Part shown: positions 1-64,000 of the stretch, piece by piece
Numbering within the stretch: the stretch's first letter is position 1
How the letters are laid out: every line of letters starts with the position of its first letter
DNA from: Candidatus Scalindua japonica
GTDB taxonomy: Bacteria; Planctomycetota; Brocadiia; Brocadiales; Scalinduaceae
Assembly: GCF_002443295.1 (NCBI RefSeq)
Contig: NZ_BAOS01000010.1
Span: forward strand, 62,001-126,000
Length of the DNA stretch: 64,000 nt
Direction of reading: 5' to 3'
The notes under the pieces: generated by a model
Database searches by the model: none
The model's input: the letters and a program-made list of their open reading frames with translations, nothing else
What the model was told of the DNA's origin: nothing
Position numbers and translations under genes: made by a program

Positions 1-1596
1 TTCGTTCAACCACTTTTTCAGATCAACCGTATCGATAAATCGACCGGCGCTGTCCGGATAGGATAATCCGTAACGCAGTTCACCAGCACGCATAAACAGA
101 TATACATCATCACGCTTGTAAGCGTAACAGACCGGCTGCACAGATCGTGAGTCTGCGACCAGGATGGTGTTCGTGGTTATATGATCCTGCTGTGAATGCA
201 GGAAAGTGGACATTCCCGTTTTAACGGAATGCTCAATCGGTACAGCAAATGGAAACGCCAGCATTATAATAATCGCAGGCAGGCCGTGCATAAACGTCTT
301 TCGCAGTCCGTTTTGCATGCGCAGGGTTATCAACAAGACCACAAAACACACTACCGCCGCACAAACGCAGTACCATAGTTTATAATCCTCTCCGGAACCA
401 TAAATCTTCCTGTGCAAATCTGGTGTAAAGACAGTAGAGAGCAGAGCTACAACCATAAGGCCCGTTAACACGTTCAATAAGAGAGAACAATATTTGAACA
501 TTCCTCCCATTCCCTTCCTGAAATATTCAGTAAGTCCAATCCCAAGAAGCACAGCCAGCGGAGGGAAACAGGGAAGGACATAGGTAATCGTCTTTCCTGA
601 CGAGATCGAAAAGAACACAAGCGGTAGAATCATCCAGCATACGCAGAAACGAATTAGCGGCTTACGGAGAAGTTCGCCGTTCCATCGAACCAGGACCACT
701 GGAATAAACAGCAACCAGGGCAACGAACCATCAAGGAAAAACGGAATCAGAAACCAGAATGGTTTCTCATGCATGCCGGAGTCCGCCGAGAAAAAGCGTT
801 GAACATGTTCCACCCAGAAAAAATAACGCCAGAAATCCGGTTCTCGTGAGGCAATCATAAAGCACCACGGCAGCGCTACGACTATGGCTCCCAGCAGAGG
901 AAGCCATGGTACAGTAAAAATCACACGCCAGCGTCTCTCCCACAATAAAAACGGGACCATAATCACTGTCGGTACAATAATAACAAGAAAGCCTTTTGTC
1001 ATGAATGCGGCACCGCAGAAGACCCCGCAGAGCAACAACCACCGGTTCCGCTTCTTCCCGGTATCGTTGGCGCCAGCCACAAAGAAACAACTCAGCATGG
1101 CGGTAAGAAAAAAAGTAAGCAGGTTATCCGGCACACAGAAAGTGCCCACACCGTAGACCCCAACAAAAGTCATATAGATAAAGGCAGCCAGCAGCGCAGT
1201 TCGATCACACTTGTAAAAGCGCCTGACCATCAAGAAGATTGTCAGGGCCGTCAGCCCAACAGCAAGAGCGGATGGAAAACGGATGGCAAAACCATTATCT
1301 CCGAACAGAGCCATGGATTCGGAATTCAGCCAGTATCCGAGCACAGGTTTCTCAAAATAGCGCAACCCGTTCAACCTGGGAACGATAAAATCTTTAGTAT
1401 CCAGCATTTCCCGGGATATCTCTCCGTATCGCGCTTCATCAGGGACAGCCACAGGACGCACATTCATTGGAGCTATGTACAACAGAAGAAACAGAATTGA
1501 TAAACCGATCACTCCTTTTTTTAATACGGTAATAGTGTGTATTTTTTTACAGGTAAAAAGCGTAATACCATCGAACCTTTTGGAGTTTGGAGACAT
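1..1596 (-). CDS. ArnT-like membrane glycosyltransferase (partial, 3' end outside window)
   Basis: Read on the minus strand from an ATG preceded by a GAGG-type ribosome site, this frame stays open for 532 codons to the window edge. The N-terminal part carries the hallmark of the ArnT/PMT (GT39/GT83) family: an acidic motif DEARYGEISREM after the first membrane segment, then RLNGLRYFEKPVLGYW. Many hydrophobic segments follow. Family members use a polyprenyl-phosphate sugar donor at the outer face of the inner membrane, typically adding aminoarabinose or another sugar to lipid A or other glycoconjugates. Real lipid A modification is an inference; the sugar and acceptor cannot be read from sequence. 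An in-frame TGA lies just upstream of the start. Confidence 0.85.
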   Translation of the reverse strand, partial: MSPNSKRFDGITLFTCKKIHTITVLKKGVIGLSILFLLLYIAPMNVRPVAVPDEARYGEISREMLDTKDFIVPRLNGLRYFEKPVLGYWLNSESMALFGDNGFAIRFPSALAVGLTALTIFLMVRRFYKCDRTALLAAFIYMTFVGVYGVGTFCVPDNLLTFFLTAMLSCFFVAGANDTGKKRNRWLLLCGVFCGAAFMTKGFLVIIVPTVIMVPFLLWERRWRVIFTVPWLPLLGAIVVALPWCFMIASREPDFWRYFFWVEHVQRFFSADSGMHEKPFWFLIPFFLDGSLPWLLFIPVVLVRWNGELLRKPLIRFCVCWMILPLVFFSISSGKTITYVLPCFPPLAVLLGIGLTEYFRKGMGGMFKYCSLLLNVLTGLMVVALLSTVFTPDLHRKIYGSGEDYKLWYCVCAAVVCFVVLLITLRMQNGLRKTFMHGLPAIIIMLAFPFAVPIEHSVKTGMSTFLHSQQDHITTNTILVADSRSVQPVCYAYKRDDVYLFMRAGELRYGLSYPDSAGRFIDTVDLKKWLNE

Positions 1597-1684
1597 TCTC
1601 GGACCTCGATAAAATCAGGGCAGAGAATAAATGGTTGGATGAGAGATACAGAGAGATGTGCTTTCGAACTTTCACGCTTTTTGA

Positions 1685-2659
1685 TCAAGTCATTACATAA
1701 GGCATCTTTCTGGCTTTCCTTCTGTAGCTGAGGTTAGTCCCGATACGGTAAGCAAGGCCTCGTGGGCTACGCAGGCTTCTTCTGAGAACATTTTTCATCT
1801 CATAGGTTTTATGAAAAATCCACCAGTACCCCTCCTGCAGTTCCCTCTCCGTCATTTTTGCCGGTTTAAAGACTACCTCGCCGGTATGGTATTTTGACCA
1901 ATCGTGGTCAGTAATTCTGTCATCCTTAACCATGTCATCGTACAGTTTCGTGCCGGGGAATGGCGTCAGTATATGGAACTGGGCGGCGTCAATCTTGTTT
2001 TCCATTATGAAATTATAGGTCTTTTCAAAAACATCAGGGCCATCTCCATCAAGTCCGAAAATAAAACTGCCAACGATATTAATCCCGACACCATGAATCC
2101 TTTTAATAGCCTCTCTGTAGCCATCGGGCGAATTCCACGATTTGCTGATTTTTCTTAGATTTTCGTCTGATAATGTTTCGAACCCTATAAAGGCATACCT
2201 GCCGCCGCTTTTTGCGTATAACGAAAGCAGCTCATCATCTTTAGCAAAATTCAGCGTTGTCTGGCCGCCCCATTTACGATTTAAAGGAATCAGTTCTTTA
2301 AAAAGCTTTTTGGAAAAAACGGCCCGCCCGGTGATGTTATCATCGATAAAAAAGAACTCTTTCGTGTCAAGCCCTTTGATCTCTTCTATAACCTCTTCCA
2401 CTGGTCTTGTCCTGAACTCCTGTCCAAAAAAGGCGGTAACGGTACAAAACTCACAATTAAAGGGACATCCACGTGTAGCCTGAACGGAATAAAAAGATGA
2501 ATACATACTGCTGTCCAGCAGATCTCTGCGGGGAATAGCCATACCAGACATCTCTATTTTTATTAACACTCTCTTCATTATGAGAAAATCGATCGATAGA
2601 TAGATATATGACGGTAAGCAGATGATGTAAAAAATAGATTCAGAATATAATCTAATCAA
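1685..2659 (-). CDS. Radical SAM protein with DUF4070-like tail, N-terminally truncated
   Basis: The protein has a radical SAM core with the cluster motif RGCPFNCEFC and the family stretches FFFIDDNITG, YAFIGFETL and GSFIFGLDGD. The C-terminal part (DW..Y, VVFKPAKMTERELQEGY) resembles DUF4070. Relatives are normally 450-520 residues with a cobalamin-binding domain in front. Here homology starts abruptly at PRRDLLD, about 40 residues in, and the preceding residues are low-complexity and hydrophobic. The start is unclear: Met28 (near 2578) is an alternative, and no good ribosome site is visible at either. It is probably a 5'-truncated remnant; function unknown. Confidence 0.7.
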   Translation of the reverse strand: MIRLYSESIFYIICLPSYIYLSIDFLIMKRVLIKIEMSGMAIPRRDLLDSSMYSSFYSVQATRGCPFNCEFCTVTAFFGQEFRTRPVEEVIEEIKGLDTKEFFFIDDNITGRAVFSKKLFKELIPLNRKWGGQTTLNFAKDDELLSLYAKSGGRYAFIGFETLSDENLRKISKSWNSPDGYREAIKRIHGVGINIVGSFIFGLDGDGPDVFEKTYNFIMENKIDAAQFHILTPFPGTKLYDDMVKDDRITDHDWSKYHTGEVVFKPAKMTERELQEGYWWIFHKTYEMKNVLRRSLRSPRGLAYRIGTNLSYRRKARKMPYVMT

Positions 2660-2762
2660 CAGATGGATAATACAAAATGAAATGGTAAAGATTTAATTAC
2701 TAAATTAATAGATATGAAATTCTATTGACTTGAAACTTGAGATGAAGCGGGAAAGAGTATCA

Positions 2763-5700
2763 TTAAGTCTCAGACTGGTTTAGTAATGACTTTGCGTGCC
2801 CTCGAAGCTTCCAGTACATAACCGGCATGACAAACAGGTTGAGTAGAATTGAACTTATCAGTCCGCCAACAATGACTATTGCCATCGGATGTTCAATCTC
2901 CTGACCGGGTAAATTGCCTCCTATGATTATCGGCAAGAGCGCTAAACCAGTCGTCAAGGTCGTCATAAGTATAGGCACCAGTCGTTCCGTTGCACCACGC
3001 ACAATCAGGTTGATATCAAAAGGTTGGTTCTCCTGTACCTCCAGATTATTATAGTGGCTGATAAGCATGATGCTGTTCCTGGCGGAGATTCCCAGTACCG
3101 CGATAAATCCTATCAATGAACCAAGGGAAAGCACTCCACCACCCAGGAACGCGGCCACGACACCGCCAATTAAGGCGAATGGAAGACCCAGAAACACGAG
3201 AAGAGCAAGTCTGACAGAGCCAAAACTCACATGCAGAATCAGGAAAATACCGATAACGGACATTATTGAGAGTATGATAATGCGGTTTCTCGATGATTCC
3301 TGTGCCGCGTATTCTCCAAGGACCTCAGGATGGTAACCACTGTTGAATGGGATGTCATCCACCCTATTTCTAATATCACGCTCCACACTACCCAGATCGC
3401 GATCCCGTACATTACAGGTAACCTCCGTATAACGCGATGCCGATTCACGGGTAATCTTGTTCGGTACAGGAGCAACAAAAACATCCGCTACTTCGTTCAA
3501 TGGAACGATGCCGCCTGTAGGTGTTTCAATTCTCAGAGAACGAAGAGCATCAAGACTGTTACGAACCTGAGGAGCGCCCCAAACGACTACATCGAAAATA
3601 TTCTGGTCTTCATAAAACTCCCCCACTTTCACCCCATTCATCAGCAATGCAACAGCATTGCGGACCATACCACCGTTTAACCCGAAATGCACAGCAGCAT
3701 CCGGTCGGTAATGTACCTCAACCTGTGGGACAAGGATCTGCGGTTTCACTTTCAAATCAGCAACGCCTCTTACATCAGAAATTGATGTTCTGACGTCTTC
3801 AGCTTTTTCGCGCAGGATTTCGAGATTCTCACCATATATACGCACGACAATTGTCGCGCTGGATCCGGTAAGCACCTCCTTGATTCTCTCTCGCAGATAC
3901 GTAAGCAGGTCCCGGTACAGTCCCGGATAACCGTCTACTACTTCCTGTATTTTTGCAACGGTCGTGTCGTAGTCTACATCAGGGTCAATACTGATCCATA
4001 GTTCTGCAAAGTTCGGACCTACCACCTCATCGGCAACCTCTGATCTGCCGATGTGCGAGCCAAAATTACGCACGCCAGGAATGGCTCGAAGCTCTTTACT
4101 TACTCGGGTGGTTATGCGCTCCATCGCCTGTAGTGAAGTCCCCGGTTTTCCAACCCAGTGCATCAGGAAGTCGTGCTCCTTGAAATTCGGAAGAAATTCC
4201 TCGCCGAGGAAGGTAACTGAAACTGCTGCCAGGATGAAAGCACCTGCCAGAAAAGAGATGACACGCTTCGGCCTCATAATCAAAGGCGGCAGCATTGCCC
4301 GGTAACGTGCTTTCAGCCATCTTACGAATGAGGGCTCCCGGCGATGAGATGCCCCCGGCAAAAGGATTAGTGACAATGCGGGCGTAAGGGTAAGAGCAAC
4401 CAGCAGAGACGACATGATAGCCAGTATGTAGGAGAAAGCAAGCGGGCTGAAGAATGAACCCGCCAGTCCCTCAAGGAAGAAAACAGGAATCAGCACCAGT
4501 ACAACGATTACACTTCCATATACAACAGCGCTGCGTACCTCCATTGAAGCGTTCAGCACGACCTTGAATGCCGATTCAGGATTACCGGCTTCGCGGTTGA
4601 GACGGAGTCTGCGCATGATATTTTCTACATCAATAACGGCATCGTCAACCAGCTCTCCGAGCGCTATAACCAGCCCGGCAAGAACCATGGTATTAATAGT
4701 TCCCCCGCGATAGTGAAGGACCAGTGCGGCTATCACCAGTGAAGTCGGAATTGCCAGAACGCTGATCAGGGCAGTGCGCCAGTCATTGAGAAAAAAAGCC
4801 AGTACGATTATTACAAGGACACAGCCGATAAGTAGTGATCGGTTAAGATTATGGAGTGACATTTCAATAAATGTTGCCGGACGAAAAATTGTAGAATCCA
4901 TTTCAATGTCCTTAATACCCGGCCTGAGAGCCTCCAGTACTTCTTCAATCTTACGCGTTACTTCAAGTGTATTCCCCCACGGCTGTTTTTCAACAATTAG
5001 TAGTAAACCCGGCCCTTCATTTATAACCGAGTCACCAATAGGTGGCGGAAAACCTTCTGTCAGCTCCGCCAGATCACCCAGCTTGATAGCAACTCCATTA
5101 CGAAAAGCAACCGGCACATGTGAAAGATCTTCAGGTGATTTAAGAGACAGAACATTTGTGACTGCAAGACGCTGATTGGGCGTGTCGATAAATCCACCGC
5201 CTCCGATTGCTGTAGCATCACGAACAGACTGTACTACGTCATTTGTAGTAACTCCATGGGTATACAGATTGTCAGGGTCTATGAGTACCTGAATCTGACG
5301 GTCTCGCTGTCCCCAGATGGCAACATTCGCCACGCCCGGAATGGCCATAAGCCGAGGCCTGATCGTCCATTTCGCGACTGTTGTCATTTCCTTCTGTGAC
5401 AGTTTTTGAGAGGAAAGACCTATCTTGAGGACTCTGCTGGTGGACGATAGTGGAGAAAGGATGACCGGAGCTTTTACCACAGAGGGCAATCTTTCTGCAA
5501 GCTGAACCAGCCGCTCCTGAACGAGCTGCCGGGCCTGCATGACATCGGTACCCTCTTTAAAATAAAGTACTACCGAGGAGAGACCAAGCACAGATTTTGA
5601 ACGAACTTTTTTCAACCATGAGACACCGTTAACAGCGCTCTCAACAGGTATGGTAATCAGGGTCTCAACCTCTGACGTTGAAAGTCCGGGGCCTTCTGTC

Positions 5701-5852
5701 TGTATCTCTACAAGGGGAGGTGCAAATTCAGGAAATACGTCAAAGGAGCTTCGTTTGCTCACCGTATGTGAACCGGCAATCAACAACACCATGGTCACTA
5801 CAACAATGGAAACACGCAGACGCAGAGATGTAGACACCAGCCACCTTATCAT
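2763..5852 (-). CDS. Heavy-metal efflux RND permease (CusA/CzcA family)
   Basis: At 1029 residues it matches the usual length of HME-type RND pumps. It has the N-terminal membrane helix, two large periplasmic loops and two blocks of membrane helices. The charged motif in the fourth helix, [18 protein letters not shown], is typical of the metal-exporting branch and carries the proton-relay acids. It would form the inner-membrane trimer that expels metal cations through the adaptor and outer-membrane channel encoded just upstream. The gene overlaps the adaptor stop by four bases (ATGA), so the two are translationally coupled. Metal specificity (Cu/Ag or Zn/Co/Cd) cannot be decided here. Confidence 0.93.
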
Positions 5853-7066
5853 TTACCACCCCCAAATTCTGTTCCGAATAGCTCTGTAACTGCTGTAATG
5901 ACAATCTCATCATCTTTATTAACACCACGTGTTACGACTGCATAACCATCAATAACACCGGATACTTCAACCCGTTGCCTTGAGTATGTATACCTGGCAG
6001 TTTTCAAATAAACCCAGCTCCCTCCATGTATGTCGTACATTATTGCGGACCAGGGGACAGCAATTCTATTGCCGGAACCCAGTTTCGTCAGTGAAACACT
6101 CACCTTCTGTCCCGTGCGAAAGAGACCATCCGGATTCGATATCTCAAAGAAAAGATCTGACGATACGCTGTTAGGATCACTGAGTAACGGACCATTTACG
6201 GGCTTTGCATTATAAACATTTTTATTACGTACGTTCCCAAGAGGTTGAATAATCGCATCCTTTTCCTGATCTACCGTTACCATATCACCAACATAAACAG
6301 GTACACGTACCCAGACAGGGTCCTGGCTGACAACCTCAAACAGGAGAGTTGACGCAGAAACGGCTTGTCCCGGTGCAACATGAATACGCTGTATCACACC
6401 GTCAACAGGTGACTTCAAAACAAAAGTGGAAAGCCCTTCCGTAGCTGATTCCATCCCTGTACCGTCCAGGAGATGCAGCCGTGCCTCAGCCGCCTTGAGG
6501 GACGCCCTTGCGGCAGCCAGTCCGGCCTGTGCCTCCAGATAAATCTTCCTGCTGGTTGCCTTATCCTGCAAAAGAAGTTTTGCACGATCTGCCTGAGCTT
6601 GTGCAACCTCTAATTGTACCTTTTTTACTTCGACCGCTTCACGAACACCCGCGATATCTTTCTCCGGTGTGAGCAATAACAGGTTCAGGATAGCCTGACC
6701 TTTTTTGACCTGAGTTCCTGCCGGTAGCAACTCATCACTGTTTATACCGTAAACAGTTCCCGCCATTGGCGCGGCAATCCTGGCTTGATGACCGGGAAGT
6801 GACATTATTTCTCCACCGAGTCTTAACGTGTTCCGTATAATTTGGTAATCCGCGACAGTGGTTTCTACTCCCAGACGTTGTTCTGCCGTCGGAGAAAGAA
6901 TAACAGTTGTAAGCTCTGACTCTTTGACACCATTATTCACCTTTGCCGGTTTATCTGATTTCCCTTCAGAAAGGTTATTCTTACTGAAAACACAAATAAG
7001 TATAAGAGAGAACAACAAAATAAATTTACCGGTATACGTTTGAATATATTTTGAACTTCCGTGCAC
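5849..7066 (-). CDS. RND efflux periplasmic adaptor (CusB/CzcB-like membrane fusion protein)
   Basis: The 405-residue protein has an N-terminal membrane anchor or signal (residues 14-28), a biotinyl-lipoyl-like segment ([14 protein letters not shown]), an alpha-hairpin rich in Ala/Lys/Glu (about residues 135-200), the second lipoyl half ([14 protein letters not shown]) and beta-barrel/membrane-proximal parts. It bridges the inner-membrane pump and the outer-membrane channel. The start is GTG at 7066, preceded by a strong AGGAG; an ATG overlaps it in another frame and leads nowhere. It lies between the outer-membrane factor and the pump gene in one transcription unit. Confidence 0.9.
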
Positions 7067-7126
7067 ATTAATCTCCTTTGTTTGTAAAGTAATGACATCT
7101 GTCAGTCCCGCAGTCTTAAGTTGCAG

Positions 7127-7146
7127 ATTCCCATTTTCATGGGAAT
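7127..7146. repeat. Short hairpin between outer-membrane factor and adaptor genes
   Basis: ATTCCCAT and ATGGGAAT form a perfect 8-bp stem around a TTTC loop. There is no U-tract, so it is more likely a repeat-derived or mRNA-stability hairpin than a terminator. The two genes should be cotranscribed. Confidence 0.6.
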
Positions 7147-7228
7147 GACAATTTTGCTAAAATCTAATGCATAAATTGTAGGGTTCATTTCCCCGCTTGA
7201 ATGACGAGTCGGGCAGGCCAAAAAAGCC

Positions 7229-8602
7229 TCAAAAAGGGGCTGTATGGGAAACAGCCCCTACCGTTTCTGTTTTCAACATTTTCTGTTTAAATCCTACACT
7301 ATGTCTGAGTTGTGCTGAAGCCCTGCGCAGTTCTGCTGTTGATTCTGCCTCTCTCAAGCGTGAATCCAGGAGCTGACGTTTAAATCCAAGATAATCCTGA
7401 TAGGTAATTTCACCAACAGAGTATCTTTTCTCTGCTATCTCTACAGCAGTAATGGAAGATGACAATAAACCGGAACGCAGAATTTTTAATGCATTCTGTG
7501 CCGAAAGATAATTTATATACGCTTCACGCACCTTTAGGGCTATTTCCTGCTTTACCGCCACATACTGTTTTGCTGCCTTTTCCAATTGTGCTTTAGAGCG
7601 TGAAACCTTTCCATTATTCCTGTTAAAAATTGGCAGTTCAAACCATGCCCCCGGCCCAAATTCCGAGCCGCTCCTGCCTCTTTCATTAAAATCCATAATG
7701 GCAGTAAAATTGAAGATTTTTGATCGTTCCCATCCCAGACGTTTGCCTGCTTCCTCAATAGCAATCTCTGCAGCACGTAAATCAGGACGTGCTGCATATG
7801 CTGAGGTGATAAGCTGTTCAAGGTTTATATCCCATTCGCTATCTATCTGTATTGGTTCCAGCTTGATTGTCTTTTCCTCCTGCTCCAGTCCAAGAAGTGT
7901 TCTCAGTTTTGCATCTAAAAGTTCAGCATCACGAATAGTATTAACTAAATCTCTCTCTTTGCGAGCCGCTTCAAGTTCAAATACTGACTCGTCCAGTCCA
8001 CTTATATCACCGGCACGCAGACGAGCCTGTGCAATAGTAAGGATTTCCCCATTAAGTACCGTCTCTTTTTTTGCAATATTCACCCGCTCCTGTGAGAATA
8101 TTAGATTTGTATAGGTTAACATGACGTCACGAACGAGGTTAAGACCATTCTGGACCAGGTTTTCAGCTACGCGTTCAGCGCTCAACCTGGCTGCAGATAC
8201 ACGACACGGTCTCTGCCATAGTGACTCTATCGGCATAAATATAGTGGTTTCCATCTGTTTTGGCCCTGCCGGGAAAAACATTGAAAATACCGGATTACTG
8301 ATCATACCCGCCTCTATCAGATCTGCCCGTGAGAAACCAAGATCGGTAAGATCAGACTGAAATTTTGCATTATTCCATAAGGCAATGGCAACCGCTTCAT
8401 CCTCTGTCAAGCCGTCTATAAGCGAAATATTATCCGGTAGCCTTACATCTTCCGCTTTTTCGTCTGATGCAAGATTATGCCCGGTACGTCTGCTGATAGA
8501 ATCAGATACGTATGCACGATCATGTGTTAAATGCGCGAAACAGCCAACTGATATCAGAACAACCGGAAAAAGGAAAAAATAGTAAAGGGTTTTCAGACAC
8601 AT
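7229..8602 (-). CDS. TolC-like outer-membrane efflux factor (CusC/CzcC)
   Basis: This 457-residue protein has an N-terminal signal ending near VGC (a non-ideal lipobox, so lipidation is uncertain). It then has the duplicated helical repeat of outer-membrane factors, e.g. LTDLGFSRADLIEAGMISNPVF and KRLGWERSKIFNFTAIM in the two halves. It provides the exit duct for the RND complex encoded downstream, and is the first gene of the pump operon. A 41-bp operator-like element lies about 60 bases upstream. Its last ten residues (VGAVSHTAPF) and the stop codon are encoded by a palindromic repeat element rather than by family-conserved sequence. Confidence 0.9.
   Translation of the reverse strand: MCLKTLYYFFLFPVVLISVGCFAHLTHDRAYVSDSISRRTGHNLASDEKAEDVRLPDNISLIDGLTEDEAVAIALWNNAKFQSDLTDLGFSRADLIEAGMISNPVFSMFFPAGPKQMETTIFMPIESLWQRPCRVSAARLSAERVAENLVQNGLNLVRDVMLTYTNLIFSQERVNIAKKETVLNGEILTIAQARLRAGDISGLDESVFELEAARKERDLVNTIRDAELLDAKLRTLLGLEQEEKTIKLEPIQIDSEWDINLEQLITSAYAARPDLRAAEIAIEEAGKRLGWERSKIFNFTAIMDFNERGRSGSEFGPGAWFELPIFNRNNGKVSRSKAQLEKAAKQYVAVKQEIALKVREAYINYLSAQNALKILRSGLLSSSITAVEIAEKRYSVGEITYQDYLGFKRQLLDSRLREAESTAELRRASAQLRHSVGFKQKMLKTETVGAVSHTAPF
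7236..7261 (-). repeat. Palindromic repeat element overlapping the 3' end of the outer-membrane factor gene
   Basis: GGGGCTGT and ACAGCCCC form an 8-bp stem around a 7-base loop. Read on the minus strand the unit begins GTAGGGGCTGTTTCCCA, which matches the element at 58483-58540 (GTAGGGCCCGTTTCCCA). In both places it lies at the end of a gene in the same reading frame and supplies the C-terminal residues and stop. Confidence 0.75.
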
Positions 8603-8663
8603 GGTTTATCAATGATAAGAAGTTTTAATATTTTCATAATTTATAACGTTTATATATTAATAT

Positions 8664-8704
8664 ACATTAAGGCATGATGAAGGGAAGATGAAGAAATGTT
8701 AATG
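8664..8704 (-). promoter_or_regulatory. Candidate response-regulator operator of the efflux operon
   Basis: On the minus strand this 41-bp block contains four TT(A/C)A(C/T) half-sites (TTAAC, TTCAT, TTCAT, TTAAT) beginning at positions 3, 13, 24 and 35, i.e. a 10-11 bp period. An ungapped match (34 of 41 bases) lies upstream of the response-regulator gene at 12044-12084. OmpR/PhoB-family regulators typically bind tandem half-sites spaced by one helical turn. Binding by the local regulator is inferred. Confidence 0.65.
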
Positions 8705-8754
8705 TTGCAGGTTTATTGGTATACGGTAACCGTGTTGTAATCACGACATCAGAC

Positions 8755-8806
8755 ATCCTTCGACTCCCCGTCCGATCCGGCACGGGCGGGCGCTCAGAAG
8801 ATGACG
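8755..8806. repeat. Dispersed hairpin repeat, copy A (left arm)
   Basis: It carries the ATCCTTCGACTCC ... GCTCAG arm shared by five other intergenic copies in the window, with an internal CGTCCGATCCGGCACGGG stretch also present in copy B. The right arm is missing. Confidence 0.7.
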
Positions 8807-8827
8807 TCACTTAGAACGGTTTCCTGC

Positions 8828-8915
8828 AGGTTCAATCATGCTGATTGAACCTAAACGTTTCGGTTCAGGCTACAACCCTGAACCAGCCAGAGAACATTTG
8901 GATCAGGCATCCAAA
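8828..8915. repeat. Three tandem hairpins
   Basis: Three perfect stems follow each other: 8828-8852 (11-bp stem, 3-base loop), 8862-8884 (8-bp stem, 7-base loop) and 8897-8915 (7-bp stem, 5-base loop). They lie just beyond the stop of the RlmJ-like gene and before the efflux operon promoter. No U-tract follows in either direction. They may form an RNA structure or end a transcript; function unknown. Confidence 0.7.
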
Positions 8916-8928
8916 CGAATGCACACTG

Positions 8929-9765
8929 TTATGAGATGATTTGACTATCAAATCCGATTGGACATCCTACTGCTTTTGTAAGGTTCCTTGAAAATTTAGA
9001 TACATTTTCAGAAAGGATGTTTAGTTTGTCGTTTGGATAATTGTTGTGAGTGTAAAGTATAATAGATGAATGGAATTTTGACTCCCCTTCAATTGTTGAA
9101 TTTTCTATTGCATCACACTGAAGAGAAATATAATTGAAGGAATCTCCGGTCAAATTTTCATTTATTTTTTTGAACTGAGACCAAAGGTTAATTTCTGCAT
9201 TATAATACAATACAAATAGAGCAATTGAGGTATTGTCTTCTTTTACTTTTCGGATTATTTTGTCCAATATTTTTTTGTTTATATTTTCAAGATCATAAAA
9301 TGGATCAATTAATATCAGTGCATGTTTGCTTCTATCGATGCTGCCTTGAAGGATAGACAACCCGTCTTCCAGATTAAACCCTCTCAATCTGATCAGATTT
9401 AACCCGCTAGCTTCAAGATCCTGCCTGGCAGCACTATCGCTGTCTGACGAGAAAACTGTGATTTTATTTTCATATTGCTTACTGATTTGAGATACGATAT
9501 GCCCACTACCAAGATATTTTTCCGAATGTATTGATTGAACCTCTTTCAATGGACATGCCTCAAGAGTCTTTATCCTTTTAGAAACAGCATCATGAACCGG
9601 TTCCTGCCAGGGACGCCCACCAAAAGGGTCATAATAGGTAAGACTATGGGGAATTTCTCTGCAATGCCAGTCCGTAAATTCAGCTAAAAGGCCATGTTTT
9701 ATTAAGTCACCTCCATTGCCCATAGTATAAGGAAGCGGATGGGCTATTAACTCAAATTTTTCCAT
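8929..9765 (-). CDS. RlmJ-like SAM-dependent methyltransferase homologue
   Basis: The 278-residue protein keeps the layout of RlmJ, the 23S rRNA adenine-2030 N6-methyltransferase: an N-terminal GNGGDLIKHGLL (RlmJ has GNHADVLKH), LTYYDPFGG in the cofactor-binding position, KYLGSGHIVSQI (compare YPGSPLIARLL) and LILIDPFYDLE at the catalytic DPPY position. The catalytic motif therefore reads DPFY, a conservative change. Similarity is by motif only, so another substrate is possible. It lies 26 bases after the sensor kinase gene and inside the metal-efflux locus, an unexpected place for an rRNA methyltransferase. Confidence 0.6.
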   Translation of the reverse strand: MEKFELIAHPLPYTMGNGGDLIKHGLLAEFTDWHCREIPHSLTYYDPFGGRPWQEPVHDAVSKRIKTLEACPLKEVQSIHSEKYLGSGHIVSQISKQYENKITVFSSDSDSAARQDLEASGLNLIRLRGFNLEDGLSILQGSIDRSKHALILIDPFYDLENINKKILDKIIRKVKEDNTSIALFVLYYNAEINLWSQFKKINENLTGDSFNYISLQCDAIENSTIEGESKFHSSIILYTHNNYPNDKLNILSENVSKFSRNLTKAVGCPIGFDSQIIS

Positions 9766-9791
9766 TATCTTGTTGATAAAAAATAGTGTAT

Positions 9792-11228
9792 TCAGGAATT
9801 TATAAGATTTTTGGGAAGTATAACGTCAAAGGTGCTTCCCACACCAATGTCACTTCTTACCTCTATTCTCCCTTTATGAAATTCAACAATATTTTTGCTG
9901 ATACTAAGACCGAGACCGGAACCTCCCGTCTCTCCTGACCGTGAAGTGTCTACACGGAAACAACGGTCAAAAATCTTTCTGAGACTCTCTTCAGTAATAC
10001 CGACTCCCGTATCCGTTATGCTGACAATAACATCATCGTTCCTATCTTCCAGAGAAATGTACACGCGACCACCGGGTGAAGTGTATTTGATGGCGTTGTC
10101 CAGCAGATTCGCAAACACACGCCGCAACATAATCTTATCTCCGTTGATTTCCACTTCCGGAAATTCCTTATTTGATAATACTATATTCTTTGTATCTGAT
10201 ACCGGACTGAATTTCCTTTGAATTTCCTTCAACGTATTGCCCAGGTTGAATGATTTCAGATGTAAGATATTTGAACCTGAATCTGATCTTGAGAGTTCCA
10301 TTAAATCACTGATTGTCCTGGTTATTCTTTCTAATGACACTAAACTGTGATAGAGTAATTTACGATACTCTGCTGCTGTCCTATCCTTTGACAGCATGAC
10401 TTCAATTCCTGTTTTAAGAGAAGCAACAGGTGTCCTGAGTTCGTGAGAAACATCCGCTGTAAACTGAGCAATCTTTGTGAAAGACTCCTCAATCCTGTCC
10501 AGCATGATATTTATGGTATGTGCCAGTTCATCCACTTCATCTCCCGTATGAGAAGAAAAAATTCTCCTTTTCATGTCTGATCCGGTTATCTGCCGTGCGG
10601 TTTCAGTCATTTTTGTTATCGGAGACAAATTCTTCCTGGAAATCAACCAACCTCCGATAATACTCAATATAATGAGTATCGGCGCTGACATTAGAAAATT
10701 TTCTTCCATGTTTTCTACTGATTTATATGAGAGTCTCATATAAATACCCACCTGAAGAATATACTTACAGGAATTACCAATCACTACAGGTCTTGTTATT
10801 AAGCGGTAGGGAGATCTTAAACCTTCAACCCATATCTTTTCTAACGTCTGTTCTCCTTGTACCATTTTTCCCATTTTATCAGCAGAAATCTCTAAATCCG
10901 GAAAAAAGAAATTCTCTGAGCCGATAAAAGAACTCTGTTCTATATCATACAATCTTATTGATGTCCTAAGATACCTCTTACTAGAGGACTTTATCTCTAT
11001 TAGTTTTAATAAATCATTCGTAGTGTAACTGTTATTTTTAATACTTTGAACGATAAATTCGCTTTCATCAAATAATATGCGATCGGTTTCCTTATTAAGC
11101 GTATGTGTTAATCTATAATACAAAAAAGAGCCTAAAACAAGCAGCATTAATAGAACCGACACTGAATACCATAAAGCGATCCTGACGCCGATTGTATTGA
11201 ATAATCTAATCCGGCTCTTCGATGACAT
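9792..11228 (-). CDS. Heavy-metal sensor histidine kinase (CusS-like)
   Basis: The 478-residue kinase has two membrane helices (about residues 14-33 and 178-195) bounding a periplasmic sensor region. A HAMP linker follows, then the H-box DVSHELRTPVASLKTGIEVM, N-box RRVFANLLDNAIKYT, G1 DTGVGI, F-box IFDRCFRVD and G2 GGSGLGLSI. This is the architecture of CusS/IrlS heavy-metal sensors, which phosphorylate an OmpR-type partner when periplasmic metal rises. Its start overlaps the response-regulator end by 23 bases, so the pair is cotranscribed. Confidence 0.92.
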   Translation of the reverse strand: MSSKSRIRLFNTIGVRIALWYSVSVLLMLLVLGSFLYYRLTHTLNKETDRILFDESEFIVQSIKNNSYTTNDLLKLIEIKSSSKRYLRTSIRLYDIEQSSFIGSENFFFPDLEISADKMGKMVQGEQTLEKIWVEGLRSPYRLITRPVVIGNSCKYILQVGIYMRLSYKSVENMEENFLMSAPILIILSIIGGWLISRKNLSPITKMTETARQITGSDMKRRIFSSHTGDEVDELAHTINIMLDRIEESFTKIAQFTADVSHELRTPVASLKTGIEVMLSKDRTAAEYRKLLYHSLVSLERITRTISDLMELSRSDSGSNILHLKSFNLGNTLKEIQRKFSPVSDTKNIVLSNKEFPEVEINGDKIMLRRVFANLLDNAIKYTSPGGRVYISLEDRNDDVIVSITDTGVGITEESLRKIFDRCFRVDTSRSGETGGSGLGLSISKNIVEFHKGRIEVRSDIGVGSTFDVILPKNLINS

Positions 11229-11880
11229 ATCCAGCTCCCCTTTGTGTGTGTATGAGATTTATATCAAAGTGCTTATCAATCTTACTTCTCAGCTTGGCGA
11301 TATGAACGTCCACGACATTACTGAAACTCTCAAAATTTGAATCCCATACATGTTCTGAAATCATCGTCCGGGTAACTACCTGTCCCGCATGCTGCATCAA
11401 ATATTCCAGGAGGGAAAATTCAATAGGTGACATCTCTATCTTTTTCTTTCCCCTGAATACCTTTCTGGTAAGCGGGTCAAGGGTCAGATCACCCACTGTT
11501 AATTCTGACGATGTCTTGTGGCTACCTCTTCGCAGACAGACACGAACACGGGCCAGCAGTTCATGAAAGGAGAAAGGCTTGACGATGTAGTCATCAGCCC
11601 CAATATTTAACCCTTCAACCCTGTCTGCTATTGAATCTTTTGCTGTAAGGAAGATCACCGGCGTAATGATCCCGGCGCTTCGAACCTCTTTAAGTATTGT
11701 TTTTCCATCATGCTCCGGCAACATAATGTCCAGTATCAAAAGATCATAGACCTCATGTGTCGCCAGATGCAGACCATCCGTACCATTAAGAGCAATGTCC
11801 ACTACATAAGAGCTCTCTTCCAGCCCCTTTTTCAGGTATCTGGCCATCTTCTCTTCATCTTCAACAATCAGGATTCTCAT
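11206..11880 (-). CDS. OmpR-family response regulator (CusR-like)
   Basis: This is a receiver domain (MRILIVEDEEK, phospho-acceptor Asp in LLILDIMLPEHDG, Thr in FLTAKD, Lys in IVKPFSF) followed by an OmpR-type winged helix (SPIEFSLLEYLMQHAGQVVTRTMI, VDVHIAKLRSKID, TQRGAGYVI). I start it at the ATG of MRILIVEDE (11880). A longer frame to 11967 runs into a dispersed repeat and adds 29 residues absent from the family. It should activate its own operon and the efflux operon through the matching 41-bp elements at 12044 and 8664. Confidence 0.92.
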   Translation of the reverse strand: MRILIVEDEEKMARYLKKGLEESSYVVDIALNGTDGLHLATHEVYDLLILDIMLPEHDGKTILKEVRSAGIITPVIFLTAKDSIADRVEGLNIGADDYIVKPFSFHELLARVRVCLRRGSHKTSSELTVGDLTLDPLTRKVFRGKKKIEMSPIEFSLLEYLMQHAGQVVTRTMISEHVWDSNFESFSNVVDVHIAKLRSKIDKHFDINLIHTQRGAGYVIEEPD

Positions 11881-11910
11881 ATTTAAATTATTGTAATTGT
11901 GACAAAAGAT

Positions 11911-12009
11911 TATCCTTCGACTCCTCGTCCGATCCGGCACGGGAGGGCATTCAGGATGACGTCCCACTCCACCTAACAGGTGAGCAAAGTCGAAGTATTA
12001 TCAATATCC
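11911..12009. repeat. Dispersed hairpin repeat, copy B
   Basis: The left arm TATCCTTCGACTCC and a degenerate right arm ending AGTCGAAGTATTATCAATAT flank a GC-rich centre (CGTCCGATCCGGCACGGG) shared with copy A. It lies in the leader of the response-regulator gene. Confidence 0.75.
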
Positions 12010-12043
12010 AAAACCATCATACTATTTATACATTACAAAACAA

Positions 12044-12084
12044 ACATTAAGACAAGATGAATGAGAGATTAAAAAATGTTAATG
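12044..12084 (-). promoter_or_regulatory. Candidate operator upstream of the two-component regulator
   Basis: This is an ungapped 34/41 match to the element at 8664-8704, with half-sites TTAAC, TTAAT, TTCAT and TTAAT at the same 10-11 bp period on the minus strand. TATAAA-like sequence follows in the transcription direction. It overlaps the last codons of the heptosyltransferase gene by six bases. Autoregulation of the two-component operon is inferred. Confidence 0.65.
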
Positions 12085-13176
12085 AAGCGGTTTTGTAGTT
12101 GTTTTGTTTTGTTCATTTCTCTGATACCCTAAAATATCGATACATGTCTGCACCACTTTCTCCGGTGTTATCATGGTCATACAGCGGCGATCCGTGGGAC
12201 ACGTCTTGAGCTGACATGGTGAACAATCGATATCTTCTCTTATCACCTTACCTGTCTCATATTCTGAATCAGTATACATGGGATTATTAGGGCCCATCAG
12301 TACGACAACAGGCCGGTTCAAGGCTACCGCGTAATGCCTTGGCCCCGAGTCCAGCGCTATCAAGAGCATGCATCGTTTAACGATTACCTTAAACAGATCA
12401 AGAGAGATTGATGCACGCGAAAGGTTGATCAGACCCTTCCTGGAATATTTTTCAATCTCATCAGCAAGTCCGGTTTCACCCGGACCGCAAGTCAGGACGA
12501 TATTGCAGTCAACAACTTCCTTTAACAAATCTGCTGTCCTTGCAAATCCCTCAGCCGTCCAGAGTTTTGAGGAGCCGTAAGATGCTCCAGGGTTCATCAG
12601 GATGAACGGCTTCTTATCAATTTTGTATTCTTTTAATAACTCTCCTGCTTTCGTTTCACATTCTCCGGAAATAAGCAGTTCCGGTTTTCCGGACTCCACC
12701 TTGCATCCAAGTTGAGAACACAGCTTTAAATAGTAATCACCCATATATGTTGGCAGAAATTTTCCATTCTCACTCAGTCTCTCTATACCGTCAGTCAACA
12801 GGAAGGAACGAGAGTCTCTTTTATAACCAACGCGCCTCTTTACCCCCCCTAACCAAACCATCAGAGCTGAACTGAATGAATTAGGAAATAAAAAACCCAA
12901 ATCGAATTGTTCCGTCCTGATTTTTTTGATCAATCCCAGATATGCTTTCGCATTGCCGCTTTTACTCTTTCCCGCCTTGGGTTCCAGTTCAATAACTTCA
13001 TCAAACCAGGAAGAGCCGTCAATTATGCCCCGTAAATTTTTTTTGATCAGTAACGTTATTTGCGAATCAGCAAAATTTTCCCGGATACACCTGAAGGCGG
13101 GAGTTGCCATCACAACGTCACCAACCCAATTTGGAGCCCTTACCAGTATCTTCTTTGCCTTAATTATCTGTTCCAT
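12079..13176 (-). CDS. waaF: LPS heptosyltransferase II-type glycosyltransferase (GT9)
   Basis: The 365-residue protein has the GT9 signatures: VRAPNWVGDVVMATPAF at the N-terminus, FLFPNSFSSALMVWLGG, NPGASYGSSKLW at the donor side and LLIALDSGPRHYAVALNRPVVVLMGP. The C-terminal CSPCQLKTCPTDRRCM cysteine stretch is common in WaaF. It transfers the second heptose from ADP-heptose to the LPS inner core at the cytoplasmic face. Its start overlaps the preceding glycosyltransferase gene by 17 bases, in a minus-strand LPS operon. The acceptor is inferred from the family. Confidence 0.88.
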   Translation of the reverse strand: MEQIIKAKKILVRAPNWVGDVVMATPAFRCIRENFADSQITLLIKKNLRGIIDGSSWFDEVIELEPKAGKSKSGNAKAYLGLIKKIRTEQFDLGFLFPNSFSSALMVWLGGVKRRVGYKRDSRSFLLTDGIERLSENGKFLPTYMGDYYLKLCSQLGCKVESGKPELLISGECETKAGELLKEYKIDKKPFILMNPGASYGSSKLWTAEGFARTADLLKEVVDCNIVLTCGPGETGLADEIEKYSRKGLINLSRASISLDLFKVIVKRCMLLIALDSGPRHYAVALNRPVVVLMGPNNPMYTDSEYETGKVIREDIDCSPCQLKTCPTDRRCMTMITPEKVVQTCIDILGYQRNEQNKTTTKPLH

Positions 13177-14164
13177 TTTGAATTAATTCCTGAAATATCT
13201 TCAGCATCCTCGGTGCGTTTGCCTTGAGTGAATAATGCTCAATAACTCTCTCTCTTCCTGCCATTCCCATTTTCTCTCGAAGCTCATTGTCATTTATAAG
13301 GATTTCAAGTTTTTCTATCCACTCATCCTTTGTGTTTGCCCAGAAACCGTGCACTCCGTCCTCAACGATTTCCCTGTTGATCCCTGCAGGACTGCAGACT
13401 ACCGGAACACCCACAGCAAGGCACTGTAATATTTTCAGCCCACATTTACCATGTGACCATGGATCGTCCATGAGCGGCATCAGACCAATATCAAAACTTT
13501 GAATGTCTGCGACCTCATCTTTCTCTGTCCATTGTTTTTTCTCCACAACGATATTCTCACAATCGAAAAACGTATCACAGACAATCTTCAATCTTAATTT
13601 CTCATTCCTTTTGCCGAGAGTTCCAAATATAGGTTTCATCTTCTTCAGATAATGGATGCTTCCGTGGGCGCCAATCCAACCCAGAGTAACGTCATCATTT
13701 TTCTCAGGATATCTCTTTTGCGGATAAAAAGAGATGTCTATGGGAGACGGTATAATGGTAACATTGCGTGTATAGGAAGTTGTATTCTCCTGTAAAAATC
13801 CATTTCCTGCTATAACGTGATCTGAAGCGTTAACCATATTCTTGAACATTTTGACACGCGTTTTTGATGTATGATTGATATACTTAGAATTTCGGTGCAT
13901 TACAGAATCATCAAAATCGTAAACAATTTTTCTCGCGTTTTTCCTGATAAGCTTAAGCCAGAAAACGGAAAATCTCTTTCGCTGTATAAACAGAATATCG
14001 TATTGGTCTACACTCTTGAATACTTTCAGTTTGGCAAAGAATCCTTTCGGAAAACGCTGCACAGTTGCCTCTACTCCATTATCCCTGAGATATGTCATAT
14101 ATTGGAGCACCCTGTACCTGCTTGCCGCCACATCAAGACCTTGAACTAAGAACAGTATCTTCAT
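13160..14164 (-). CDS. GT4-type glycosyltransferase
   Basis: The 334-residue protein has a divergent N-domain (ASRYRVLQYMTYLRDNGVEATV, IVYDFDDSVMHR) and a standard GT-B C-domain with GWIGAHGSIHYL, FDIGLMPLMDDPW and KCGLKILQCLAVGVPVVCSPAG, where a nucleotide sugar would bind. Family members build LPS cores, O-antigens or exopolysaccharides. Position between core glycosyltransferases suggests a core or outer-core transfer; donor and acceptor are unknown. Confidence 0.82.
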   Translation of the reverse strand: MKILFLVQGLDVAASRYRVLQYMTYLRDNGVEATVQRFPKGFFAKLKVFKSVDQYDILFIQRKRFSVFWLKLIRKNARKIVYDFDDSVMHRNSKYINHTSKTRVKMFKNMVNASDHVIAGNGFLQENTTSYTRNVTIIPSPIDISFYPQKRYPEKNDDVTLGWIGAHGSIHYLKKMKPIFGTLGKRNEKLRLKIVCDTFFDCENIVVEKKQWTEKDEVADIQSFDIGLMPLMDDPWSHGKCGLKILQCLAVGVPVVCSPAGINREIVEDGVHGFWANTKDEWIEKLEILINDNELREKMGMAGRERVIEHYSLKANAPRMLKIFQELIQNGTDN

Positions 14165-14184
14165 AAACTTACCCCCTCACCCGT

Positions 14185-14206
14185 CCCTCTCCCCCTGTGG
14201 AGAGGG
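14185..14206. repeat. Short perfect hairpin between glycosyltransferase genes
   Basis: CCCTCTCC and GGAGAGGG form an 8-bp stem with a 6-base loop. It resembles the CCCTCACC..CCCTCTCC / GGAGAGGG palindromes dispersed in many bacterial genomes. It follows a gene start on the minus strand, so it is not a terminator for that gene. Confidence 0.6.
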
Positions 14207-14312
14207 TTATAATGAGAGAACAACATTTCCTTCTCTTGTTACCCACCAGTATGAAATCACCCTCCCGGATAGACTGTTCGGGCAAGCTTCGCAATAAAAT
14301 CAAAAATTACCC

Positions 14313-15488
14313 CTAAAATGTTTGGTTTTCCAATTTATTTCGAGAAGCTACTTCGTTAAATATTTTGATAATTTCATCACAGTTTTTCTCTGCAGGATAC
14401 TTTTCAGCTTTTTCCCGCGCAGAAATGGAAGCCTTTTGTCGAAATTCATCATCAAAAAACAGGCTTATCTTCTCAGCCAGTTCCCTGTGGTCCTCCGGTC
14501 TCTTCATAACAAAGCCTTCCCTGCCATCTTCCATTACACCGCTTGCGCCATCATATTTTGTCGTAATCACCGGCAGTCCGCTTGCAAGGGACTCAGTTAC
14601 CACCAGAGAACATGAATCAAAAAATGTAGGATGTACATAAAGATCTGACGCCGCGTAATATTTCTCTATCCCACCTACATGCCCTAAGAACATCAGGTTC
14701 TCCTGACAATCCAGTTTTTTTGCCAGTTTACGGTATGGAGTATCATTACCTCTTCCTATTATTAAGGCTTTAAAGTCCTTTCCGGATTTTTTAAGCTCTC
14801 CCAGTGACATTATCAACGTCGAGAGCCCCTTCAGCCTGAAGTTATTACTGATATACAAAATAATAAATTCTTCACCAAGAGAAAGTTTTGATCTTATAAC
14901 AGCTCGGTATTCCTTTTTATTGTCCGGATTGAACCTCCGGAGGTCTACACCATTATAGACTACATCTATTTTGTGAGGATCTATATCATGATACCTGATA
15001 ATATCATTCTTTATCATATCTGATATTGCGATGATCCTGGAGACACCTTTACCCGTATACTGTTTTCTATCCAGCCACAAAATATAATTTTGTCTGAAGC
15101 TGAAAAATGTTATTATACGTTTCAGCAGTCTTAAATAAGGACATCTTACTGACAACAAATCCTGTTTCAGCCATGCTTTTTCAACGCCACAGTGTGGATT
15201 GAAAACATTCATTCCCAGCGCTCTGCCTACAACGTGTACAATATCAAAATCATATTTAGCCATCTCCCTCCGACCGTTTACAACAAATGAAACATCTTTA
15301 AGGAATTTAGGATACCTTATTGATGGGATTGTGTGATAGTGTATCTTCTTATTATTGCTTTCCCATTTACTGGCAAAAACATGTACTTCATGACCCCTCT
15401 CTACAAGCTGGTTTGCAAAATTGGCAAGATATCCTTCTCCACCTCCTTTTGTTGGCAAATACTTATAGATATTTAAGGCAATTTTCAT
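14313..15488 (-). CDS. GT4 glycosyltransferase, WaaG-like
   Basis: The 391-residue GT-B enzyme has the N-terminal glycine-rich loop PTKGGGEGYLANFANQLVERG, ISDMIKNDI followed by VVYNGVDLRRFNP, and the C-domain motif FFDSCSLVVTESLASGLPVIT. The E..S..G.P motif contacts the nucleotide sugar. The pattern around VVYNGVDLRRFNP resembles WaaG (LPS glucosyltransferase I), but the exact sugar is not deducible. It is part of the minus-strand LPS block. Confidence 0.84.
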   Translation of the reverse strand: MKIALNIYKYLPTKGGGEGYLANFANQLVERGHEVHVFASKWESNNKKIHYHTIPSIRYPKFLKDVSFVVNGRREMAKYDFDIVHVVGRALGMNVFNPHCGVEKAWLKQDLLSVRCPYLRLLKRIITFFSFRQNYILWLDRKQYTGKGVSRIIAISDMIKNDIIRYHDIDPHKIDVVYNGVDLRRFNPDNKKEYRAVIRSKLSLGEEFIILYISNNFRLKGLSTLIMSLGELKKSGKDFKALIIGRGNDTPYRKLAKKLDCQENLMFLGHVGGIEKYYAASDLYVHPTFFDSCSLVVTESLASGLPVITTKYDGASGVMEDGREGFVMKRPEDHRELAEKISLFFDDEFRQKASISAREKAEKYPAEKNCDEIIKIFNEVASRNKLENQTF

Positions 15489-15521
15489 TGGCTTTACATA
15501 GGGTAAACTGTTATGGCGTGT

Positions 15522-16382
15522 TTACGTTTTGAAAATCTTGCTGCTGGTAAAACGTCTGTAAAACGGTAAATAATTACGCGCTTCTTTTTGATATCTCTTT
15601 GACTCTTCCAATCTTCCTTGACTATGGAGGCCTTCCGCGACCTTTAAACTGTACCTGGCAATCCTTTTCCTTAGTATCTTTTTCTCTACCCCGTCAAGGT
15701 CCGTAAAATTATTATAAACCTTTTTGTAGACGCCAAGATTTTCATTATCAAAAAGGAAATCATCTTTTGACGCATTAGTATCGTGTACCCTGTACCTTGT
15801 AAGCCCTTGATCAACAAATCCGCATTGGAATTTTTTTGCTATCCGTAAGAACATGTCATACTCGTCTCCAAGTGAGAATGACTCATCATACGGTCCGACA
15901 TCATTCAGACATTCTCTTTTTACGACCACGGTTGAAGTCTGAATAAAGCTTTTGGAAAGAAGTTCTTTAAATATCCAACCGCTGAATCCTTTTTCAGGTT
16001 TTGTCCTCAGTTCTTTGCCATCCCTGAAACTGGTATATTTCGCATAAACCAGTCCTACCTGAGGGTTTTCGTTAAAACATTCCATCTGTAACTTCAGTTT
16101 ATCAGGATCCCACAAATCATCATGGTCAAGAAACGCAATAAATTCAGCTTCAGATAAACGTATACCCGCGTTCTTGGCATTTGCTATACCGCCATTCTCC
16201 TTGTAGTGATATTTTATTTTCTCCATATATGGCTCAAGTTCATTACGTGTGCTATCCACAGAGCCATCATCAACAACTATAATCTCAAAGTGCTTGTATG
16301 TCTGGCCCAAGACAGACTCTATAGTCTCTGCAATAAATTTTTCGTTATTATAAGTATGTATTATAACACTTACTGTTGGCAT
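15522..16382 (-). CDS. GT2 family glycosyltransferase
   Basis: The 286-residue protein has a GT-A fold: SVIIHTYNNEKFIAETIESVLGQTYK at the N-terminus, IIVVDDGSVDST, then the metal-binding FLDHDDLWDPDKL and an acceptor region with FIQTSTVVVKRECL and SLGDEYDMFLRIAKK. It is a single-domain inverting transferase without membrane helices. It is the first gene of the minus-strand glycosyltransferase run and is divergent from the epimerase gene. Substrate unknown; a polysaccharide or LPS role is inferred from context. Confidence 0.85.
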   Translation of the reverse strand: MPTVSVIIHTYNNEKFIAETIESVLGQTYKHFEIIVVDDGSVDSTRNELEPYMEKIKYHYKENGGIANAKNAGIRLSEAEFIAFLDHDDLWDPDKLKLQMECFNENPQVGLVYAKYTSFRDGKELRTKPEKGFSGWIFKELLSKSFIQTSTVVVKRECLNDVGPYDESFSLGDEYDMFLRIAKKFQCGFVDQGLTRYRVHDTNASKDDFLFDNENLGVYKKVYNNFTDLDGVEKKILRKRIARYSLKVAEGLHSQGRLEESKRYQKEARNYLPFYRRFTSSKIFKT

Positions 16383-16718
16383 TTAACTTTTCTAAGTCCG
16401 GATTCCCAGTATGACGAATCCCCTCTCTTTCCCATACAAAAAACGCAAAGGATTTTTCGAGAGGATTCCAGCACTGGATTCGCATCGAATGAGAGAAAGA
16501 TATCTTTTTCCATATATTAATTATAACCTGCAACTTTTATTAATTACCTGAAAAAAACATTGTGACTCTCTTTTGCTCTAGAGAGCGTTCAACATTAGTA
16601 AAATAAGCACTAACAGAAATATTTCCAAGTAAAATGATTGAAAAAAATGATTTTTATCATTATGATTCAGATTTTAATAATTTCAAGTCATTTATCTAAG
16701 ATAAATTGATTACTTACG
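16383..16718. other. Divergent promoter region of the polysaccharide block
   Basis: No gene is seen. It must hold the promoters of two divergent polysaccharide operons. Repeated GGATTCC/GAATCC units are present, including an imperfect inverted pair (16416-16427 with 16459-16468). The remainder is AT-rich. Confidence 0.5.
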
Positions 16719-17702
16719 ATGGAAAGCAACTTTAAGAACAAAAAGATACTAATAACAGGTGGCCTGGGTTTTATTGGGAGCACACTGGCCCAACGGCTTG
16801 CAAAGATGGATGCGGACATTTGTATTGTCGATTCTCTGATACCGGATTACGGAGGGAACAACTTTAACATTAATGGTATTGAGAACAATTTAAAGGTAAA
16901 TATTGCTGATGTAAGAGACAAGCACAGTATGGACTATCTGGTAAAAGGAATGGATATCATATTCAACCTTGCCGGTACTTTAAGCCATATAGACAGCATG
17001 AAGGACCCTTTCACTGACTTGGATATCAATTGCAGGAGCCAATTATCAATCCTGGAATCCTGTCGTAAAAACAATAGAGACGTTAAAATTATTTTTGCGG
17101 GTACGAGAGGACAATACGGCAAAGCAGATCGACTGCCTGTAGACGAAAAACACCTGATGCATCCTACTGATGTTAACGGAATCAATAATATTGCGGGAGA
17201 ATCATATCATATTTTATATAACAATATTTATGGAATAAGAGCTGTTTCTCTAAGGCTGACAAATACTTACGGACCGAGACATCAGATGAGGCATCACAAG
17301 CAGGGAATAATTAACTGGTTTATCAGACAACTCATAGAAGGCCAGACAATTAAGTTATACGGTGATGGTAAACAGATTAGAGACATAAATTATGTTGATG
17401 ATGTTGTGGATGCCCTGTTACTGGTATCTTGTTGTGAAAAAACCAACGGTGAAGTATACAACCTTGGTGGAATACCAAAAAACCTGATAGAACTGGTAGA
17501 AACAATGATAGGTGTTTACAATAAAGGCGATTATGAATTGATTCCATTTGATGATGATCTTAAAAGAATAGAAATAGGTGATTATGTTGCAAATTTTGAA
17601 AAGATTAAGAATACCGTTGGGTGGGAGCCGAAGATCTCATTAGAAGAAGGACTGCAATCTTCATTTGATTACTATGAGAAATACAAAGAGCATTATTGGT
17701 AA
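16719..17702 (+). CDS. NAD-dependent epimerase/dehydratase family protein lacking the YxxxK motif
   Basis: This is an extended short-chain dehydrogenase of 327 residues. The Rossmann motif GGLGFIGS is at residues 14-21, followed by VDSLIPDYGG, IFNLAGTLSHIDSM and LRLTNTYGPRHQM. In relatives the catalytic stretch reads YGxSKxAGE. Here the aligned residues are NGINNIAGE, so both the Tyr and the Lys of YxxxK are replaced by Asn. It may act on a nucleotide sugar by another route or be catalytically impaired. It opens the plus-strand arm, followed by an aminotransferase and two glycosyltransferases. Confidence 0.85.
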   Translation: MESNFKNKKILITGGLGFIGSTLAQRLAKMDADICIVDSLIPDYGGNNFNINGIENNLKVNIADVRDKHSMDYLVKGMDIIFNLAGTLSHIDSMKDPFTDLDINCRSQLSILESCRKNNRDVKIIFAGTRGQYGKADRLPVDEKHLMHPTDVNGINNIAGESYHILYNNIYGIRAVSLRLTNTYGPRHQMRHHKQGIINWFIRQLIEGQTIKLYGDGKQIRDINYVDDVVDALLLVSCCEKTNGEVYNLGGIPKNLIELVETMIGVYNKGDYELIPFDDDLKRIEIGDYVANFEKIKNTVGWEPKISLEEGLQSSFDYYEKYKEHYW

Positions 17703-17852
17703 GAATGATGGATGAAGGACGACCACCCCTTCGTGGCTATGATGATGGATGATTATTTCACATTTCATCCTTCGTCTCTCTTCTATCATCCTTCACGCTT
17801 TCGTCTCTCATACACTGTAATGAATTTGTTTTATTAAATAAAAGTAAATAAT

Positions 17853-18959
17853 ATGAATATCCCGGTTTTTGACCTAAAAAGACAATATAAATATTTGAAG
17901 ACGGAACTGGACAACGCCTTTACCAATGTTTTCGACAGCGGAACTTTTGTACTGGGAGAAAACGTCAGAATGTTTGAAGTAGAATTTGCAAACTATCTTG
18001 GTGCCGAATTTGCCATTGGAGTGGGTTCCGGTACGGAAGCGCTGCATCTTTCCCTGAAGGCTTGTGATATTGGACCCGGAGACGAAGTGATCACCGTTCC
18101 AAATACTGCAGTCCCTACTATATCCGCCATCTCATTTGCGGGAGCCAGACCAGTACTTATTGACGTTACTCCGGATACCTATACAATAGACACAAAAAAG
18201 ATAGAGAAGAAAATTACAAATAAAACGAAGGCGATTCTACCTGTACATATGTATGGACACTCATCTGAGATGGAGCAGATAAAGAAATTGGCGGAAGCGT
18301 ACAACTTAAGAATAATTGAAGATGCATGTCAGGCCCACTGCGCACAATATAACAGCAGAAATGTCGGCACCTACGGCGATATGGGTTGCTTCAGTTTCTA
18401 TCCCACAAAGAACCTTGGCGCTTACGGTGATGGAGGGATGATCGTTACAAATGATGAAGAGTTCTATAACAGACTCATAATGCTCAGAAATTACGGTGAA
18501 GTAAAAAAATTCACATCACAAATTGAGGGATTCAATTCCCGGCTAGATGAATTACAGGCAGCCGTCCTTAGAGTCAAATTAAAACATTTACAGACATGGA
18601 CGAACAGACGCAGGGAAATAGCAATGCTCTATCAGCAATTACTCTTTAATTCAAATGTACAGCTTCCCTGTGAAAGGCAATGGGCAAAGCACGTATACCA
18701 TCTATTTGTTATAAGGACAAATAGAAGAGATGCTCTCAGGGAATATCTCCAGGAGCGTGGAGTCGGCACACAGATACACTATCCGATCCCGATTCATATG
18801 CAGGAAGCGTATAAGAAACTCGGATATCAGGAGGGAGACTTTCCTATGAGCGAAAGGAATGCGGGAGAGATATTATCTTTACCTATTTACCCGGAACTGA
18901 CAACAGAAGAGATCGAAACAGTTGCCGGTTTAATTACAGAGTTTCAGGGAGCAACATAA
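17853..18959 (+). CDS. DegT/DnrJ/EryC1/StrS-type sugar aminotransferase
   Basis: The 368-residue PLP enzyme has VGSGTEALHLSLKA (cofactor phosphate binding), EDACQAHCAQY, and the Schiff-base lysine in SFYPTKNLGAYGDGGMI. C-terminal motifs RLDELQAAVLRVKL and the HYPIPIH segment are typical. It transfers an amino group from glutamate to a keto sugar nucleotide, giving an amino sugar for surface polysaccharide. The neighbouring epimerase could supply the substrate. Stop and next start are directly adjacent (TAA then ATG), showing an operon with the downstream glycosyltransferases. Confidence 0.92.
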   Translation: MNIPVFDLKRQYKYLKTELDNAFTNVFDSGTFVLGENVRMFEVEFANYLGAEFAIGVGSGTEALHLSLKACDIGPGDEVITVPNTAVPTISAISFAGARPVLIDVTPDTYTIDTKKIEKKITNKTKAILPVHMYGHSSEMEQIKKLAEAYNLRIIEDACQAHCAQYNSRNVGTYGDMGCFSFYPTKNLGAYGDGGMIVTNDEEFYNRLIMLRNYGEVKKFTSQIEGFNSRLDELQAAVLRVKLKHLQTWTNRRREIAMLYQQLLFNSNVQLPCERQWAKHVYHLFVIRTNRRDALREYLQERGVGTQIHYPIPIHMQEAYKKLGYQEGDFPMSERNAGEILSLPIYPELTTEEIETVAGLITEFQGAT

Positions 18960-19751
18960 ATGACCAGAGCCAGTGTTTCGGCATGTGTAATGACATTTAA
19001 TAATAATGACGTAATTAAGGAGTGTATGGAAAACGTTAAGTGGGCTGACGAGATCATCGTAGTAGACTCCTTCAGTACTGACAATACGGTTGAAATATGC
19101 CGAAAATACACTGACAGGGTATATCAGAGAGAGTGGCCAGGATTCAAGGACCAGTCTAACTATATTGTAAGCCTTGCTAATTATGAATGGATCCTCTTTA
19201 CAGATGCTGATGAGATAATCTCTCCTGAACTATATCTGGAAATCCAGTCTCTTTTAAACAATAATTCAAACGACTGGGATGGTTTTTACTTCCCGCGCAG
19301 AACACGATACCTTGGAAGCTGGATTAACCATGGAGAGTGGTATCCCGCTTATGACCTCCTTCTCTATAAGAAAGGCAAGGGCACATGGGTCAAAGAACCG
19401 CATGCTACTCTTGAGCTAAACGGCAAGGCAAAATATTTAAAGAATGATTGTTATCACTATACCTATAGAAATCTTTCCCATCAACTAGATACCATCGATA
19501 AATATACAGATATGAGCGCTGTAGAAATGGAGAAAAAAGGGGTGAAATTCCTCCTTTTTCAACTTCTATTCAGGCCTCTTTTCAGATTTATTAAAGGATA
19601 TATTTTCAAGCGTGGATTTCAGGATGGAGTACCGGGACTGATAGCAGCTATAACAACGTCATTTTACGTCTTCATGAAATACGCAAAACTATGGGAATTA
19701 CGAATTAAAAATAAACCGCAGATCGGCACAGACAAAAACGCATACAAATGA
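18960..19751 (+). CDS. GT2 glycosyltransferase, WaaE/KdtX-like
   Basis: The 263-residue protein begins VSACVMTFNNNDVIKECM and has WADEIIVVDSFSTDNTVEIC, the metal-binding FTDADEIISPEL and FYFPRRTRYLGSWINHG. This set is characteristic of the LPS-core beta-1,4-glucosyltransferase group WaaE/KdtX. A C-terminal amphipathic or membrane-associated stretch (LFQLLFRPLFRFIKGYIFKRG) is usual in that group. It acts on the inner face of the membrane. Its last four bases overlap the next gene's ATG. Confidence 0.88.
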   Translation: MTRASVSACVMTFNNNDVIKECMENVKWADEIIVVDSFSTDNTVEICRKYTDRVYQREWPGFKDQSNYIVSLANYEWILFTDADEIISPELYLEIQSLLNNNSNDWDGFYFPRRTRYLGSWINHGEWYPAYDLLLYKKGKGTWVKEPHATLELNGKAKYLKNDCYHYTYRNLSHQLDTIDKYTDMSAVEMEKKGVKFLLFQLLFRPLFRFIKGYIFKRGFQDGVPGLIAAITTSFYVFMKYAKLWELRIKNKPQIGTDKNAYK

Positions 19752-20896
19752 AAATACTTCATCTCTTTAGTGATTGGAAATGGACCGGACCGGCAGAGCC
19801 GGCACTCAATCTTTGTGTAGAATTAAAGAAGCGAGGACACGATGTTACTCTTGCCTGTGGTAAGGCTATGGACGATTACCCGTTTCCACCGGACTCAGAA
19901 TCCGTTGAAAAGTATGCGTACGAACGTGGCCTGGTACCGGTTACCAGATTTCACCTGAGCAAACATTTCAACCTTTTCAAGTACATCTCTGACATTAAGA
20001 ATCTTTCGGTTTTTATGAACGATGAAGCGTTTGATATCGTCCATGTTCATCGAAATCAGGACCATCTGGTTGGCGGAATAGCCGCCAGACGCACCGGAAG
20101 ACGCTTGCCCATCGTACGTACAAATCATGACGGAGTCGTATTGAAAAAAAATCTGAGGAACAAATATTGTCTCACCAGACTCACAGATAAATTAATAGAT
20201 GTTTCTGAGGATGCGAGAGTGGCGGACATGAACAGCTTTGGATTAAGTGCGGATAAGACCATTATGATTAATGCCTCTATCGATTGTCAGCGATTCAACC
20301 CGGGAAGCGGACCGCTCACCTACAGGAAGAAGTTTGGAATGAAAGATGATGATATTGTAGTCGGAATTATAGCCAGAATACAGACCCACCGAAGGTTTCA
20401 CATACTTCTGAAAGCCATAAAGATCGCGTCTAAAAAAGTGCCTAAGTTAAAGCTACTCGTGATAGGCAGAGGGACGAAAGAGAAACAACTTTTGACGGAA
20501 CCGGCCAAAGAGATGGGACTGGAAGATGTCGTAGTCCATCCAGGTTATCGGACAAGTGATTATGTAGAAGCTGTCTCGTGTATGGATTACAATATATTCC
20601 TGATGCCCGGAACAGACGGCTCCAGCCGTGCGGTCAGGGAAGTTATGGCAATGGGAAAACCCGTTATTGCTGCAGACCGGGGGATGCTCTCTTCCATTGT
20701 AGATAACAATAGCACTGGATTTGTCATTGACGATACACCGGAAAATCTTGCAGAGGCTACCGTAAGGTTAGCTACTGATATCGAACTTAGAAAAAAGATG
20801 GCTGCCGCATCATTGAAAAAAACACAAGATATTTTTTCTCAAGAATCTATGGCAGAAAAAGTAGAAAATGTGTATAAAGAGCTTTTATTAAAATAG
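19748..20896 (+). CDS. GT4-type glycosyltransferase
   Basis: The 382-residue GT-B protein has an N-domain with FSDWKWTGPAEPALNLCVELKKRG and FDIVHVHRNQDHLVGG. Its C-domain carries VVGIIARIQTHRRFHILLKAI, LLVIGRGTKEKQLL and the donor-site stretch GSSRAVREVMAMGKPVIAADRG. It is the last gene of the plus-strand polysaccharide operon, with a 4-base overlap to the upstream WaaE-like gene. Substrate is unknown; glycan assembly is inferred from context. Confidence 0.85.
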   Translation: MKILHLFSDWKWTGPAEPALNLCVELKKRGHDVTLACGKAMDDYPFPPDSESVEKYAYERGLVPVTRFHLSKHFNLFKYISDIKNLSVFMNDEAFDIVHVHRNQDHLVGGIAARRTGRRLPIVRTNHDGVVLKKNLRNKYCLTRLTDKLIDVSEDARVADMNSFGLSADKTIMINASIDCQRFNPGSGPLTYRKKFGMKDDDIVVGIIARIQTHRRFHILLKAIKIASKKVPKLKLLVIGRGTKEKQLLTEPAKEMGLEDVVVHPGYRTSDYVEAVSCMDYNIFLMPGTDGSSRAVREVMAMGKPVIAADRGMLSSIVDNNSTGFVIDDTPENLAEATVRLATDIELRKKMAAASLKKTQDIFSQESMAEKVENVYKELLLK

Positions 20897-21083
20897 TTTT
20901 TACTGATTAGACGCAAAGGATGCAGAGTTGTTTTATTGGAAGTATGTAGGAAACACAACCAATAACTTTTGCATTTTGTTGTAAGAAATTATCTCTTTTT
21001 CAGTTTCTTCATATTTCTTTGAGTTTTTTCTTTGCAACCTTTACGTCTTCGCGGTAAATAGAAATTAATTAGAGGGAAGCAAA

Positions 21084-21251
21084 ATGGGAACAAGATTTAT
21101 AAAGTTACTGAAAATACTCATTAAGATTGCAATAATGGGACTTGTTATGGCAGGGATAATACTGATTAATAGAAGCTGTATGCAGAAATCTGAAGGAAGT
21201 GAAAAAAGAGAAATAAAAACCTGTGCAACAATGTACTCCTTTGCCAATTAG
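21084..21251 (+). CDS. Small single-span membrane protein, hypothetical
   Basis: A 55-residue frame starts at an ATG preceded by AGAGGGA at proper distance. It encodes a basic N-terminus, one hydrophobic helix (IAIMGLVMAGIILI, residues 15-28) and a short charged tail with two cysteines. It lies between the polysaccharide operon and the carbamoyltransferases, which are on the other strand. Small membrane proteins often accompany carbamoyltransferase clusters, but no family match is claimed. It could be a chance frame. Confidence 0.4.
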   Translation: MGTRFIKLLKILIKIAIMGLVMAGIILINRSCMQKSEGSEKREIKTCATMYSFAN

Positions 21252-21446
21252 TTAGAATCGACGAAAAAATTAACCCTTGAATTTCCGAGTGTTGTTGTTG
21301 GTAGATTATATTATGAAAACCAGAAATAAAAACAACAATGAGGGGTTCACTGCGTTTAACCCATCCTGCTAATATTATGTGATCAGAAACGTCCAACCAG
21401 GCGGACGGCTACTATAATACAAAATCTCTCAATTCAGGCAAAATTA

Positions 21447-23020
21447 TCACTTCCAAACCAGATAGTCTTCTATAGCAAGGTAATCAAGACCACATCCAAA
21501 GAAGGTCATTATTGCGTCACGGGGTGTACAGACTATGGGTTGACCGGCTACGTTGAAACTGGTATTGAGAAGTGCGGGGACTCCTGTTATCTTTTTGAAT
21601 TCGTTGATTAATTCCCAATACCGGGGGGCAACCTCTTTTCTGACAGACTGCACTCTTACCGTATTGTCTATATGCGCGGCGGAAGCTATTTCAGAGACTT
21701 TTTCCTCAATAGCCTGAAAGGCAATTATCATGAATGGGGAATTGTAAGGTTGTTTTACGTAATCGCAATAATCCTCTGCAAGGAATGACGGCGCGAAGGG
21801 CCTCCATGGCTCTCTTCCCTTTATACTCTTGTTGACAATGTCCTTCATATCTCTGTTTTTCGGATTACCAAGTATGCTTCTGCCTCCAAGCGCCCTGGGG
21901 CCGAATTCCATCCTGCCTTGAAACCAGCCGACTGTTTTGTTGTCTGCAATGAGTGTTGCAGTCTCTCTGGCAATATCATTACACTTTTTGAAATTACTCA
22001 GTTTGTACTTCTTTAACTCAAACTCTACCTGCTCATTGGTGTAGTCCGGTCCGTAGTAAGGATGTTCTAAAACGATATCAGGTCTGTGTCCGACAACATC
22101 TTTGTAGACACTTACGGCAGCGCCTAATGCCGTACCAATATCGTGGGCGGCAGGCTGGATGAAAATGTTTTCAACGTGGTCTGATCTCAAGAGTACTCCA
22201 TTCATTGAACAGTTTAAAGCACACCCACCTGAGACGCAGAGGTTTTCTGACCCGGATATATTACGAAGATAAGAGCTCATCTGTAGAGCAGCTCTCTCCA
22301 GTGTGTGTTGAACTGTTGCAGCAAGGTCTTTGTGATGCTGATTTAACTCTTCTCCCGGTTTCCTTGGCGTAACACCCGAAAGGTATTTCTTAAAACCTTT
22401 CTTATCGATTACAGGTATATCCCCGCCCCATTCAATAAAATTAAATTCATTCTCATCATGTTGTCCGTAGGCCGCGAGGCCCATAACTTTTCCTTCATCG
22501 CTATGGGATTTAAAGCCCAGCTTACTTGTGATCTCACCATACAGGTGTCCCCAACTGTTTCTGTTGGGTATTGACTTGACTACCCTGAGATCGTCACCCT
22601 CTGCAATCGCAAGGATGCCGGAATCGCTACCTCCATAACCATCCAGTGAAACAATATTTGAACGATCAAACCCAGAAACATAATAAGAGCTTAACGCGTG
22701 AGCAACGTGATGGTTCACGAATTTCATCTTCTCATCCATATACCTGAAAGGTAACTGCCTGAGCAGAAACTCCCATGGATATTTTTTTTCTTTTTCTGCC
22801 GTTCCGCAGATTCCCATCCGATGGCAATATAATCAACTTCGTCCAATGTTACCCCCGCCCTTTTGAGGCAAAACTCAATAGACATATCAGCGGATGCCCT
22901 CGGTGAATGTTTAAACCTGTTAAACCGCTCTTCCTCCACCATTGCTGTCAGTTTGCCATCAACAAGTATGCATGCCCCGTTGTTCCACGAAATAGGGTGT
23001 GTTACTCCCAGAATTATCAT
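21447..23020 (-). pseudogene. Carbamoyltransferase, copy 2, split by a frameshift
   Basis: Two overlapping minus-strand frames together make one carbamoyltransferase: residues 1-85 (from 23020, GVTHPISWNNGACILVDGKL, IAIGWESAERQKKKK) and the rest (to 21447, RQLPFRYMDEKM, NHHVAHALSSYYVSG, GWFQGRMEFGPRALGGRS, LNTSFN). The break is in a run of eight A (plus-strand T at 22782-22789); removing one base restores a continuous protein very like the intact neighbour copy. It may be a true pseudogene, a sequencing error or a slippage site. The C-terminal halves of the two copies are nearly identical. Confidence 0.85.
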
Positions 23021-23075
23021 TTATTACTCCCATCTTTAACCTTCACTTATGTATATAGTATCTTTCTATTCAAAT

Positions 23076-24650
23076 TTACTTCCACACCAGATAATCTTCA
23101 ATCGCAAGATAATCAAGGCCGCATCCGAAGAATGTCATTATCGCATCGCGGGGTGTGCAGACAATTGGTTGACCAGCTACGTTGAAACTGGTATTAAGAA
23201 GTGCCGGCACTTCAGTTATCTTTTTGAATTCGTTGATTAGTTCCCAATACCGGGGGGCAACCTCTTTTCTGACCGACTGCACCCTTACCGTATTGTCAAC
23301 ATGTGCGGCGGAAGCTATTTCAGAAACTTTTTCCTCAATAGCCTGAAAGGCAATTATCATGAACGGAGAATTGTAAGGTTGTTTTACGTAATCAACATAA
23401 TCTTCTGCAAGGAATGATGGAGCGAATGGTCTCCATGGTTCTCTTCCCTTTATACTTTTATTTACAATATCTTTCATATCCTTATTCTTCGGATTACCGA
23501 GTATGCTTCTGCCTCCAAGTGCCCTGGGGCCGAATTCCATTCTGCCCTGAAACCAGCCAACTGTTTTATTGTCCGCAATCAACGCTGCAGTCTCTCTGGC
23601 AATATCATTACAACGCTTGAAGTTTTTCAGTTTATATTTCTTTAATTCTAATTCAACTTCCTCATTGGTATAATCCGGGCCATAATAAGGGTGTTTAAGG
23701 ACAATGTCAGGTCTATGCCCCACAACATCTTTGTATACACTTAAAGCAGCCCCTAATGCAGTACTTGCATCGTGGGCTGCAGGCTGGATAAATATATTGT
23801 CAACATGGTCTGATCTCAAGAGTACGCCATTCATTGAACAGTTTAAGGCGCATCCACCTGCCATGCACAGGTTCTTAGAACCGGTTATGTTATGCAGATA
23901 TGAACTCATCTGTATGGCCGCCCTCTCAAGTGCATGCTGTACGGTTGCTGCCAGGTCTTTGTGATGCTGGTTCAGCTCCTCACCCTTTTTCCTTTGCACC
24001 AGACCGGAGAAATATTTCTTAAGACCTTTTTTGTCCATAATTGGAATTTCATTGTCCCAGTCAATAAACTTAAATTCGTTCTCAATTGGCTGTCCATAAG
24101 CTGCAAGTCCCATAACCTTTCCTTCTTCGCTATGGTATCGAAATCCCAACGCTTTCGTCATCAGGCCGTAAAGATGCCCCCAGCTACTTTTATTTGGTAT
24201 GGTCTTCACGATCCTGCAATCACTCTTTTCTCCAACCATCAGGAGACCTGATTCATCACCTCCAGAACCATCAAATGATAATATATTTGAATGTTCAAAT
24301 CCTGAAACGTAATAAGCGCTTAATGCATGGGCGATGTGATGCCTTACGAACCTGATTCTGTCATCCTCATGGCGAAATGGCAACTGCTTCAGCTTATTGT
24401 CCCAGATATGCTGCTCTTTTTTTTTATGCCCTTTCATAGACTCCCAACCTATGGCAAAATAATCGACATCATCCAATGTTACCCCGGCCCTGTTGAGGCA
24501 AAATTCTATGGCACGCTCAGCTGGCACCTCAATAGCATGTTTAAACCTATTTAATCTTTCCTCCTCAACCATAGCGATTAGTTTGCCATCTACAAGGATG
24601 CATGCCCCGTTGTTCCATGAAATGGGGTGTGTTACTCCCAGAATTATCAT
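23076..24650 (-). CDS. Carbamoyltransferase (NodU/CmcH family), intact copy
   Basis: The 524-residue enzyme has an N-terminal ASKHA-type domain (GVTHPISWNNGACILVDGKL, EEERLNRFKHA, metal-binding RHHIAHALSAYY, FDGSGGDESG) and MAGGCALNCSMNG. The C-terminal domain has GWFQGRMEFGPRALGGRSIL and the carbamoyl-phosphate site motif ALLNTSFNVAGQPIVCTPRDAI. It transfers carbamoyl from carbamoyl phosphate to a hydroxyl, usually on a sugar or natural product. It lies in tandem with a frameshifted paralogue 55 bases downstream and next to a methyltransferase, so the target is probably a surface glycan; that is inference. Confidence 0.92.
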   Translation of the reverse strand: MIILGVTHPISWNNGACILVDGKLIAMVEEERLNRFKHAIEVPAERAIEFCLNRAGVTLDDVDYFAIGWESMKGHKKKEQHIWDNKLKQLPFRHEDDRIRFVRHHIAHALSAYYVSGFEHSNILSFDGSGGDESGLLMVGEKSDCRIVKTIPNKSSWGHLYGLMTKALGFRYHSEEGKVMGLAAYGQPIENEFKFIDWDNEIPIMDKKGLKKYFSGLVQRKKGEELNQHHKDLAATVQHALERAAIQMSSYLHNITGSKNLCMAGGCALNCSMNGVLLRSDHVDNIFIQPAAHDASTALGAALSVYKDVVGHRPDIVLKHPYYGPDYTNEEVELELKKYKLKNFKRCNDIARETAALIADNKTVGWFQGRMEFGPRALGGRSILGNPKNKDMKDIVNKSIKGREPWRPFAPSFLAEDYVDYVKQPYNSPFMIIAFQAIEEKVSEIASAAHVDNTVRVQSVRKEVAPRYWELINEFKKITEVPALLNTSFNVAGQPIVCTPRDAIMTFFGCGLDYLAIEDYLVWK

Positions 24651-24688
24651 TTATTACTCCTGTAATATTGTTTTATCAAATTGTGCAA

Positions 24689-25786
24689 TCAAACATCGCA
24701 GGTTGCTTTCTTGCGTGCGTGAATTACTATAATATCGCAAGACCCGAACATTGCCAGAATAAAATTAAGTGCTTTTATTGCTCCTTTGAAACGTGATAAT
24801 CTGGAAAGGACTCTGTATTTTCCATCTTTGAGATTAAGGAGACTGAGTCTTAAAGTCGCACCACGCCTGTCTAAATAAATCTTTTTAACATCGAAACCAG
24901 CTTGATTTAACATCTTTGTGATTGAACCAGGTGTAAATGCAATGAGATGAATTGGAAGCTGCAACCCATACCAGTATGTCTTAAATACCTTTGCGACAAA
25001 ACTATCAATATTAGGTACTGCTACTATAAGCTGCCCGTTATTATTTAAAACCCTCCCTATCTCCTTTAATGTACACAAAGGATCATAAAGATGTTCGAGT
25101 GAATGCCACATGGTTACTGTGTCAAAAGAGCTACTCTCAAACTGATAGTGTAATAGCTCTCCGGTTTTAACATCTAAGTGAAGCTCATCTCTTGCATACC
25201 TGGATGCCGTTGGATTCTTTTCAACACCGTATGTTTGCCAGCCAAATTTTCTCATGGTTGAAAGAAATCTTCCATTTCCACAACCAAGATCTAGTATCTT
25301 TCCTTCTCCTGTAAATGGTATAATATCGAGCCTGGAGCGATAAGTTAAATAAAAAAGCCATGAGAAAATTCTCTTAGAAACGCTTATATTCCTATCTTTG
25401 TCTTCCAGACTACAAGGGTAGTTATAAAACTTTACGCGGATAAGTCTTCTTACATCGTCTTTAAAATCTATCCATTTACCGGCAAAAAGACTTTTTTTCT
25501 TTGGTTTCTTAACTTTCAATGATGTATGCGCATAATAATCTTCTGTATAATAGCGACCAATATGTTGTTTTGACGGCCTTGGATTAACTTGTTGAAGTCC
25601 GCAATTCCTGCACCTTACCAAATTGAATGTTTCCATAATACTATTGCTGCTCCCGTCATCAATAGTTTGGTGATTGGATGGACTTACATAATTACTGATT
25701 AATACATTGTCGAATGTATTTCCTCCGCATAGACAGCAAGATACATATTCCAGATTTTGTCCCTCTTTAGATTTTGAATTATACAT
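24689..25786 (-). CDS. Class I SAM methyltransferase with N-terminal zinc-ribbon-like cysteines
   Basis: The 365-residue protein opens with paired cysteines (CCLCGG, then CRNCGLQQVNPRPS), a pattern of many glycan or metabolite methyltransferases. The Rossmann-like core has ILDLGCGNGRFLSTMRKFGW (SAM binding), YGVEKNPTASRYA and FDTVTMWHSLEHLYDPLCTLKE. A C-terminal tail follows with no clear membrane segment. It lies directly upstream of the carbamoyltransferases on the same strand, consistent with joint decoration of a sugar. Substrate is unknown. Confidence 0.85.
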   Translation of the reverse strand: MYNSKSKEGQNLEYVSCCLCGGNTFDNVLISNYVSPSNHQTIDDGSSNSIMETFNLVRCRNCGLQQVNPRPSKQHIGRYYTEDYYAHTSLKVKKPKKKSLFAGKWIDFKDDVRRLIRVKFYNYPCSLEDKDRNISVSKRIFSWLFYLTYRSRLDIIPFTGEGKILDLGCGNGRFLSTMRKFGWQTYGVEKNPTASRYARDELHLDVKTGELLHYQFESSSFDTVTMWHSLEHLYDPLCTLKEIGRVLNNNGQLIVAVPNIDSFVAKVFKTYWYGLQLPIHLIAFTPGSITKMLNQAGFDVKKIYLDRRGATLRLSLLNLKDGKYRVLSRLSRFKGAIKALNFILAMFGSCDIIVIHARKKATCDV

Positions 25787-25970
25787 TCTTAATCAATCCT
25801 AAAATTGATATCATTTAGAAACTACAGTGTCATTCTGAACGATTCGTTTGATATTTAAGGTAATTTATACTATAATTACTAAACATCATTTTGGATACAT
25901 ATAATTGTACACCAATCATCGTTAGTGGCTATAGGCCTTTTGATCAATCCATAACATATTCTGAGATAAA

Positions 25971-26993
25971 ATGTTAAACGATTTATGGAGACATCTCCGC
26001 ATCTACAGTATAAGAAAACTCTATAACCTGTTTATGGGTAAGGTTCAGTTTTCAATAGGCTCTACACACCTTTATTATTATCCCGCTAAGATTACGATAG
26101 AATCAGGTAATATCTGTAACCTTCGTTGCCCGCTGTGTCCAAGCGGCCAGAAAGACAGTTCCGCCCGGAAGGGCTTACTCCCATTCTCCAATTTCAAAAG
26201 GATTATAGACGAAATCGGAAAGAACCTGCTCATGGTCAGGCTGTATAATTGGGGAGAACCCCTTCTCAATAAAGAACTTATAAAAATGGTAGAATATGCT
26301 GGCAAAAACAGAATAGCGATAAAAATAAGTACAAATCTGAGCCTTCCTATTGATGATGCTCAGGCCGAAGCAATAATCAAAGCAAATCTACAAAAAATAT
26401 ACATCTCCTGTGATGGTACGAGTAGTACCACCTATTCAACCTATCATATTGGCGGTAATTTTAACAAGGTTATATCAAATATGAAACTTTTACTCAAGAA
26501 AAAGAAGCAATTAGGAAATAGTTATACAGAACTAATATGGCTGTTTCACGTCTTCAGCCACAATGAACATGAAATTGAAACAGCTAAGGCCATAGCAAAA
26601 GGGATAGGAATAAAACTGTCAATAAACAAGATACGCACAGATATGGGCAAGGAGATATTTGAAACTGCCGATAAATCTATCGAGCGTGATTCAAAGTGGC
26701 TGCCTGAAAATCCGGAATATAACACTTTTAATATGGAAGAAAAGAAACCAAAAAAGAGATTTGATTGCCGTCTTTTATGGACCGAGACCGTAATCAACTG
26801 GGACGGAAATGTTTTACCATGCTGTTCTGTGTATAGTGAAACACACTCTTTTGGTAATATAAAGGAAGATACTTTTAAAAACATTTGGAACAGCAAAAAA
26901 TATATATCGGCGAGGAAAGAGGTACTAGGCCGTAAAAACAACACTAAAACAGTTTGTCATATTTGCAAGGCAAACGATTACCTGTATATCTAA
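25971..26993 (+). CDS. Radical SAM protein with SPASM-like C-terminus
   Basis: The 340-residue protein has the radical SAM cluster motif CNLRCPLCPSG (residues 47-57), VRLYNWGEPLLNKEL and KISTNLSL. The C-terminal cysteines (CRLLW, GNVLPCCSVY, SFGNIKEDTFKNIWNS, CHICKAND) resemble a SPASM/twitch auxiliary-cluster domain. Such enzymes modify peptides or small molecules. No precursor peptide is seen next to it. It is divergent from the methyltransferase gene and 12 bases before a sensor kinase, so it may share its transcript. Confidence 0.85.
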   Translation: MLNDLWRHLRIYSIRKLYNLFMGKVQFSIGSTHLYYYPAKITIESGNICNLRCPLCPSGQKDSSARKGLLPFSNFKRIIDEIGKNLLMVRLYNWGEPLLNKELIKMVEYAGKNRIAIKISTNLSLPIDDAQAEAIIKANLQKIYISCDGTSSTTYSTYHIGGNFNKVISNMKLLLKKKKQLGNSYTELIWLFHVFSHNEHEIETAKAIAKGIGIKLSINKIRTDMGKEIFETADKSIERDSKWLPENPEYNTFNMEEKKPKKRFDCRLLWTETVINWDGNVLPCCSVYSETHSFGNIKEDTFKNIWNSKKYISARKEVLGRKNNTKTVCHICKANDYLYI

Positions 26994-27005
26994 AATAATA
27001 AAGCC

Positions 27006-29117
27006 ATGACAATAATAGAAATTGTAGCGTTAGCAGGCTTCATTCTTGGTTCAATCCTTCACACAATTCTTTCAATACTGATTATTCAGAGGAAGAATAA
27101 GAAAGGGAGTGAACTTGTCTTCTTGTTCCTTGTGATAAGTGTAGCTATGTGGCATTATGGTAATGTCATCTCTCTTTTCAGCTTAATGCTCTTTGGGAAA
27201 GATATTCCAATTATCAATCAATCTTCAAATGCTGTTGCATGCATGGGAATGGGTGTAACGCCAAGCCTGCTCCTGCATACTGCTTTATTATTCCTTCTGG
27301 AAAGTGGTTGGAAGATTCAGAAAAAAATTATGATAACCATGGTTACCATAATCTATCTTCCCATCATTCCGCTCTCATTTACGGCAGGAAGGATAGTATT
27401 TTTTGAAGAATCTAATGTCCTGGTGAGTGGTTCACCATTTGTAAAACCTTTTATCATATGGCTTCTGTTCTCGATATTTACTTCTGCAGTTACCTCCCGT
27501 ATCCTCTCTGCAAAAGTTGAAGAAGTGGAGGAGCAGAGATTTCACTTCTCTATTTTCTGGATTCTCATCTTCATTACAATTCTGGTTACCTGTACTGTCC
27601 TTCTCAAAGGAAGTGATATCCCATATATTGGTGATTATATGATCCTGGTTACTATGCTTTCATCCATCTTTCCCAGTATCATATTTTCTTACTATGTTTA
27701 TCGTTACAATTATATGGAATTTGTTCTCAGACGAAGTGTGTTTTATTCATTTCTGGCAGTACTGGTTATCTGTTTCTACTATTTCGGTATAAGGCAATTA
27801 AGTAAATACCTTGAGTTCAATTATTCAATTAACGGAAAGGTATTAGAAGCGGTGCTGATTATAACGCTCGTATACTGGTTTCCAAAATTGAAAGAGAATA
27901 TTCAAGGGTTGATGAGAAAACTCTCCTTTAAGATGATTACGGATACAGAGTATCTTTTAAATGAGCTGAGCCACCAGATCAGCACAGATCTGCTCATTGA
28001 TTTATCTCTCCTGTTGGAAAACATTGTAGAATCAATAAAAAAAGCAACTGCAATTAAAAATGTCAACCTGATCCTGTTCAAAGAAGGAAGAACACAAGTC
28101 GTCATTCACGGAGAGAATACATTTATTACCAGAAAAGATATAATAAATACAGTGAAGTATTTCGATAAAGGTGAGATTGCCGTGCTGGACAGACACGAAG
28201 TTACAGATGCATCTATCATAAATGAAATGAAACGGCTGGAAATGTTCTTTATATTCCCGATTTTCGAGGAAAGAAAACTGACAGGTTTATTGACTCTTGG
28301 TAAATCTCGCAGGGGAATGAGATTGCGCGCTGAGAACCTAGAACAGTTGATGCTGATTGCGAATCAAATAAGTTCAGCAATGGCCAAAGCCGAACTTTTA
28401 CAAGAAAAGCTTCAGATGGAAAGGAAAATGTATGAAAACGAAAAACTATCCAGTCTGGGCAGGCTATCTACAAGTGTCGCACATGAGGTAAAAAACCCGT
28501 TAAGTTCGATAAAGGCAATAGTCCAGGTCTTAAAAGAAGATTCCATAAATGAATCTAAAACGCAGAAAAGTCTTTCGATAATTGTAGAAGAGATAGATCG
28601 TCTGACAAAAGTTGTAAATCAACTTCTGGTATTTGCCAAACCGCAAATGGATTGTAAATCAACTGTCAAGATAAATGATGTAATCAATAAGGTGTTAGTT
28701 GTCTTAAGACATGAAGCAAAAATGAACAACGTCAATATATACTTGAATATTCAAAATGATCTGCCGATTATCACTGTAGACGAGGGATCATTAAATGAAG
28801 TATTCTTTAATCTTATTCATAATGCTATTCAAGCCATGTCAGAAGGTGGAAAGCTTACAATATCAATGAGCTATGATCAACAAGATGATTATATTACTAC
28901 TGTGTTTGAAAATACCGGTCCTGAAATTTCTGATGAAGATATGGGTAAGATTTTTGAACCATTTTATACAACCAAACAGATGGGTACCGGTTTAGGATTG
29001 GCTATTGTTAAAAAGAAACTGGAAGAACTCAGAGGTATGATCAAGGTAAAAAGTGAAAATTCATCCACAAAGTTCACGGTTAAAATTCCATCGTCAGAGG
29101 GTGTACTGGTAGGTTAA
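27006..29117 (+). CDS. Sensor histidine kinase with 7TM N-terminus and GAF-like domain (PrsK-like)
   Basis: The 703-residue kinase starts with about seven to nine membrane helices (residues 1-290). A GAF-like region follows (NVNLILFKEG to ANQISSAMAKAELL), then a coiled stretch and the kinase core: SVAHEVKNPLSSIKAIVQVL with His493, NEVFFNLIHNAIQAM, FEPFYTTKQMGTGLGLAIV. The same order occurs in PrsK of the PEP-CTERM/exosortase system, and a sigma-54 activator follows as in prsK-prsR pairs. No exosortase gene is in the window, so this link is only architectural. Confidence 0.88.
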   Translation: MTIIEIVALAGFILGSILHTILSILIIQRKNKKGSELVFLFLVISVAMWHYGNVISLFSLMLFGKDIPIINQSSNAVACMGMGVTPSLLLHTALLFLLESGWKIQKKIMITMVTIIYLPIIPLSFTAGRIVFFEESNVLVSGSPFVKPFIIWLLFSIFTSAVTSRILSAKVEEVEEQRFHFSIFWILIFITILVTCTVLLKGSDIPYIGDYMILVTMLSSIFPSIIFSYYVYRYNYMEFVLRRSVFYSFLAVLVICFYYFGIRQLSKYLEFNYSINGKVLEAVLIITLVYWFPKLKENIQGLMRKLSFKMITDTEYLLNELSHQISTDLLIDLSLLLENIVESIKKATAIKNVNLILFKEGRTQVVIHGENTFITRKDIINTVKYFDKGEIAVLDRHEVTDASIINEMKRLEMFFIFPIFEERKLTGLLTLGKSRRGMRLRAENLEQLMLIANQISSAMAKAELLQEKLQMERKMYENEKLSSLGRLSTSVAHEVKNPLSSIKAIVQVLKEDSINESKTQKSLSIIVEEIDRLTKVVNQLLVFAKPQMDCKSTVKINDVINKVLVVLRHEAKMNNVNIYLNIQNDLPIITVDEGSLNEVFFNLIHNAIQAMSEGGKLTISMSYDQQDDYITTVFENTGPEISDEDMGKIFEPFYTTKQMGTGLGLAIVKKKLEELRGMIKVKSENSSTKFTVKIPSSEGVLVG

Positions 29118-29147
29118 ATTGCAGAGGCACGGGCATCACCCCGGTTG

Positions 29148-29251
29148 CAAATCTAACATGGTGCCTGTTTACGGGCTATGCACAGGTAGACCGAATAGCA
29201 GATCAGGCCGGAGGCCGAAACTGCCAATATACAGGCACCATGTTAGGTTTG
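29148..29251. repeat. Long inverted repeat between kinase and activator genes
   Basis: Arms 29148-29168 and 29231-29251 are 21 bp with a single mismatch (core ACATGGTGCCTGT / ACAGGCACCATGT), around a GC-rich 62-base interior with GGCCGGAGGCC. The first possible ATG of the activator gene lies in the right arm. A transcript could fold it into a stable stem-loop controlling readthrough or translation. Confidence 0.8.
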
Positions 29252-30664
29252 AAAAAATTGAGGTACTTCCATTGTTGGAAGAGTGAAAGGAGTCAGGTTC
29301 TGAAAAAATTAATACTAATAGTAGATGACGAAAAAGCTGCAAGGTTTGGAATGAAGCTGGCATTGGAAAAAGACGGTTATGAAGTGATGGAAGCCGGTGA
29401 TGGTATTGATGCTTTTGTTGTAATAAAGACTAAAAGCCCCTCTCTTGTTTTCCTTGACATTAATATGCCAAAGATTAACGGGATCCAGGTATTAGAAGAG
29501 ATAAATAGTATGGAAACCCCTCCTATGATAGTCATAGTAACTGCTTACGGTTCTGAAAGAGTTGCTGTTGATGCCATGAAGAAAGGAGCTTACGACTACA
29601 TATCAAAACCTTACGAAATAGACGAACTCAGGTTAATAGCCAAACATGCATTCGAAAAACTCGCACTTGAGGAAGAAAACGCCAGGTTGCGATCAGAAAT
29701 TGACAGGCTTGGCTCAAGGGGTGAAATAGTCGGAGAAAGCCGGGAAATGAATCAAGTATTTAATAAGATAGAGAAAGTTGGGCCGTCTGACGTAACGGTT
29801 TTAATTCAGGGTGAAAGCGGAAGCGGAAAAGAGTTGGTGGCCAAGGAAATCCACAAAAAAAGTTCTCGTAAGAATAATCCGATGATTATTATGAATTGTG
29901 CCGCACTCCCGGAAACACTAATTGAGAGTGAATTATTCGGACATGAAAAAGGCGCATTTACAGGTGCGGTGGAAAGACGTCTGGGCAAATTCGAACTGGC
30001 GAATAAAGGTACAATATTTCTCGATGAAATTGGAGATATGAGCCCTAATACACAGGCAAAAGTATTGCGGGTCATTCAGGAGCAAAGCTTCGAACGGTTA
30101 GGAGGAACGGAAACTCTTCGCGTTGATGTAAGGCTGATCAGCGCAACCCATAAAGACCTGTTTAAAGAGATAAAAAAAGATAATTTCAGAGAAGATCTGT
30201 ACTACAGACTTAAGGTGGTTGAAATTTCACTTCCACCATTGAGAAATCGCAGAGAAGATATTATAATATTGGCTGAAAGGTTTATACAGTTTTTTTCAGA
30301 GAAGCACAAAAAAAACGTAAAATCTATATCAAATGAAGCTGTAAAATACTTTACCAGGTATTCCTGGCCTGGCAATGTCAGAGAACTGCAAAATGTTATA
30401 GAGAGCGCAGTTGTAATGGCAAATGCTGAAACTCTCGAAATCAGTGACTTCCCTGAAGAGATTAGGAATTCAAATAGCAACAGTAGTCTAGATTATAATT
30501 TACCTTTCAGAGATGCCAAAAAAATAGTTGTGGAGGCATTCGAAAGGGACTTTGTAAGCAGGAAATTAGCAGAAAACGATGGAAATATAAGCAAAACTGC
30601 CGAAGCGCTCGGTATGCACAGGCAAAGCCTGCAACACAAAATTAAAGAACTAAATATGAAATAA
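29240..30664 (+). CDS. Sigma-54-dependent response regulator (NtrC family)
   Basis: It has a receiver domain (KLILIVDDEKAARFGMKLAL, phospho-acceptor in LVFLDINMPKING, Lys in ISKPYEID), then the AAA+ domain with Walker A GESGSGKELVAKEIH, sigma-54 loop FGHEKGAFTGA and Walker B GTIFLDEIGD. A Fis-type helix-turn-helix ends it (NISKTAEALGMHRQSLQHKIKEL). It would activate sigma-54 promoters when phosphorylated by the upstream kinase. The ATG at 29240 lies in an inverted repeat and adds 20 atypical residues. A CTG at 29300, seven bases after AAAGGAG and directly before the conserved KKLILIVDDE, is the likelier start. Confidence 0.92.
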   Translation: MLGLKKLRYFHCWKSERSQVLKKLILIVDDEKAARFGMKLALEKDGYEVMEAGDGIDAFVVIKTKSPSLVFLDINMPKINGIQVLEEINSMETPPMIVIVTAYGSERVAVDAMKKGAYDYISKPYEIDELRLIAKHAFEKLALEEENARLRSEIDRLGSRGEIVGESREMNQVFNKIEKVGPSDVTVLIQGESGSGKELVAKEIHKKSSRKNNPMIIMNCAALPETLIESELFGHEKGAFTGAVERRLGKFELANKGTIFLDEIGDMSPNTQAKVLRVIQEQSFERLGGTETLRVDVRLISATHKDLFKEIKKDNFREDLYYRLKVVEISLPPLRNRREDIIILAERFIQFFSEKHKKNVKSISNEAVKYFTRYSWPGNVRELQNVIESAVVMANAETLEISDFPEEIRNSNSNSSLDYNLPFRDAKKIVVEAFERDFVSRKLAENDGNISKTAEALGMHRQSLQHKIKELNMK

Positions 30665-30735
30665 TCCTTTGACTCCGCTCAGAAGAATCACACTAAACAG
30701 TCTGAACAGTGTAATCCTGAGCGGAGCCAGAGGAT
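30664..30735. repeat. Dispersed hairpin repeat, copy C
   Basis: A near-perfect palindrome: ATCCTTTGACTCCGCTCAG..CACACT pairs with AGTGT..CTGAGCGGAG..AGGAT. It begins at the activator's stop region and could also stop transcription before dnaE. Confidence 0.8.
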
Positions 30736-30822
30736 CGTATTTGTTACGATAGTATTTTATAACCTGTATAATATATAATAAAAAATAGAAAGACTTCAGA
30801 ATTCGTTAAGAGAGTATAATTT

Positions 30823-33800
30823 ATGAAAAATAATTTTGTCCATTTGCATGTCCATAGTGATTACAGCCTGCTAGATGGCGCATGCAGAGTCAATGATCTG
30901 GTAGATAAAACAAAATCTTTGAACATGAAGAGTGTGGCATTGACAGACCACGGTAACATGTTTGGTGCAATTGGATTTTACGAATACGCCAGGCAAAAGG
31001 ATATAAAACCAATCCTCGGGTTTGAGTCTTATGTTGCTCAGGGCAGCAGAATGACTAAAGAAGGTGGTAAACAGAAAATATACCACTTGACACTTCTGGC
31101 AGAAAACAATGAAGGGTATCGAAACCTTCTTAAACTGGCATCATCTTCCTATCTGGAAGGTTTTTATTATAAGCCTAGAATAGACAAAGAGTTAATAAAC
31201 GAGTATTCAAAAGGAATAATCTGCCTGAGCGGATGTATGCAGTCAGAGATAAATCAAAACCTGTTAAATAACGATTATCAGAAGGCATTAAGCACCGCAT
31301 CTCGATACAGAGATATCTTCGGCTCTGATAATTTCTATCTGGAGTTACAGAATAATAAAATTGAACGACAGGATGAGTTAGTAAGCTCAGCATTAAAAAT
31401 CAGCCAAGATCTGGGATTAAAAACAGTAGCGACTAATGACATACACTATATGGAACCTGACGATTATTCTGCCCATGATGCGCTCTTATGTATAAACACG
31501 AGAAAATCCATTCATGATATCAAAAGAATGCGCATGAGCACTAACGAGTTCTACTTTAAATCACAGGAACAGATGGAAAAGACTTTTGGAGAGATACCGG
31601 ATGCGTTAATGAACACATCTTTAATCGCGGATAGATGCTGTGTTGAACTGGACTTGAATACCATGCACCTGCCCCGATTTCACCCTAGGAAAGATTCTCT
31701 CTGTTACAAGCCTGGCATGACGAATAAACAGCACCTGAGAAAACTCTGCGAGCACGGCGCTTTAGAGTTATACAAAAAAATTGATAAGGTAATCAGCGAC
31801 AGATTAGACCATGAGCTGAGTGTAATAGAAGAGACCAGGTTTGTTGACTATTTTCTCATAGTCTGGGACTTCATTGACTTCGCGAACAAAGAACAAATAC
31901 CGGCAATAGCTCGTGGTTCAGGTGCCGGTAGTTTAGTCGCCTATCTGCTCGGAATCTCAAATATAGATCCTATAAAATATGATCTACTGTTTGAACGTTT
32001 CCTGAATGCCGAAAGACTTTCCATGCCTGACCTTGATATTGATTTCTGTGCCGATGGCAGAGACAAAGTAATTCAATATGTAAAGAAAAGATATGGAGGC
32101 GATAACAATGTCGCACAAATTGTCACCTTTGGTACTATGAAGGCCAAAGCTGTGATCAGGGATGTTGGCAGGGCCATGGACATACCGTTACCTACCGTCG
32201 ATAAAATAGCAAAATTAATCCCACCCGCACTGGGAATAACATTAAAAGAGGCCCTTGAACAGGAACCGGAATTAAAAGAAATGTGTCACAGAGAACAGCA
32301 GATACAGGAGCTGTTCAATATTTCTACAAAACTCGAAGGACTTCGCAGACATGCATCTACACATGCCGCCGGCGTGGTTGTTTCCGACGAACCATTAACC
32401 AACTACATCCCTCTGGCAAAGAACAAGGATACTGTAATAACACAATTTGACGGAGAGACCCTTGTCGAGAAGATAGGTTTGTTGAAGGCTGATTTTCTTG
32501 GAGTAAGAAAGTTCTCTGTTATTGATAAAGCAAGGAAACTTATAAAGGAAACAACCGGGACAGTTATTGATATCGATAAACTTCCTATAGATGATAAGAA
32601 AACATATGACTTATTGTCCCGAGGTGATGTAAAGGGTGTTTTCCAGGTAGAGACAAGCAGAGGTTTCAGAGACCTGCTGATGAAACTAAAACCTGATAAA
32701 TTTGAAGATGTTTTACCACTAGTTGCGTTATATCGGCCCGGACCGTTAGGAAGCGGAATGGTTGATACTTTCATAAATTGCAGACACGGAAGAGAAACCG
32801 TGAAATATCTCCACCCAATGCTAGAACCTTTGCTCAAAGAGACATATGGACTGATTGTTTACCAGGAGCAGGTAATGCGTATCGCAAACAAACTGGGAGG
32901 ATTTACTCTTAATGAAGCTGATAATTTGAGAAAGGCAATGGGTAAAAAGAAACCGGAAGTAATGGCAAAATTCAAAGCCCAATTTTTAAATGGGGCCAAA
33001 GATAACGAAATACCAAAAAAAATTGCAGAGAAAATCTTTGAACTGATGGAATACTTTGCGGGTTACGGGTTTAATAAATCACACTCTGCCGCTTATGCTA
33101 TGGTCTGCTACCAGACTGCTTACCTGAAAGCCAACTACCCAACGCAATACATGACAGCCCAGATGACGTGCGAAAAGCAGAATAATCTGAAGATTGTAGA
33201 CTATATGCATGAATGTAACCGAATGGGCATTGAATTATTACCACCATGTGTAAACGAAAGCTATTCGGATTTCACAATTGTATCGGACCAACAGGTCAGG
33301 TTCGGTCTCGGGGCAATAAAAAATGTTGGTGAAAAAGCGATAGAATCAATCATTGCTGCAAGAGAAAAGGATGGTGAATATACCACAGCATTCGATTTCT
33401 GTGAACGTGTAGACCTGCGGCTGGTTAATAAGCAGGTAATGGAAAGTCTTATCAAATCGGGATGCTTTGATTCGTTGCCGGGATACCGGTCTCAATTCTT
33501 TGAAGGAATAGACACATTATTGAAAGTTGGTGCAAAATCAAATAAAGACCGCCGTATGGGGCAGATGAGCCTTTTTGGTGCACAGGAAAACACAGTGGAC
33601 TTAAATGTTTTTCATAGTTTGCCTGAGACAGAGAAATGGTCTGAAAAACAACTGCTAAAAGCGGAAAAAGAGGCAATGGGACTTTATGTCAGTTCACATC
33701 CGTTAAAAAGGTATAAAGATGCAATAGAGCATTATTCAGATATAACAACCGGAGAACTTTCAGAAAAGCCGGAAGATGCCGATGTCTTGATAGGAGGAAT

Positions 33801-34293
33801 AGTTGACAGTGTTAACCGCACTACCACTAAAAAGGGCAAACCAATTGCATATTTTACCATAGAAGATATGGAAGGGATGGTAAAATGCGTTATTTTCGAG
33901 AAAAAACTCGCCTCTCTCAATGGTCAACTCCATGCCGATGAAGTGGTTTTTGTTAAAGGGAAAGTAGGCTTCAGAGATACGGAAGCCTCAATCAGGGTCA
34001 CAGAAATAATAACTCCGGAAGAAATCGAAAAAAAAATAGAGAACAAACCGCCCAAGAATGCTATAATACGCCTCAAATATGCACAAATAAATGATGATAT
34101 TCTCTCGGGTTTGAAAGAAATTCTCTCGGCAAATAAAGGGCCTTGTCCTGTATTCATAAAATTCGAGGTCCCCGGTAATAAATCGGTAACAATAAAGACA
34201 TCCAACGGGTATTCTATTGCGTTAAACGAAAATGTCTTTAATGGTATACGAAACCTGGTTGGTGAAGGATGTCTGGTCTCAAAGAGCGCGTGA
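30823..34293 (+). CDS. dnaE: DNA polymerase III alpha subunit
   Basis: The 1156-residue protein has the PHP domain (FVHLHVHSDYSLLDGACRVNDLV, ALTDHGNMFGAIGFYEYA), the polymerase palm with ARGSGAGSLVAYLLGISNIDP and catalytic PDLDIDFCADGRD, ASTHAAGVVVSD, YGFNKSHSAAYAMVCYQTAYLKANYP, a helix-hairpin-helix region and a C-terminal OB fold (IGGIVDSVNRTTTKKGKPIAYFTIED). It is the replicative polymerase subunit. Length is normal for DnaE1. It begins its own transcription unit after a repeat hairpin. Confidence 0.97.
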   Translation: MKNNFVHLHVHSDYSLLDGACRVNDLVDKTKSLNMKSVALTDHGNMFGAIGFYEYARQKDIKPILGFESYVAQGSRMTKEGGKQKIYHLTLLAENNEGYRNLLKLASSSYLEGFYYKPRIDKELINEYSKGIICLSGCMQSEINQNLLNNDYQKALSTASRYRDIFGSDNFYLELQNNKIERQDELVSSALKISQDLGLKTVATNDIHYMEPDDYSAHDALLCINTRKSIHDIKRMRMSTNEFYFKSQEQMEKTFGEIPDALMNTSLIADRCCVELDLNTMHLPRFHPRKDSLCYKPGMTNKQHLRKLCEHGALELYKKIDKVISDRLDHELSVIEETRFVDYFLIVWDFIDFANKEQIPAIARGSGAGSLVAYLLGISNIDPIKYDLLFERFLNAERLSMPDLDIDFCADGRDKVIQYVKKRYGGDNNVAQIVTFGTMKAKAVIRDVGRAMDIPLPTVDKIAKLIPPALGITLKEALEQEPELKEMCHREQQIQELFNISTKLEGLRRHASTHAAGVVVSDEPLTNYIPLAKNKDTVITQFDGETLVEKIGLLKADFLGVRKFSVIDKARKLIKETTGTVIDIDKLPIDDKKTYDLLSRGDVKGVFQVETSRGFRDLLMKLKPDKFEDVLPLVALYRPGPLGSGMVDTFINCRHGRETVKYLHPMLEPLLKETYGLIVYQEQVMRIANKLGGFTLNEADNLRKAMGKKKPEVMAKFKAQFLNGAKDNEIPKKIAEKIFELMEYFAGYGFNKSHSAAYAMVCYQTAYLKANYPTQYMTAQMTCEKQNNLKIVDYMHECNRMGIELLPPCVNESYSDFTIVSDQQVRFGLGAIKNVGEKAIESIIAAREKDGEYTTAFDFCERVDLRLVNKQVMESLIKSGCFDSLPGYRSQFFEGIDTLLKVGAKSNKDRRMGQMSLFGAQENTVDLNVFHSLPETEKWSEKQLLKAEKEAMGLYVSSHPLKRYKDAIEHYSDITTGELSEKPEDADVLIGGIVDSVNRTTTKKGKPIAYFTIEDMEGMVKCVIFEKKLASLNGQLHADEVVFVKGKVGFRDTEASIRVTEIITPEEIEKKIENKPPKNAIIRLKYAQINDDILSGLKEILSANKGPCPVFIKFEVPGNKSVTIKTSNGYSIALNENVFNGIRNLVGEGCLVSKSA

Positions 34294-34415
34294 AGGTGTA
34301 ACAGTACATCCCCGTAAATACAGGGAGAGTTTTAGTAAATATGTACACTGCCCGTCATTTTATTTTACAAACTAATTATTTACCAAATAACTATTAAACT
34401 TTAAGGAAGGTATAG

Positions 34416-35624
34416 GTGGAAATGAAACAAGAATTAACTTACGCTTTAATAACTCCGTATAGCTTATTAAAAAGCAGAACAGGTGGCATAATATGCAGAC
34501 TTTTATCTTTGTCTGATCTGGAACTTGTAGGCGCCAGAATGTACACTCCCAGCGACAAGTTCCTGGATGAATATATAAAAACTATCGAGGCTCAGAAGAT
34601 GAAAGCCGTATGGAAGAAGGTAATGATAGATTATGTAAACAACATGCTGAGAAAAAATAATAAACTTGGTATGACAAACCGAGCTATGCTTCTCCTCTTC
34701 GAAGGTAAAAACGCGGTTAATATTCTTCATAATAAAGTAATTGGATCCGCATCAGACCCATTAAGAGGAGATACCATCAGGGGTACTTTCGGTGACACTA
34801 TTGTATCTGAAGACGGAAAAGTAGACTATTTCGAGCCTGCAGTCCTTACATCCGCTGACAAGGCAACAAACATCAAGCAGCTTAAGTTATTCGCGAAATA
34901 TTCTTTGAGTGATGGAGGTATTCTGGAAAATGTTGTTGATTTTGGTAAAAACCGAAAGCCGGAAACTTCACTCATAATACTTAAACCTTTTGAAAAACAT
35001 GATCCGCGTGCCGGAAATATTATAAGTATGTTTTCCAGGACCGGTTTCTATATAGTCGGCATCAAACTCCTTGACTTAAGCACTAAACAGGCAGAAGAGT
35101 TTTATGGCCCCGTGAAAGACTTCTTCAATAGTAGTTTCGATGATAAATTTAAACCGGAACTGGTTGAAAAATTAAAGGCATCATTAAAACAGGAGGACTT
35201 CACTTCTTTTGAGTTGACGGATGAACTTTTGAATAATATGGCAGCCCAGATGAAGAAGCCAAAAGTAAATGGTGAATTCAACAGCATACTGCAATACATG
35301 ACCGGCAGTGAACCCTCTCCCTTTGCTGAAACCAAGAAAACTTCTGATGGTAAGCATACTATCTGTATCGCAATACTGTACCAGGGCATAAATACAATTA
35401 AGACTATCCGTGAACTATTGGGAGCCACAGATCCAAGGAAAGCGAAGTATTCCAGCATCAGACGTTTTTATGCACTGGATATAAGAAAAAATGCCGTACA
35501 CGCGTCTGATTCCACGAATAGTGTAATAAGAGAAAGAAAAATCATAGGATTCAATAAAGAGACTAAAACCTGTGATATTAAGCAGATAATTAATCGATAT
35601 ATTAAGAAGAGCGGATCTTCCTAG
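34416..35624 (+). CDS. Double-domain nucleoside-diphosphate-kinase-like protein
   Basis: The 402-residue protein contains two NDK-like halves. The first (residues 8-160) has TYALITPYSLLKSRTGGII and the nucleotide-binding SDPLRGDTIRGTFGD, but the catalytic histidine region HASD reads LTSAD, so it looks inactive. The second (residues 185-380) has TSLIILKPFEKHDPRAGNIISMF, GATDPRKAKYSSIRRFYA and an intact NAVHASDS with His362. Ordinary NDK is about 140 residues. The active half could balance NTP pools, but regulatory use is possible. It sits between dnaE and gyrA. A terminator hairpin follows. Confidence 0.75.
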   Translation: MEMKQELTYALITPYSLLKSRTGGIICRLLSLSDLELVGARMYTPSDKFLDEYIKTIEAQKMKAVWKKVMIDYVNNMLRKNNKLGMTNRAMLLLFEGKNAVNILHNKVIGSASDPLRGDTIRGTFGDTIVSEDGKVDYFEPAVLTSADKATNIKQLKLFAKYSLSDGGILENVVDFGKNRKPETSLIILKPFEKHDPRAGNIISMFSRTGFYIVGIKLLDLSTKQAEEFYGPVKDFFNSSFDDKFKPELVEKLKASLKQEDFTSFELTDELLNNMAAQMKKPKVNGEFNSILQYMTGSEPSPFAETKKTSDGKHTICIAILYQGINTIKTIRELLGATDPRKAKYSSIRRFYALDIRKNAVHASDSTNSVIRERKIIGFNKETKTCDIKQIINRYIKKSGSS

Positions 35625-35651
35625 TAAAAGTTAATTAGATTTATAAATGGG

Positions 35652-35695
35652 TTGCATGGACAAGCCCTGTCCTGAACGGGATGCAGGTTTTTTTT
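35652..35695 (+). terminator. Rho-independent terminator after the NDK-like gene
   Basis: TGCAT (35653) pairs with ATGCA (35681), enclosing a GGACA/TGTCC stem, and is followed by eight T (35688-35695). Its position argues that the next gene starts downstream of it (35731), not at the ATG at 35647. Confidence 0.65.
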
Positions 35696-35730
35696 GTTCG
35701 TGCTTTTATCTGGAACTATCAAGTATTATC

Positions 35731-36366
35731 ATGTTGGATATTCAAAAATTAGAAGTTGGGCCTCTGGACGCTTGTTGTTACATAGTTTCGTTGAAATGTT
35801 CAGATGCCATGATCATAGACCCCGGTGGAGATACCGAAACAATAGTGGGCTACCTGGAGGAAAACAAACTTCGTCCAGTCATTCTCGTTAATACCCATGG
35901 GCATGGGGACCACATTGGTGCGAACAAGGAGTTGAAGGAAAAATTTCCGGATATTCAAATATGTATTCATACGGATGATGCAGAGATGCTGGAAGACCCA
36001 TTCAAGAACCTCTCACTTCTGGGGGGAAAACGATATTCATCACCTCCGGCATGTAGAACGCTAAGCCACGATGAAAAAATCAAACTTAATGGTTATGAAT
36101 TCAGGGTTTTGCATCTTCCCGGCCATACGCCCGGTGGAATAGGAATATATACTGATTCTACGGATAATGGAGAAGCTCCGATACTATTTTCAGGAGATAC
36201 TCTCTTCGCGGGAGGATATGGCAGAACAGATTTACCGGGAGGAAGCCACAACCATCTACTCAAATCAATTAAAGAGTGTATTTTTAAGCTGGATGAGAAC
36301 ACGGTTATTTACCCCGGACACGGATCATCTACAACAGTCAAAGCCGAAAAGGAAAGATTTAAATGA
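35731..36366 (+). CDS. Metallo-beta-lactamase-fold hydrolase (glyoxalase II-like)
   Basis: From the Met of MLDIQKLEVGPLDACCYIV the protein is 211 residues, the usual size for GloB-like small MBL hydrolases. Metal ligands are visible: THGHGDHIG (HxHxDH), LPGHTPGGIG, FSGDTLFAGGYGR and PGHGSSTT. It hydrolyses a thioester or related substrate with a di-metal centre in the cytoplasm; the true substrate is unknown. A longer frame from 35647 runs through a terminator hairpin and adds residues rich in Cys, so I reject it. Its stop overlaps the gyrA start by four bases. Confidence 0.88.
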   Translation: MLDIQKLEVGPLDACCYIVSLKCSDAMIIDPGGDTETIVGYLEENKLRPVILVNTHGHGDHIGANKELKEKFPDIQICIHTDDAEMLEDPFKNLSLLGGKRYSSPPACRTLSHDEKIKLNGYEFRVLHLPGHTPGGIGIYTDSTDNGEAPILFSGDTLFAGGYGRTDLPGGSHNHLLKSIKECIFKLDENTVIYPGHGSSTTVKAEKERFK

Positions 36367-38849
36367 TAGAAGAAAAAGGAAATATAAAGGACATTCTCAT
36401 AGAAGAGGAAATGAAAGAGTCGTACCTGACCTTTGCGATGAGTGTTATTATGAGCCGTGCATTGCCTGATGTGCGGGACGGACTTAAACCATCACAGAGA
36501 AGGATACTTGTCGCAATGAACGACCTCAATCTTGGCCCTGGCGCCAAGTTCAGAAAATGCGCAAAGATATGTGGTGATACAACAGGAAATTACCATCCAC
36601 ATGGTGAGCAGGTTGTATATCCAACACTTGTACGTATGGCGCAGGACTGGAGCTTGAGATATACATTGATAAAAGGCCAGGGAAATTTCGGATCAATTGA
36701 TGGCGATCCACCTGCTGCTATGAGATATACGGAAGCCAAGATGACACACGCTTCTGCAGAAATGATGGAGGATATAAAGCAGAACACCGTCGATTTCACC
36801 CCGAATTACGATGACACCAGAACAGAACCATCAGTGCTTCCTTCAAAATTTCCAAATATTTTATGCAATGGCGGTTCAGGTATTGCCGTTGGTATGGCGA
36901 CAAGCATACCTCCCCATAATGTAAATGAGGTATGCGACGGAATAATAAAAGTCATTGATAATCCGGATGTAACCATAAATGAACTTTTGACCATAATAAA
37001 AGGACCTGACTTTCCAACAGGGGCGTTAATATGCGGAGTTCGAGGAATAGAAGACGGATACAAAACAGGCAGAGGTATAATAACCGTAAGAGCAAAGTCT
37101 CATGTAGAAACATCAAAAAATAACAAACAGAGCATAGTGGTAACTGAAATTCCTTATCAACTTAACAGGGACAGAATAATAGAGAGGATTGCAGAATTAG
37201 TCAGAAACGATGTGATAAAGGGCATAACAGATGTTCGGAATGAAAGTGACAGGGAGGGAAGCAGAATCGTTATCGTCTTAAAAAGGAACGAGGAAGCTGA
37301 GGTTATTCTAAACCAGTTATATAAACATACAAAACTACAGGACTCCTTCAGCATTATTATGATAGCATTGGTGGAAGGCCGCCCTGAAACGTTAAACCTG
37401 AAGCAGCTACTTAACGCTTATATTACTCACAGGAAGGAAATAATCAGACGCCGCACACGTTTTCTGCTGGATCGTGCAGAAGAGAGAGCCCATATCCTGG
37501 AAGGACTAAGGATTGCCCTTGAAAATATTGATGAAGTTATTGCACTCATAAAAGCATCAAAAACCGTAGATGATGCCAGAGATTCCCTGGTATCGAGGTT
37601 CTCCCTATCAGAGAGACAGGCAAATGCAATCCTTGAAATGAGACTGCAGAGATTAACAAACCTGGAACAATCCAAGATAGAAGAGGAGTATAAGAAAGTC
37701 TGTGAAAACATCAGGGAATACAAATCTATCCTGGAAAATGAGAACCTTGTTTTGGACATTATCCGGGAAGACCTCCACGAAATAAAAGAAAGATACGGAG
37801 ATGAAAGAAAGTCACAAATTATCGGTGATATTGGTGAACTCAATATGGAGGACCTCATTTCCGAAGAGGATGTTACCGTCATAATTACCCATGAGGGATA
37901 CATAAAACGGCTACCTCTTACCACGTACAGAAAACAACACAGAGGTGGAAAAGGTGTTACCGGTGCGGGTATGAAAGAAGGTGATTTTGTTGAAAATCTC
38001 TTTATCGCGTCAACACACGACTATATTCTGTTTTTTACGGATATGGGAAAAGTATACTGGCAAAAAGTATACGACATCCCCAACGCCAGCCGAATAGCAA
38101 AGGGACGAGCAATAGTTAACCTTCTTGAATTAGATAAAAACGAGAATGTTACATCCACGATTCCTGTTCGCAAATTCGACGAGAGACAATTGGTAATGGC
38201 AACCAGGAATGGAATAATAAAGAAGACTGTCCTCAGCGCTTTTGGCCGCCCTAAGAAAGGCGGAATAATCTCTATCCTCCTCGACAATGGTGACAAACTG
38301 ATAGGTGTTAAACTGACACAGGGAGGACAGGAAATTGTGCTTGGTACCGAAAATGGTAAGGCGATCCGCTTTCCGGAAGACGATGTACGAAGCATGGGAC
38401 GCGCGACTCGCGGCGTCAAAGGTATAGGATTAAAGGGTGATGACAAAGTTAAAGGCATTGTTGTCGTTGACAAAAACGCGACACTCTTAACCGTCTGTGA
38501 GAACGGATTTGGAAAAAGAACAGACTACAGTGAATATTCGATCCAGCGCAGAAGTGGACAGGGAGTCATTAATATCAAGACATCTGAGAGAAACGGCAAA
38601 GTTGTCGCCCTGATGAATGTCAGCGATCAAGATGAACTCATGATGATGACGGCAAACGGCATGGTAATCCGTACCTCCATTAGTACTATAAGATCAATAG
38701 GGCGTAATACTCAGGGTGTAACACTAATTTCACTGAAAAAAGGTGACAAACTTGTATCTGTCGCACCGGTTATAGGTGGAGAGGAAGAAGAGACAGAAGA
38801 TACCGGAACCGATGAAGCAGAACCACAACAGCCAGAGCAAACTGATTAA
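36363..38849 (+). CDS. gyrA: DNA gyrase subunit A
   Basis: The 828-residue protein has SYLTFAMSVIMSRALPDVRDG, KPSQRRILVAMND, catalytic Tyr in AAMRYTEAKM, and six C-terminal beta-pinwheel repeats. The motif QHRGGKGVTG is a near-standard GyrA box (QRRGGKG), which distinguishes it from ParC. A Glu-rich tail ends the protein. It cuts and rejoins DNA with GyrB (not in the window) to supercoil the chromosome. It is translationally coupled to the MBL gene. Confidence 0.96.
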   Translation: MIEEKGNIKDILIEEEMKESYLTFAMSVIMSRALPDVRDGLKPSQRRILVAMNDLNLGPGAKFRKCAKICGDTTGNYHPHGEQVVYPTLVRMAQDWSLRYTLIKGQGNFGSIDGDPPAAMRYTEAKMTHASAEMMEDIKQNTVDFTPNYDDTRTEPSVLPSKFPNILCNGGSGIAVGMATSIPPHNVNEVCDGIIKVIDNPDVTINELLTIIKGPDFPTGALICGVRGIEDGYKTGRGIITVRAKSHVETSKNNKQSIVVTEIPYQLNRDRIIERIAELVRNDVIKGITDVRNESDREGSRIVIVLKRNEEAEVILNQLYKHTKLQDSFSIIMIALVEGRPETLNLKQLLNAYITHRKEIIRRRTRFLLDRAEERAHILEGLRIALENIDEVIALIKASKTVDDARDSLVSRFSLSERQANAILEMRLQRLTNLEQSKIEEEYKKVCENIREYKSILENENLVLDIIREDLHEIKERYGDERKSQIIGDIGELNMEDLISEEDVTVIITHEGYIKRLPLTTYRKQHRGGKGVTGAGMKEGDFVENLFIASTHDYILFFTDMGKVYWQKVYDIPNASRIAKGRAIVNLLELDKNENVTSTIPVRKFDERQLVMATRNGIIKKTVLSAFGRPKKGGIISILLDNGDKLIGVKLTQGGQEIVLGTENGKAIRFPEDDVRSMGRATRGVKGIGLKGDDKVKGIVVVDKNATLLTVCENGFGKRTDYSEYSIQRRSGQGVINIKTSERNGKVVALMNVSDQDELMMMTANGMVIRTSISTIRSIGRNTQGVTLISLKKGDKLVSVAPVIGGEEEETEDTGTDEAEPQQPEQTD

Positions 38850-39240
38850 TTAGTACGGAAATTCGTAGTGCCAGTTTCTCCCACTGCCATAAGTCGGACA
38901 GGCCAGACGAACTTATACATGAGTTATATAGCGTTGCCATTTGGGTTTCATCATCCCTGCCCGACTTATGGCAGGCAGGCGTGATGATACGTTTTAAAGC
39001 AGAGACACCGGCGCAGCAGACATTCCGGTCACTGCACTCCAAAAATAATACTGGAATCCTTCCGAAATGAAGGACATATCATTTCACATGATAACCCTTA
39101 ATGCCCACGCTCTGCGTGAGGACATTTAAAGTGACGCTCCTTGCGTTATAGTAATACTACAACTCAACTACTGATAAAATCCTTAATTTTTGCTCTGAAA
39201 TTCGATAGGAATGGTTGTCATATGAAATTGGATTGTGTAA
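38850..39240. other. Intergenic region after gyrA
   Basis: No gene is seen. A 19-bp inverted repeat with one mismatch (38884-38902 and 38956-38974, core CTGCCATAAGTCGG) encloses 53 bases. Smaller imperfect repeats follow (CCTTCCGAAATGAAGGA near 39058). No U-tract follows the large stem. The next gene looks acquired, so this may be a junction. Confidence 0.55.
38884..38974. repeat. 19-bp inverted repeat downstream of gyrA
   Basis: The two arms match at 18 of 19 positions and are separated by 53 bases. It could be a small mobile or REP-type element. No second copy was noticed in the window. Confidence 0.7.
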
Positions 39241-40010
39241 ATGGATAGAATAGAAAAAGCAATAGATAATCTTTTAATTGGTTCTTATGGTGAAATAAAC
39301 TCCAGACTTCAACAAGTTTCTTGTGATATCGAAATTAAAGGAACAAATAGTAAAGGATATTGCTATAGCCTTAGAGTCGATGCAAATGGAGAGTTAAGAC
39401 TTAAAGATCTTGTTGAGTTTATAGATACAAAGCTTGTCGATTATGCGATTCCCAAAAAAGATATTGATGAAGCCAGAAACTATTTTAATAACACAGGTTC
39501 AGCTTCAAAGGTTCTTGCACTAAAGAAGAGAGCAAAAACTCTTTTTACTGATCTAGAGAAAACTGGTGAAGGCGGAGAAACACTACTGTATATCTTAGTG
39601 CTTGAATATTTAAAAATACCTCAGTTAATTAGTAAAATGACTCTTAAAACATCAGGTCAAGTTCATTATCAAGGGGCAGATGGTATTCACGTAAAATTTG
39701 ATAACGAGAAGGGTAAACTAAATCTCTTTTGGGGTGAGTCTAAAATGTACAAAAAAATGTCTACAGCTATGGATAATTGTTTAAGCTGTGTTAAAGATTT
39801 TTCGCTGGATCCACAATCTGCAGAATCCGTACAACAAGGCGATTTGGAGCTGATAACATCAAATTTAAATGCGAATGTTAAGATGACTTTCTAGAAAATG
39901 TATTGGTTCGTTACTTCGAGAAGAATGATCATCTTTCAAAGAGAAACGATAGGGACATACAGAAATTTGTGATTACAAATGTGAGGATAGAGCAAATCAA
40001 ACATTATTAA
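39241..40010 (+). pseudogene. HamA-like (DUF1837, Hachiman defence) nuclease remnant, frameshifted
   Basis: The 217-residue frame (39241-39894) shows the DUF1837/HamA core: GEGGETLLYILVLEY, QGADGIHVKF and FWGESKMYKKMSTAMDN, i.e. the D and ExK residues of a PD-(D/E)xK nuclease. The frame stops at 39894, but the +2 frame continues from 39882 to 40010 with coherent sequence (DDFLENVLVRYFEKNDHLSKRND), so one base seems lost near 39880. HamA normally acts with the helicase HamB; no helicase gene is adjacent. The gene is therefore probably a decayed, orphan defence component. Confidence 0.65.
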
Positions 40011-40064
40011 ATATACTGGCTTTTTATTATTTGAATATATTCAAACACTTATTACAATAATAAC

Positions 40065-40232
40065 ATGACACAAGAAAATAATACAATAGAAGAGGAAACG
40101 ACAGAAGAGTCTAGAGATACTCCAGACTTTGTCCAATGGAGCGCATTTTTCTGGAAACTCATCAAGTCATTACTTATTGTAGGTGCAGGCACAACTGCAA
40201 TCGTTTACATCTGCAGGTGGTTAATATATTAA
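40065..40232 (+). CDS. Small single-span membrane protein, hypothetical
   Basis: This 55-residue frame has an acidic N-terminal half (EEETTEESRDTPDF) followed by a hydrophobic helix (FWKLIKSLLIVGAGTTAIVYI). No strong ribosome site precedes it. The clean soluble-plus-helix layout suggests a real tail-anchored-like protein, but no family is recognised and it may be a chance frame. It lies between the HamA remnant and the convergent nickel-protein genes. Confidence 0.4.
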   Translation: MTQENNTIEEETTEESRDTPDFVQWSAFFWKLIKSLLIVGAGTTAIVYICRWLIY

Positions 40233-40281
40233 ACAGTTACAACCATCATGTTGATAAATATGTCAGGATATACACTGCCCA

Positions 40282-40524
40282 TTAATGATGATGGTGCCCC
40301 GCACCTTCCAACGGACCACCAACTTTTTCAAGCGCTTCGGAAAGGGATTTGCCAGCCTCTTCCATATCCCTGATAGCCTTATCCAGTAATTGCGCAACCT
40401 CTTCCCCGGACTCTTTTTTTGCCTCCCCTTCCCACTTTCTGAACTCCGCCATATGGCTGTTATTATGCTCAATCCAGTGTGGCAACAAAACCCGGAGTTT
40501 CTTAATTGTATCTTGTTCTGTCAT
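40282..40524 (-). CDS. CooJ-like nickel-binding protein
   Basis: The 80-residue, helix-rich protein contains HWIEHNNSH (residues 16-24), an exact HW-x2-H-x3-H motif as described for the nickel site of CooJ, and ends in GHHHH, a second likely metal site. AGGA precedes the ATG at good distance. CooJ delivers nickel for carbon monoxide dehydrogenase maturation in Rhodospirillum. The gene is downstream of a cooT-like gene on the same strand, which supports that role. CODH itself is not in the window. Confidence 0.7.
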   Translation of the reverse strand: MTEQDTIKKLRVLLPHWIEHNNSHMAEFRKWEGEAKKESGEEVAQLLDKAIRDMEEAGKSLSEALEKVGGPLEGAGHHHH

Positions 40525-40616
40525 CTGTTTTTCCTGTTATTTGTGACTGCAAATCTTCATTATATCCAAATAATCAGATTTGTTGTCAATACTGTACAAT
40601 TAATACTTTAGTAAAC

Positions 40617-40808
40617 TCACCTTCCTTGAAGCATTGCTTTGCCGGAAAGAAAATCAATTGTTTTTATTGTCACATCCGGAATGAGTCTCGGCTCTTCAAA
40701 TAGCGTACTGATCTTGATTCCCTCTTCAACCACTTCAAGATGTGCAACGTCTTCCATTACTAATTCCTGCTGGCCTTCCTTATCCATCACTATTTTCATC
40801 TGACACAT
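40617..40808 (-). CDS. cooT: CooT-family nickel-binding protein
   Basis: The 63-residue protein starts MCQMKIVMDKEG and contains LVMEDVAHLEV, ISTLFEEPRLIPDV and IKTIDFLSGKAMLQ, the complete CooT pattern. Cys2 is the nickel ligand of the family, which binds Ni(II) as a homodimer and is linked to CODH activation. AAAGGAAA lies in front of the ATG. It precedes the CooJ-like gene by 92 bases on the same strand, forming a two-gene nickel unit that would serve CODH/ACS of an acetyl-CoA-pathway organism. Confidence 0.85.
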   Translation of the reverse strand: MCQMKIVMDKEGQQELVMEDVAHLEVVEEGIKISTLFEEPRLIPDVTIKTIDFLSGKAMLQGR

Positions 40809-41090
40809 AGTGTTTCCTTTAATGAAAATGTTATATATTCTTTATTAATTATTAAAAAGAAATTTTTATGTCTTTATTCTGTCTGAATAATAAGTGTATG
40901 TTAATCCACCGACATTGAATTATCTATAACTTCAATTAAAACAGAACACTTTAAAATAGCAAATGTTTTTTTAAATCTACCCTGTTATTAAGAAAGAGTA
41001 AAATATTACTTCAAAAAAAGATATTTGACAAAGGAGACAATTTAACTCAAAATACCCCCAAACTAACTATAAAATGCGTAATGCAATAAA

Positions 41091-41978
41091 ATGGATGATA
41101 AAAGGATCAAAATACTCTATGTTGAAGATGGAATCGATCATGCGATTCTTATGGGGAAGATTATCAATGAAATTAAGAACATTAATTGTGAAATGACTCA
41201 CGTACCGCAACTTGGAGAAGCGTTATTGGAACTTGATAACGAACATTATGACATTGTTATGCTGGACTTAACTCTTCCTGACAAACAGGTATTAGATACC
41301 ATTACCAGAGTTTGTGAGAGATCTCCCGAGATTCCGGTTGTGGTAATGACGAGTATGGAGGATGAAGCAATGGCAGTCAAAGCATTGCAGAAAGGTGCTG
41401 AAGAGTATCTGATCAAGAGTAAAATGAACAGTAACGCACTGTCACGAATTCTGCGACATGCTATCATGCGACATAAAGGTCGAGTTGAATTACAGTCGCT
41501 TTCACTTGTTGATGATCTGACAGGTATGTACAACCGGAAAGGATTTCTGCTTTTTGCTCAACAGCAGTTAAGTATTGCGATACGGACGAAACGTGGAATG
41601 ATACTCTTTTATATCCACATTGAGGGTTTGAACGAGATCAACAGGGAATCCAGCCGTCAATACGAAGACCTGGCAAAGATCGAAACAGCAAATATTCTTA
41701 AAGAGGCCTTTCGTGAATCTGATATAATAGCGCGTCACAGCAGAGACGAGTTTACGGCTATTGCGATAGAATCATTTGACGCTAATAATGAAATTATTAT
41801 TACCAGACTGCAGGAAGAGATAAACAATCGTAATAAACAGGAAAACAGACAATATAAATTATCACTATGTATAGGCACTGCATATTACGATACTGAAGAG
41901 CTTTGCACTATCGAAGAGTTGATAAACCGTGCAAAAAAGGCAATGATTGAACAGAGGAAGAAAACACTGGAGACGTAA
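41091..41978 (+). CDS. Response regulator with degenerate GGDEF domain
   Basis: The 295-residue protein has a receiver domain (KILYVEDGIDHAILMGKI, phospho-acceptor in DIVMLDLTLPD, VVMTSMEDE, YLIKSKMNS) and a GGDEF-like output (LVDDLTGMYNRKGFLLFAQQQL, RHSRDEFTAIAIES). The signature GGDEF is SRDEF here, losing both glycines, so diguanylate cyclase activity is doubtful. It may bind c-di-GMP or GTP, or act by protein contact. It is followed closely by the fumarase genes. Confidence 0.85.
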   Translation: MDDKRIKILYVEDGIDHAILMGKIINEIKNINCEMTHVPQLGEALLELDNEHYDIVMLDLTLPDKQVLDTITRVCERSPEIPVVVMTSMEDEAMAVKALQKGAEEYLIKSKMNSNALSRILRHAIMRHKGRVELQSLSLVDDLTGMYNRKGFLLFAQQQLSIAIRTKRGMILFYIHIEGLNEINRESSRQYEDLAKIETANILKEAFRESDIIARHSRDEFTAIAIESFDANNEIIITRLQEEINNRNKQENRQYKLSLCIGTAYYDTEELCTIEELINRAKKAMIEQRKKTLET

Positions 41979-42000
41979 TTATCCACCCTGCAGAAACATT

Positions 42001-42843
42001 ATGCGTAAGATTAATACTGAACAGATAACAGATATCATTGAAAAACTTTGTATAGATGCAAATTATAATCTTGGTGAAGATCTGTTAACTTCATTACAAA
42101 ACTTCCTGGAAAAAGAGGAGTCTCCTCTAGGCAAAGAAGTAATTACGCAGATATTGCAAAATGCCGAGATTGGCAGGAAGGAGCAGGTTCCCGTATGCCA
42201 GGATACCGGTTTTGCCATAGTATTCATTGAAATTGGCCAGGAAGTAGTACTCTCAGGAGGAGATTTACGGAATGCTGTCAATGAAGGAATAAGACGCGGC
42301 TACAAGAACGGCTTACTACGCAAGTCAATTGTAAAAAATCCTATAGACCGTATCAACACAGGTGACAACACTCCGGCTGTAATCCATACTGACATTGTGC
42401 CCGGCAACAAATTAAAGATAACATTTGACGCAAAAGGCGGCGGATGCGAAAACATGAGTCGTTCAGCAATGTTGACACCCGCACATGGAAGAGAAGGTGT
42501 GGTAAACTTTGTATTGGAAACGGTAAGTGCAGCAGGAGCAAATCCCTGCCCTCCGATAATTGTGGGAGTCGGTCTTGGGGGAACATTTGATTATTCTACC
42601 CTGTTAGCAAAGAAAGCAATTTTACGCCAGGTTGGTAGTCACAATCGAGATGAAACTATTGCAAGTCTGGAAATCGAACTATTAGAAAAGATAAATAAAC
42701 TTGGGATAGGACCTCAAGGCCTTGGCGGAAGAACAACCGCTCTATCTGTGCAGGTAGAAACATATCCCTGCCACATCGCCAGTTTACCGGTAGCCGTAAA
42801 TATAGAGTGTCATTCGCATAGGGTGAAGAGTGCTGTGATTTAG
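42001..42843 (+). CDS. Fumarate hydratase class I, alpha subunit
   Basis: From the ATG at 42001 the protein is 280 residues, normal for the alpha subunit of two-subunit class I fumarase/tartrate dehydratase. Three cysteines able to hold the 4Fe-4S cluster are in VCQDTGFAIVF, KGGGCENMSR and ANPCPPIIVGVGLGG. It interconverts fumarate and malate with the beta subunit, an oxygen-sensitive step of the reductive or oxidative TCA route. A longer upstream start (41947) overlaps the previous gene and adds atypical sequence. Confidence 0.9.
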   Translation: MRKINTEQITDIIEKLCIDANYNLGEDLLTSLQNFLEKEESPLGKEVITQILQNAEIGRKEQVPVCQDTGFAIVFIEIGQEVVLSGGDLRNAVNEGIRRGYKNGLLRKSIVKNPIDRINTGDNTPAVIHTDIVPGNKLKITFDAKGGGCENMSRSAMLTPAHGREGVVNFVLETVSAAGANPCPPIIVGVGLGGTFDYSTLLAKKAILRQVGSHNRDETIASLEIELLEKINKLGIGPQGLGGRTTALSVQVETYPCHIASLPVAVNIECHSHRVKSAVI

Positions 42844-42981
42844 TGAACAAAAACATCTGTATATCTTGTTTTTTTGCCTGGTGATTTTTGTTACCATGCA
42901 TGAAAATCAGCGTGGTGTGCGCACCCGCCCAAAAGACGTAGTTGAGCAGGCTATCCACCAAAATATCAGAAAAAGAGAGTT

Positions 42982-43545
42982 ATGACAGAATACATCAATT
43001 TAAAAACACCATTAAACGACTCTACCATTGAGAAGTTGAAAGCCGGAGACAAGGTCAGGATCAGCGGTGTATTATACACGGGAAGAGATGCTGCTCATAA
43101 ACGGCTCATGGAGATGATCGAGACAGGAAAGAAATTACCCTTTAACATAGAAGGTCAACTGCTCTATTACGTTGGACCAACTCCTGCGAAACCAGGCCAG
43201 ATCATCGGCTCTGCCGGACCTACAACAAGCTACAGAATGGACACCTATGCCCCTACCCTAATCAAAATGGGATTAAAGGGTACAATAGGGAAAGGCGGCA
43301 GATCGGAAGAGGTAAAAGAGGCAATGAAAATGCACAAAGCCGTCTATTTTGCCGCAGTTGGTGGTGCTGCTGCCCTCATTGCAAAGACAATAAAGAGTGT
43401 TGAAATTATCGCATTTGAAGACCTTGGCACTGAGGCCATACGTAAAATGCAAGTAGAAAACTTTCCGGCAATAGTTGTAAATGATACTAAAGGAAATGAT
43501 TTGTACAATATAGGAAGAGAAAAGTACAATAAACCTAACGTTTAG
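42982..43545 (+). CDS. Fumarate hydratase class I, beta subunit
   Basis: The 187-residue protein matches the C-terminal domain of class I fumarases: LKAGDKVRISGVLYTGRDAAHKRL, YVGPTPAKPGQIIGSAGPTT, RMDTYAPTLIKMGLKGTIGKG and FAAVGGAAALIAKTIKSVE. It completes the active site with the alpha subunit encoded 138 bases upstream. The gap between the two genes has no recognisable gene, but its length is unusual for subunits of one enzyme. Confidence 0.9.
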   Translation: MTEYINLKTPLNDSTIEKLKAGDKVRISGVLYTGRDAAHKRLMEMIETGKKLPFNIEGQLLYYVGPTPAKPGQIIGSAGPTTSYRMDTYAPTLIKMGLKGTIGKGGRSEEVKEAMKMHKAVYFAAVGGAAALIAKTIKSVEIIAFEDLGTEAIRKMQVENFPAIVVNDTKGNDLYNIGREKYNKPNV

Positions 43546-43571
43546 TTTTTACCAATATTGTTGAGTTAACT

Positions 43572-44531
43572 TTGCAATTACTATTCTTTAAATATAAATC
43601 CTGCCGAATTCCAGTAAACACATTAAGAATCACCCTGCTATCTGTATACATCTCTACCTTTACACTAGCTATTAATCATATTACTTTATCTGCTGTGCAC
43701 TCAAACAGGCAAGAGGAATATAACATTATCAATGATCTCATTGTAAACAATAGGAACGCATTCAAAACCGTAATTTATAAAAGCGAAAAAAAAGGTATAT
43801 CAGACATAAGGAAACTCATTGCACATTCACAAATAGAAGAATCGTGGGTATATTTACCTCACCGGGAAAAATGGATTGAGATTGGGCATAATGAAGAAGC
43901 GGAAAAGAAGATAGAGAGACGCTATATAACGAAGGCGAAACTTGATGTTCAACTTCTGGACAAATTGATGAGTGAAAATAGTAATATAGTTTTATACCAT
44001 TTTCACCCCTCTTACCGACTCTCGTTAGAAGATAAAATCAGAAAACGAGAGGAAGATGGTGTACCCATGAATGACAAGCAGATTGAAAGGGAAAGAGTAA
44101 GGTTATTAATCAAAAGCGCTTACCCTTCCAGATCAGACCTGCTAAATATGATAGGTAACTCAACAGAATTCTTTAAGAGAAACCCTGATGGCAATATCAC
44201 ATTTAAAGTATGTTCACATTATGGCATAACGGAGTATTGCCTGACCGATAAGGGAATGATATACCTGTCCGCTGACAACTCCATAAAACAGATTTTAAGG
44301 ATTACGGGCATAAGTTCATCCGCAAATATTGAAGCAAATGTCAAAGGAGAGATCCTGGAAAGAAATCCCAGGGAAACAAGAGACCCGTTAAAGAGGATCA
44401 AAATGAGCCCTAACCAAAAAAGAAAATCGTTATCCAGATATACCATCATTGATCCGATAGCAAGGATTCAGAAAGCTATCGAATCAATGAATGACGAACA
44501 TATAAGAGTAATATTCACACCGTACCGGTAA
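43572..44531 (+). CDS. Exported protein with a JAMM/MPN-like metal motif
   Basis: No family is confidently recognised. The 319-residue protein (TTG start) has a hydrophobic N-terminal stretch (residues 17-40) that should export or anchor it. It carries VLYHFHPS (His143, His145) and, about 40 residues later, YPSRSDLLNMI (Ser186, Asp189): together HxH...SxxD, the layout of JAMM zinc peptidases, but with a long charged insertion between the halves. If active it would be a zinc hydrolase outside the cytoplasm. It follows the fumarase genes by 26 bases; no functional tie is evident. Confidence 0.65.
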   Translation: MQLLFFKYKSCRIPVNTLRITLLSVYISTFTLAINHITLSAVHSNRQEEYNIINDLIVNNRNAFKTVIYKSEKKGISDIRKLIAHSQIEESWVYLPHREKWIEIGHNEEAEKKIERRYITKAKLDVQLLDKLMSENSNIVLYHFHPSYRLSLEDKIRKREEDGVPMNDKQIERERVRLLIKSAYPSRSDLLNMIGNSTEFFKRNPDGNITFKVCSHYGITEYCLTDKGMIYLSADNSIKQILRITGISSSANIEANVKGEILERNPRETRDPLKRIKMSPNQKRKSLSRYTIIDPIARIQKAIESMNDEHIRVIFTPYR

Positions 44532-44939
44532 AGACTTGAGAAAATCGGTTTAAAGAGCTTAAACCGTTCAAACCACAAATACTTCGTAACAATTGCTCAT
44601 CTACTGCTATAATACCATCCGGGTAAAAAGATATATAAAACCTGGTTGCGGTTAAGCCGCACTATGCATACGCGAACTTTTGACCCTCTCAACCTGAAAC
44701 TTTTCGGAAATAGTTTCCTTTTTTCTTTTAATAAAATCTGAACAATTTTTATACAAGTTTGTCTACCAACTGGATATTTTCATGGTACATGTTATTAAAT
44801 TGTTGCCACTTGCCAAACCACACCAGGGACTTACGGTAAGCTTAACAATCCCCTATTCACAACCTCTTTGTTTCGGCACCGCTTTTGCACCTCTTCCAGA
44901 TATAAAAAAATTCTATTACAAACTTTGGAGAAAGACAAG
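44532..44939. other. Intergenic region with a terminator-like hairpin
   Basis: A perfect 8-bp stem (CGGTTTAA/TTAAACCG, 44546-44566, 5-base loop) lies just after the preceding stop. No strong U-tract follows. The rest is AT-rich with no recognisable RNA gene or riboswitch. Confidence 0.5.
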
Positions 44940-45140
44940 ATGAATAACCATTTCACAAAACGTGAAGAATGTGATGATGACAATTATGATGATATTTATC
45001 CGTCACTATTAAAGCAACAACCATCATATTTCAAAAATTTATATTTGTACCCATATCATTGTTTTGTAAGTATAAGGAACAAGATATGTGGTTTAATAAA
45101 GAACATGAACGCACACAACAATAGTACTTTAACAAACTAA
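44940..45140 (+). CDS. Small hypothetical protein
   Basis: A 66-residue frame starts at ATG with GGAG nine bases before it. The N-terminal part is acidic (KREECDDDNYDDIYPS), the rest basic and aromatic (FKNLYLYPYHCFVSIRNKICGLIKN). It has four Cys but no motif I recognise. Start signal and composition are plausible, yet the region is AT-rich and the frame may be random. Confidence 0.3.
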   Translation: MNNHFTKREECDDDNYDDIYPSLLKQQPSYFKNLYLYPYHCFVSIRNKICGLIKNMNAHNNSTLTN

Positions 45141-45257
45141 TTCAAAATAGCTTGTGAAGGGCTTGAAAGACCACATGACACCACTGAAACACACAATCAA
45201 ATTTCTTTCCTCTGTGTATCAGTGGCTAAATAGATAATTTATTAGTTATCCGGCTGA

Positions 45258-45986
45258 TTATTCCACTCTCATATATACTGTAGTTGGTCCATCCGGTCCA
45301 CCCTTCTTTTTCGGTTCATCCGTTAACGAAAATGCATTTTCTGATATGGAAATCTTAAAGTAGCTTGGAGGCCTTCGGCTCGCTATAGAGTCGTTTCTAA
45401 AATCTATCTTTATACGAGCTGCTCCAACAATCCTATAATTGCCATTTAACTTCATCATATTCTCTCTCGGACCTCTGATAACAATTATCACCGTGCCATT
45501 GTCATGAAAATCATAAGATTCTGTTTTTAATTTATTGCTCCACTTACCATACAGTTTTTTCTCCATTTCGATATATGGCCTGCTCTCTATATTAGCAGGT
45601 TTTTCACTTAAATCATCCACCTGTTTATCCCGGTTTACATTCTCTTTCACACTGGAAATATCCGTAGGCATTGCTCCTCCGTGCCCCTTCAACCTGCCAA
45701 GAAAATAGTTTCCAAAATTCTCCATAATTTCATTTTGATTCCCAGCTGTTTTTCCGGTTTTTTCTGTTGCGGATACTGAAGCTGCAGAAACGTCTTTCTC
45801 TACATCACTGGTTTCTAATAAAGTATGCTCCACATCATTCACAGTAGATTCTGCTTTAACGGATGTAAGTTTTGAATCAGATGATCCGGAAGTAATGGTG
45901 CTATCAGTGGTTTGGCATCCATAAATAGCAAACAACAGGAACACCGCAAAAAAAGAGTTATATAATAATCTCTGTATGGCTTTCAT
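45258..45986 (-). CDS. Lipoprotein with lipocalin-like C-terminal domain, hypothetical
   Basis: The 242-residue protein has a signal peptide ending in IYGC (lipobox, Cys24), so it should be a lipoprotein. A Ser/Thr/Asp-rich linker (about residues 25-130) precedes a compact domain that begins LYGKWSNKLKTESYDFHDNG and continues LNGNYRIVGAARIKIDF. Small beta-barrel 'lipocalin-like' domains that open with GxW look like this. GGAG precedes the ATG. Ligand and role are unknown. Confidence 0.7.
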   Translation of the reverse strand: MKAIQRLLYNSFFAVFLLFAIYGCQTTDSTITSGSSDSKLTSVKAESTVNDVEHTLLETSDVEKDVSAASVSATEKTGKTAGNQNEIMENFGNYFLGRLKGHGGAMPTDISSVKENVNRDKQVDDLSEKPANIESRPYIEMEKKLYGKWSNKLKTESYDFHDNGTVIIVIRGPRENMMKLNGNYRIVGAARIKIDFRNDSIASRRPPSYFKISISENAFSLTDEPKKKGGPDGPTTVYMRVE

Positions 45987-46258
45987 ATTTTAGATTCTCC
46001 GAATACTATTTGTTAATAGACTAGTTTAATGTAGAAAAAACATATTACAACTATTAATAAAGAGTGTAAAGAAATAACTCGATTGGTCATACATTAGGTT
46101 GACAGATAATTGTTTATATGCTAGAAAATAACCTTATTTTACTTGCGGTAATCAACGTATATACCATAAAACACGATCTACAATCTGTTCCATTTTACCT
46201 TCATTTTAATAAAATAGTAATTTTATATATTACATAAATAGTCAGGAGTATTTTTTTT

Positions 46259-46915
46259 ATGAGATTCCCCTTTGCTGAATATGGTTCCAGAGAGCTCTCT
46301 TTTTTTGGAATGTTCTTATTTGTAATGATAGTATTGAGTCTCTTTTTTTATCCGTTAGCCTGTATACCATTTTTTATATTCCTCTTATTTGTTTTCTATT
46401 TTTTCAGGGACCCTGAAAGGAACATTCCTGAGGGAGAAAACAGTCTGGTCTCTCCTGCTGATGGCAGAATAATTGCAATATCGCACGTACAGGAGGAAAA
46501 TTATTTAAAATGTAAGGCATTGAAAATTGCGATATTTATGTCTCTGTTCAGCGTCCACGTAAATAGAATTTCATATGGCGGAAAAGTTGAATTTATAAAA
46601 CACGTACCAGGGAAGTTCCTGGATGCCCGTTCTCCTGATTCATCTGAAATGAATGAACATAATTTGATGGGAATCATGACGGACAATGGGAAAACAAAGA
46701 TTATGATAAAACAGGTTGCAGGAAAGGTTGCCAGGAGAATTGTGTGTGATTGTTCAATTGGACAGGATGTAGAACGAGGCAAGAGATTCGGTATGATTAA
46801 GTTTGGCTCCAGGCTGGAAGTCTACATTCCTGAAGAAGCAGATTTTCAAGTAGCTGTCAAAGAAGGACAAATGGTTTCTGCGGGTTCTACCATATTGGGC
46901 ACTCTAAAAATATAA
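46259..46915 (+). CDS. psd: Phosphatidylserine decarboxylase proenzyme (short type)
   Basis: The 218-residue protein has one hydrophobic N-terminal region (residues 15-48), then VSPADGRIIAISHV, MSLFSVHVNRISYGG (catalytic His in the HVNR context) and KFGSRLEVYIP. Gly183-Ser184 is the expected self-cleavage site that creates the pyruvoyl group. It makes phosphatidylethanolamine at the membrane. AGGAG precedes the start. Short Psd enzymes of this type occur in many anaerobes. No pssA neighbour is in view. Confidence 0.93.
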   Translation: MRFPFAEYGSRELSFFGMFLFVMIVLSLFFYPLACIPFFIFLLFVFYFFRDPERNIPEGENSLVSPADGRIIAISHVQEENYLKCKALKIAIFMSLFSVHVNRISYGGKVEFIKHVPGKFLDARSPDSSEMNEHNLMGIMTDNGKTKIMIKQVAGKVARRIVCDCSIGQDVERGKRFGMIKFGSRLEVYIPEEADFQVAVKEGQMVSAGSTILGTLKI

Positions 46916-46950
46916 TATGGTATTAGCCGTTTCGGACAAGCTGAAAAAAA

Positions 46951-47013
46951 TATCTTTCGACTCCCCGCTCAGAATAACTTTACACTGAGCAGAACTGAAG
47001 TGTTATCAATATT
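46951..47013. repeat. Dispersed hairpin repeat, copy D
   Basis: TATCTTTCGACTCC..GCTCAG is followed by ACTGAGC..CTGAAGTGTTATCAATATT. It has the same orientation and 3' tail as copies B, E and F. Confidence 0.75.
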
Positions 47014-47062
47014 GAAATACCATTACAATTAAGATATTAAATATGATTTTTTGAAATGAGAA

Positions 47063-47707
47063 ATGTTTACTGGTATAATCGAGCATTTAGGTAAAATAAA
47101 GCAGGTCAGCTTACAGGCAAATTCGGCAATCATTGTCGTTGACATAGGATCATTAAAAGATGGTGTAATTCCAGGTGATAGTATCGCCATAAACGGGGCC
47201 TGCCTGACAGTTACACAGATAAAAGGCACAGAAGTATATTTTGATGTTTCCAGAGAAACATTAAGCAAAACTAATATCGGTAAATTAAATGTTTCCGACC
47301 GTGTAAATATAGAAAGGTCTCTGAAGATAGGTGATAAACTCGGAGGGCATTTTGTAACAGGACATGTCGATTGTGTTGGCACAATTAACAAAATAGCAAA
47401 TGAAACCGGCCAATGCACAGTGTGGATTTGCGTAAGTAACGAGACCACAAGCATGATGATAAAAAAGGGTTCTGTGGCCATAGACGGGATTAGCTTAACC
47501 ATTGTAGATCTTAAAGAGAAACTGTTTTCTGTTGCTCTTATCCCATTCACGCTTGACGCAACAACATTAGGTTTTAAGAAGGCAGGACAGAAGGTAAACA
47601 TCGAGACAGACATGTTAGGCAAATGGGTGAAAAGGATATTAACAACTAATGATACCTCCTCATCAGAGATATCGGAAGAGATGTTAAAAGAAAAAGGGTT
47701 TATGTAA
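47063..47707 (+). CDS. ribE: Riboflavin synthase, alpha chain
   Basis: The 214-residue protein is made of two lumazine-binding repeats, beginning MFTGIIEHLGKIKQV and (residues 98 on) HFVTGHVDCVGTINKI. Motifs NGACLTV, FDVSRETL and the matching second-half IDGISLTI are present. It converts two 6,7-dimethyl-8-ribityllumazines to riboflavin. No FMN riboswitch is seen upstream, and the other rib genes are elsewhere. pdxA follows within nine bases. Confidence 0.95.
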   Translation: MFTGIIEHLGKIKQVSLQANSAIIVVDIGSLKDGVIPGDSIAINGACLTVTQIKGTEVYFDVSRETLSKTNIGKLNVSDRVNIERSLKIGDKLGGHFVTGHVDCVGTINKIANETGQCTVWICVSNETTSMMIKKGSVAIDGISLTIVDLKEKLFSVALIPFTLDATTLGFKKAGQKVNIETDMLGKWVKRILTTNDTSSSEISEEMLKEKGFM

Positions 47708-47715
47708 AAAACAAA

Positions 47716-48753
47716 ATGAAATCTGAGGGCAAAGAAAAAAAAATAATCGGAATAACAATGGGAGATCCCGGCGGTATAGGACCGGAGGTAATCCTTAAAG
47801 CACTGGCATCACCTGAAATAATGGCTGCGGCCAATTATGTCATAATCGGTTCTAAAAAAGTCTTGAGTGGCATTGCAGACAATCTCGGTTTAGATACGAG
47901 GCTACAGACGTCACGAATCGATAATAGATCATTAAATACATATAGAGGCTTAACAGATGATATAAATATATTAGACCTTGATAACATCTCAGTCCTGGAT
48001 TCGCTGAAGCACAAACCCCTGCCGGAAAGTGGCAGGGCATCAATAGAATATATTCTGAAAGGACTTGATCTGGCGCTTGGAGATGAAATAGACGCGCTTG
48101 TAACAGCGCCCATAAGCAAGGAAGCAATCAAACTGGCAGGTTTTGATTATGCGGGACATACTGAGTTGCTCAAAGAGAAGACATCTGTAGAAAATGTCGT
48201 AATGTTTATGGTTGGAAAAAGACTCAGAGTCTCGTTTGTTACTACTCACCTTGCAGTAAATGAAGTATCCGGATTTATTAACCGGAAAAATGTACTCTCC
48301 ACTATACAAATAACCGCAACAGGGCTTAAAACATTTTTTGGTATTTATCAACCTAAAATTGCAGTTTGTGGTTTAAACCCACATTGCGGTGACGGTGACC
48401 GCTTCGGTACGGAGGAGAGAGAAGTTATCATACCGGCGATAGCGCAAGCACGGGAAATGGGGATTGATTGCCACGGACCTCTATCATCAGACACCGTTTT
48501 TAATAAGGTGCTTAAAGGAGAGTTTGACAGTGTAGTAGTACAGTTTCACGATCAGGGGACAATCCCGATAAAAATGCACGCGTTCGATTCCGGAGTAAAT
48601 ATTACTCTTGGCATACCTGTTATCAGGACCTCACCAACACATGGTACCGCCTTTGACATAGCAGGTAAAGGTAATGCGGATCCCGGATCAATGATTGAGG
48701 CAATAAGTACAGCAGTTACAATGGCGGAAACACGAAATCATTTATTTGTGTAA
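47716..48753 (+). CDS. pdxA: 4-hydroxythreonine-4-phosphate dehydrogenase
   Basis: The 345-residue protein has GITMGDPGGIGPEVILKAL, VTAPISKEAIKLAGFDYAGHTELL, VCGLNPHCGDGDRFGTEE and VVQFHDQGTIPIKM; the His residues in these are the metal ligands of PdxA. It oxidises 4-phosphohydroxy-threonine in the DXP-dependent pyridoxal phosphate pathway. It is likely cotranscribed with ribE, another cofactor gene. Confidence 0.95.
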   Translation: MKSEGKEKKIIGITMGDPGGIGPEVILKALASPEIMAAANYVIIGSKKVLSGIADNLGLDTRLQTSRIDNRSLNTYRGLTDDINILDLDNISVLDSLKHKPLPESGRASIEYILKGLDLALGDEIDALVTAPISKEAIKLAGFDYAGHTELLKEKTSVENVVMFMVGKRLRVSFVTTHLAVNEVSGFINRKNVLSTIQITATGLKTFFGIYQPKIAVCGLNPHCGDGDRFGTEEREVIIPAIAQAREMGIDCHGPLSSDTVFNKVLKGEFDSVVVQFHDQGTIPIKMHAFDSGVNITLGIPVIRTSPTHGTAFDIAGKGNADPGSMIEAISTAVTMAETRNHLFV

Positions 48754-48781
48754 CAAACAAAACGGAAAAGGAGCGAATAAT

Positions 48782-49222
48782 ATGGGAAAAATACTAATTG
48801 CATACTATAGCAGAACAGGTAAAACAGAGAAAATGGCGGATTATATTGCCGAAGGTATCCGTTTCGGTGGTAACGATGCAGAAATCAGAAAACTGTCTGA
48901 TATAAAGAGCGAGAAAGAGTTGGAGGGATACGACGGTTATATTTTAGGCTGTCCTACCTATCACAGAGATATGACGGCGAATATGAAGACATTCCTGTTT
49001 CTGGTAGAGAAAGCGCAACTGAATGGGAAGGCAGGAGGAGCTTTTGGCTCATATACACACAGCGGTGATGCACCAAAATATATCTATGATACAATGGAAA
49101 ACGTTTTCAAAATGGATATGACGTCATTAGGGTCTTTCAATCTGCTGGAAAATTTAGTGGAAGGTACTGAGGGCATGAGGGCTTGTCAGGATTACGGAAA
49201 GAGCGTTAGTGAAAAGCTGTGA
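48782..49222 (+). CDS. Flavodoxin family protein
   Basis: From the ATG at 48782 (preceded by AAGGAG) it encodes 146 residues with the FMN phosphate loop YYSRTGKTEKMADYIAEG, LGCPTYHRDM and GAFGSYTHSGDAPKYIY. An alternative start at 48746 adds twelve residues and is less supported. It is a single-domain electron carrier. Rubrerythrin follows, so it may feed electrons to peroxide reduction or serve pyruvate:ferredoxin oxidoreductase. Confidence 0.88.
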   Translation: MGKILIAYYSRTGKTEKMADYIAEGIRFGGNDAEIRKLSDIKSEKELEGYDGYILGCPTYHRDMTANMKTFLFLVEKAQLNGKAGGAFGSYTHSGDAPKYIYDTMENVFKMDMTSLGSFNLLENLVEGTEGMRACQDYGKSVSEKL

Positions 49223-49287
49223 CCATTGTTATAGTACCAGGTTCATAAATCAGATTTAGCAACATTATACAGGAAAGGACAGGAAAT

Positions 49288-49779
49288 ATGTCAACACAGG
49301 ACAATCTACAGGAGGCATTCGCCGGTGAATCTCAGGCAAACAGGAAATATCTGGCTTTTGCTAATAAAGCAGATGAAGAGGGTTTTAAACAGGCGGCAAA
49401 ACTCTTTCGTGCCGCGGCTGCAGCTGAAACAGTGCATGCCCACCAACATCTCAAAGTAATGGGCGGCATCAAAAGTACAAAAGAAAATATTCAGGAGGCC
49501 ATTGAGGGAGAGACCCATGAGTATACAAAGATGTATCCTCAGATGATTTTAGAAGCAGAACAAGAAGGCAACAAGAAGGCTGTGCAGAGTTTTGATCTTG
49601 CCAATAAGGTAGAGAGTATCCACGCAAGCCTGTATCAGAAGGCACTGGACAAACTTGGCGACAATGAATCAGTCGATTATTATGTATGTCAGATATGCGG
49701 AAATACGACAGAAAATGATGCTCCCGATAAATGCCATGTCTGCGGAGCTCCTTCGTCCAAATTTACAAAGATTGACTGA
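49288..49779 (+). CDS. Rubrerythrin
   Basis: The 163-residue protein has the four-helix ferritin-like part (EAFAGESQANRKYLAFANKADEEG, AAAETVHAHQHLK, EAIEGETHEYTKMYPQM, NKVESIHASLYQKAL), with the Glu/His ligands of the di-iron site, and a C-terminal rubredoxin domain (CQICGNTTENDAPDKCHVCG). It reduces hydrogen peroxide in anaerobes. A strong AGGAAAGGACAGG site precedes it. Confidence 0.95.
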   Translation: MSTQDNLQEAFAGESQANRKYLAFANKADEEGFKQAAKLFRAAAAAETVHAHQHLKVMGGIKSTKENIQEAIEGETHEYTKMYPQMILEAEQEGNKKAVQSFDLANKVESIHASLYQKALDKLGDNESVDYYVCQICGNTTENDAPDKCHVCGAPSSKFTKID

Positions 49780-49837
49780 CCCATGCAAGACGTCCAAGTT
49801 AAAGTAAACCCGGTTGATTGGTGTTGCAACAAACGAC

Positions 49838-49898
49838 TTTCCTTCGACATCGCTCAGGATGAGGGAAGACTGAGCGATGTCGAACTCTTATCAACATA
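49838..49898. repeat. Dispersed hairpin repeat, copy E
   Basis: Perfect 13-bp arms CGACATCGCTCAG (49845-49857) and CTGAGCGATGTCG (49870-49882), then CTTATCAACATA. An upstream ATG for the next gene at 49877 falls in it. Confidence 0.8.
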
Positions 49899-50008
49899 GG
49901 AAGTCTTTACCTGAATATAAAATCCTTATGAAACAATGCAGCCCTTCAACACTCTCAGGACAAACCCTGAAGGTAGCTGCTAAATTATTAAGACGGATTA
50001 CTTTAATC

Positions 50009-50986
50009 ATGTTCTTTGAAGATATTATTACATTAGACATTCCACACACAAAATCGATGTTGAAAGCGCTTTTAGAGGAACGAGGCGTTCGTGTCAAAAA
50101 ACAGTGGGGACAAAACTTTCTAATAGACCAGAATCTGTTACAGTTTATCGTTAAAGCTGCAGAGTTGGGCAGTAATGATGTGGTCTTGGAAATAGGAACC
50201 GGTACAGGCTCTCTGACAAGGTTGCTTACTCAGAATGCCAGACATGTTTTCGCTGTAGAACTGGACCGCAGACTGTTTGAAATCATGAAAGAGACACTAA
50301 AGGATTACAATAATGTAACTACATTTAACAAGGATATACTGAAATCAAAACACCATATCCATCCGCTAATCGTAGAGTCTATAACTGATTACATCCAATC
50401 TGCTCCTTCTCCAGAAAATTTGTCCGTCAAAGTCGTATCCAATTTGCCATATTATATCAGCACACCGGTTATTATTGACTTGCTACAGGAAGTATTACCC
50501 ATCAAGACAATGATAGTGATGCTTCAGAAGGATACAACAGACAGGATGAAAGCGATACCGGGGACCAGGAATTATGGTGTACTTTCTATCATGGCTAAAC
50601 TTTTTGCTGATGTAAAAGTATTGAAAAAACTACCACCGGACGTTTTCTGGCCCGTGCCGCTAGTAGATTCTGCTATCGTCAAGATGACAATTAATCGACA
50701 CCGGTATGCTGACAGGGTTCGTGATTATCAAGACTTTCAGAACGTTATCCATGCAATATATGTTTCAAGAAGAAAAACTTTATTAAATAGTCTATTATCA
50801 TTTTGTTCAGGACTGGGCATTAATAATAAGTCCAGAAACATACGTAATGACTTGATAACAATTGTAGAACGTACTGACATTAGACCTGAGAGCAGAGGAG
50901 AAGAGTTAGACTTGGAAAAACTGATTGATCTTTCCAATGGGATTACTGAGTATTTGAATACCTGGAGACAATCTGTACAGCGATAA
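50009..50986 (+). CDS. rsmA: 16S rRNA (adenine-1518/1519-N6)-dimethyltransferase
   Basis: I start it at the ATG of MFFEDIITLDIPHTKSML (50009), giving 325 residues. The motifs KKQWGQNFLIDQNLL, DVVLEIGTGTGSLTRLL and VVSNLPYYISTPVI are those of RsmA/KsgA. It dimethylates two adenines near the 16S 3' end during ribosome maturation. A longer frame from 49877 begins inside a dispersed repeat and encodes atypical sequence, so I reject it. The C-terminal domain is about 40 residues longer than usual. Confidence 0.93.
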   Translation: MFFEDIITLDIPHTKSMLKALLEERGVRVKKQWGQNFLIDQNLLQFIVKAAELGSNDVVLEIGTGTGSLTRLLTQNARHVFAVELDRRLFEIMKETLKDYNNVTTFNKDILKSKHHIHPLIVESITDYIQSAPSPENLSVKVVSNLPYYISTPVIIDLLQEVLPIKTMIVMLQKDTTDRMKAIPGTRNYGVLSIMAKLFADVKVLKKLPPDVFWPVPLVDSAIVKMTINRHRYADRVRDYQDFQNVIHAIYVSRRKTLLNSLLSFCSGLGINNKSRNIRNDLITIVERTDIRPESRGEELDLEKLIDLSNGITEYLNTWRQSVQR

Positions 50987-51014
50987 CAAACCAAGTAACT
51001 TTTACGACAAACGC

Positions 51015-51075
51015 TATCCTTCGACCCCGTACAGGATGACATGACACTGAGCGGAGTCGAAGTGTTATCAACATT
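51015..51075. repeat. Dispersed hairpin repeat, copy F
   Basis: TATCCTTCGACCCC..CAGGATGAC is followed by CACTGAGCGGAGTCGAAG, then TGTTATCAACATT. It is the best-conserved copy for the right arm. Confidence 0.8.
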
Positions 51076-51137
51076 AAATTATCAATATCAAATATAATCT
51101 GCCATAGCCATAGAGGCAGACAATTACCGGAGGTATT

Positions 51138-51761
51138 ATGAAGTATTTTTTTTCACTTTTTATCTTAACTATTTCATTTGTTTTTTGCGCATCCCCTGCT
51201 ATCGAATCAGCAAAGAATAAGAGACCAAAAATAAACCTGCGTCCATATTATAAAATAGTACCTCTAAGTGAAATTGAAGAAATCCCCAACATAGTAATAC
51301 GTGAAAAGAGAGAGAATCAGGGTTTTATTGGACACAGCACAATCAGTCACAATTACGAAATAAATATAATAAAAAACGATAAAGTCGTTATAGATTATGC
51401 GACCGGATTGATGTGGCATCAATCCGGTTCTTTGAAAAGTATGAGCTGGAAAAGAGCTAAGAAATGGATAACAGATTTGAACAAGATGAGTTATGCCGGA
51501 TTTTCAAATTGGAGATTACCAACGCTGGAAGAAGCGGCCTCATTATTAGAACCAATTGAGAAAAACAGTAATCAATTTATTGACACTGTGTTTGATAAAA
51601 CACAATCAAGTATCTGGACATGTGACAGCAATGTTTCAAGTACCAGTCTACAGCTGGATAGAGCATGGAGCGTAAACTTCATCCATGGTTTAGTAAGCAG
51701 AAACGATATAATGTTCGAAAGAAAAAAAGTCCGTCCGGTACGGGTAAGTTCAGGTAATTGA
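51138..51761 (+). CDS. Exported DUF1566-domain protein
   Basis: The 207-residue protein has a signal peptide (residues 1-22, KYFFSLFILTISFVFCASPA) and a C-terminal DUF1566/Lcl-type region: VVIDYATGLMWHQSG, SWKRAKKWITDLNKM, GFSNWRLPTLEEAASLLEP and the final KKVRPVR. GGAGG precedes the ATG. The fold is C-type-lectin-like, and many such proteins are cell-surface or periplasmic. Target is unknown. Confidence 0.8.
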   Translation: MKYFFSLFILTISFVFCASPAIESAKNKRPKINLRPYYKIVPLSEIEEIPNIVIREKRENQGFIGHSTISHNYEINIIKNDKVVIDYATGLMWHQSGSLKSMSWKRAKKWITDLNKMSYAGFSNWRLPTLEEAASLLEPIEKNSNQFIDTVFDKTQSSIWTCDSNVSSTSLQLDRAWSVNFIHGLVSRNDIMFERKKVRPVRVSSGN

Positions 51762-51791
51762 GATTTAAAACTAAAATAAGGAGAGATTCAA

Positions 51792-52103
51792 ATGGCTAAT
51801 GACGAAGGCACAATATATGTAGCACATTGGACACATACACCGGAAAATTGTCCGGGCAGGACTAACGAAGGCGCGAAGATGCTCACTGATTTCTGGGCGA
51901 GCAAGAGTGATTTCGAAAAGAAGGGAATAAAGATACTTGGTTCCTATGTAACAGTAACTGAACACGATTACTATATTATCGTACAGGCAAAAGACTATTC
52001 CGAAATGGTCAAGTTCTTCCTGCCGCTCATCCCGACTCAGACCGGTTCATTCAGGCCTGTCCTTCCAATGCAGGAGTGGATTAACATAAACCAGCCAAAG
52101 TAA
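51792..52103 (+). CDS. Small conserved protein, ferredoxin-like-fold candidate
   Basis: The 103-residue soluble protein starts after AGGAGAG. Its beta-alpha pattern (TIYVAHWTHTPENCPGRT, GIKILGSYVTVTEHDYYIIVQAKDYSEMVKFF) resembles dimeric alpha/beta-barrel proteins such as DUF3303 or GYD-domain proteins. Such domains often bind small ligands. This is fold-level guesswork. It may be cotranscribed with the upstream DUF1566 gene, 30 bases away. Confidence 0.65.
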   Translation: MANDEGTIYVAHWTHTPENCPGRTNEGAKMLTDFWASKSDFEKKGIKILGSYVTVTEHDYYIIVQAKDYSEMVKFFLPLIPTQTGSFRPVLPMQEWININQPK

Positions 52104-52227
52104 CTATGTATTGGTCAGTCACAATCCTCTATAATATAGCTGATTGTGACTGAATCTCTTTTAAGAATGCCTGAAAATAGAGGGATTGTCCCTTATAAGT
52201 CTTAAACTTAATGAAAAAGGAGCCATT

Positions 52228-53229
52228 ATGGGACTAAAGCATTATTCACTACTAAAAGGAACACTTATCGACTATCAGGAAGAACGCGATAATGATACTC
52301 CACATTTTCAGGTTAAGGTTGATGAAAACGGCAACTTATACCGTATAGCAGTAAACGTATTATCTGCCGCACAACCTTCAGAATTAAAATACATTGTGAT
52401 TTCTGATTTTTCTCACACAATGACAGATGAACTAAGCAAACTTGAGCATGGCCTGCATTCAGTTAAATCAGAAAAAAATGGTATCGCACTGGATTATATC
52501 AGAGGAAATTTATTTGATATAAATAGTATGAAGCTAATACCTCATACGCAAACAGGTCCGGATAACGATTTGAATGACCTGCTTAAAATGTATTCTGACA
52601 GGGCAAAGAAGCAAAATGGTCCCATAATTTATGCTTTTGGGGAAAAATGGCCTACATCAAACAGACCCGACAGATATTTTGGTTTTAGTCCGGGACAGGG
52701 AATACATGATATTCACATGAATCAAGGAAATAGCGGCCGTTGGAAGAATGATAATGGAGTGTATCAGGATGGAGGATTGCTTTTCTACTTTCCGGAAAAT
52801 AAACAGTGGATAGGAATATTTCTTGCTTTTCAGTCTCAGGCAATACATACAGATGACAAGACAGGTCATCCGCTTGATACACAACCGGATGACATTCACA
52901 CTACTGGAAAAATCAGAATTGTTGCTGCATTGGTCAACCCGAAGGGAGATGATTATGGAAAGGAAACAGTCACCTTGCTTAATGTCAGTAATGACGATAT
53001 TGATCTTAAAGATTGGAAACTATTGAATCACCGTAAAGATTCAAAAATTCTTTTGACCCAGACTTTGGCTGCTGGAGATTCACTAAAAATAGAACTCACC
53101 GGACAAGATATCCAACTTGGTAATAAAGGAGGCCAAATAACGCTTTTAACTCCGCAAGGTCTGAAAGCGGATGGCGTCTCTTACTCAAGAAGCCAGATAA
53201 GAAGGCAGGGATGGACTTTGATATTTTGA
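52228..53229 (+). CDS. DUF2278 family protein with C-terminal beta domain
   Basis: From the ATG at 52228 (AAGGAG in front) the product is 333 residues. The N-terminal 220 residues resemble DUF2278: HYSLLKGTLIDYQEE, VLSAAQPSEL, GQGIHDIHMNQGNSG, DGGLLFYFPENKQWIGIFLAFQSQ. The last 100 residues look like a lamin-tail-type beta domain (VTLLNVSNDDIDLKDWKLLN, LAAGDSLKIELTG), as often fused to DUF2278. Function of the family is unknown. An earlier start at 52186 is less supported. Confidence 0.75.
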   Translation: MGLKHYSLLKGTLIDYQEERDNDTPHFQVKVDENGNLYRIAVNVLSAAQPSELKYIVISDFSHTMTDELSKLEHGLHSVKSEKNGIALDYIRGNLFDINSMKLIPHTQTGPDNDLNDLLKMYSDRAKKQNGPIIYAFGEKWPTSNRPDRYFGFSPGQGIHDIHMNQGNSGRWKNDNGVYQDGGLLFYFPENKQWIGIFLAFQSQAIHTDDKTGHPLDTQPDDIHTTGKIRIVAALVNPKGDDYGKETVTLLNVSNDDIDLKDWKLLNHRKDSKILLTQTLAAGDSLKIELTGQDIQLGNKGGQITLLTPQGLKADGVSYSRSQIRRQGWTLIF

Positions 53230-53497
53230 ACTTAAAATGAGTGTCCTCACGGACCGTCAAAACGTAGTTTAAATCTTTTAAGAGAACCTATGGTCGGGTC
53301 AAGCTATGTAGTTGATAAATAATAAGTTGAGGCTAACAACTGTGCTTAATTTGGTAGTTCTTATAACTGCAAACTTATTGAATAGTGTATCTTTATATTT
53401 ATTCTGCACCAACAACAAAGAGTCCAGGATTTTTTCTATATCATGATGTTTATATCTTAAGAAGATAACCCGAACCCCTTGTTCTTAAACGATATAA

Positions 53498-54448
53498 TCA
53501 CTTTGCCAACCCCAACTCTTTTCTAAGCTCAAGATCCTTAACACTGTTTTTATTCCAGTAGTCTGTCATCACGGCATGCGTGCGTCGTGCTTTCGTTGTC
53601 AATACTTTTGCATTTTTCCCTGAACCGCTTGTATAGGTATCGCTCCACGACAGAATATCATATGGAAAGTTATTGTTGAAGCGGATAGAAAGAGTCCTTT
53701 GCAGGGATGGATAGGTCACCGTATACTGTGAAACACCCCCCCTATCTCCATCCCGTATATTTATTAATTCCGCAACAGCCCCTTCCTCCCCTATATCAAT
53801 CATGCGTAACGTGGTATAGAAACTCCCGGGAATCATTTTTATTTCTCCTATCGGAAGTTTTTCAGGAGCAATACGTATGTGTGTCCATATCTCATCCTCC
53901 AGATGCACAGATGGTACAGTCACGACCCTGTCCCCCTCCTTTTCAAAATATGAATACTGCTTTATTTTATAGTGGTCATCCTCAAGATTATACTGAAGGT
54001 AAACATGGCCGCACCAGTCCTGTCTTGTAGTTGATACTTTTAATGTTTTGTCTAGCTGTTGTTTTTCAGTAGAGATTGGTGTAAAAACGGATTTCATCAT
54101 TGAATAGTCATAGATGCCCGTATCAAATCTCTTGATAAGGTTTAGCTTTAAGACCGGGATACTTTTTTGTCGAGATGATTCATAATCTGACTTTACCTGT
54201 ATGTCGGGAAGAAATGACTCGGTAACAAATATCAAAATGGCATGACCGGGATGGATTTCGCCATATCGGCCCTGTTCGAGTTCAAAGCGTGTTATTTCCG
54301 CACCGTGATTGTGCCAGTATGAGTAAAAGTCCTTTTCCTCAGGTAATGAATAAGCTACGGATGTACAATGAGAAAATACTAGAGAAAATGTTGTCAGCAG
54401 TATTATACATTTTATCTTGTATTTCAAAATCATTTCTCCTTTCTTCAC
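53498..54448 (-). CDS. Exported protein of unknown function
   Basis: The 316-residue protein has a signal region (CIILLTTFSLVFSHCTSVAYS) and a conserved-looking body: FYSYWHNHGAEITRFELEQGRYGEIHPGHAILIF, DWCGHVYLQYNLEDDHY, SYFEKEGDRVV and LEDEIWTHIRIAPEKLP. It resembles secreted proteins often labelled 'septum formation inhibitor Maf' by mistake. The start is ambiguous: GTG (54448) gives MKKGEMILKYK, while AAGGAG is best placed for a TTG a few codons later. Role unknown. Confidence 0.65.
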   Translation of the reverse strand: MKKGEMILKYKIKCIILLTTFSLVFSHCTSVAYSLPEEKDFYSYWHNHGAEITRFELEQGRYGEIHPGHAILIFVTESFLPDIQVKSDYESSRQKSIPVLKLNLIKRFDTGIYDYSMMKSVFTPISTEKQQLDKTLKVSTTRQDWCGHVYLQYNLEDDHYKIKQYSYFEKEGDRVVTVPSVHLEDEIWTHIRIAPEKLPIGEIKMIPGSFYTTLRMIDIGEEGAVAELINIRDGDRGGVSQYTVTYPSLQRTLSIRFNNNFPYDILSWSDTYTSGSGKNAKVLTTKARRTHAVMTDYWNKNSVKDLELRKELGLAK

Positions 54449-55131
54449 TTACCATTAATTTCAACCCCCCCCTCCGCGGCAGGAGTAGAGCTACTACTAT
54501 TGTATGTGTTGTAGTCAGCTAAGCGCCATTTGGGTAGAAAAATATTGAATGTGCGCCTTATAAGTGGTTTGATTTATCAAACCCGTGTTTCCAGGCACGA
54601 TAAATCGTACCGTTTCATCACGCATAAAACGAAAATCCCATAAATCAAATTATTATGTTGTTTTTCTCCTGCATTCCTTACATCCTTATAGTTGTTTCTT
54701 TTGTAGCGACTATAACTAATTTTTTATAAGAAATCCATGAAACCAAGAGACTGTTTATTTTTACATTCATCAACAATTACCACTATACATTAGTATATAA
54801 ATTCCACACACAATCATATTCCAACAGGACAACATGGTCAAGTTGAATCTGTTAAATAAAATATGTAACCAATACCACCGGATGTCCTGGCTAATCATCA
54901 AAGCATATAAAAAATATTTAACAAGGAGTAACAAATCAGGTATACTTATTAGAGTTTAAAGTGCCTACTCGCCTGAATGACGTTATCAGGCAGGAAGTCT
55001 CAAGTGAACTAAAGTTAACTGCCTGTATATGAACATGCAGGTAGATAGCAATACCACGCTTAGCGAAGTTAAAAACTTTTTTTCTTTAGGCACTTTAGAC
55101 ACTTCAAACTTGATTTTAACATGATTGTAAT
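54449..55131. other. Long intergenic region with an inverted repeat
   Basis: No confident gene is visible. A 41-residue frame (54834-54959) with AGGA in front could encode a basic peptide but has no recognised match. Directly after it, arms 54954-54967 and 55087-55100 (core TTTAAAGTGCCTA / TAGGCACTTTAGA, one mismatch) enclose about 120 bases containing further small hairpins. It may be a structured RNA or a small inserted element. Confidence 0.45.
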
Positions 55132-55941
55132 ATGGAAAGAACACAACCTGCAGGCTACTTACATACAGGATTAGATAGATATGAGGTTTTTGACTTTCAA
55201 GAGAATGGATTAGGAGAGCTAAAGTCTTTCATTAAGAGCAAAAAACTGCCCTTCAGTTTTCATGTACCATTTTTCAGACCCTCTTATTTTCCCTATATAG
55301 GTGTAACCACTTTTTTTCTGAATGATGATCCGAATAAAAGGACTCTCTCTTTTAAGCTGATCGACAACACCATGTATTACGCGAAGGAGTGGAAAGCAGA
55401 TTTTGTCGTAACACATCTGACCTGGAAGGATGATTCTCCTGACAGGAAAAATGCAATAAACCTTGCGAATGACACAAGGTTAAAGTTCTGTGATCTGGCA
55501 GACAGATATAAGTTGCCAATTAATATTGAGTTCGGTGGATATTCGGGACATTTTCATGAGCCGGAACAATTTGTAGATTTTGTCAGTGATCACCCTTTAT
55601 TGGGCATCTGTATTGATATAGGCCATACATCACTTATATCAGGAATACGAAATCGTAATTTTTTTAAAGATGTAGAAACTATGGCACCATATACAAAATC
55701 AATACATGTGTGGAACACGAAGGGTATGGAACATTGTAAAAAGTATAATCACGTACCTGTCCATCCTTCACAGAAAGCAAAAGATGGATGGATAGACATA
55801 AAAAAAACACTCGAAATAATTTTAGCACATAATAAAAACTGTAACATAGTATTCGAATATAACCATACATATTACGACAACATACCAGGTGAGGTTAAGG
55901 AAGGTATGGATTGGGTGAAGGGAATAGTAAACAGAAAATGA
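55132..55941 (+). CDS. TIM-barrel sugar isomerase/epimerase-like protein
   Basis: The 269-residue protein has the AP-endonuclease-2-like TIM-barrel pattern: FSFHVPFFRP, ADFVVTHLTW, LPINIEFGGYSGHF, LGICIDIGHTSLISG, KSIHVWNTKGMEH, CNIVFEYNHTYY. The His/Glu/Asp residues in these strands are typical metal ligands. Such proteins isomerise sugars or cleave related substrates. Its stop overlaps the next start by four bases, and a radical SAM enzyme and a membrane flippase-like protein follow. Substrate unknown. Confidence 0.75.
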   Translation: MERTQPAGYLHTGLDRYEVFDFQENGLGELKSFIKSKKLPFSFHVPFFRPSYFPYIGVTTFFLNDDPNKRTLSFKLIDNTMYYAKEWKADFVVTHLTWKDDSPDRKNAINLANDTRLKFCDLADRYKLPINIEFGGYSGHFHEPEQFVDFVSDHPLLGICIDIGHTSLISGIRNRNFFKDVETMAPYTKSIHVWNTKGMEHCKKYNHVPVHPSQKAKDGWIDIKKTLEIILAHNKNCNIVFEYNHTYYDNIPGEVKEGMDWVKGIVNRK

Positions 55942-57431
55942 CAGAGAACAAAGAGTTCAAGATATTATTTATAAACTGTAATACCATGATGGATGTCCTT
56001 CTTCCTGTGGGACTCTCCTTGATATCAGCATGCCTCAAAGAAGAAGGTTTCGGGGTAAAGTTGTTCGACACTACCTTTTACAAAACCGCAACAGAAACGG
56101 GTGACGAAGCAAGAGCAAAGAACCTTCAGGTAAGAAAAACAAACCGTGAGGAATTCGGACTGGTATATAAAGATACAGATATGTTTGAAGATCTTAAAAA
56201 GATGGTGGAAGAGTACAAACCGGATATTATCGGCCTTTCGTGCATAGAGTGCACTTACGAACTTGGTATAGATATGCTGAAAAGCATTAGAGAGTATTAC
56301 AACGTTCCCATGATTGTGGGTGGTATCTTCGCCACTTTTGCCCCTGCGGAGATAATCGCTGAAGATTGTGTCGATATGGTATGCGTGGGAGAAGGAGAAT
56401 ACGCACTTGTTGAACTATGTAATAAAATAAGAGAAAAACAGGACATAACTACCGTACAAAACCTGTGGATCAAGCAGAACGGCAAGATATACAGAAACGG
56501 GATCAGAAGGCCCGTTAATCTTGACGAGCTGCCGTTCCAGGACTGGACAATATTCGAAGCCAGGAGATTTTACAAACCCATGGGCGGCAAGATATCTATG
56601 ACCGGCACATTTGAAATGAACAGAGGCTGTCCATACAGTTGCCGGTTCTGCAGTGATTACGGGCTTAATAAACTGTACGCAAATAACGGCGGTTACTATA
56701 GAGAAAAAAGTATCAAAAGGCTTATTGACGAGATGAAGGAGAAAAAAGAGAGATACAATCTGGAATTTGCATATCTGGTAGCCGAAAGCTTTCTTACTAC
56801 AAAACGGGAAAGAATAGCAGAATTCATAGAACGTTATAAGGAAGTGGATATACCATTCTGGATTGAAGCAAGACCGGAATCAATCAATGAAGAGAATATT
56901 AAACTCCTTGAGTCTTCAGGTTGTGAGGGAATAAGCCTGGGTATTGAAAGCGGCAACATGGAACTGCGCCGTAATCTTCTTGGCAGGAATATGAACGACG
57001 AAACAATATTAAAGGCTTTCAGCCTTTTAGAGAAGTCCAGTCTCAGGGTAAGCGCTAACAATATTATAGGCTTCCCGACAGAAACCAGGGAGAATATTTT
57101 TGAGACAATTGAGTTTAACAGAAAATTAAATGTACCAGGTGTTATGGTGTCACTATACAATCCATATAAAGGCACTGCATTACGCGATTATTGCGATGAA
57201 GAGGGTCTCATGCAGAAAGACGCGCATGCAGGTGACTACAGATCTGAAACAGTATTAAACATGCCTCAAATCTCCAGAGAGGAACTCCTCGCCCTTCAGA
57301 AAACATTCCCTCTATACGTAAGGTTCCCCAAGAGTGAGTGGCCAAGGATTGAAAAATGCGAAGGCGACAGCAGGGAAGCAGAAGCATTGTATGAAGAATT
57401 ATCCCGTGAATATACTGAGAAGTATTTATAG
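55938..57431 (+). CDS. Cobalamin-binding-type radical SAM protein
   Basis: From the ATG at 55938 the protein is 497 residues. The N-terminal 200 residues have a B12-binding-type fold (ILFINCNTMMDVLLPVGLSLISACLKEEG, PDIIGLSC, PMIVGGIFATFAPAEII, VCVGEGEYALVEL); the His of DxHxxG is not seen. The radical SAM motif NRGCPYSCRFCSDYG lies near residue 230, with EGISLGIESGN and VSANNIIGFPTETREN after it. It is translationally coupled to the TIM-barrel gene. It probably methylates or rearranges an unactivated carbon; substrate unknown. Confidence 0.85.
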   Translation: MTENKEFKILFINCNTMMDVLLPVGLSLISACLKEEGFGVKLFDTTFYKTATETGDEARAKNLQVRKTNREEFGLVYKDTDMFEDLKKMVEEYKPDIIGLSCIECTYELGIDMLKSIREYYNVPMIVGGIFATFAPAEIIAEDCVDMVCVGEGEYALVELCNKIREKQDITTVQNLWIKQNGKIYRNGIRRPVNLDELPFQDWTIFEARRFYKPMGGKISMTGTFEMNRGCPYSCRFCSDYGLNKLYANNGGYYREKSIKRLIDEMKEKKERYNLEFAYLVAESFLTTKRERIAEFIERYKEVDIPFWIEARPESINEENIKLLESSGCEGISLGIESGNMELRRNLLGRNMNDETILKAFSLLEKSSLRVSANNIIGFPTETRENIFETIEFNRKLNVPGVMVSLYNPYKGTALRDYCDEEGLMQKDAHAGDYRSETVLNMPQISREELLALQKTFPLYVRFPKSEWPRIEKCEGDSREAEALYEELSREYTEKYL

Positions 57432-57449
57432 TTAAACCATGAATAATCG

Positions 57450-58442
57450 GTGAAAAACAAGAAGAAATACAAAATACTATTGCTAATTGTCGGTTGCTCA
57501 ATTCTTATTGCACTGATTTACAAAGTTGGTCCTTCAATTATTTACCAACAATTCATTATCCTGAAATGGAAAGTTTTGCTTCTGTTTTTTCCATTCTCAC
57601 TGGTTTTTATCCTTGATACACTGGGATGGAAGTATTCATTTAAAGTAGGGAACATATGTTTTAAAGACCTCTTTATAATAAGACTTGCAGGAGAATCGGT
57701 AAATTCAATAATACCATCCGCAAATTTTGCCGGGGAACCTTTAAAAGCTTATTTTCTTAAGAGGCACAATATTTCAATGGTTGATGGTATGACCTCTGTT
57801 GTCATCTCAAAAACAATGATGGTGATAACACAGATAATTTTTGTAATGATTGGAATCCTCCTTTTTCTATATAAACTAAATATCTCCAGTACACGTTTGA
57901 CAGGTTCAATAGCAATTGTATTATTAGGTATACCCGTAATAATATTCATTATCTTTATACAGAAACATGGTCTTTTTGCCTTTCTGTTAAAACTATTACG
58001 AATACTGAGAATAAGGATACGTTATATTGAAGAGAGGGAAGTCAGGCTGAGAGAGCTTGATGAAAACATATACCAATTTTACTGTCACAACAAAAAGAAG
58101 GCTTTTTACTCCTTTGTCTGCTTTTTTATGGGTTGGCTGGCGGGCTTGCTGGAAGTATTCCTGATTTTTTACCTGTTAAATATACCAGTAGATACTGTGT
58201 CAGCATATGTGATTGAATCACTTTCAACAGTTGCAAAAGGTATAACGTCATTTATACCTGGTAGCGTTGGTGGTCAAGAAGGAGGCATTATCGCCATATT
58301 CACAAGCCTGAAATTCGGCGCCGGTGTAGCGCTAACATTTGGTATTTTGAGAAGGTTCCGGGAAGTAATATGGACCGGTATCGGGTTATTTGTCCTTTCA
58401 AAACTTGAATGGGCAATTGCAGGACTACCAACGAACGAATAG
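57450..58442 (+). CDS. Flippase-like membrane protein (YbhN/UPF0104, lysylphosphatidylglycerol synthetase TM region)
   Basis: The 330-residue integral membrane protein (GTG start) has about eight hydrophobic segments and the family pattern RLAGESVNSIIPSANFAGEPLKAYFLKRH, VVISKTMMVITQIIF, then TVAKGITSFIPGSVGGQEGGIIAIF. Relatives are proposed lipid or glycolipid flippases, many in hopanoid or polysaccharide loci. It follows the radical SAM gene by 18 bases, so all three genes probably act on one lipid-linked product; that is inference. Confidence 0.8.
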   Translation: MKNKKKYKILLLIVGCSILIALIYKVGPSIIYQQFIILKWKVLLLFFPFSLVFILDTLGWKYSFKVGNICFKDLFIIRLAGESVNSIIPSANFAGEPLKAYFLKRHNISMVDGMTSVVISKTMMVITQIIFVMIGILLFLYKLNISSTRLTGSIAIVLLGIPVIIFIIFIQKHGLFAFLLKLLRILRIRIRYIEEREVRLRELDENIYQFYCHNKKKAFYSFVCFFMGWLAGLLEVFLIFYLLNIPVDTVSAYVIESLSTVAKGITSFIPGSVGGQEGGIIAIFTSLKFGAGVALTFGILRRFREVIWTGIGLFVLSKLEWAIAGLPTNE

Positions 58443-58482
58443 TGTATTAACACGTATCATCACTTTTTCCCTGGTCAAAACT

Positions 58483-58540
58483 GTAGGGCCCGTTTCCCAA
58501 ACGGGCATCATAATAAGCCCGTTTGGGAAACGGGCCCTAC
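58483..58540 (-). repeat. Perfect 24-bp palindromic element
   Basis: GTAGGGCCCGTTTCCCA...GGGC pairs over 24 bp with its exact complement around a 10-base loop (58507-58516). The same family occurs at 7236-7261. It lies between convergent genes, and the minus-strand nucleotidyltransferase gene ends inside it. Confidence 0.88.
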
Positions 58541-58849
58541 ATGTTTACGACTAATAGTCTCATAAAACACAATCCCTACTCGATCTATGTGTTCTTTCAA
58601 TTCCAGATGTTTAAGTTTATAGTAATTGGTCACATTAAAAAGATATGGGGTGGGCAGTTCATCCAGTTCCATGAGAAGTTTACCGGTAAGATCTTCTTCA
58701 GAGCGGCTGAAAAAGGCAAAGTCTATATCTGATCCTTTTTCATAATTCCCTTTGGCCCTGGAGCCATAAATTACTACTTTTTCAATTTCCGGAATTTTCA
58801 AGAAATAGTCTCGCAGAAGATCAATTGTGGATTTCGGCAATCCAAACAT
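58508..58849 (-). CDS. MNT-type nucleotidyltransferase (antitoxin-like)
   Basis: The 113-residue protein has the minimal nucleotidyltransferase motif VVIYGSRAKGNYEKGSDIDFAFFS, with the GS and DxD residues that bind Mg-ATP. Proteins of this type (MntA, HI0073-like) usually pair with a HEPN toxin or substrate-binding partner; only a short unconvincing open stretch precedes it. The last ten residues, VGPVSQTGLL, and the stop come from a palindromic repeat, so the native C-terminus seems replaced. Confidence 0.8.
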   Translation of the reverse strand: MFGLPKSTIDLLRDYFLKIPEIEKVVIYGSRAKGNYEKGSDIDFAFFSRSEEDLTGKLLMELDELPTPYLFNVTNYYKLKHLELKEHIDRVGIVFYETISRKHVGPVSQTGLL

Positions 58850-58959
58850 TATTTATCTTCCATTTTACTTTTAAAAAAATGATAGAGTTGTTTAATATTT
58901 TCTGTAATCAAGGCTAAAGTAGGGATGGCAAAAAAACAAAATAACTTAAGTAGTCCCAC

Positions 58960-58988
58960 TTGACATCGCAACTGCCGAAAGTTATACT
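58960..58988 (+). promoter_or_regulatory. Sigma-70-like promoter of the RHH antitoxin-like gene
   Basis: TTGACA (58960-58965) and TATACT (58983-58988) are separated by 17 bases, a near-consensus promoter. The ATG is seven bases after the -10 box, so the transcript would be leaderless or nearly so. Confidence 0.65.
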
Positions 58989-58994
58989 GCCGGT

Positions 58995-59135
58995 ATGAAA
59001 ACTGCAATTTCAATCCCAGACTCTGTATTTAAAGCAGCTAAAAAGCATGCAAAACGTATGCACAAGTCGCGTAGTCAGCTTTTTTCTGAAGCGATGGCTG
59101 AATACCTGGAAAGACACACTTATGGTCAGGCATGA
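58995..59135 (+). CDS. Ribbon-helix-helix antitoxin-like small protein
   Basis: The 46-residue product reads MKTAISIPDSVFKAAKKHA...KSRSQLFSEAMAEYLERH, the N-terminal DNA-binding pattern of MazE/CopG-type antitoxins. These are usually 70-85 residues with a C-terminal toxin-binding tail; here it ends after YGQA. No toxin gene follows, as the next gene is on the other strand. It may be a truncated remnant or a solitary repressor. Its promoter is close to consensus. Confidence 0.65.
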   Translation: MKTAISIPDSVFKAAKKHAKRMHKSRSQLFSEAMAEYLERHTYGQA

Positions 59136-59164
59136 TGGAAATATCAATTAACGTTTTAAGATCT

Positions 59165-59968
59165 TTAATTTATCTCTTCCTCCAGAAAACCATACAAATC
59201 CCCGAATCCGACAACGTCTTTTGCCACATATCCAACCGGTATTAAATCCTCCGTAAGCAAGACGACAAGTTTGCCTTCCTTTGAGTCAAGGAGCTCAGGG
59301 TCCAATGCTATATCCACTATGTATTTTATGTCAGGAATAATACCCTTCCATTTTGATTGTTCGTCCGAACCCTCAGCAGAACGGACATGAGCGCTGAAAT
59401 TTGGAGATTTATCTTTATATACGGTTGCAATATTGAAATCGGCGCCATCTTTTACCTCACCGTATATTTCATTTCGAAAGTTGTAAGATACCGATATCAT
59501 ATCATCACACCCTTCAGGTTCCAGTTTATGGCTCCCTTCTTTATGCACCATCCCATGTCTCCATGTCTTATAACTGCATATATTGTTTTCGTAATCATAA
59601 TCCGTGACCATAGCACGCTCTTTTTCCCTCTTGATCTTTTTTTCATACGAATTGACAGGTTTAAGTCTGTTGGTAATATCATCAATCGTCATAGTTGTTC
59701 TGTAGATGTTGTGTCTATGTATAATCTTATCAAGAAATCCTGCCGTACACGCGTCAATCGTTACAACCAGGCTATCACCGTCTCTCTCACATTTAAATGT
59801 GGCTGTCCCTACTTTTTTGAAAAGCCAGAATCCGATATTGTACCTGAGAACCTCTCCTTCAAATGTATTTGTATCAGCGTTTACTCTCCCGGTATGAAAG
59901 AGAAATGGTAACAGCAAGCACGAAGCAATCTTTATAAAATAGTGTTCGGATATTGCAACATTAATCAT
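59165..59968 (-). CDS. DUF3108 family exported protein
   Basis: The 267-residue protein has a signal peptide (IASCLLLPFLFHTGRVNA) and a body typical of DUF3108: GEVLRYNIGFWLFKKVGTATFKC, GFLDKIIHRHNIYRTTMT, ICSYKTWRH, DMISVSYNFRNEIY and LVVLLTEDLIPVGYVAK. Such proteins are periplasmic beta-rich proteins of unknown role. It follows the TIGR04282 gene without a gap and ends a four-gene operon headed by an ECF sigma factor, so envelope stress control is likely. Confidence 0.82.
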   Translation of the reverse strand: MINVAISEHYFIKIASCLLLPFLFHTGRVNADTNTFEGEVLRYNIGFWLFKKVGTATFKCERDGDSLVVTIDACTAGFLDKIIHRHNIYRTTMTIDDITNRLKPVNSYEKKIKREKERAMVTDYDYENNICSYKTWRHGMVHKEGSHKLEPEGCDDMISVSYNFRNEIYGEVKDGADFNIATVYKDKSPNFSAHVRSAEGSDEQSKWKGIIPDIKYIVDIALDPELLDSKEGKLVVLLTEDLIPVGYVAKDVVGFGDLYGFLEEEIN

Positions 59969-60634
59969 CTATATCTTCAAAAATTGTAATGTTTTTTCAG
60001 GAATGTCTTTATTGCCACCCATTTTCATTGACATAATGTGAGAACGCAGAAATTCCAGATTGTCCGGGGTGTCAACATCGTACCATGGTGGAAGCACATA
60101 TAAGGGTTTACTTATCTCCTGTATCCTTGACAGGGTCTGGCTGAATACTGTTGATGTGCTCCAGTCAACACCTTCAAAAATTGAATCGTTCTGCTCTGAA
60201 AGACCTATAAGATAATAACCACCATCGAAAGTTGGGCCTATTGTGACAGGAACTTTTTTCAGTGCTTCAAAGGCGTCCCTTATATAAGTTAAAGGAAGGG
60301 TAGGACTGTCTGTGCCTATAATTACTGTTCTTTTTGAACCTTTATCGAACGAGTGTTTGAACGCATTTTTCATTCGCTCACCAAGATTATGCCCCTCTTG
60401 TTGTAAATAATTTACTGATTTACCACATATACCTTGAAGTGTAGCTTCCGCATTTGGAGGCGTAAATGCGATAGTTACTTGATTGCATTTCAGTTTGTGT
60501 GTATTAGAAACTATGTCGGCAATAAATGCTTTGTATAACTCAGCAGCTGCCGGGGGAGAAAGAATAGGAGTAAGCCTGGTTTTGACCTTACCTGGAATTG
60601 GGCCCTTTGCGAATATAATAAAAGATGTACTCAT
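59969..60634 (-). CDS. TIGR04282/DUF2064 glycosyltransferase-like nucleotidyltransferase
   Basis: The 221-residue protein has FAKGPIPGKVKTRLTPILSP, VIIGTDSPTLPLTYIRDAF, GPTFDGGYYLIGL and WSTSTVFSQTL. This is the DUF2064 family (CofC-like GT-A fold), some members of which are linked to arsenosugar biosynthesis. The Asp residues in GTDSP and DGGYY should hold metal and nucleotide. No arsenic gene is near. Its start overlaps the anti-sigma stop by four bases. Confidence 0.88.
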   Translation of the reverse strand: MSTSFIIFAKGPIPGKVKTRLTPILSPPAAAELYKAFIADIVSNTHKLKCNQVTIAFTPPNAEATLQGICGKSVNYLQQEGHNLGERMKNAFKHSFDKGSKRTVIIGTDSPTLPLTYIRDAFEALKKVPVTIGPTFDGGYYLIGLSEQNDSIFEGVDWSTSTVFSQTLSRIQEISKPLYVLPPWYDVDTPDNLEFLRSHIMSMKMGGNKDIPEKTLQFLKI

Positions 60635-61482
60635 TTATTATATGAAAGGATGGTTTCACTGGCTACACGCATAAGCCCTTCTCTATTCATTGTAGAAGTC
60701 AGACTATATAGTGTATTGCCATGTTTCCACATAACTACATTATATCCATTATATCTTGCAAAGTAATATGTCCTGCCCTTGAAGAATTTGTGCGGTAGTT
60801 TGTCCATATCGATCCCTGAACCGTTTGCCATCTCTAATGAAATTTTATTTTGATTACCTCTTAATCCAACATAAGCACTTTTTCTTCCGTCCCGGCTGTA
60901 GTCCTTACAACCTAAGAGTTCCATTTCACGCCCATTAAATTCAGGGACATCGATGGCAGGATTAGATCGTTGTAAATTTTGAAAATGCCTTCTTATTTCA
61001 TTACTGTCTGAACTTACAAGATCAAGATGCATATTGTTATTAACGAAGCTATCGTGACGTTCTGCCGCGACTTTAACAATAGGAGAGTACTCTACCGGTC
61101 TGAAAAAAGCAAGATAAGCGGCAAGGCCAATAATAGTCATTGGTAATAACACCGCCATTGTTACATATGCCGGCCGTAAAGTAAATAAGCCAAAAATCCC
61201 ATCCAAGAACGTCCTTTTAGATTCTACTACTGAAGGTTCCGGCCTGCTACGTCCTTCGTTTAACTCTGCCCACTGGCTCTTGATACTTTGCAGTAGATGT
61301 TGAGGTGTTTTGTGAATTTGGGTTTTTTCTTTTACGGTTCTCTTTATTGCCTGTTCGAACTCGAACTTTTCACAACACTTATGACATAAATCTATATGTT
61401 GTCTGATGTTTGAATAGTTCGTTTCATCAAGTTCATTATCCAGGAATTCGTGGAATTGCTCAATAGCTTCGTTACAAGTCAT
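60631..61482 (-). CDS. Zinc-finger anti-sigma factor
   Basis: The 283-residue protein begins with a ZAS-type anti-sigma domain (MTCNEAIEQFHEFLDNELDE, HIDLCHKCCEKF with the HxxxCxxC zinc motif). One membrane helix is seen near residue 105 (MAVLLPMTIIGLAAYLAFF), and a periplasmic domain ends the protein (FNGREMELLGCKDYSRDGRKSAYVGLRG, YYFARYNGYNVVMWKHG). It should hold the adjacent ECF sigma factor at the membrane until an envelope signal. Overlaps join it to both neighbours. Confidence 0.88.
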   Translation of the reverse strand: MTCNEAIEQFHEFLDNELDETNYSNIRQHIDLCHKCCEKFEFEQAIKRTVKEKTQIHKTPQHLLQSIKSQWAELNEGRSRPEPSVVESKRTFLDGIFGLFTLRPAYVTMAVLLPMTIIGLAAYLAFFRPVEYSPIVKVAAERHDSFVNNNMHLDLVSSDSNEIRRHFQNLQRSNPAIDVPEFNGREMELLGCKDYSRDGRKSAYVGLRGNQNKISLEMANGSGIDMDKLPHKFFKGRTYYFARYNGYNVVMWKHGNTLYSLTSTMNREGLMRVASETILSYNK

Positions 61483-62087
61483 TATATTTCTTTTCCCTCA
61501 TGTCTTTCTTTCAAAAAACCTCTTTCGTTTGCATAGTTCCATAAAGATTTCTGCAACAATTTTCTTGCTCTGAAAAGTCTCGATTTTACAGTCCCTATCG
61601 GACATCCAATAATTTCTGATATTTCCCCATAACTGAGTTCTTCAATATCCGAATACAAAACAACCTCCCTGAAAGCAAGCGGCAGGTTATTAACCGCATT
61701 TTTTACCTCATCCTCCAGAAACTCATAAACATCTGAAACTTCTCCTCTTTCATACTCTCCTGTTTTCTTATCAGTTTTAATCTTGTTGAATAAATAAAAG
61801 TCTTCAACCTCATCATAATGAACCGATTTGGGCTCTTTAATCTTCTTTCTATAGGTATTAATGAATGTATTTCGTAAAATCCTGAATAACCATGCCTTCA
61901 GGTTGGAACCTTCCTTAAACGTATGTGAAAATCTATGTACCTTAAGGTATGTTTCCTGAACAAGGTCTTCTGCTGATTCCCTGCTTCCTGTCATTCGCAT
62001 TCCAAAGTTAAAGAGCGAATCTATATGTTCAAGGGCTTCTGCTTCAAACTCGCTAATTTTACTTTCCTGATTGACAAAGTCTTCCAT
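61482..62087 (-). CDS. ECF-type sigma-70 factor
   Basis: The 201-residue protein has region 2 (ESAEDLVQETYLKVHRFSHTF, LKAWLFRILRNTFINTYRKK) and region 4 (LPLAFREVVLYSDIEELSYGEISEIIGCPIGTVKSRLFRARKLL). Region 3 is absent, as usual for ECF factors. An acidic, lysine-rich linker separates the two. The ATG follows AAGGTGATGA. It is the first gene of the operon with its anti-sigma factor and probably controls its own promoter and envelope genes. Confidence 0.95.
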   Translation of the reverse strand: MEDFVNQESKISEFEAEALEHIDSLFNFGMRMTGSRESAEDLVQETYLKVHRFSHTFKEGSNLKAWLFRILRNTFINTYRKKIKEPKSVHYDEVEDFYLFNKIKTDKKTGEYERGEVSDVYEFLEDEVKNAVNNLPLAFREVVLYSDIEELSYGEISEIIGCPIGTVKSRLFRARKLLQKSLWNYANERGFLKERHEGKEI

Positions 62088-62518
62088 TCATCACCTTATA
62101 TAACAGCTTATTAAGGAAAAAGGTTCCTGTTTAAATATTTTAAAATAATTTTTGTCCATGTTATTAAACACAGGAAAAAAGGCAAGAAAATTATTAATAG
62201 AATGATATAAAGGTGTGAAATAACGGCTACATAGCTAAAATCTTATTTACTTTTTCAACTAAATACATTATAGTTATGCGTTTGTAACTATTCGCGGAGT
62301 ATCATTAATAAACTAAACCCTATTGCATCAAGAGCCACAATTACCTTAATCCAATTTTATAAGGAAAACGGTATTCATTGACAAATAAGGCTTGACACTT
62401 GTATACATATGATACCCCGTGAATAGTTACAATCGTATTTTTAAAGACTTTATTGTAATTAATTTATCAAAATAGAGCAATTAGCTTTCCAGGTTTTAGC
62501 TAGTTCAAGGAGATACTT
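62088..62518. other. Divergent regulatory region between sigma operon and nifJ
   Basis: It contains a 22-bp inverted repeat with two mismatches (62284-62305 and 62409-62430) and a likely nifJ promoter (TTGACA at 62378-62383, TATACA at 62402-62407, 18 bases apart). A second TTGACA occurs at 62392. AAGGAG lies just before the nifJ start. The remainder is AT-rich with no gene. Confidence 0.55.
62284..62430. repeat. 22-bp inverted repeat upstream of nifJ
   Basis: Arms 62284-62305 and 62409-62430 share GTAACTATTC..GG.GTATCAT with two mismatches, and the match extends weakly outward. The spacer is 103 bases. The right arm covers the predicted start point of the nifJ promoter, so it might act as an operator pair or be a small element with inverted ends. 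Confidence 0.75.
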
Positions 62519-64000
62519 ATGAGTAGAAAAACGGTTATAGTTGATGGTTGTACCGCATGCGCACATGTGGTACACGCTACTAATGAAATTATTACAATTT
62601 ATCCAATAACGCCTTCTTCTCCTATTGCGGAAATCTGTGATGCAAAGTCCGCTAAAGGGCAGAAGAATATTTGGGAATCAGTGCCAAAAGTCAGCCAGAT
62701 GCAATCTGAAGCAGGTGTTGCGGGTGCTGTGCATGGTTCTCTTACTACCGGAGCAATGGCTACAACTATTTCTGCTTCTCAGGGACTTCTCTTAATTATA
62801 CCTAATATGTACAAAATTGCCGGTGAGTTGACACCTACAGTGTTTCATATAACCGCCCGTTCTCTTGCGGCGCAGGGGTTATCTATTTTTGGAGACCATT
62901 CAGACGTAATGGCGGCACGTTCTACCGGTTTTGCCATGTTGTGCTCTCAAAACGTCCAGGAATCAATGGACTTTGCGCTTATCGCCCAGGCCGCCACACT
63001 TGAATCCAGAATTCCGTTTATGCACTTCTTTGACGGATTCAGGACTTCACATGAAGTACAGAAGATCGAAGAGGTCAGTTTCGACGATATGCGCGCCGTA
63101 ATAGATAATGATCTTGTAATTGCCCACCGCAAAAGAGGCCTTACCCCTGATCGTCCCAATATTCGTGGTACATCACAGAACCCTGATGTTTACTTCCAGG
63201 GAAGAGAGACTGTTAACAAGTACTATGACGCGACCCCTGCCATCGTCCAGAAGGCAATGGACAAATTTGCCGAAGTCGTCGGACGTCAGTATAAACTATT
63301 TGATTATCTGGGTGACCCGGATGCGGAACATATAATTGTCATCATGGGTTCAGCAAGCGAAGTTACACTTAATACCGTAAACGCGCTAAATGCCAAAGGT
63401 GAAAAACTTGGAGTTGTACTGGTAAGGCTTTATAGACCGTTTGATATAGAGGCTTTTGACGCAAGCCTGCCATCAAGCGTAAAATCAATAGCTGTGCTTG
63501 ACCGTACAAAGGAACCAGGCGCAATTGGTGAACCTTTATATCTTGATGTCAGGACGGCCATTGGAGAGATGATGGACAGAGGCACATCAAAACTAAAGTC
63601 TTATCCAAAAATAATTGGAGGACGCTATGGCCTTGGCTCAAAAGACTTTACACCAGCGATGGTAAAGGCAGTATATGACAACCTTTCATCAGAAAAACCC
63701 AAAAACCATTTCACCATAGGAATTAAAGATGATGTTTGCGGCACCAGCCTTGATTTTGATGACTCTTTTGACATTGGAGAAAAAGGTGAATTCAGATCAC
63801 TGTTTTACGGTTTAGGAGCAGACGGTACTGTAGGTGCAAATAAAAACACTATTAAAATAATTGGAAATGAGACAGATAATTACTCACAGGCATATTTTGT
63901 CTATGATTCGAAAAAATCAGGCGCGACTACCGTATCGCATCTTCGTTTCGGAAAGGATAGAATACAGAAACCATATCTCATTAAAAAGGCAAATTTCATT
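62519..64000 (+). CDS. nifJ: Pyruvate:ferredoxin (flavodoxin) oxidoreductase (partial, 5' part)
   Basis: The frame is open for 494 codons to the window edge from an ATG with AAGGAG. It begins MSRKTVIVDGCTACAHVVHATN and has ITIYPITPSSPIAEICD, SEAGVAGAVHGSLTTGAMATTISASQGLLL, FGDHSDVMAARSTGFAML, MHFFDGFRTSHEVQKIE and VVLVRLYRPFD: domains I and II of single-chain PFOR. It interconverts pyruvate and acetyl-CoA plus CO2 with low-potential electrons. The 2Fe-2S/4Fe-4S and TPP parts lie outside. Domain I marks it as a homodimeric, NifJ-type enzyme. Confidence 0.95.
   Translation, partial: MSRKTVIVDGCTACAHVVHATNEIITIYPITPSSPIAEICDAKSAKGQKNIWESVPKVSQMQSEAGVAGAVHGSLTTGAMATTISASQGLLLIIPNMYKIAGELTPTVFHITARSLAAQGLSIFGDHSDVMAARSTGFAMLCSQNVQESMDFALIAQAATLESRIPFMHFFDGFRTSHEVQKIEEVSFDDMRAVIDNDLVIAHRKRGLTPDRPNIRGTSQNPDVYFQGRETVNKYYDATPAIVQKAMDKFAEVVGRQYKLFDYLGDPDAEHIIVIMGSASEVTLNTVNALNAKGEKLGVVLVRLYRPFDIEAFDASLPSSVKSIAVLDRTKEPGAIGEPLYLDVRTAIGEMMDRGTSKLKSYPKIIGGRYGLGSKDFTPAMVKAVYDNLSSEKPKNHFTIGIKDDVCGTSLDFDDSFDIGEKGEFRSLFYGLGADGTVGANKNTIKIIGNETDNYSQAYFVYDSKKSGATTVSHLRFGKDRIQKPYLIKKANFI

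Follow-up and report, generated by a model that had tools for sequence, protein, structure and literature searches.

In Candidatus Scalindua japonica, a CusR-type two-component system probably runs a PmrA-like envelope-defence regulon through 41-bp operators. We analysed 64,000 nucleotides of contig NZ_BAOS01000010.1 (hereafter the window), in which two such elements, boxes A and B, precede an RND efflux operon and the response regulator/kinase operon. The original prediction for this DNA had been a metal-efflux regulon in which sensor and pump form one autoregulated circuit under an OmpR/PhoB-type regulator. The circuit is supported by the conservation of the boxes, their genome-wide uniqueness and the promoter geometry. 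Its identity as metal efflux is not, and we prefer the envelope-defence reading because the kinase lacks the Ag(I)/Cu(I) ligands of CusS, the RND permease falls below the CusA/CzcA cut-off, and a further, conserved predicted target is an arn operon outside the window, a linkage that recurs in relatives.

Sequence and layout of the boxes

Ungapped re-alignment of the two 41-bp blocks gave 34 identical positions out of 41, as originally described, and the match around them widens to 56 nt at 77% (8659-8714 and 12039-12094). Read on the minus strand, box A is CATTAACATTTCTTCATCTTCCCTTCATCATGCCTTAATGT and box B is CATTAACATTTTTTAATCTCTCATTCATCTTGTCTTAATGT. The predicted TT(A/C)A(C/T) half-sites at a 10-11 bp period were recovered: on the minus strand each box has four TTMAY half-sites with start-to-start spacings of 10, 11 and 11 bp, and half-sites 2-4 are of the YTTMAT type with 5-bp gaps between them. 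The first half-site could point either way: read as inverted it scores 2.28 bits and as direct 0.54 bits, compared with 7-8 bits for half-sites 2-4, and some rows are off register. The direct repeats, about 10-11 bp apart and placed in the promoter from which the regulator itself would be expressed, match the OmpR/PhoB family, and four half-sites could plausibly seat two regulator dimers side by side. A pattern with equal 11-11-11 spacing missed both boxes and was rejected.

Placement was also as predicted, with 61 bp from the end of box A to the ATG of the outer-membrane factor gene (8602) and 163 bp from the end of box B to that of the response regulator gene (11880). The upstream heptosyltransferase gene ends within box B, sharing its last 6 bp with it. 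Using a matrix trained partly on A and B, the four-half-site score was 37.4 for A and 35.8 for B; the best score elsewhere in the window was 3.5, and 100 dinucleotide-shuffled versions of the window reached at most 15.1.

Along the minus strand, heptosyltransferase II is followed by box B, the response regulator, the kinase, an orphan ORF, box A, the outer-membrane factor, the adaptor and the RND permease. Several glycosyltransferase genes lie upstream, so the regulator-kinase pair sits in an LPS/glycan locus. The orphan ORF has no Pfam or NCBIfam match and is absent from 38 related genomes; in two orthologous loci (L100 and L104) the kinase and outer-membrane factor genes are adjacent at this point.

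Table 1. Features in the window (positions counted from its first base)
Feature	Position	Strand	Basis or remark
Box A, predicted four-half-site operator of the RND efflux operon	8664..8704	-	orthologous boxes ahead of the same outer-membrane factor gene in L100, L104, L106
Box A half-sites	8696-8703, 8686-8693, 8675-8682, 8664-8671	-	
Putative -10 TATAAA, efflux operon	8649..8654	-	9 bp past box A; most of 30 boxes have a TATAAT-like hexamer there
Box B, predicted four-half-site operator of the response regulator/kinase operon	12044..12084	-	kept ahead of response regulator orthologues, L100-L106
Box B half-sites	12076-12083, 12066-12073, 12055-12062, 12044-12051	-	
Putative -10 TGTAAT after box B, weaker	12032..12037	-	TATAAA begins 1 bp further downstream
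Heptosyltransferase II	12079-13176	-	
Response regulator, OmpR/PhoB family, CusR/CopR/CzcR-type subfamily	11206..11880	-	TIGR01387 294.1 bits, cut-off 279.2
Sensor histidine kinase, without CusS Cu/Ag ligands	9792..11228	-	TIGR01386 313.8 bits, cut-off 292.6
Orphan ORF	8929-9765	-	278 aa
Outer-membrane factor, RND pump	7229..8602	-	PF02321
Periplasmic adaptor, RND pump	5849..7066	-	TIGR01730
RND permease	2763..5852	-	nearest solved structures ZneA, CusA; TIGR00914 610 bits, cut-off 701
Second ArnT-like glycosyltransferase gene, runs off window start	1..1596	-	486.6 bits, cut-off 567

Uniqueness in the genome and conservation in Brocadiales

The unbiased test is a half-site pattern derived from the window only, with which we searched the genome and its relatives as the original prediction had proposed. 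In the 4.8 Mb genome it matched twice without mismatch (A and B) and once with two mismatches, the rest having three, which is background. Applied blind at ≤ 1 mismatch to 59 Brocadiales genomes, it gave 28 matches, and the reversed pattern, used as a control, gave 0 in the same genomes.

These counts bear on a rival reading, in which the blocks would be a dispersed repeat, or copies from a recent duplication, and would play no part in regulation; many unrelated genome-wide copies of the 41-bp block would have indicated it. A genuine dispersed repeat does lie near both boxes (CCTTCGACTCC...GGCACGGG, also given as CCTTCGACTCC.CGTCCGATCCGGCACGGG; 8755-8797 and 11912-11954). It has 8 genome copies within 3 mismatches, and one of them falls between box B and the response regulator start, where the spacing is longer than in L100-L102. 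Against this reading, the repeat is positioned differently relative to the two boxes, in both distance and side, the 41-bp block has just two genome copies, and the boxes are kept between species. The two-copy count and the 28 versus 0 matches rule out such an origin, to which we assign a negligible chance.

The 41-bp element stands ahead of the response regulator gene in orthologous loci L100-L106 and, where the pump exists, ahead of the outer-membrane factor gene (L100, L104 and L106). An alignment of 18 boxes has 14 invariant columns, nearly all inside half-sites. Eleven of the 28 blind matches lie ahead of a response regulator or outer-membrane factor gene and about 12 ahead of envelope genes of the ArnT-like, GT2/LAB_N/PMT, heptosyltransferase and sulfatase-family kinds; the others have a methyltransferase or no assigned gene.

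Box matches occur in 11 of the 13 genomes with a strong regulator orthologue and in 2 of the 46 without one (Fisher p about 2e-8, a value that ignores phylogeny and overstates the strength of the association, as related genomes are not independent). The strongest boxes cluster on the same contig as the regulator orthologue. The exceptions count against the envelope-defence reading: two genomes have boxes with no regulator detected (G005 and G011), and two have the regulator with no box match at 1 mismatch (G036 and G019). It is conceivable that another OmpR-family regulator of the cell binds the element and that the local pair is merely a target, since OmpR-family direct repeats are alike among regulators and G011 carries a box with no orthologue of the pair detected. 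We regard this as very unlikely, given that box presence follows the regulator orthologue across the 59 genomes and that the strongest boxes accompany it on its contig. The adjacent regulator is the likely controller of boxes A and B.

Two further arrays were seen in these genomes. In G011, where no response regulator orthologue was detected, a box (L178, 4757-4796) follows a heptosyltransferase gene at the place where other species have the response regulator, and GT2-LAB_N-PMT genes lie downstream. In G019, six near-perfect half-sites (CTTAATCTTAT repeats; L109, 10637-10699, minus strand) lie upstream of a 114-aa ORF resembling a PII-type nitrogen regulatory protein.

Promoter geometry

A TATAAT-like hexamer starts 8-9 bp past the last half-site in most of 30 boxes, and the best -10 match at that offset averages 4.9 out of 6, compared with a median of 3.2 over the scanned positions. 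A -35 hexamer would sit on the third half-site, where TTGACA is not conserved. Because the array lies 8-9 bp before the -10 element and conserved TTGACA is missing, the geometry is that expected of an activator replacing the -35 contact, which suggests that the bound regulator activates these promoters.

Response regulator, kinase and pump

The regulator and kinase both score above the cut-offs of the heavy-metal subfamily models TIGR01387 and TIGR01386. These scores favour a classic metal-responsive circuit of the Cus/Czc/Cop type, in which the kinase would sense a periplasmic metal ion, the regulator would induce itself and a heavy-metal RND pump, and the arn linkage would be secondary. ZneA and CusA are the closest solved RND structures, and the Synechocystis CopR site is closely similar to the half-sites (PMC4182526). 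Several observations speak against such a circuit. CusS binds Ag(I) through H42, F43, H176, S84, M133, M135 and H145 (PMC10100754). The window's kinase retains none of these seven ligands, and all 14 kinase orthologues lack the Met/His-rich loop; a one-residue misalignment could restore His42, not the other ligands. The permease scores 610 bits with TIGR00914, under the cut-off of 701 for the CusA/CzcA heavy-metal class, and boxes in relatives stand ahead of arn, other ArnT-like, GT2/LAB_N and heptosyltransferase genes. We therefore consider a classic metal circuit unlikely. A metal signal for the kinase is possible, and the ligand evidence does not favour it; the kinase may bind other metals, for example Fe(III) or Zn, via acidic residues. 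The AlphaFold model of its sensor domain is of low confidence (pLDDT 51.5). In the permease, the TM4 motif in the proton-relay region is unusual when compared with ZneA (DFGIIVDGAIVVMEN).

Membership of the PmrA family is not indicated by the curated model either: the regulator scores 195 bits with NF007928, which has a cut-off of 330, and the PmrA base-contact residues are only partly present. Both points count against the envelope-defence reading.

The arn operon and other predicted targets

A box profile based on sequence only ranks three sites in the genome above noise (matches with E above 0.01 genome-wide being taken as noise): A, B and, in third place, contig 10:61780-61845. This third array lies 155-220 bp before window base 1. 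Three of its half-sites are in register beside the promoter, and those further upstream are in a different phase. It is weaker than A and B and differently arranged, which weighs against the envelope-defence reading. The array is 63 bp ahead of a complete six-gene arn operon encoding, in order, ArnT-like, ArnB-like, ArnC-like, ArnA formyltransferase, ArnA decarboxylase and ArnD-like proteins. The two ArnA proteins pass single-domain model cut-offs; the other four have Arn models as their best matches and fall below the equivalog cut-offs, a further point on the opposing side.

An arnT-first operon with a box ahead of it is also found in five other genomes (G006, G008, G009, G015 and G016), and further boxes in relatives stand ahead of genes of the ArnT-like, GT2/LAB_N/PMT, heptosyltransferase and sulfatase-family kinds. 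Five more distant anammox genomes encode a CusR-type regulator-kinase pair, its regulator about 50% identical to that of the window, within one 16-kb stretch that also carries arn genes. A box follows the kinase gene in three of these five Brocadia-like arn loci, and none was found in the other two. Separately, G008 and G009 have a divergent second box ahead of a gene whose membrane-protein product belongs to the sulfatase family (PF00884) and may be an EptA- or LtaS-like transferase (L174, 11615-11664, and L176, 2903-2942, both plus strand).

Proposed regulon and its significance

Sequence, conservation, promoter geometry and gene linkage are what we observed; from them we infer phosphorylation, binding and activation in the following steps. 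The kinase would phosphorylate the regulator, which would dimerise and align its DNA-binding domains on the 11-bp-spaced CTTMAT half-sites. There it would stand in for the -35 box and recruit RNA polymerase, activating three promoters: that of its own operon (box B), that of the RND efflux operon (box A) and that of the arn operon outside the window. The outcome would resemble that of PmrAB/BasRS, with aminoarabinose added to lipid A and toxic compounds pumped out, and the inducing signal would be a cationic compound acting on the envelope, or else a metal cation.

More specifically, in anammox planctomycetes a CusR-type system may govern a PmrA-like aminoarabinose-lipid A regulon, having reached a CTTAAT-N5 operator from another regulator branch than in enterobacteria and placing an RND pump and arn genes under one switch across several Brocadiales families; we hold the chances of this to be even. 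Our literature search, mainly of open papers, turned up no publication on aminoarabinose lipid A in anammox bacteria or on how it is controlled there. If the proposal is true, these slow-growing bacteria of wastewater and oceans can switch on a defence of their envelope for which an operator and targets are predicted, the likely database annotation "heavy metal response regulator" would be corrected, and tandem CTTAAT-type operators may extend beyond PmrA proper.

Comparison with known systems

E. coli CusRS has a response regulator 51% identical to that of the window, and it too adjoins an RND operon. It differs in having a palindrome between cusR and cusC (AAAATGACAATTTTGTCATTTT) and no tandem CTTMAT array; the anammox half-site matrix found no pair in the E. 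coli cus region. The metal ligands present in E. coli CusS are missing in the anammox kinases. The AgrR box of Cupriavidus, bound by a regulator of the heavy-metal family, combines inverted and direct half-sites (PMC7380067). This mixed orientation recalls the ambiguous first element of the anammox boxes, whereas its 16-bp palindromic core and its role in silver resistance set it apart.

In Synechocystis, the CopR site TTCATN4-5TTCAT precedes an RND operon and the regulator's own two-component genes (PMC4182526), and we saw such TTCAT-type boxes in pSYSX. CopRS (copMRS, copBAC) thus shares with the anammox system direct repeats ahead of an autoregulated two-component system and an RND operon, and judged by sequence its site is as close in form to the anammox half-sites as the PmrA box is. 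Unlike the anammox system, it senses copper, with two half-sites, a regulator 40% identical and a different kinase sensor region. No arn genes were found in the copMRS-copBAC stretch examined.

The Salmonella PmrA box consists of CTTAAG and NTTAAT with 5 bp between them (PMC3973317), and the enterobacterial PmrA/BasR box in general has 6-bp CTTAAT-type direct repeats with a 5-bp gap, a form shared by half-sites 2-4 of the anammox boxes. On an 8-kb E. coli basRS region, the anammox half-site matrix found exactly two pairs, before eptA and pmrR (shuffle mean 0.03). PmrAB (BasRS) is likewise an autoregulated two-component system, and it controls arn genes together with other lipid A modification functions. 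The anammox system differs from it in its CusR-type regulator (37% identical to BasR), its RND pump and its planctomycete host, and its boxes have three or four half-sites, with the leading element at 10 bp, where the PmrA box has two. It would be PmrA-like in action, yet with a regulator that the curated model places outside the PmrA family.

Follow-up and report, generated by a model that had tools for sequence, protein, structure and literature searches.

The region behind the gyrA gene of Candidatus Scalindua japonica very probably carries a pseudogene, namely the 5' three quarters of a hamA gene from a former Hachiman operon, inserted between gyrA and a small gene coding for 55 amino acids. 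It is a decayed, orphaned Hachiman effector gene. The first-pass annotation of the window (the whole stretch of 64,000 nucleotides that was analysed, to which the coordinates below refer) had already proposed a decayed defence gene at this place, and the proposal was supported by a frame break, by the loss of approx. 80 residues, by the lack of HamB at the site and by the failure to find one in the genome. In the E. coli Hachiman system, as described in PMC12278908, HamA is the nuclease and HamB a helicase which both restrains and activates it; in the intact system HamA is held back on intact DNA and its nuclease activity is freed at damaged DNA.

The first frame of the hamA fragment (39241-39894, forward strand) encodes 217 amino acids, which correspond to HamA residues 1 to about 213. 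The profile search against DUF1837/HamA that had been suggested earlier was run, and this protein matched PF08878 (HamA/DUF1837) with 119.7 bits, above the curated cut-off of 25 (E 2.3e-34), covering profile positions 1-144 of 230 only. The PADLOC HamA1 model PDLC00163 was matched at E 7e-75 over about positions 1-211 of 314. The motifs GADGIHV and FWGESKMYK, from which a DUF1837-like core had been recognized at first sight, are both located in this frame, and its stop codon indeed ends at 39894. No other PF08878 match was present in the whole 4.81 Mb genome. The D-E(X)K nuclease motif of HamA, so named in PMC12278908, has its counterparts in the fragment: D147, E166 and K168 are invariant across eight aligned HamAs, the 217-aa protein among them. 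Nineteen of the 20 columns which are invariant in the seven other HamAs were retained, the catalytic ones included, and the 217 codons contained no other stop. The G+C content of the fragment was 33-34% vs 39-45% for gyrA. In the tree the 217-aa protein has an end branch of 0.45, which exceeds the branches of its two nearest relatives (0.27 and 0.17) but is not extreme. An AlphaFold prediction of the HamA of locus L005, introduced below, with the 217-aa protein as second row, reached a mean pLDDT of 36.6 and the model was not used. A HamA C-terminal domain is named in one entry of AbpA (structures 9wh1, 8zue), and 9wh1 was matched by the HamA alignment profile at E 1e-9; AbpA is a longer (528 aa) and distant protein, to which the 217-aa protein alone gave no match.

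Scanning genome_contigs with the 217-aa protein yielded one locus, L005, from a Flavobacterium MAG. Its HamA has 314 residues and shares 56% identity with the fragment over residues 1-213, and its HamB (835 aa, PADLOC HamB1 E 2.4e-280) is encoded directly behind hamA. The best relative, with 59% identity, was found in genome G578, as a full-length HamA, likewise of 314 residues, with hamB directly downstream. The likeness to these two nearest HamAs is colinear over residues 1-213 with the D-E(X)K motif retained, and the homology goes on in another frame to about residue 235; the fragment differs from them by its broken frame, by the missing last approx. 80 residues and by the lack of HamB. Behind the hamA-hamB pair of G578 there is a full-length Shedu SduA-like gene (PADLOC SduA E 3.1e-142) and also, in the same direction, a DUF6035/CoiA-nuclease-like gene (L047 2296-3498 and 632-2287).

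In draws of genomes, matches were obtained in 5 of 392 genomes from the phylum of our organism (E up to 1e-10), in 3 of 395 genomes of the order to which the L005 genome belongs and in 2 of 395 genomes of the phylum of G578 (both at E up to 1e-30); the three draws overlap, G578 being in the last two, and the genome of the window was counted where it was drawn. PF08878 was matched in 4 of 59 near relatives, the genome of the window included, and in none of the 12 other genomes of the genus by the same kind of profile search; at the DNA level the coding part of hamA had no match in these 12 genomes either. Among plasmids 34 records matched the HamA fragment, all below 60% identity. A phage or viral source was considered and rejected, as the phage collection gave no match and a search of viral_contigs, which used six peptide patterns from one protein and was able to find close relatives only, gave no relative. 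A literature search on orphan HamA/DUF1837 found no paper.

The HamA homology in the first frame stops at residue 213 (39879). Behind it, in another frame, the peptide DDFLENVLVRYFEKNDHLSKR (39882-39944, forward strand) aligned in register with the HamA of G578 (locus L047) at residues 216-235. None of 500 shuffled sequences matched this HamA as well, and weaker matches were obtained to the HamAs of G583 (p 0.006) and L005 (p 0.014). Since this peptide follows residue 213 in register, a frame shift is placed between about 39880 and 39894, with HamA extending approx. 20 residues further. Thus no single open frame carries the HamA domain through to its C-terminus: the frame is broken and the sequence is lost after about residue 235. 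The missing approx. 80 C-terminal residues are present in all seven other aligned HamAs.

A DNA search of 39150-40014 in the 13 genus genomes gave, besides the sequence itself, three short matches, all of them in the sister species G004. There, the match to 39965-40010 immediately precedes the orthologue of the 55-aa gene. Over 39965-40062 the sequence aligned with this flank (G004 C84) in 74 of 98 columns, with a score of 48, whereas 300 shuffled sequences reached 21 at most, and homology to a second species, G009, begins at 40015. The DNA of 39965-40062 is therefore regarded as the ancestral chromosomal flank that lies in front of the 55-aa gene, and hamA ends within the 20 bp between 39945 and 39964 which contain the junction. 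A coherent continuation of HamA up to 40010 had been suggested earlier; this held to about 39944, but 39965-40010 aligned with the G004 flank and so the rest of the open tail is intergenic chromosomal DNA that is open by chance. Two other origins were considered for the tail RDIQKFVITNVRIEQIKHY (to 40010), the end of a HamB and the end of the third gene of G578, which is SduA-like, and both readings were rejected. Searched against whole proteins, the tail gave isolated short matches, among them one at the end of the L005 HamB, with shuffle p values of 0.07 or more. When the comparison was confined to the final 30 residues of this HamB, p was 0.011, and 0.002 together with the preceding piece, this restriction having been chosen post hoc. 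Since G004 has the same DNA in front of its 55-aa gene, these readings were dropped.

The frame break itself might be an error of sequencing or assembly, in which case the locus would be a hamA of about 235 codons that lacks hamB and is truncated but otherwise open. This is rather unlikely, although it has in its favour that about 700 bp contain a single break and that the frames are otherwise open, with conserved residues. A single-base error could not, however, explain the loss of approx. 80 residues together with hamB, with the chromosomal flank directly behind. Thus the gene is broken either way, and a sequencing error is compatible with the remnant and alters one step of its decay only.

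No HamB was found next to the hamA fragment when the 64-kb window was searched with the L005 HamB (tblastn, E 1e-5), in agreement with the initial remark that no HamB-like helicase adjoins it. A hamB helicase gene beside hamA, as expected of Hachiman, is thus lacking, the right flank being chromosomal. It had also been advised to look for hamB elsewhere. With a HamB protein as query none was detected anywhere in the genome (96.79% complete), and the same query detected HamB in all five other HamA-bearing genomes searched alongside. The HamB family model gave two weak helicase-like matches in this genome (E 2.5e-7 and 0.0022), which are read as other helicases, since the model also matches in 10 of 14 control genomes. 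With an assembly of 47 contigs that is 96.79% complete, a HamB on the missing DNA is conceivable.

In the other HamA loci inspected the partner was always there. A HamB-like gene was located directly downstream in 14 of 14 of them (tblastn, L005 HamB), in eight genomes (L005/G415, G578, G583, G1008, G022, G036, G266 and G375) and in six of the 34 plasmid records (H1, H10, H15, H16, H17 and H19). Many intact orthologues of the same length without HamB, which the first-pass annotation had named as the observation that would speak against decay, were accordingly not encountered. Some of the HamBs are damaged, that of G022 being split into two ORFs and that of G375 having a TAG inside, and in G266 the match covered residues 2-308 only; in G1008 and H19 the gene is cut by the end of the stretch examined.

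It is highly improbable that the truncated HamA works as a stand-alone nuclease or modulator without HamB. The counterparts of the D-E(X)K residues are retained and, by position, most of the HamB-binding stretch of the E. coli HamA (residues 30-199 there, according to PMC12278908) has a counterpart in the fragment. Against this stand the HamB-like gene in all 14 other loci and the missing C-terminal residues, as well as the behaviour of the E. coli system, in which, as PMC12278908 reports, HamA alone was insoluble and the loss of either gene ended the defence, deletion of HamB ablating it. It is equally improbable that the fragment was retained when HamB was lost and now has a role by itself, such as that of a shortened nuclease or of a decoy binding foreign HamB.

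The flanks were gyrA upstream and small genes downstream, as had been described before. The left neighbour gyrA (36363-38849, forward strand, 828 aa) is conserved and was found in 12 of the 13 genus genomes, and the right neighbour, the 55-aa gene (40065-40232, forward strand), has orthologues in sister species. The stop codon of gyrA is followed after 34 bp by an imperfect inverted repeat (38884-38974). Its 28-nt arms (38884-38911 and 38947-38974), which are 35 nt apart, are 82% complementary, the 19-bp arms reported earlier being its core. With up to one mismatch this core occurs in 4 of the 13 genus genomes and, in the genome of the window, at this site only. The repeat had been thought to mark the boundary of an inserted segment; it is real, but it was rejected as the edge of the insert, since it is more than 200 bp away from the hamA fragment and repeats shared within the genus lie between the two. 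These intergenic repeats, common to other species of the genus, occupy 38982-39190: 38982-39133 is common to G009, 39088-39150 to G004, and 39146-39190 to two other places in G004. Parts of the DNA around and behind the right arm (window 38949-39045 and 38941-38997) recur in two partial copies elsewhere in the genome. Owing to the genus-shared stretches between repeat and hamA, the hamA segment is taken to begin on its left side at about 39190-39240.

A comparison of the region downstream of gyrA among strains had been recommended; it was made among sister species, and hamA was missing there. In our sequence gyrA and the 55-aa gene are separated by 1,215 bp. In G012 the distance is about 70 bp and in G009 it is about 0.85 kb, the order of the two genes being the same in both sister species. 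A chimeric contig join without real insertion, for which the draft state of the assembly (47 contigs) could be cited, is hardly credible, since the site lies in the interior of a contig of 214 kb, is flanked by conserved genes to the left and right and has the gene order of G012 and G009. Other members of the genus carry other things behind gyrA. The gap in G009 contains a KilA-N remnant (L013 2856-3251), a 132-aa open stretch matching PF04383 at E 6.1e-16, and in G004 a truncated KilA-N protein of 204 aa (L011 115-726; PF04383 E 7.3e-25) is encoded behind gyrA, where the contig ends; positions 1-196 of 281 of the PADLOC candidate PDC-S22 were matched by this protein (E 1.9e-101). On the basis of these three genomes, which are few, the DNA behind gyrA would be a small site at which defence-type genes are gained and decay.

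The remnant could have been formed in a few steps. An intact hamA-hamB pair would have arrived through horizontal transfer, a deletion would have removed hamB along with the 3' end of hamA, joining the remainder to the flank, and a small insertion or deletion, after or before this event, would have broken the frame. The inactivation was probably recent, since 19 of the 20 invariant columns are retained and the 217 codons are free of stops. The small number of lesions means either recent decay or that the single frame break is a possible sequencing error, which the 3' truncation cannot be. Since HamA has lost its last quarter and HamB is absent, no defence is expected, and the most likely function of the fragment is none. 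For annotation this calls for caution, as a HamA match alone, even with the motif intact, is not equal to a Hachiman system. In addition, the remnant draws attention to the DNA that follows gyrA in this genus as a place where genes of the defence type may arrive and decay.

Further observations were made on other loci. In the same order as our organism, genome G026 (L004 1474-1818) has a short orphan HamA fragment corresponding to PF08878 positions 34-93 (60 positions), with no HamB by tblastn within the 3.2 kb examined. In the Rhizobium leguminosarum plasmid record H19 (L062 3429-5429) an IS481 transposase gene splits hamA, with tblastn HamA matches on both sides; this hamA belongs to another decayed Hachiman. 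Directly behind hamB a gene of a DCL family protein was present in four of the six plasmid Hachiman loci inspected (L030, L058, L059 and L060), and it is possible that it is an accessory gene of these loci. Elsewhere in the window, a small ORF at 58511-58849, which by the look of its sequence we take to be nucleotidyltransferase-like, gave weak matches to PADLOC PDC-S09 (E 1.2e-6) and is possibly one half of a putative toxin-antitoxin pair.
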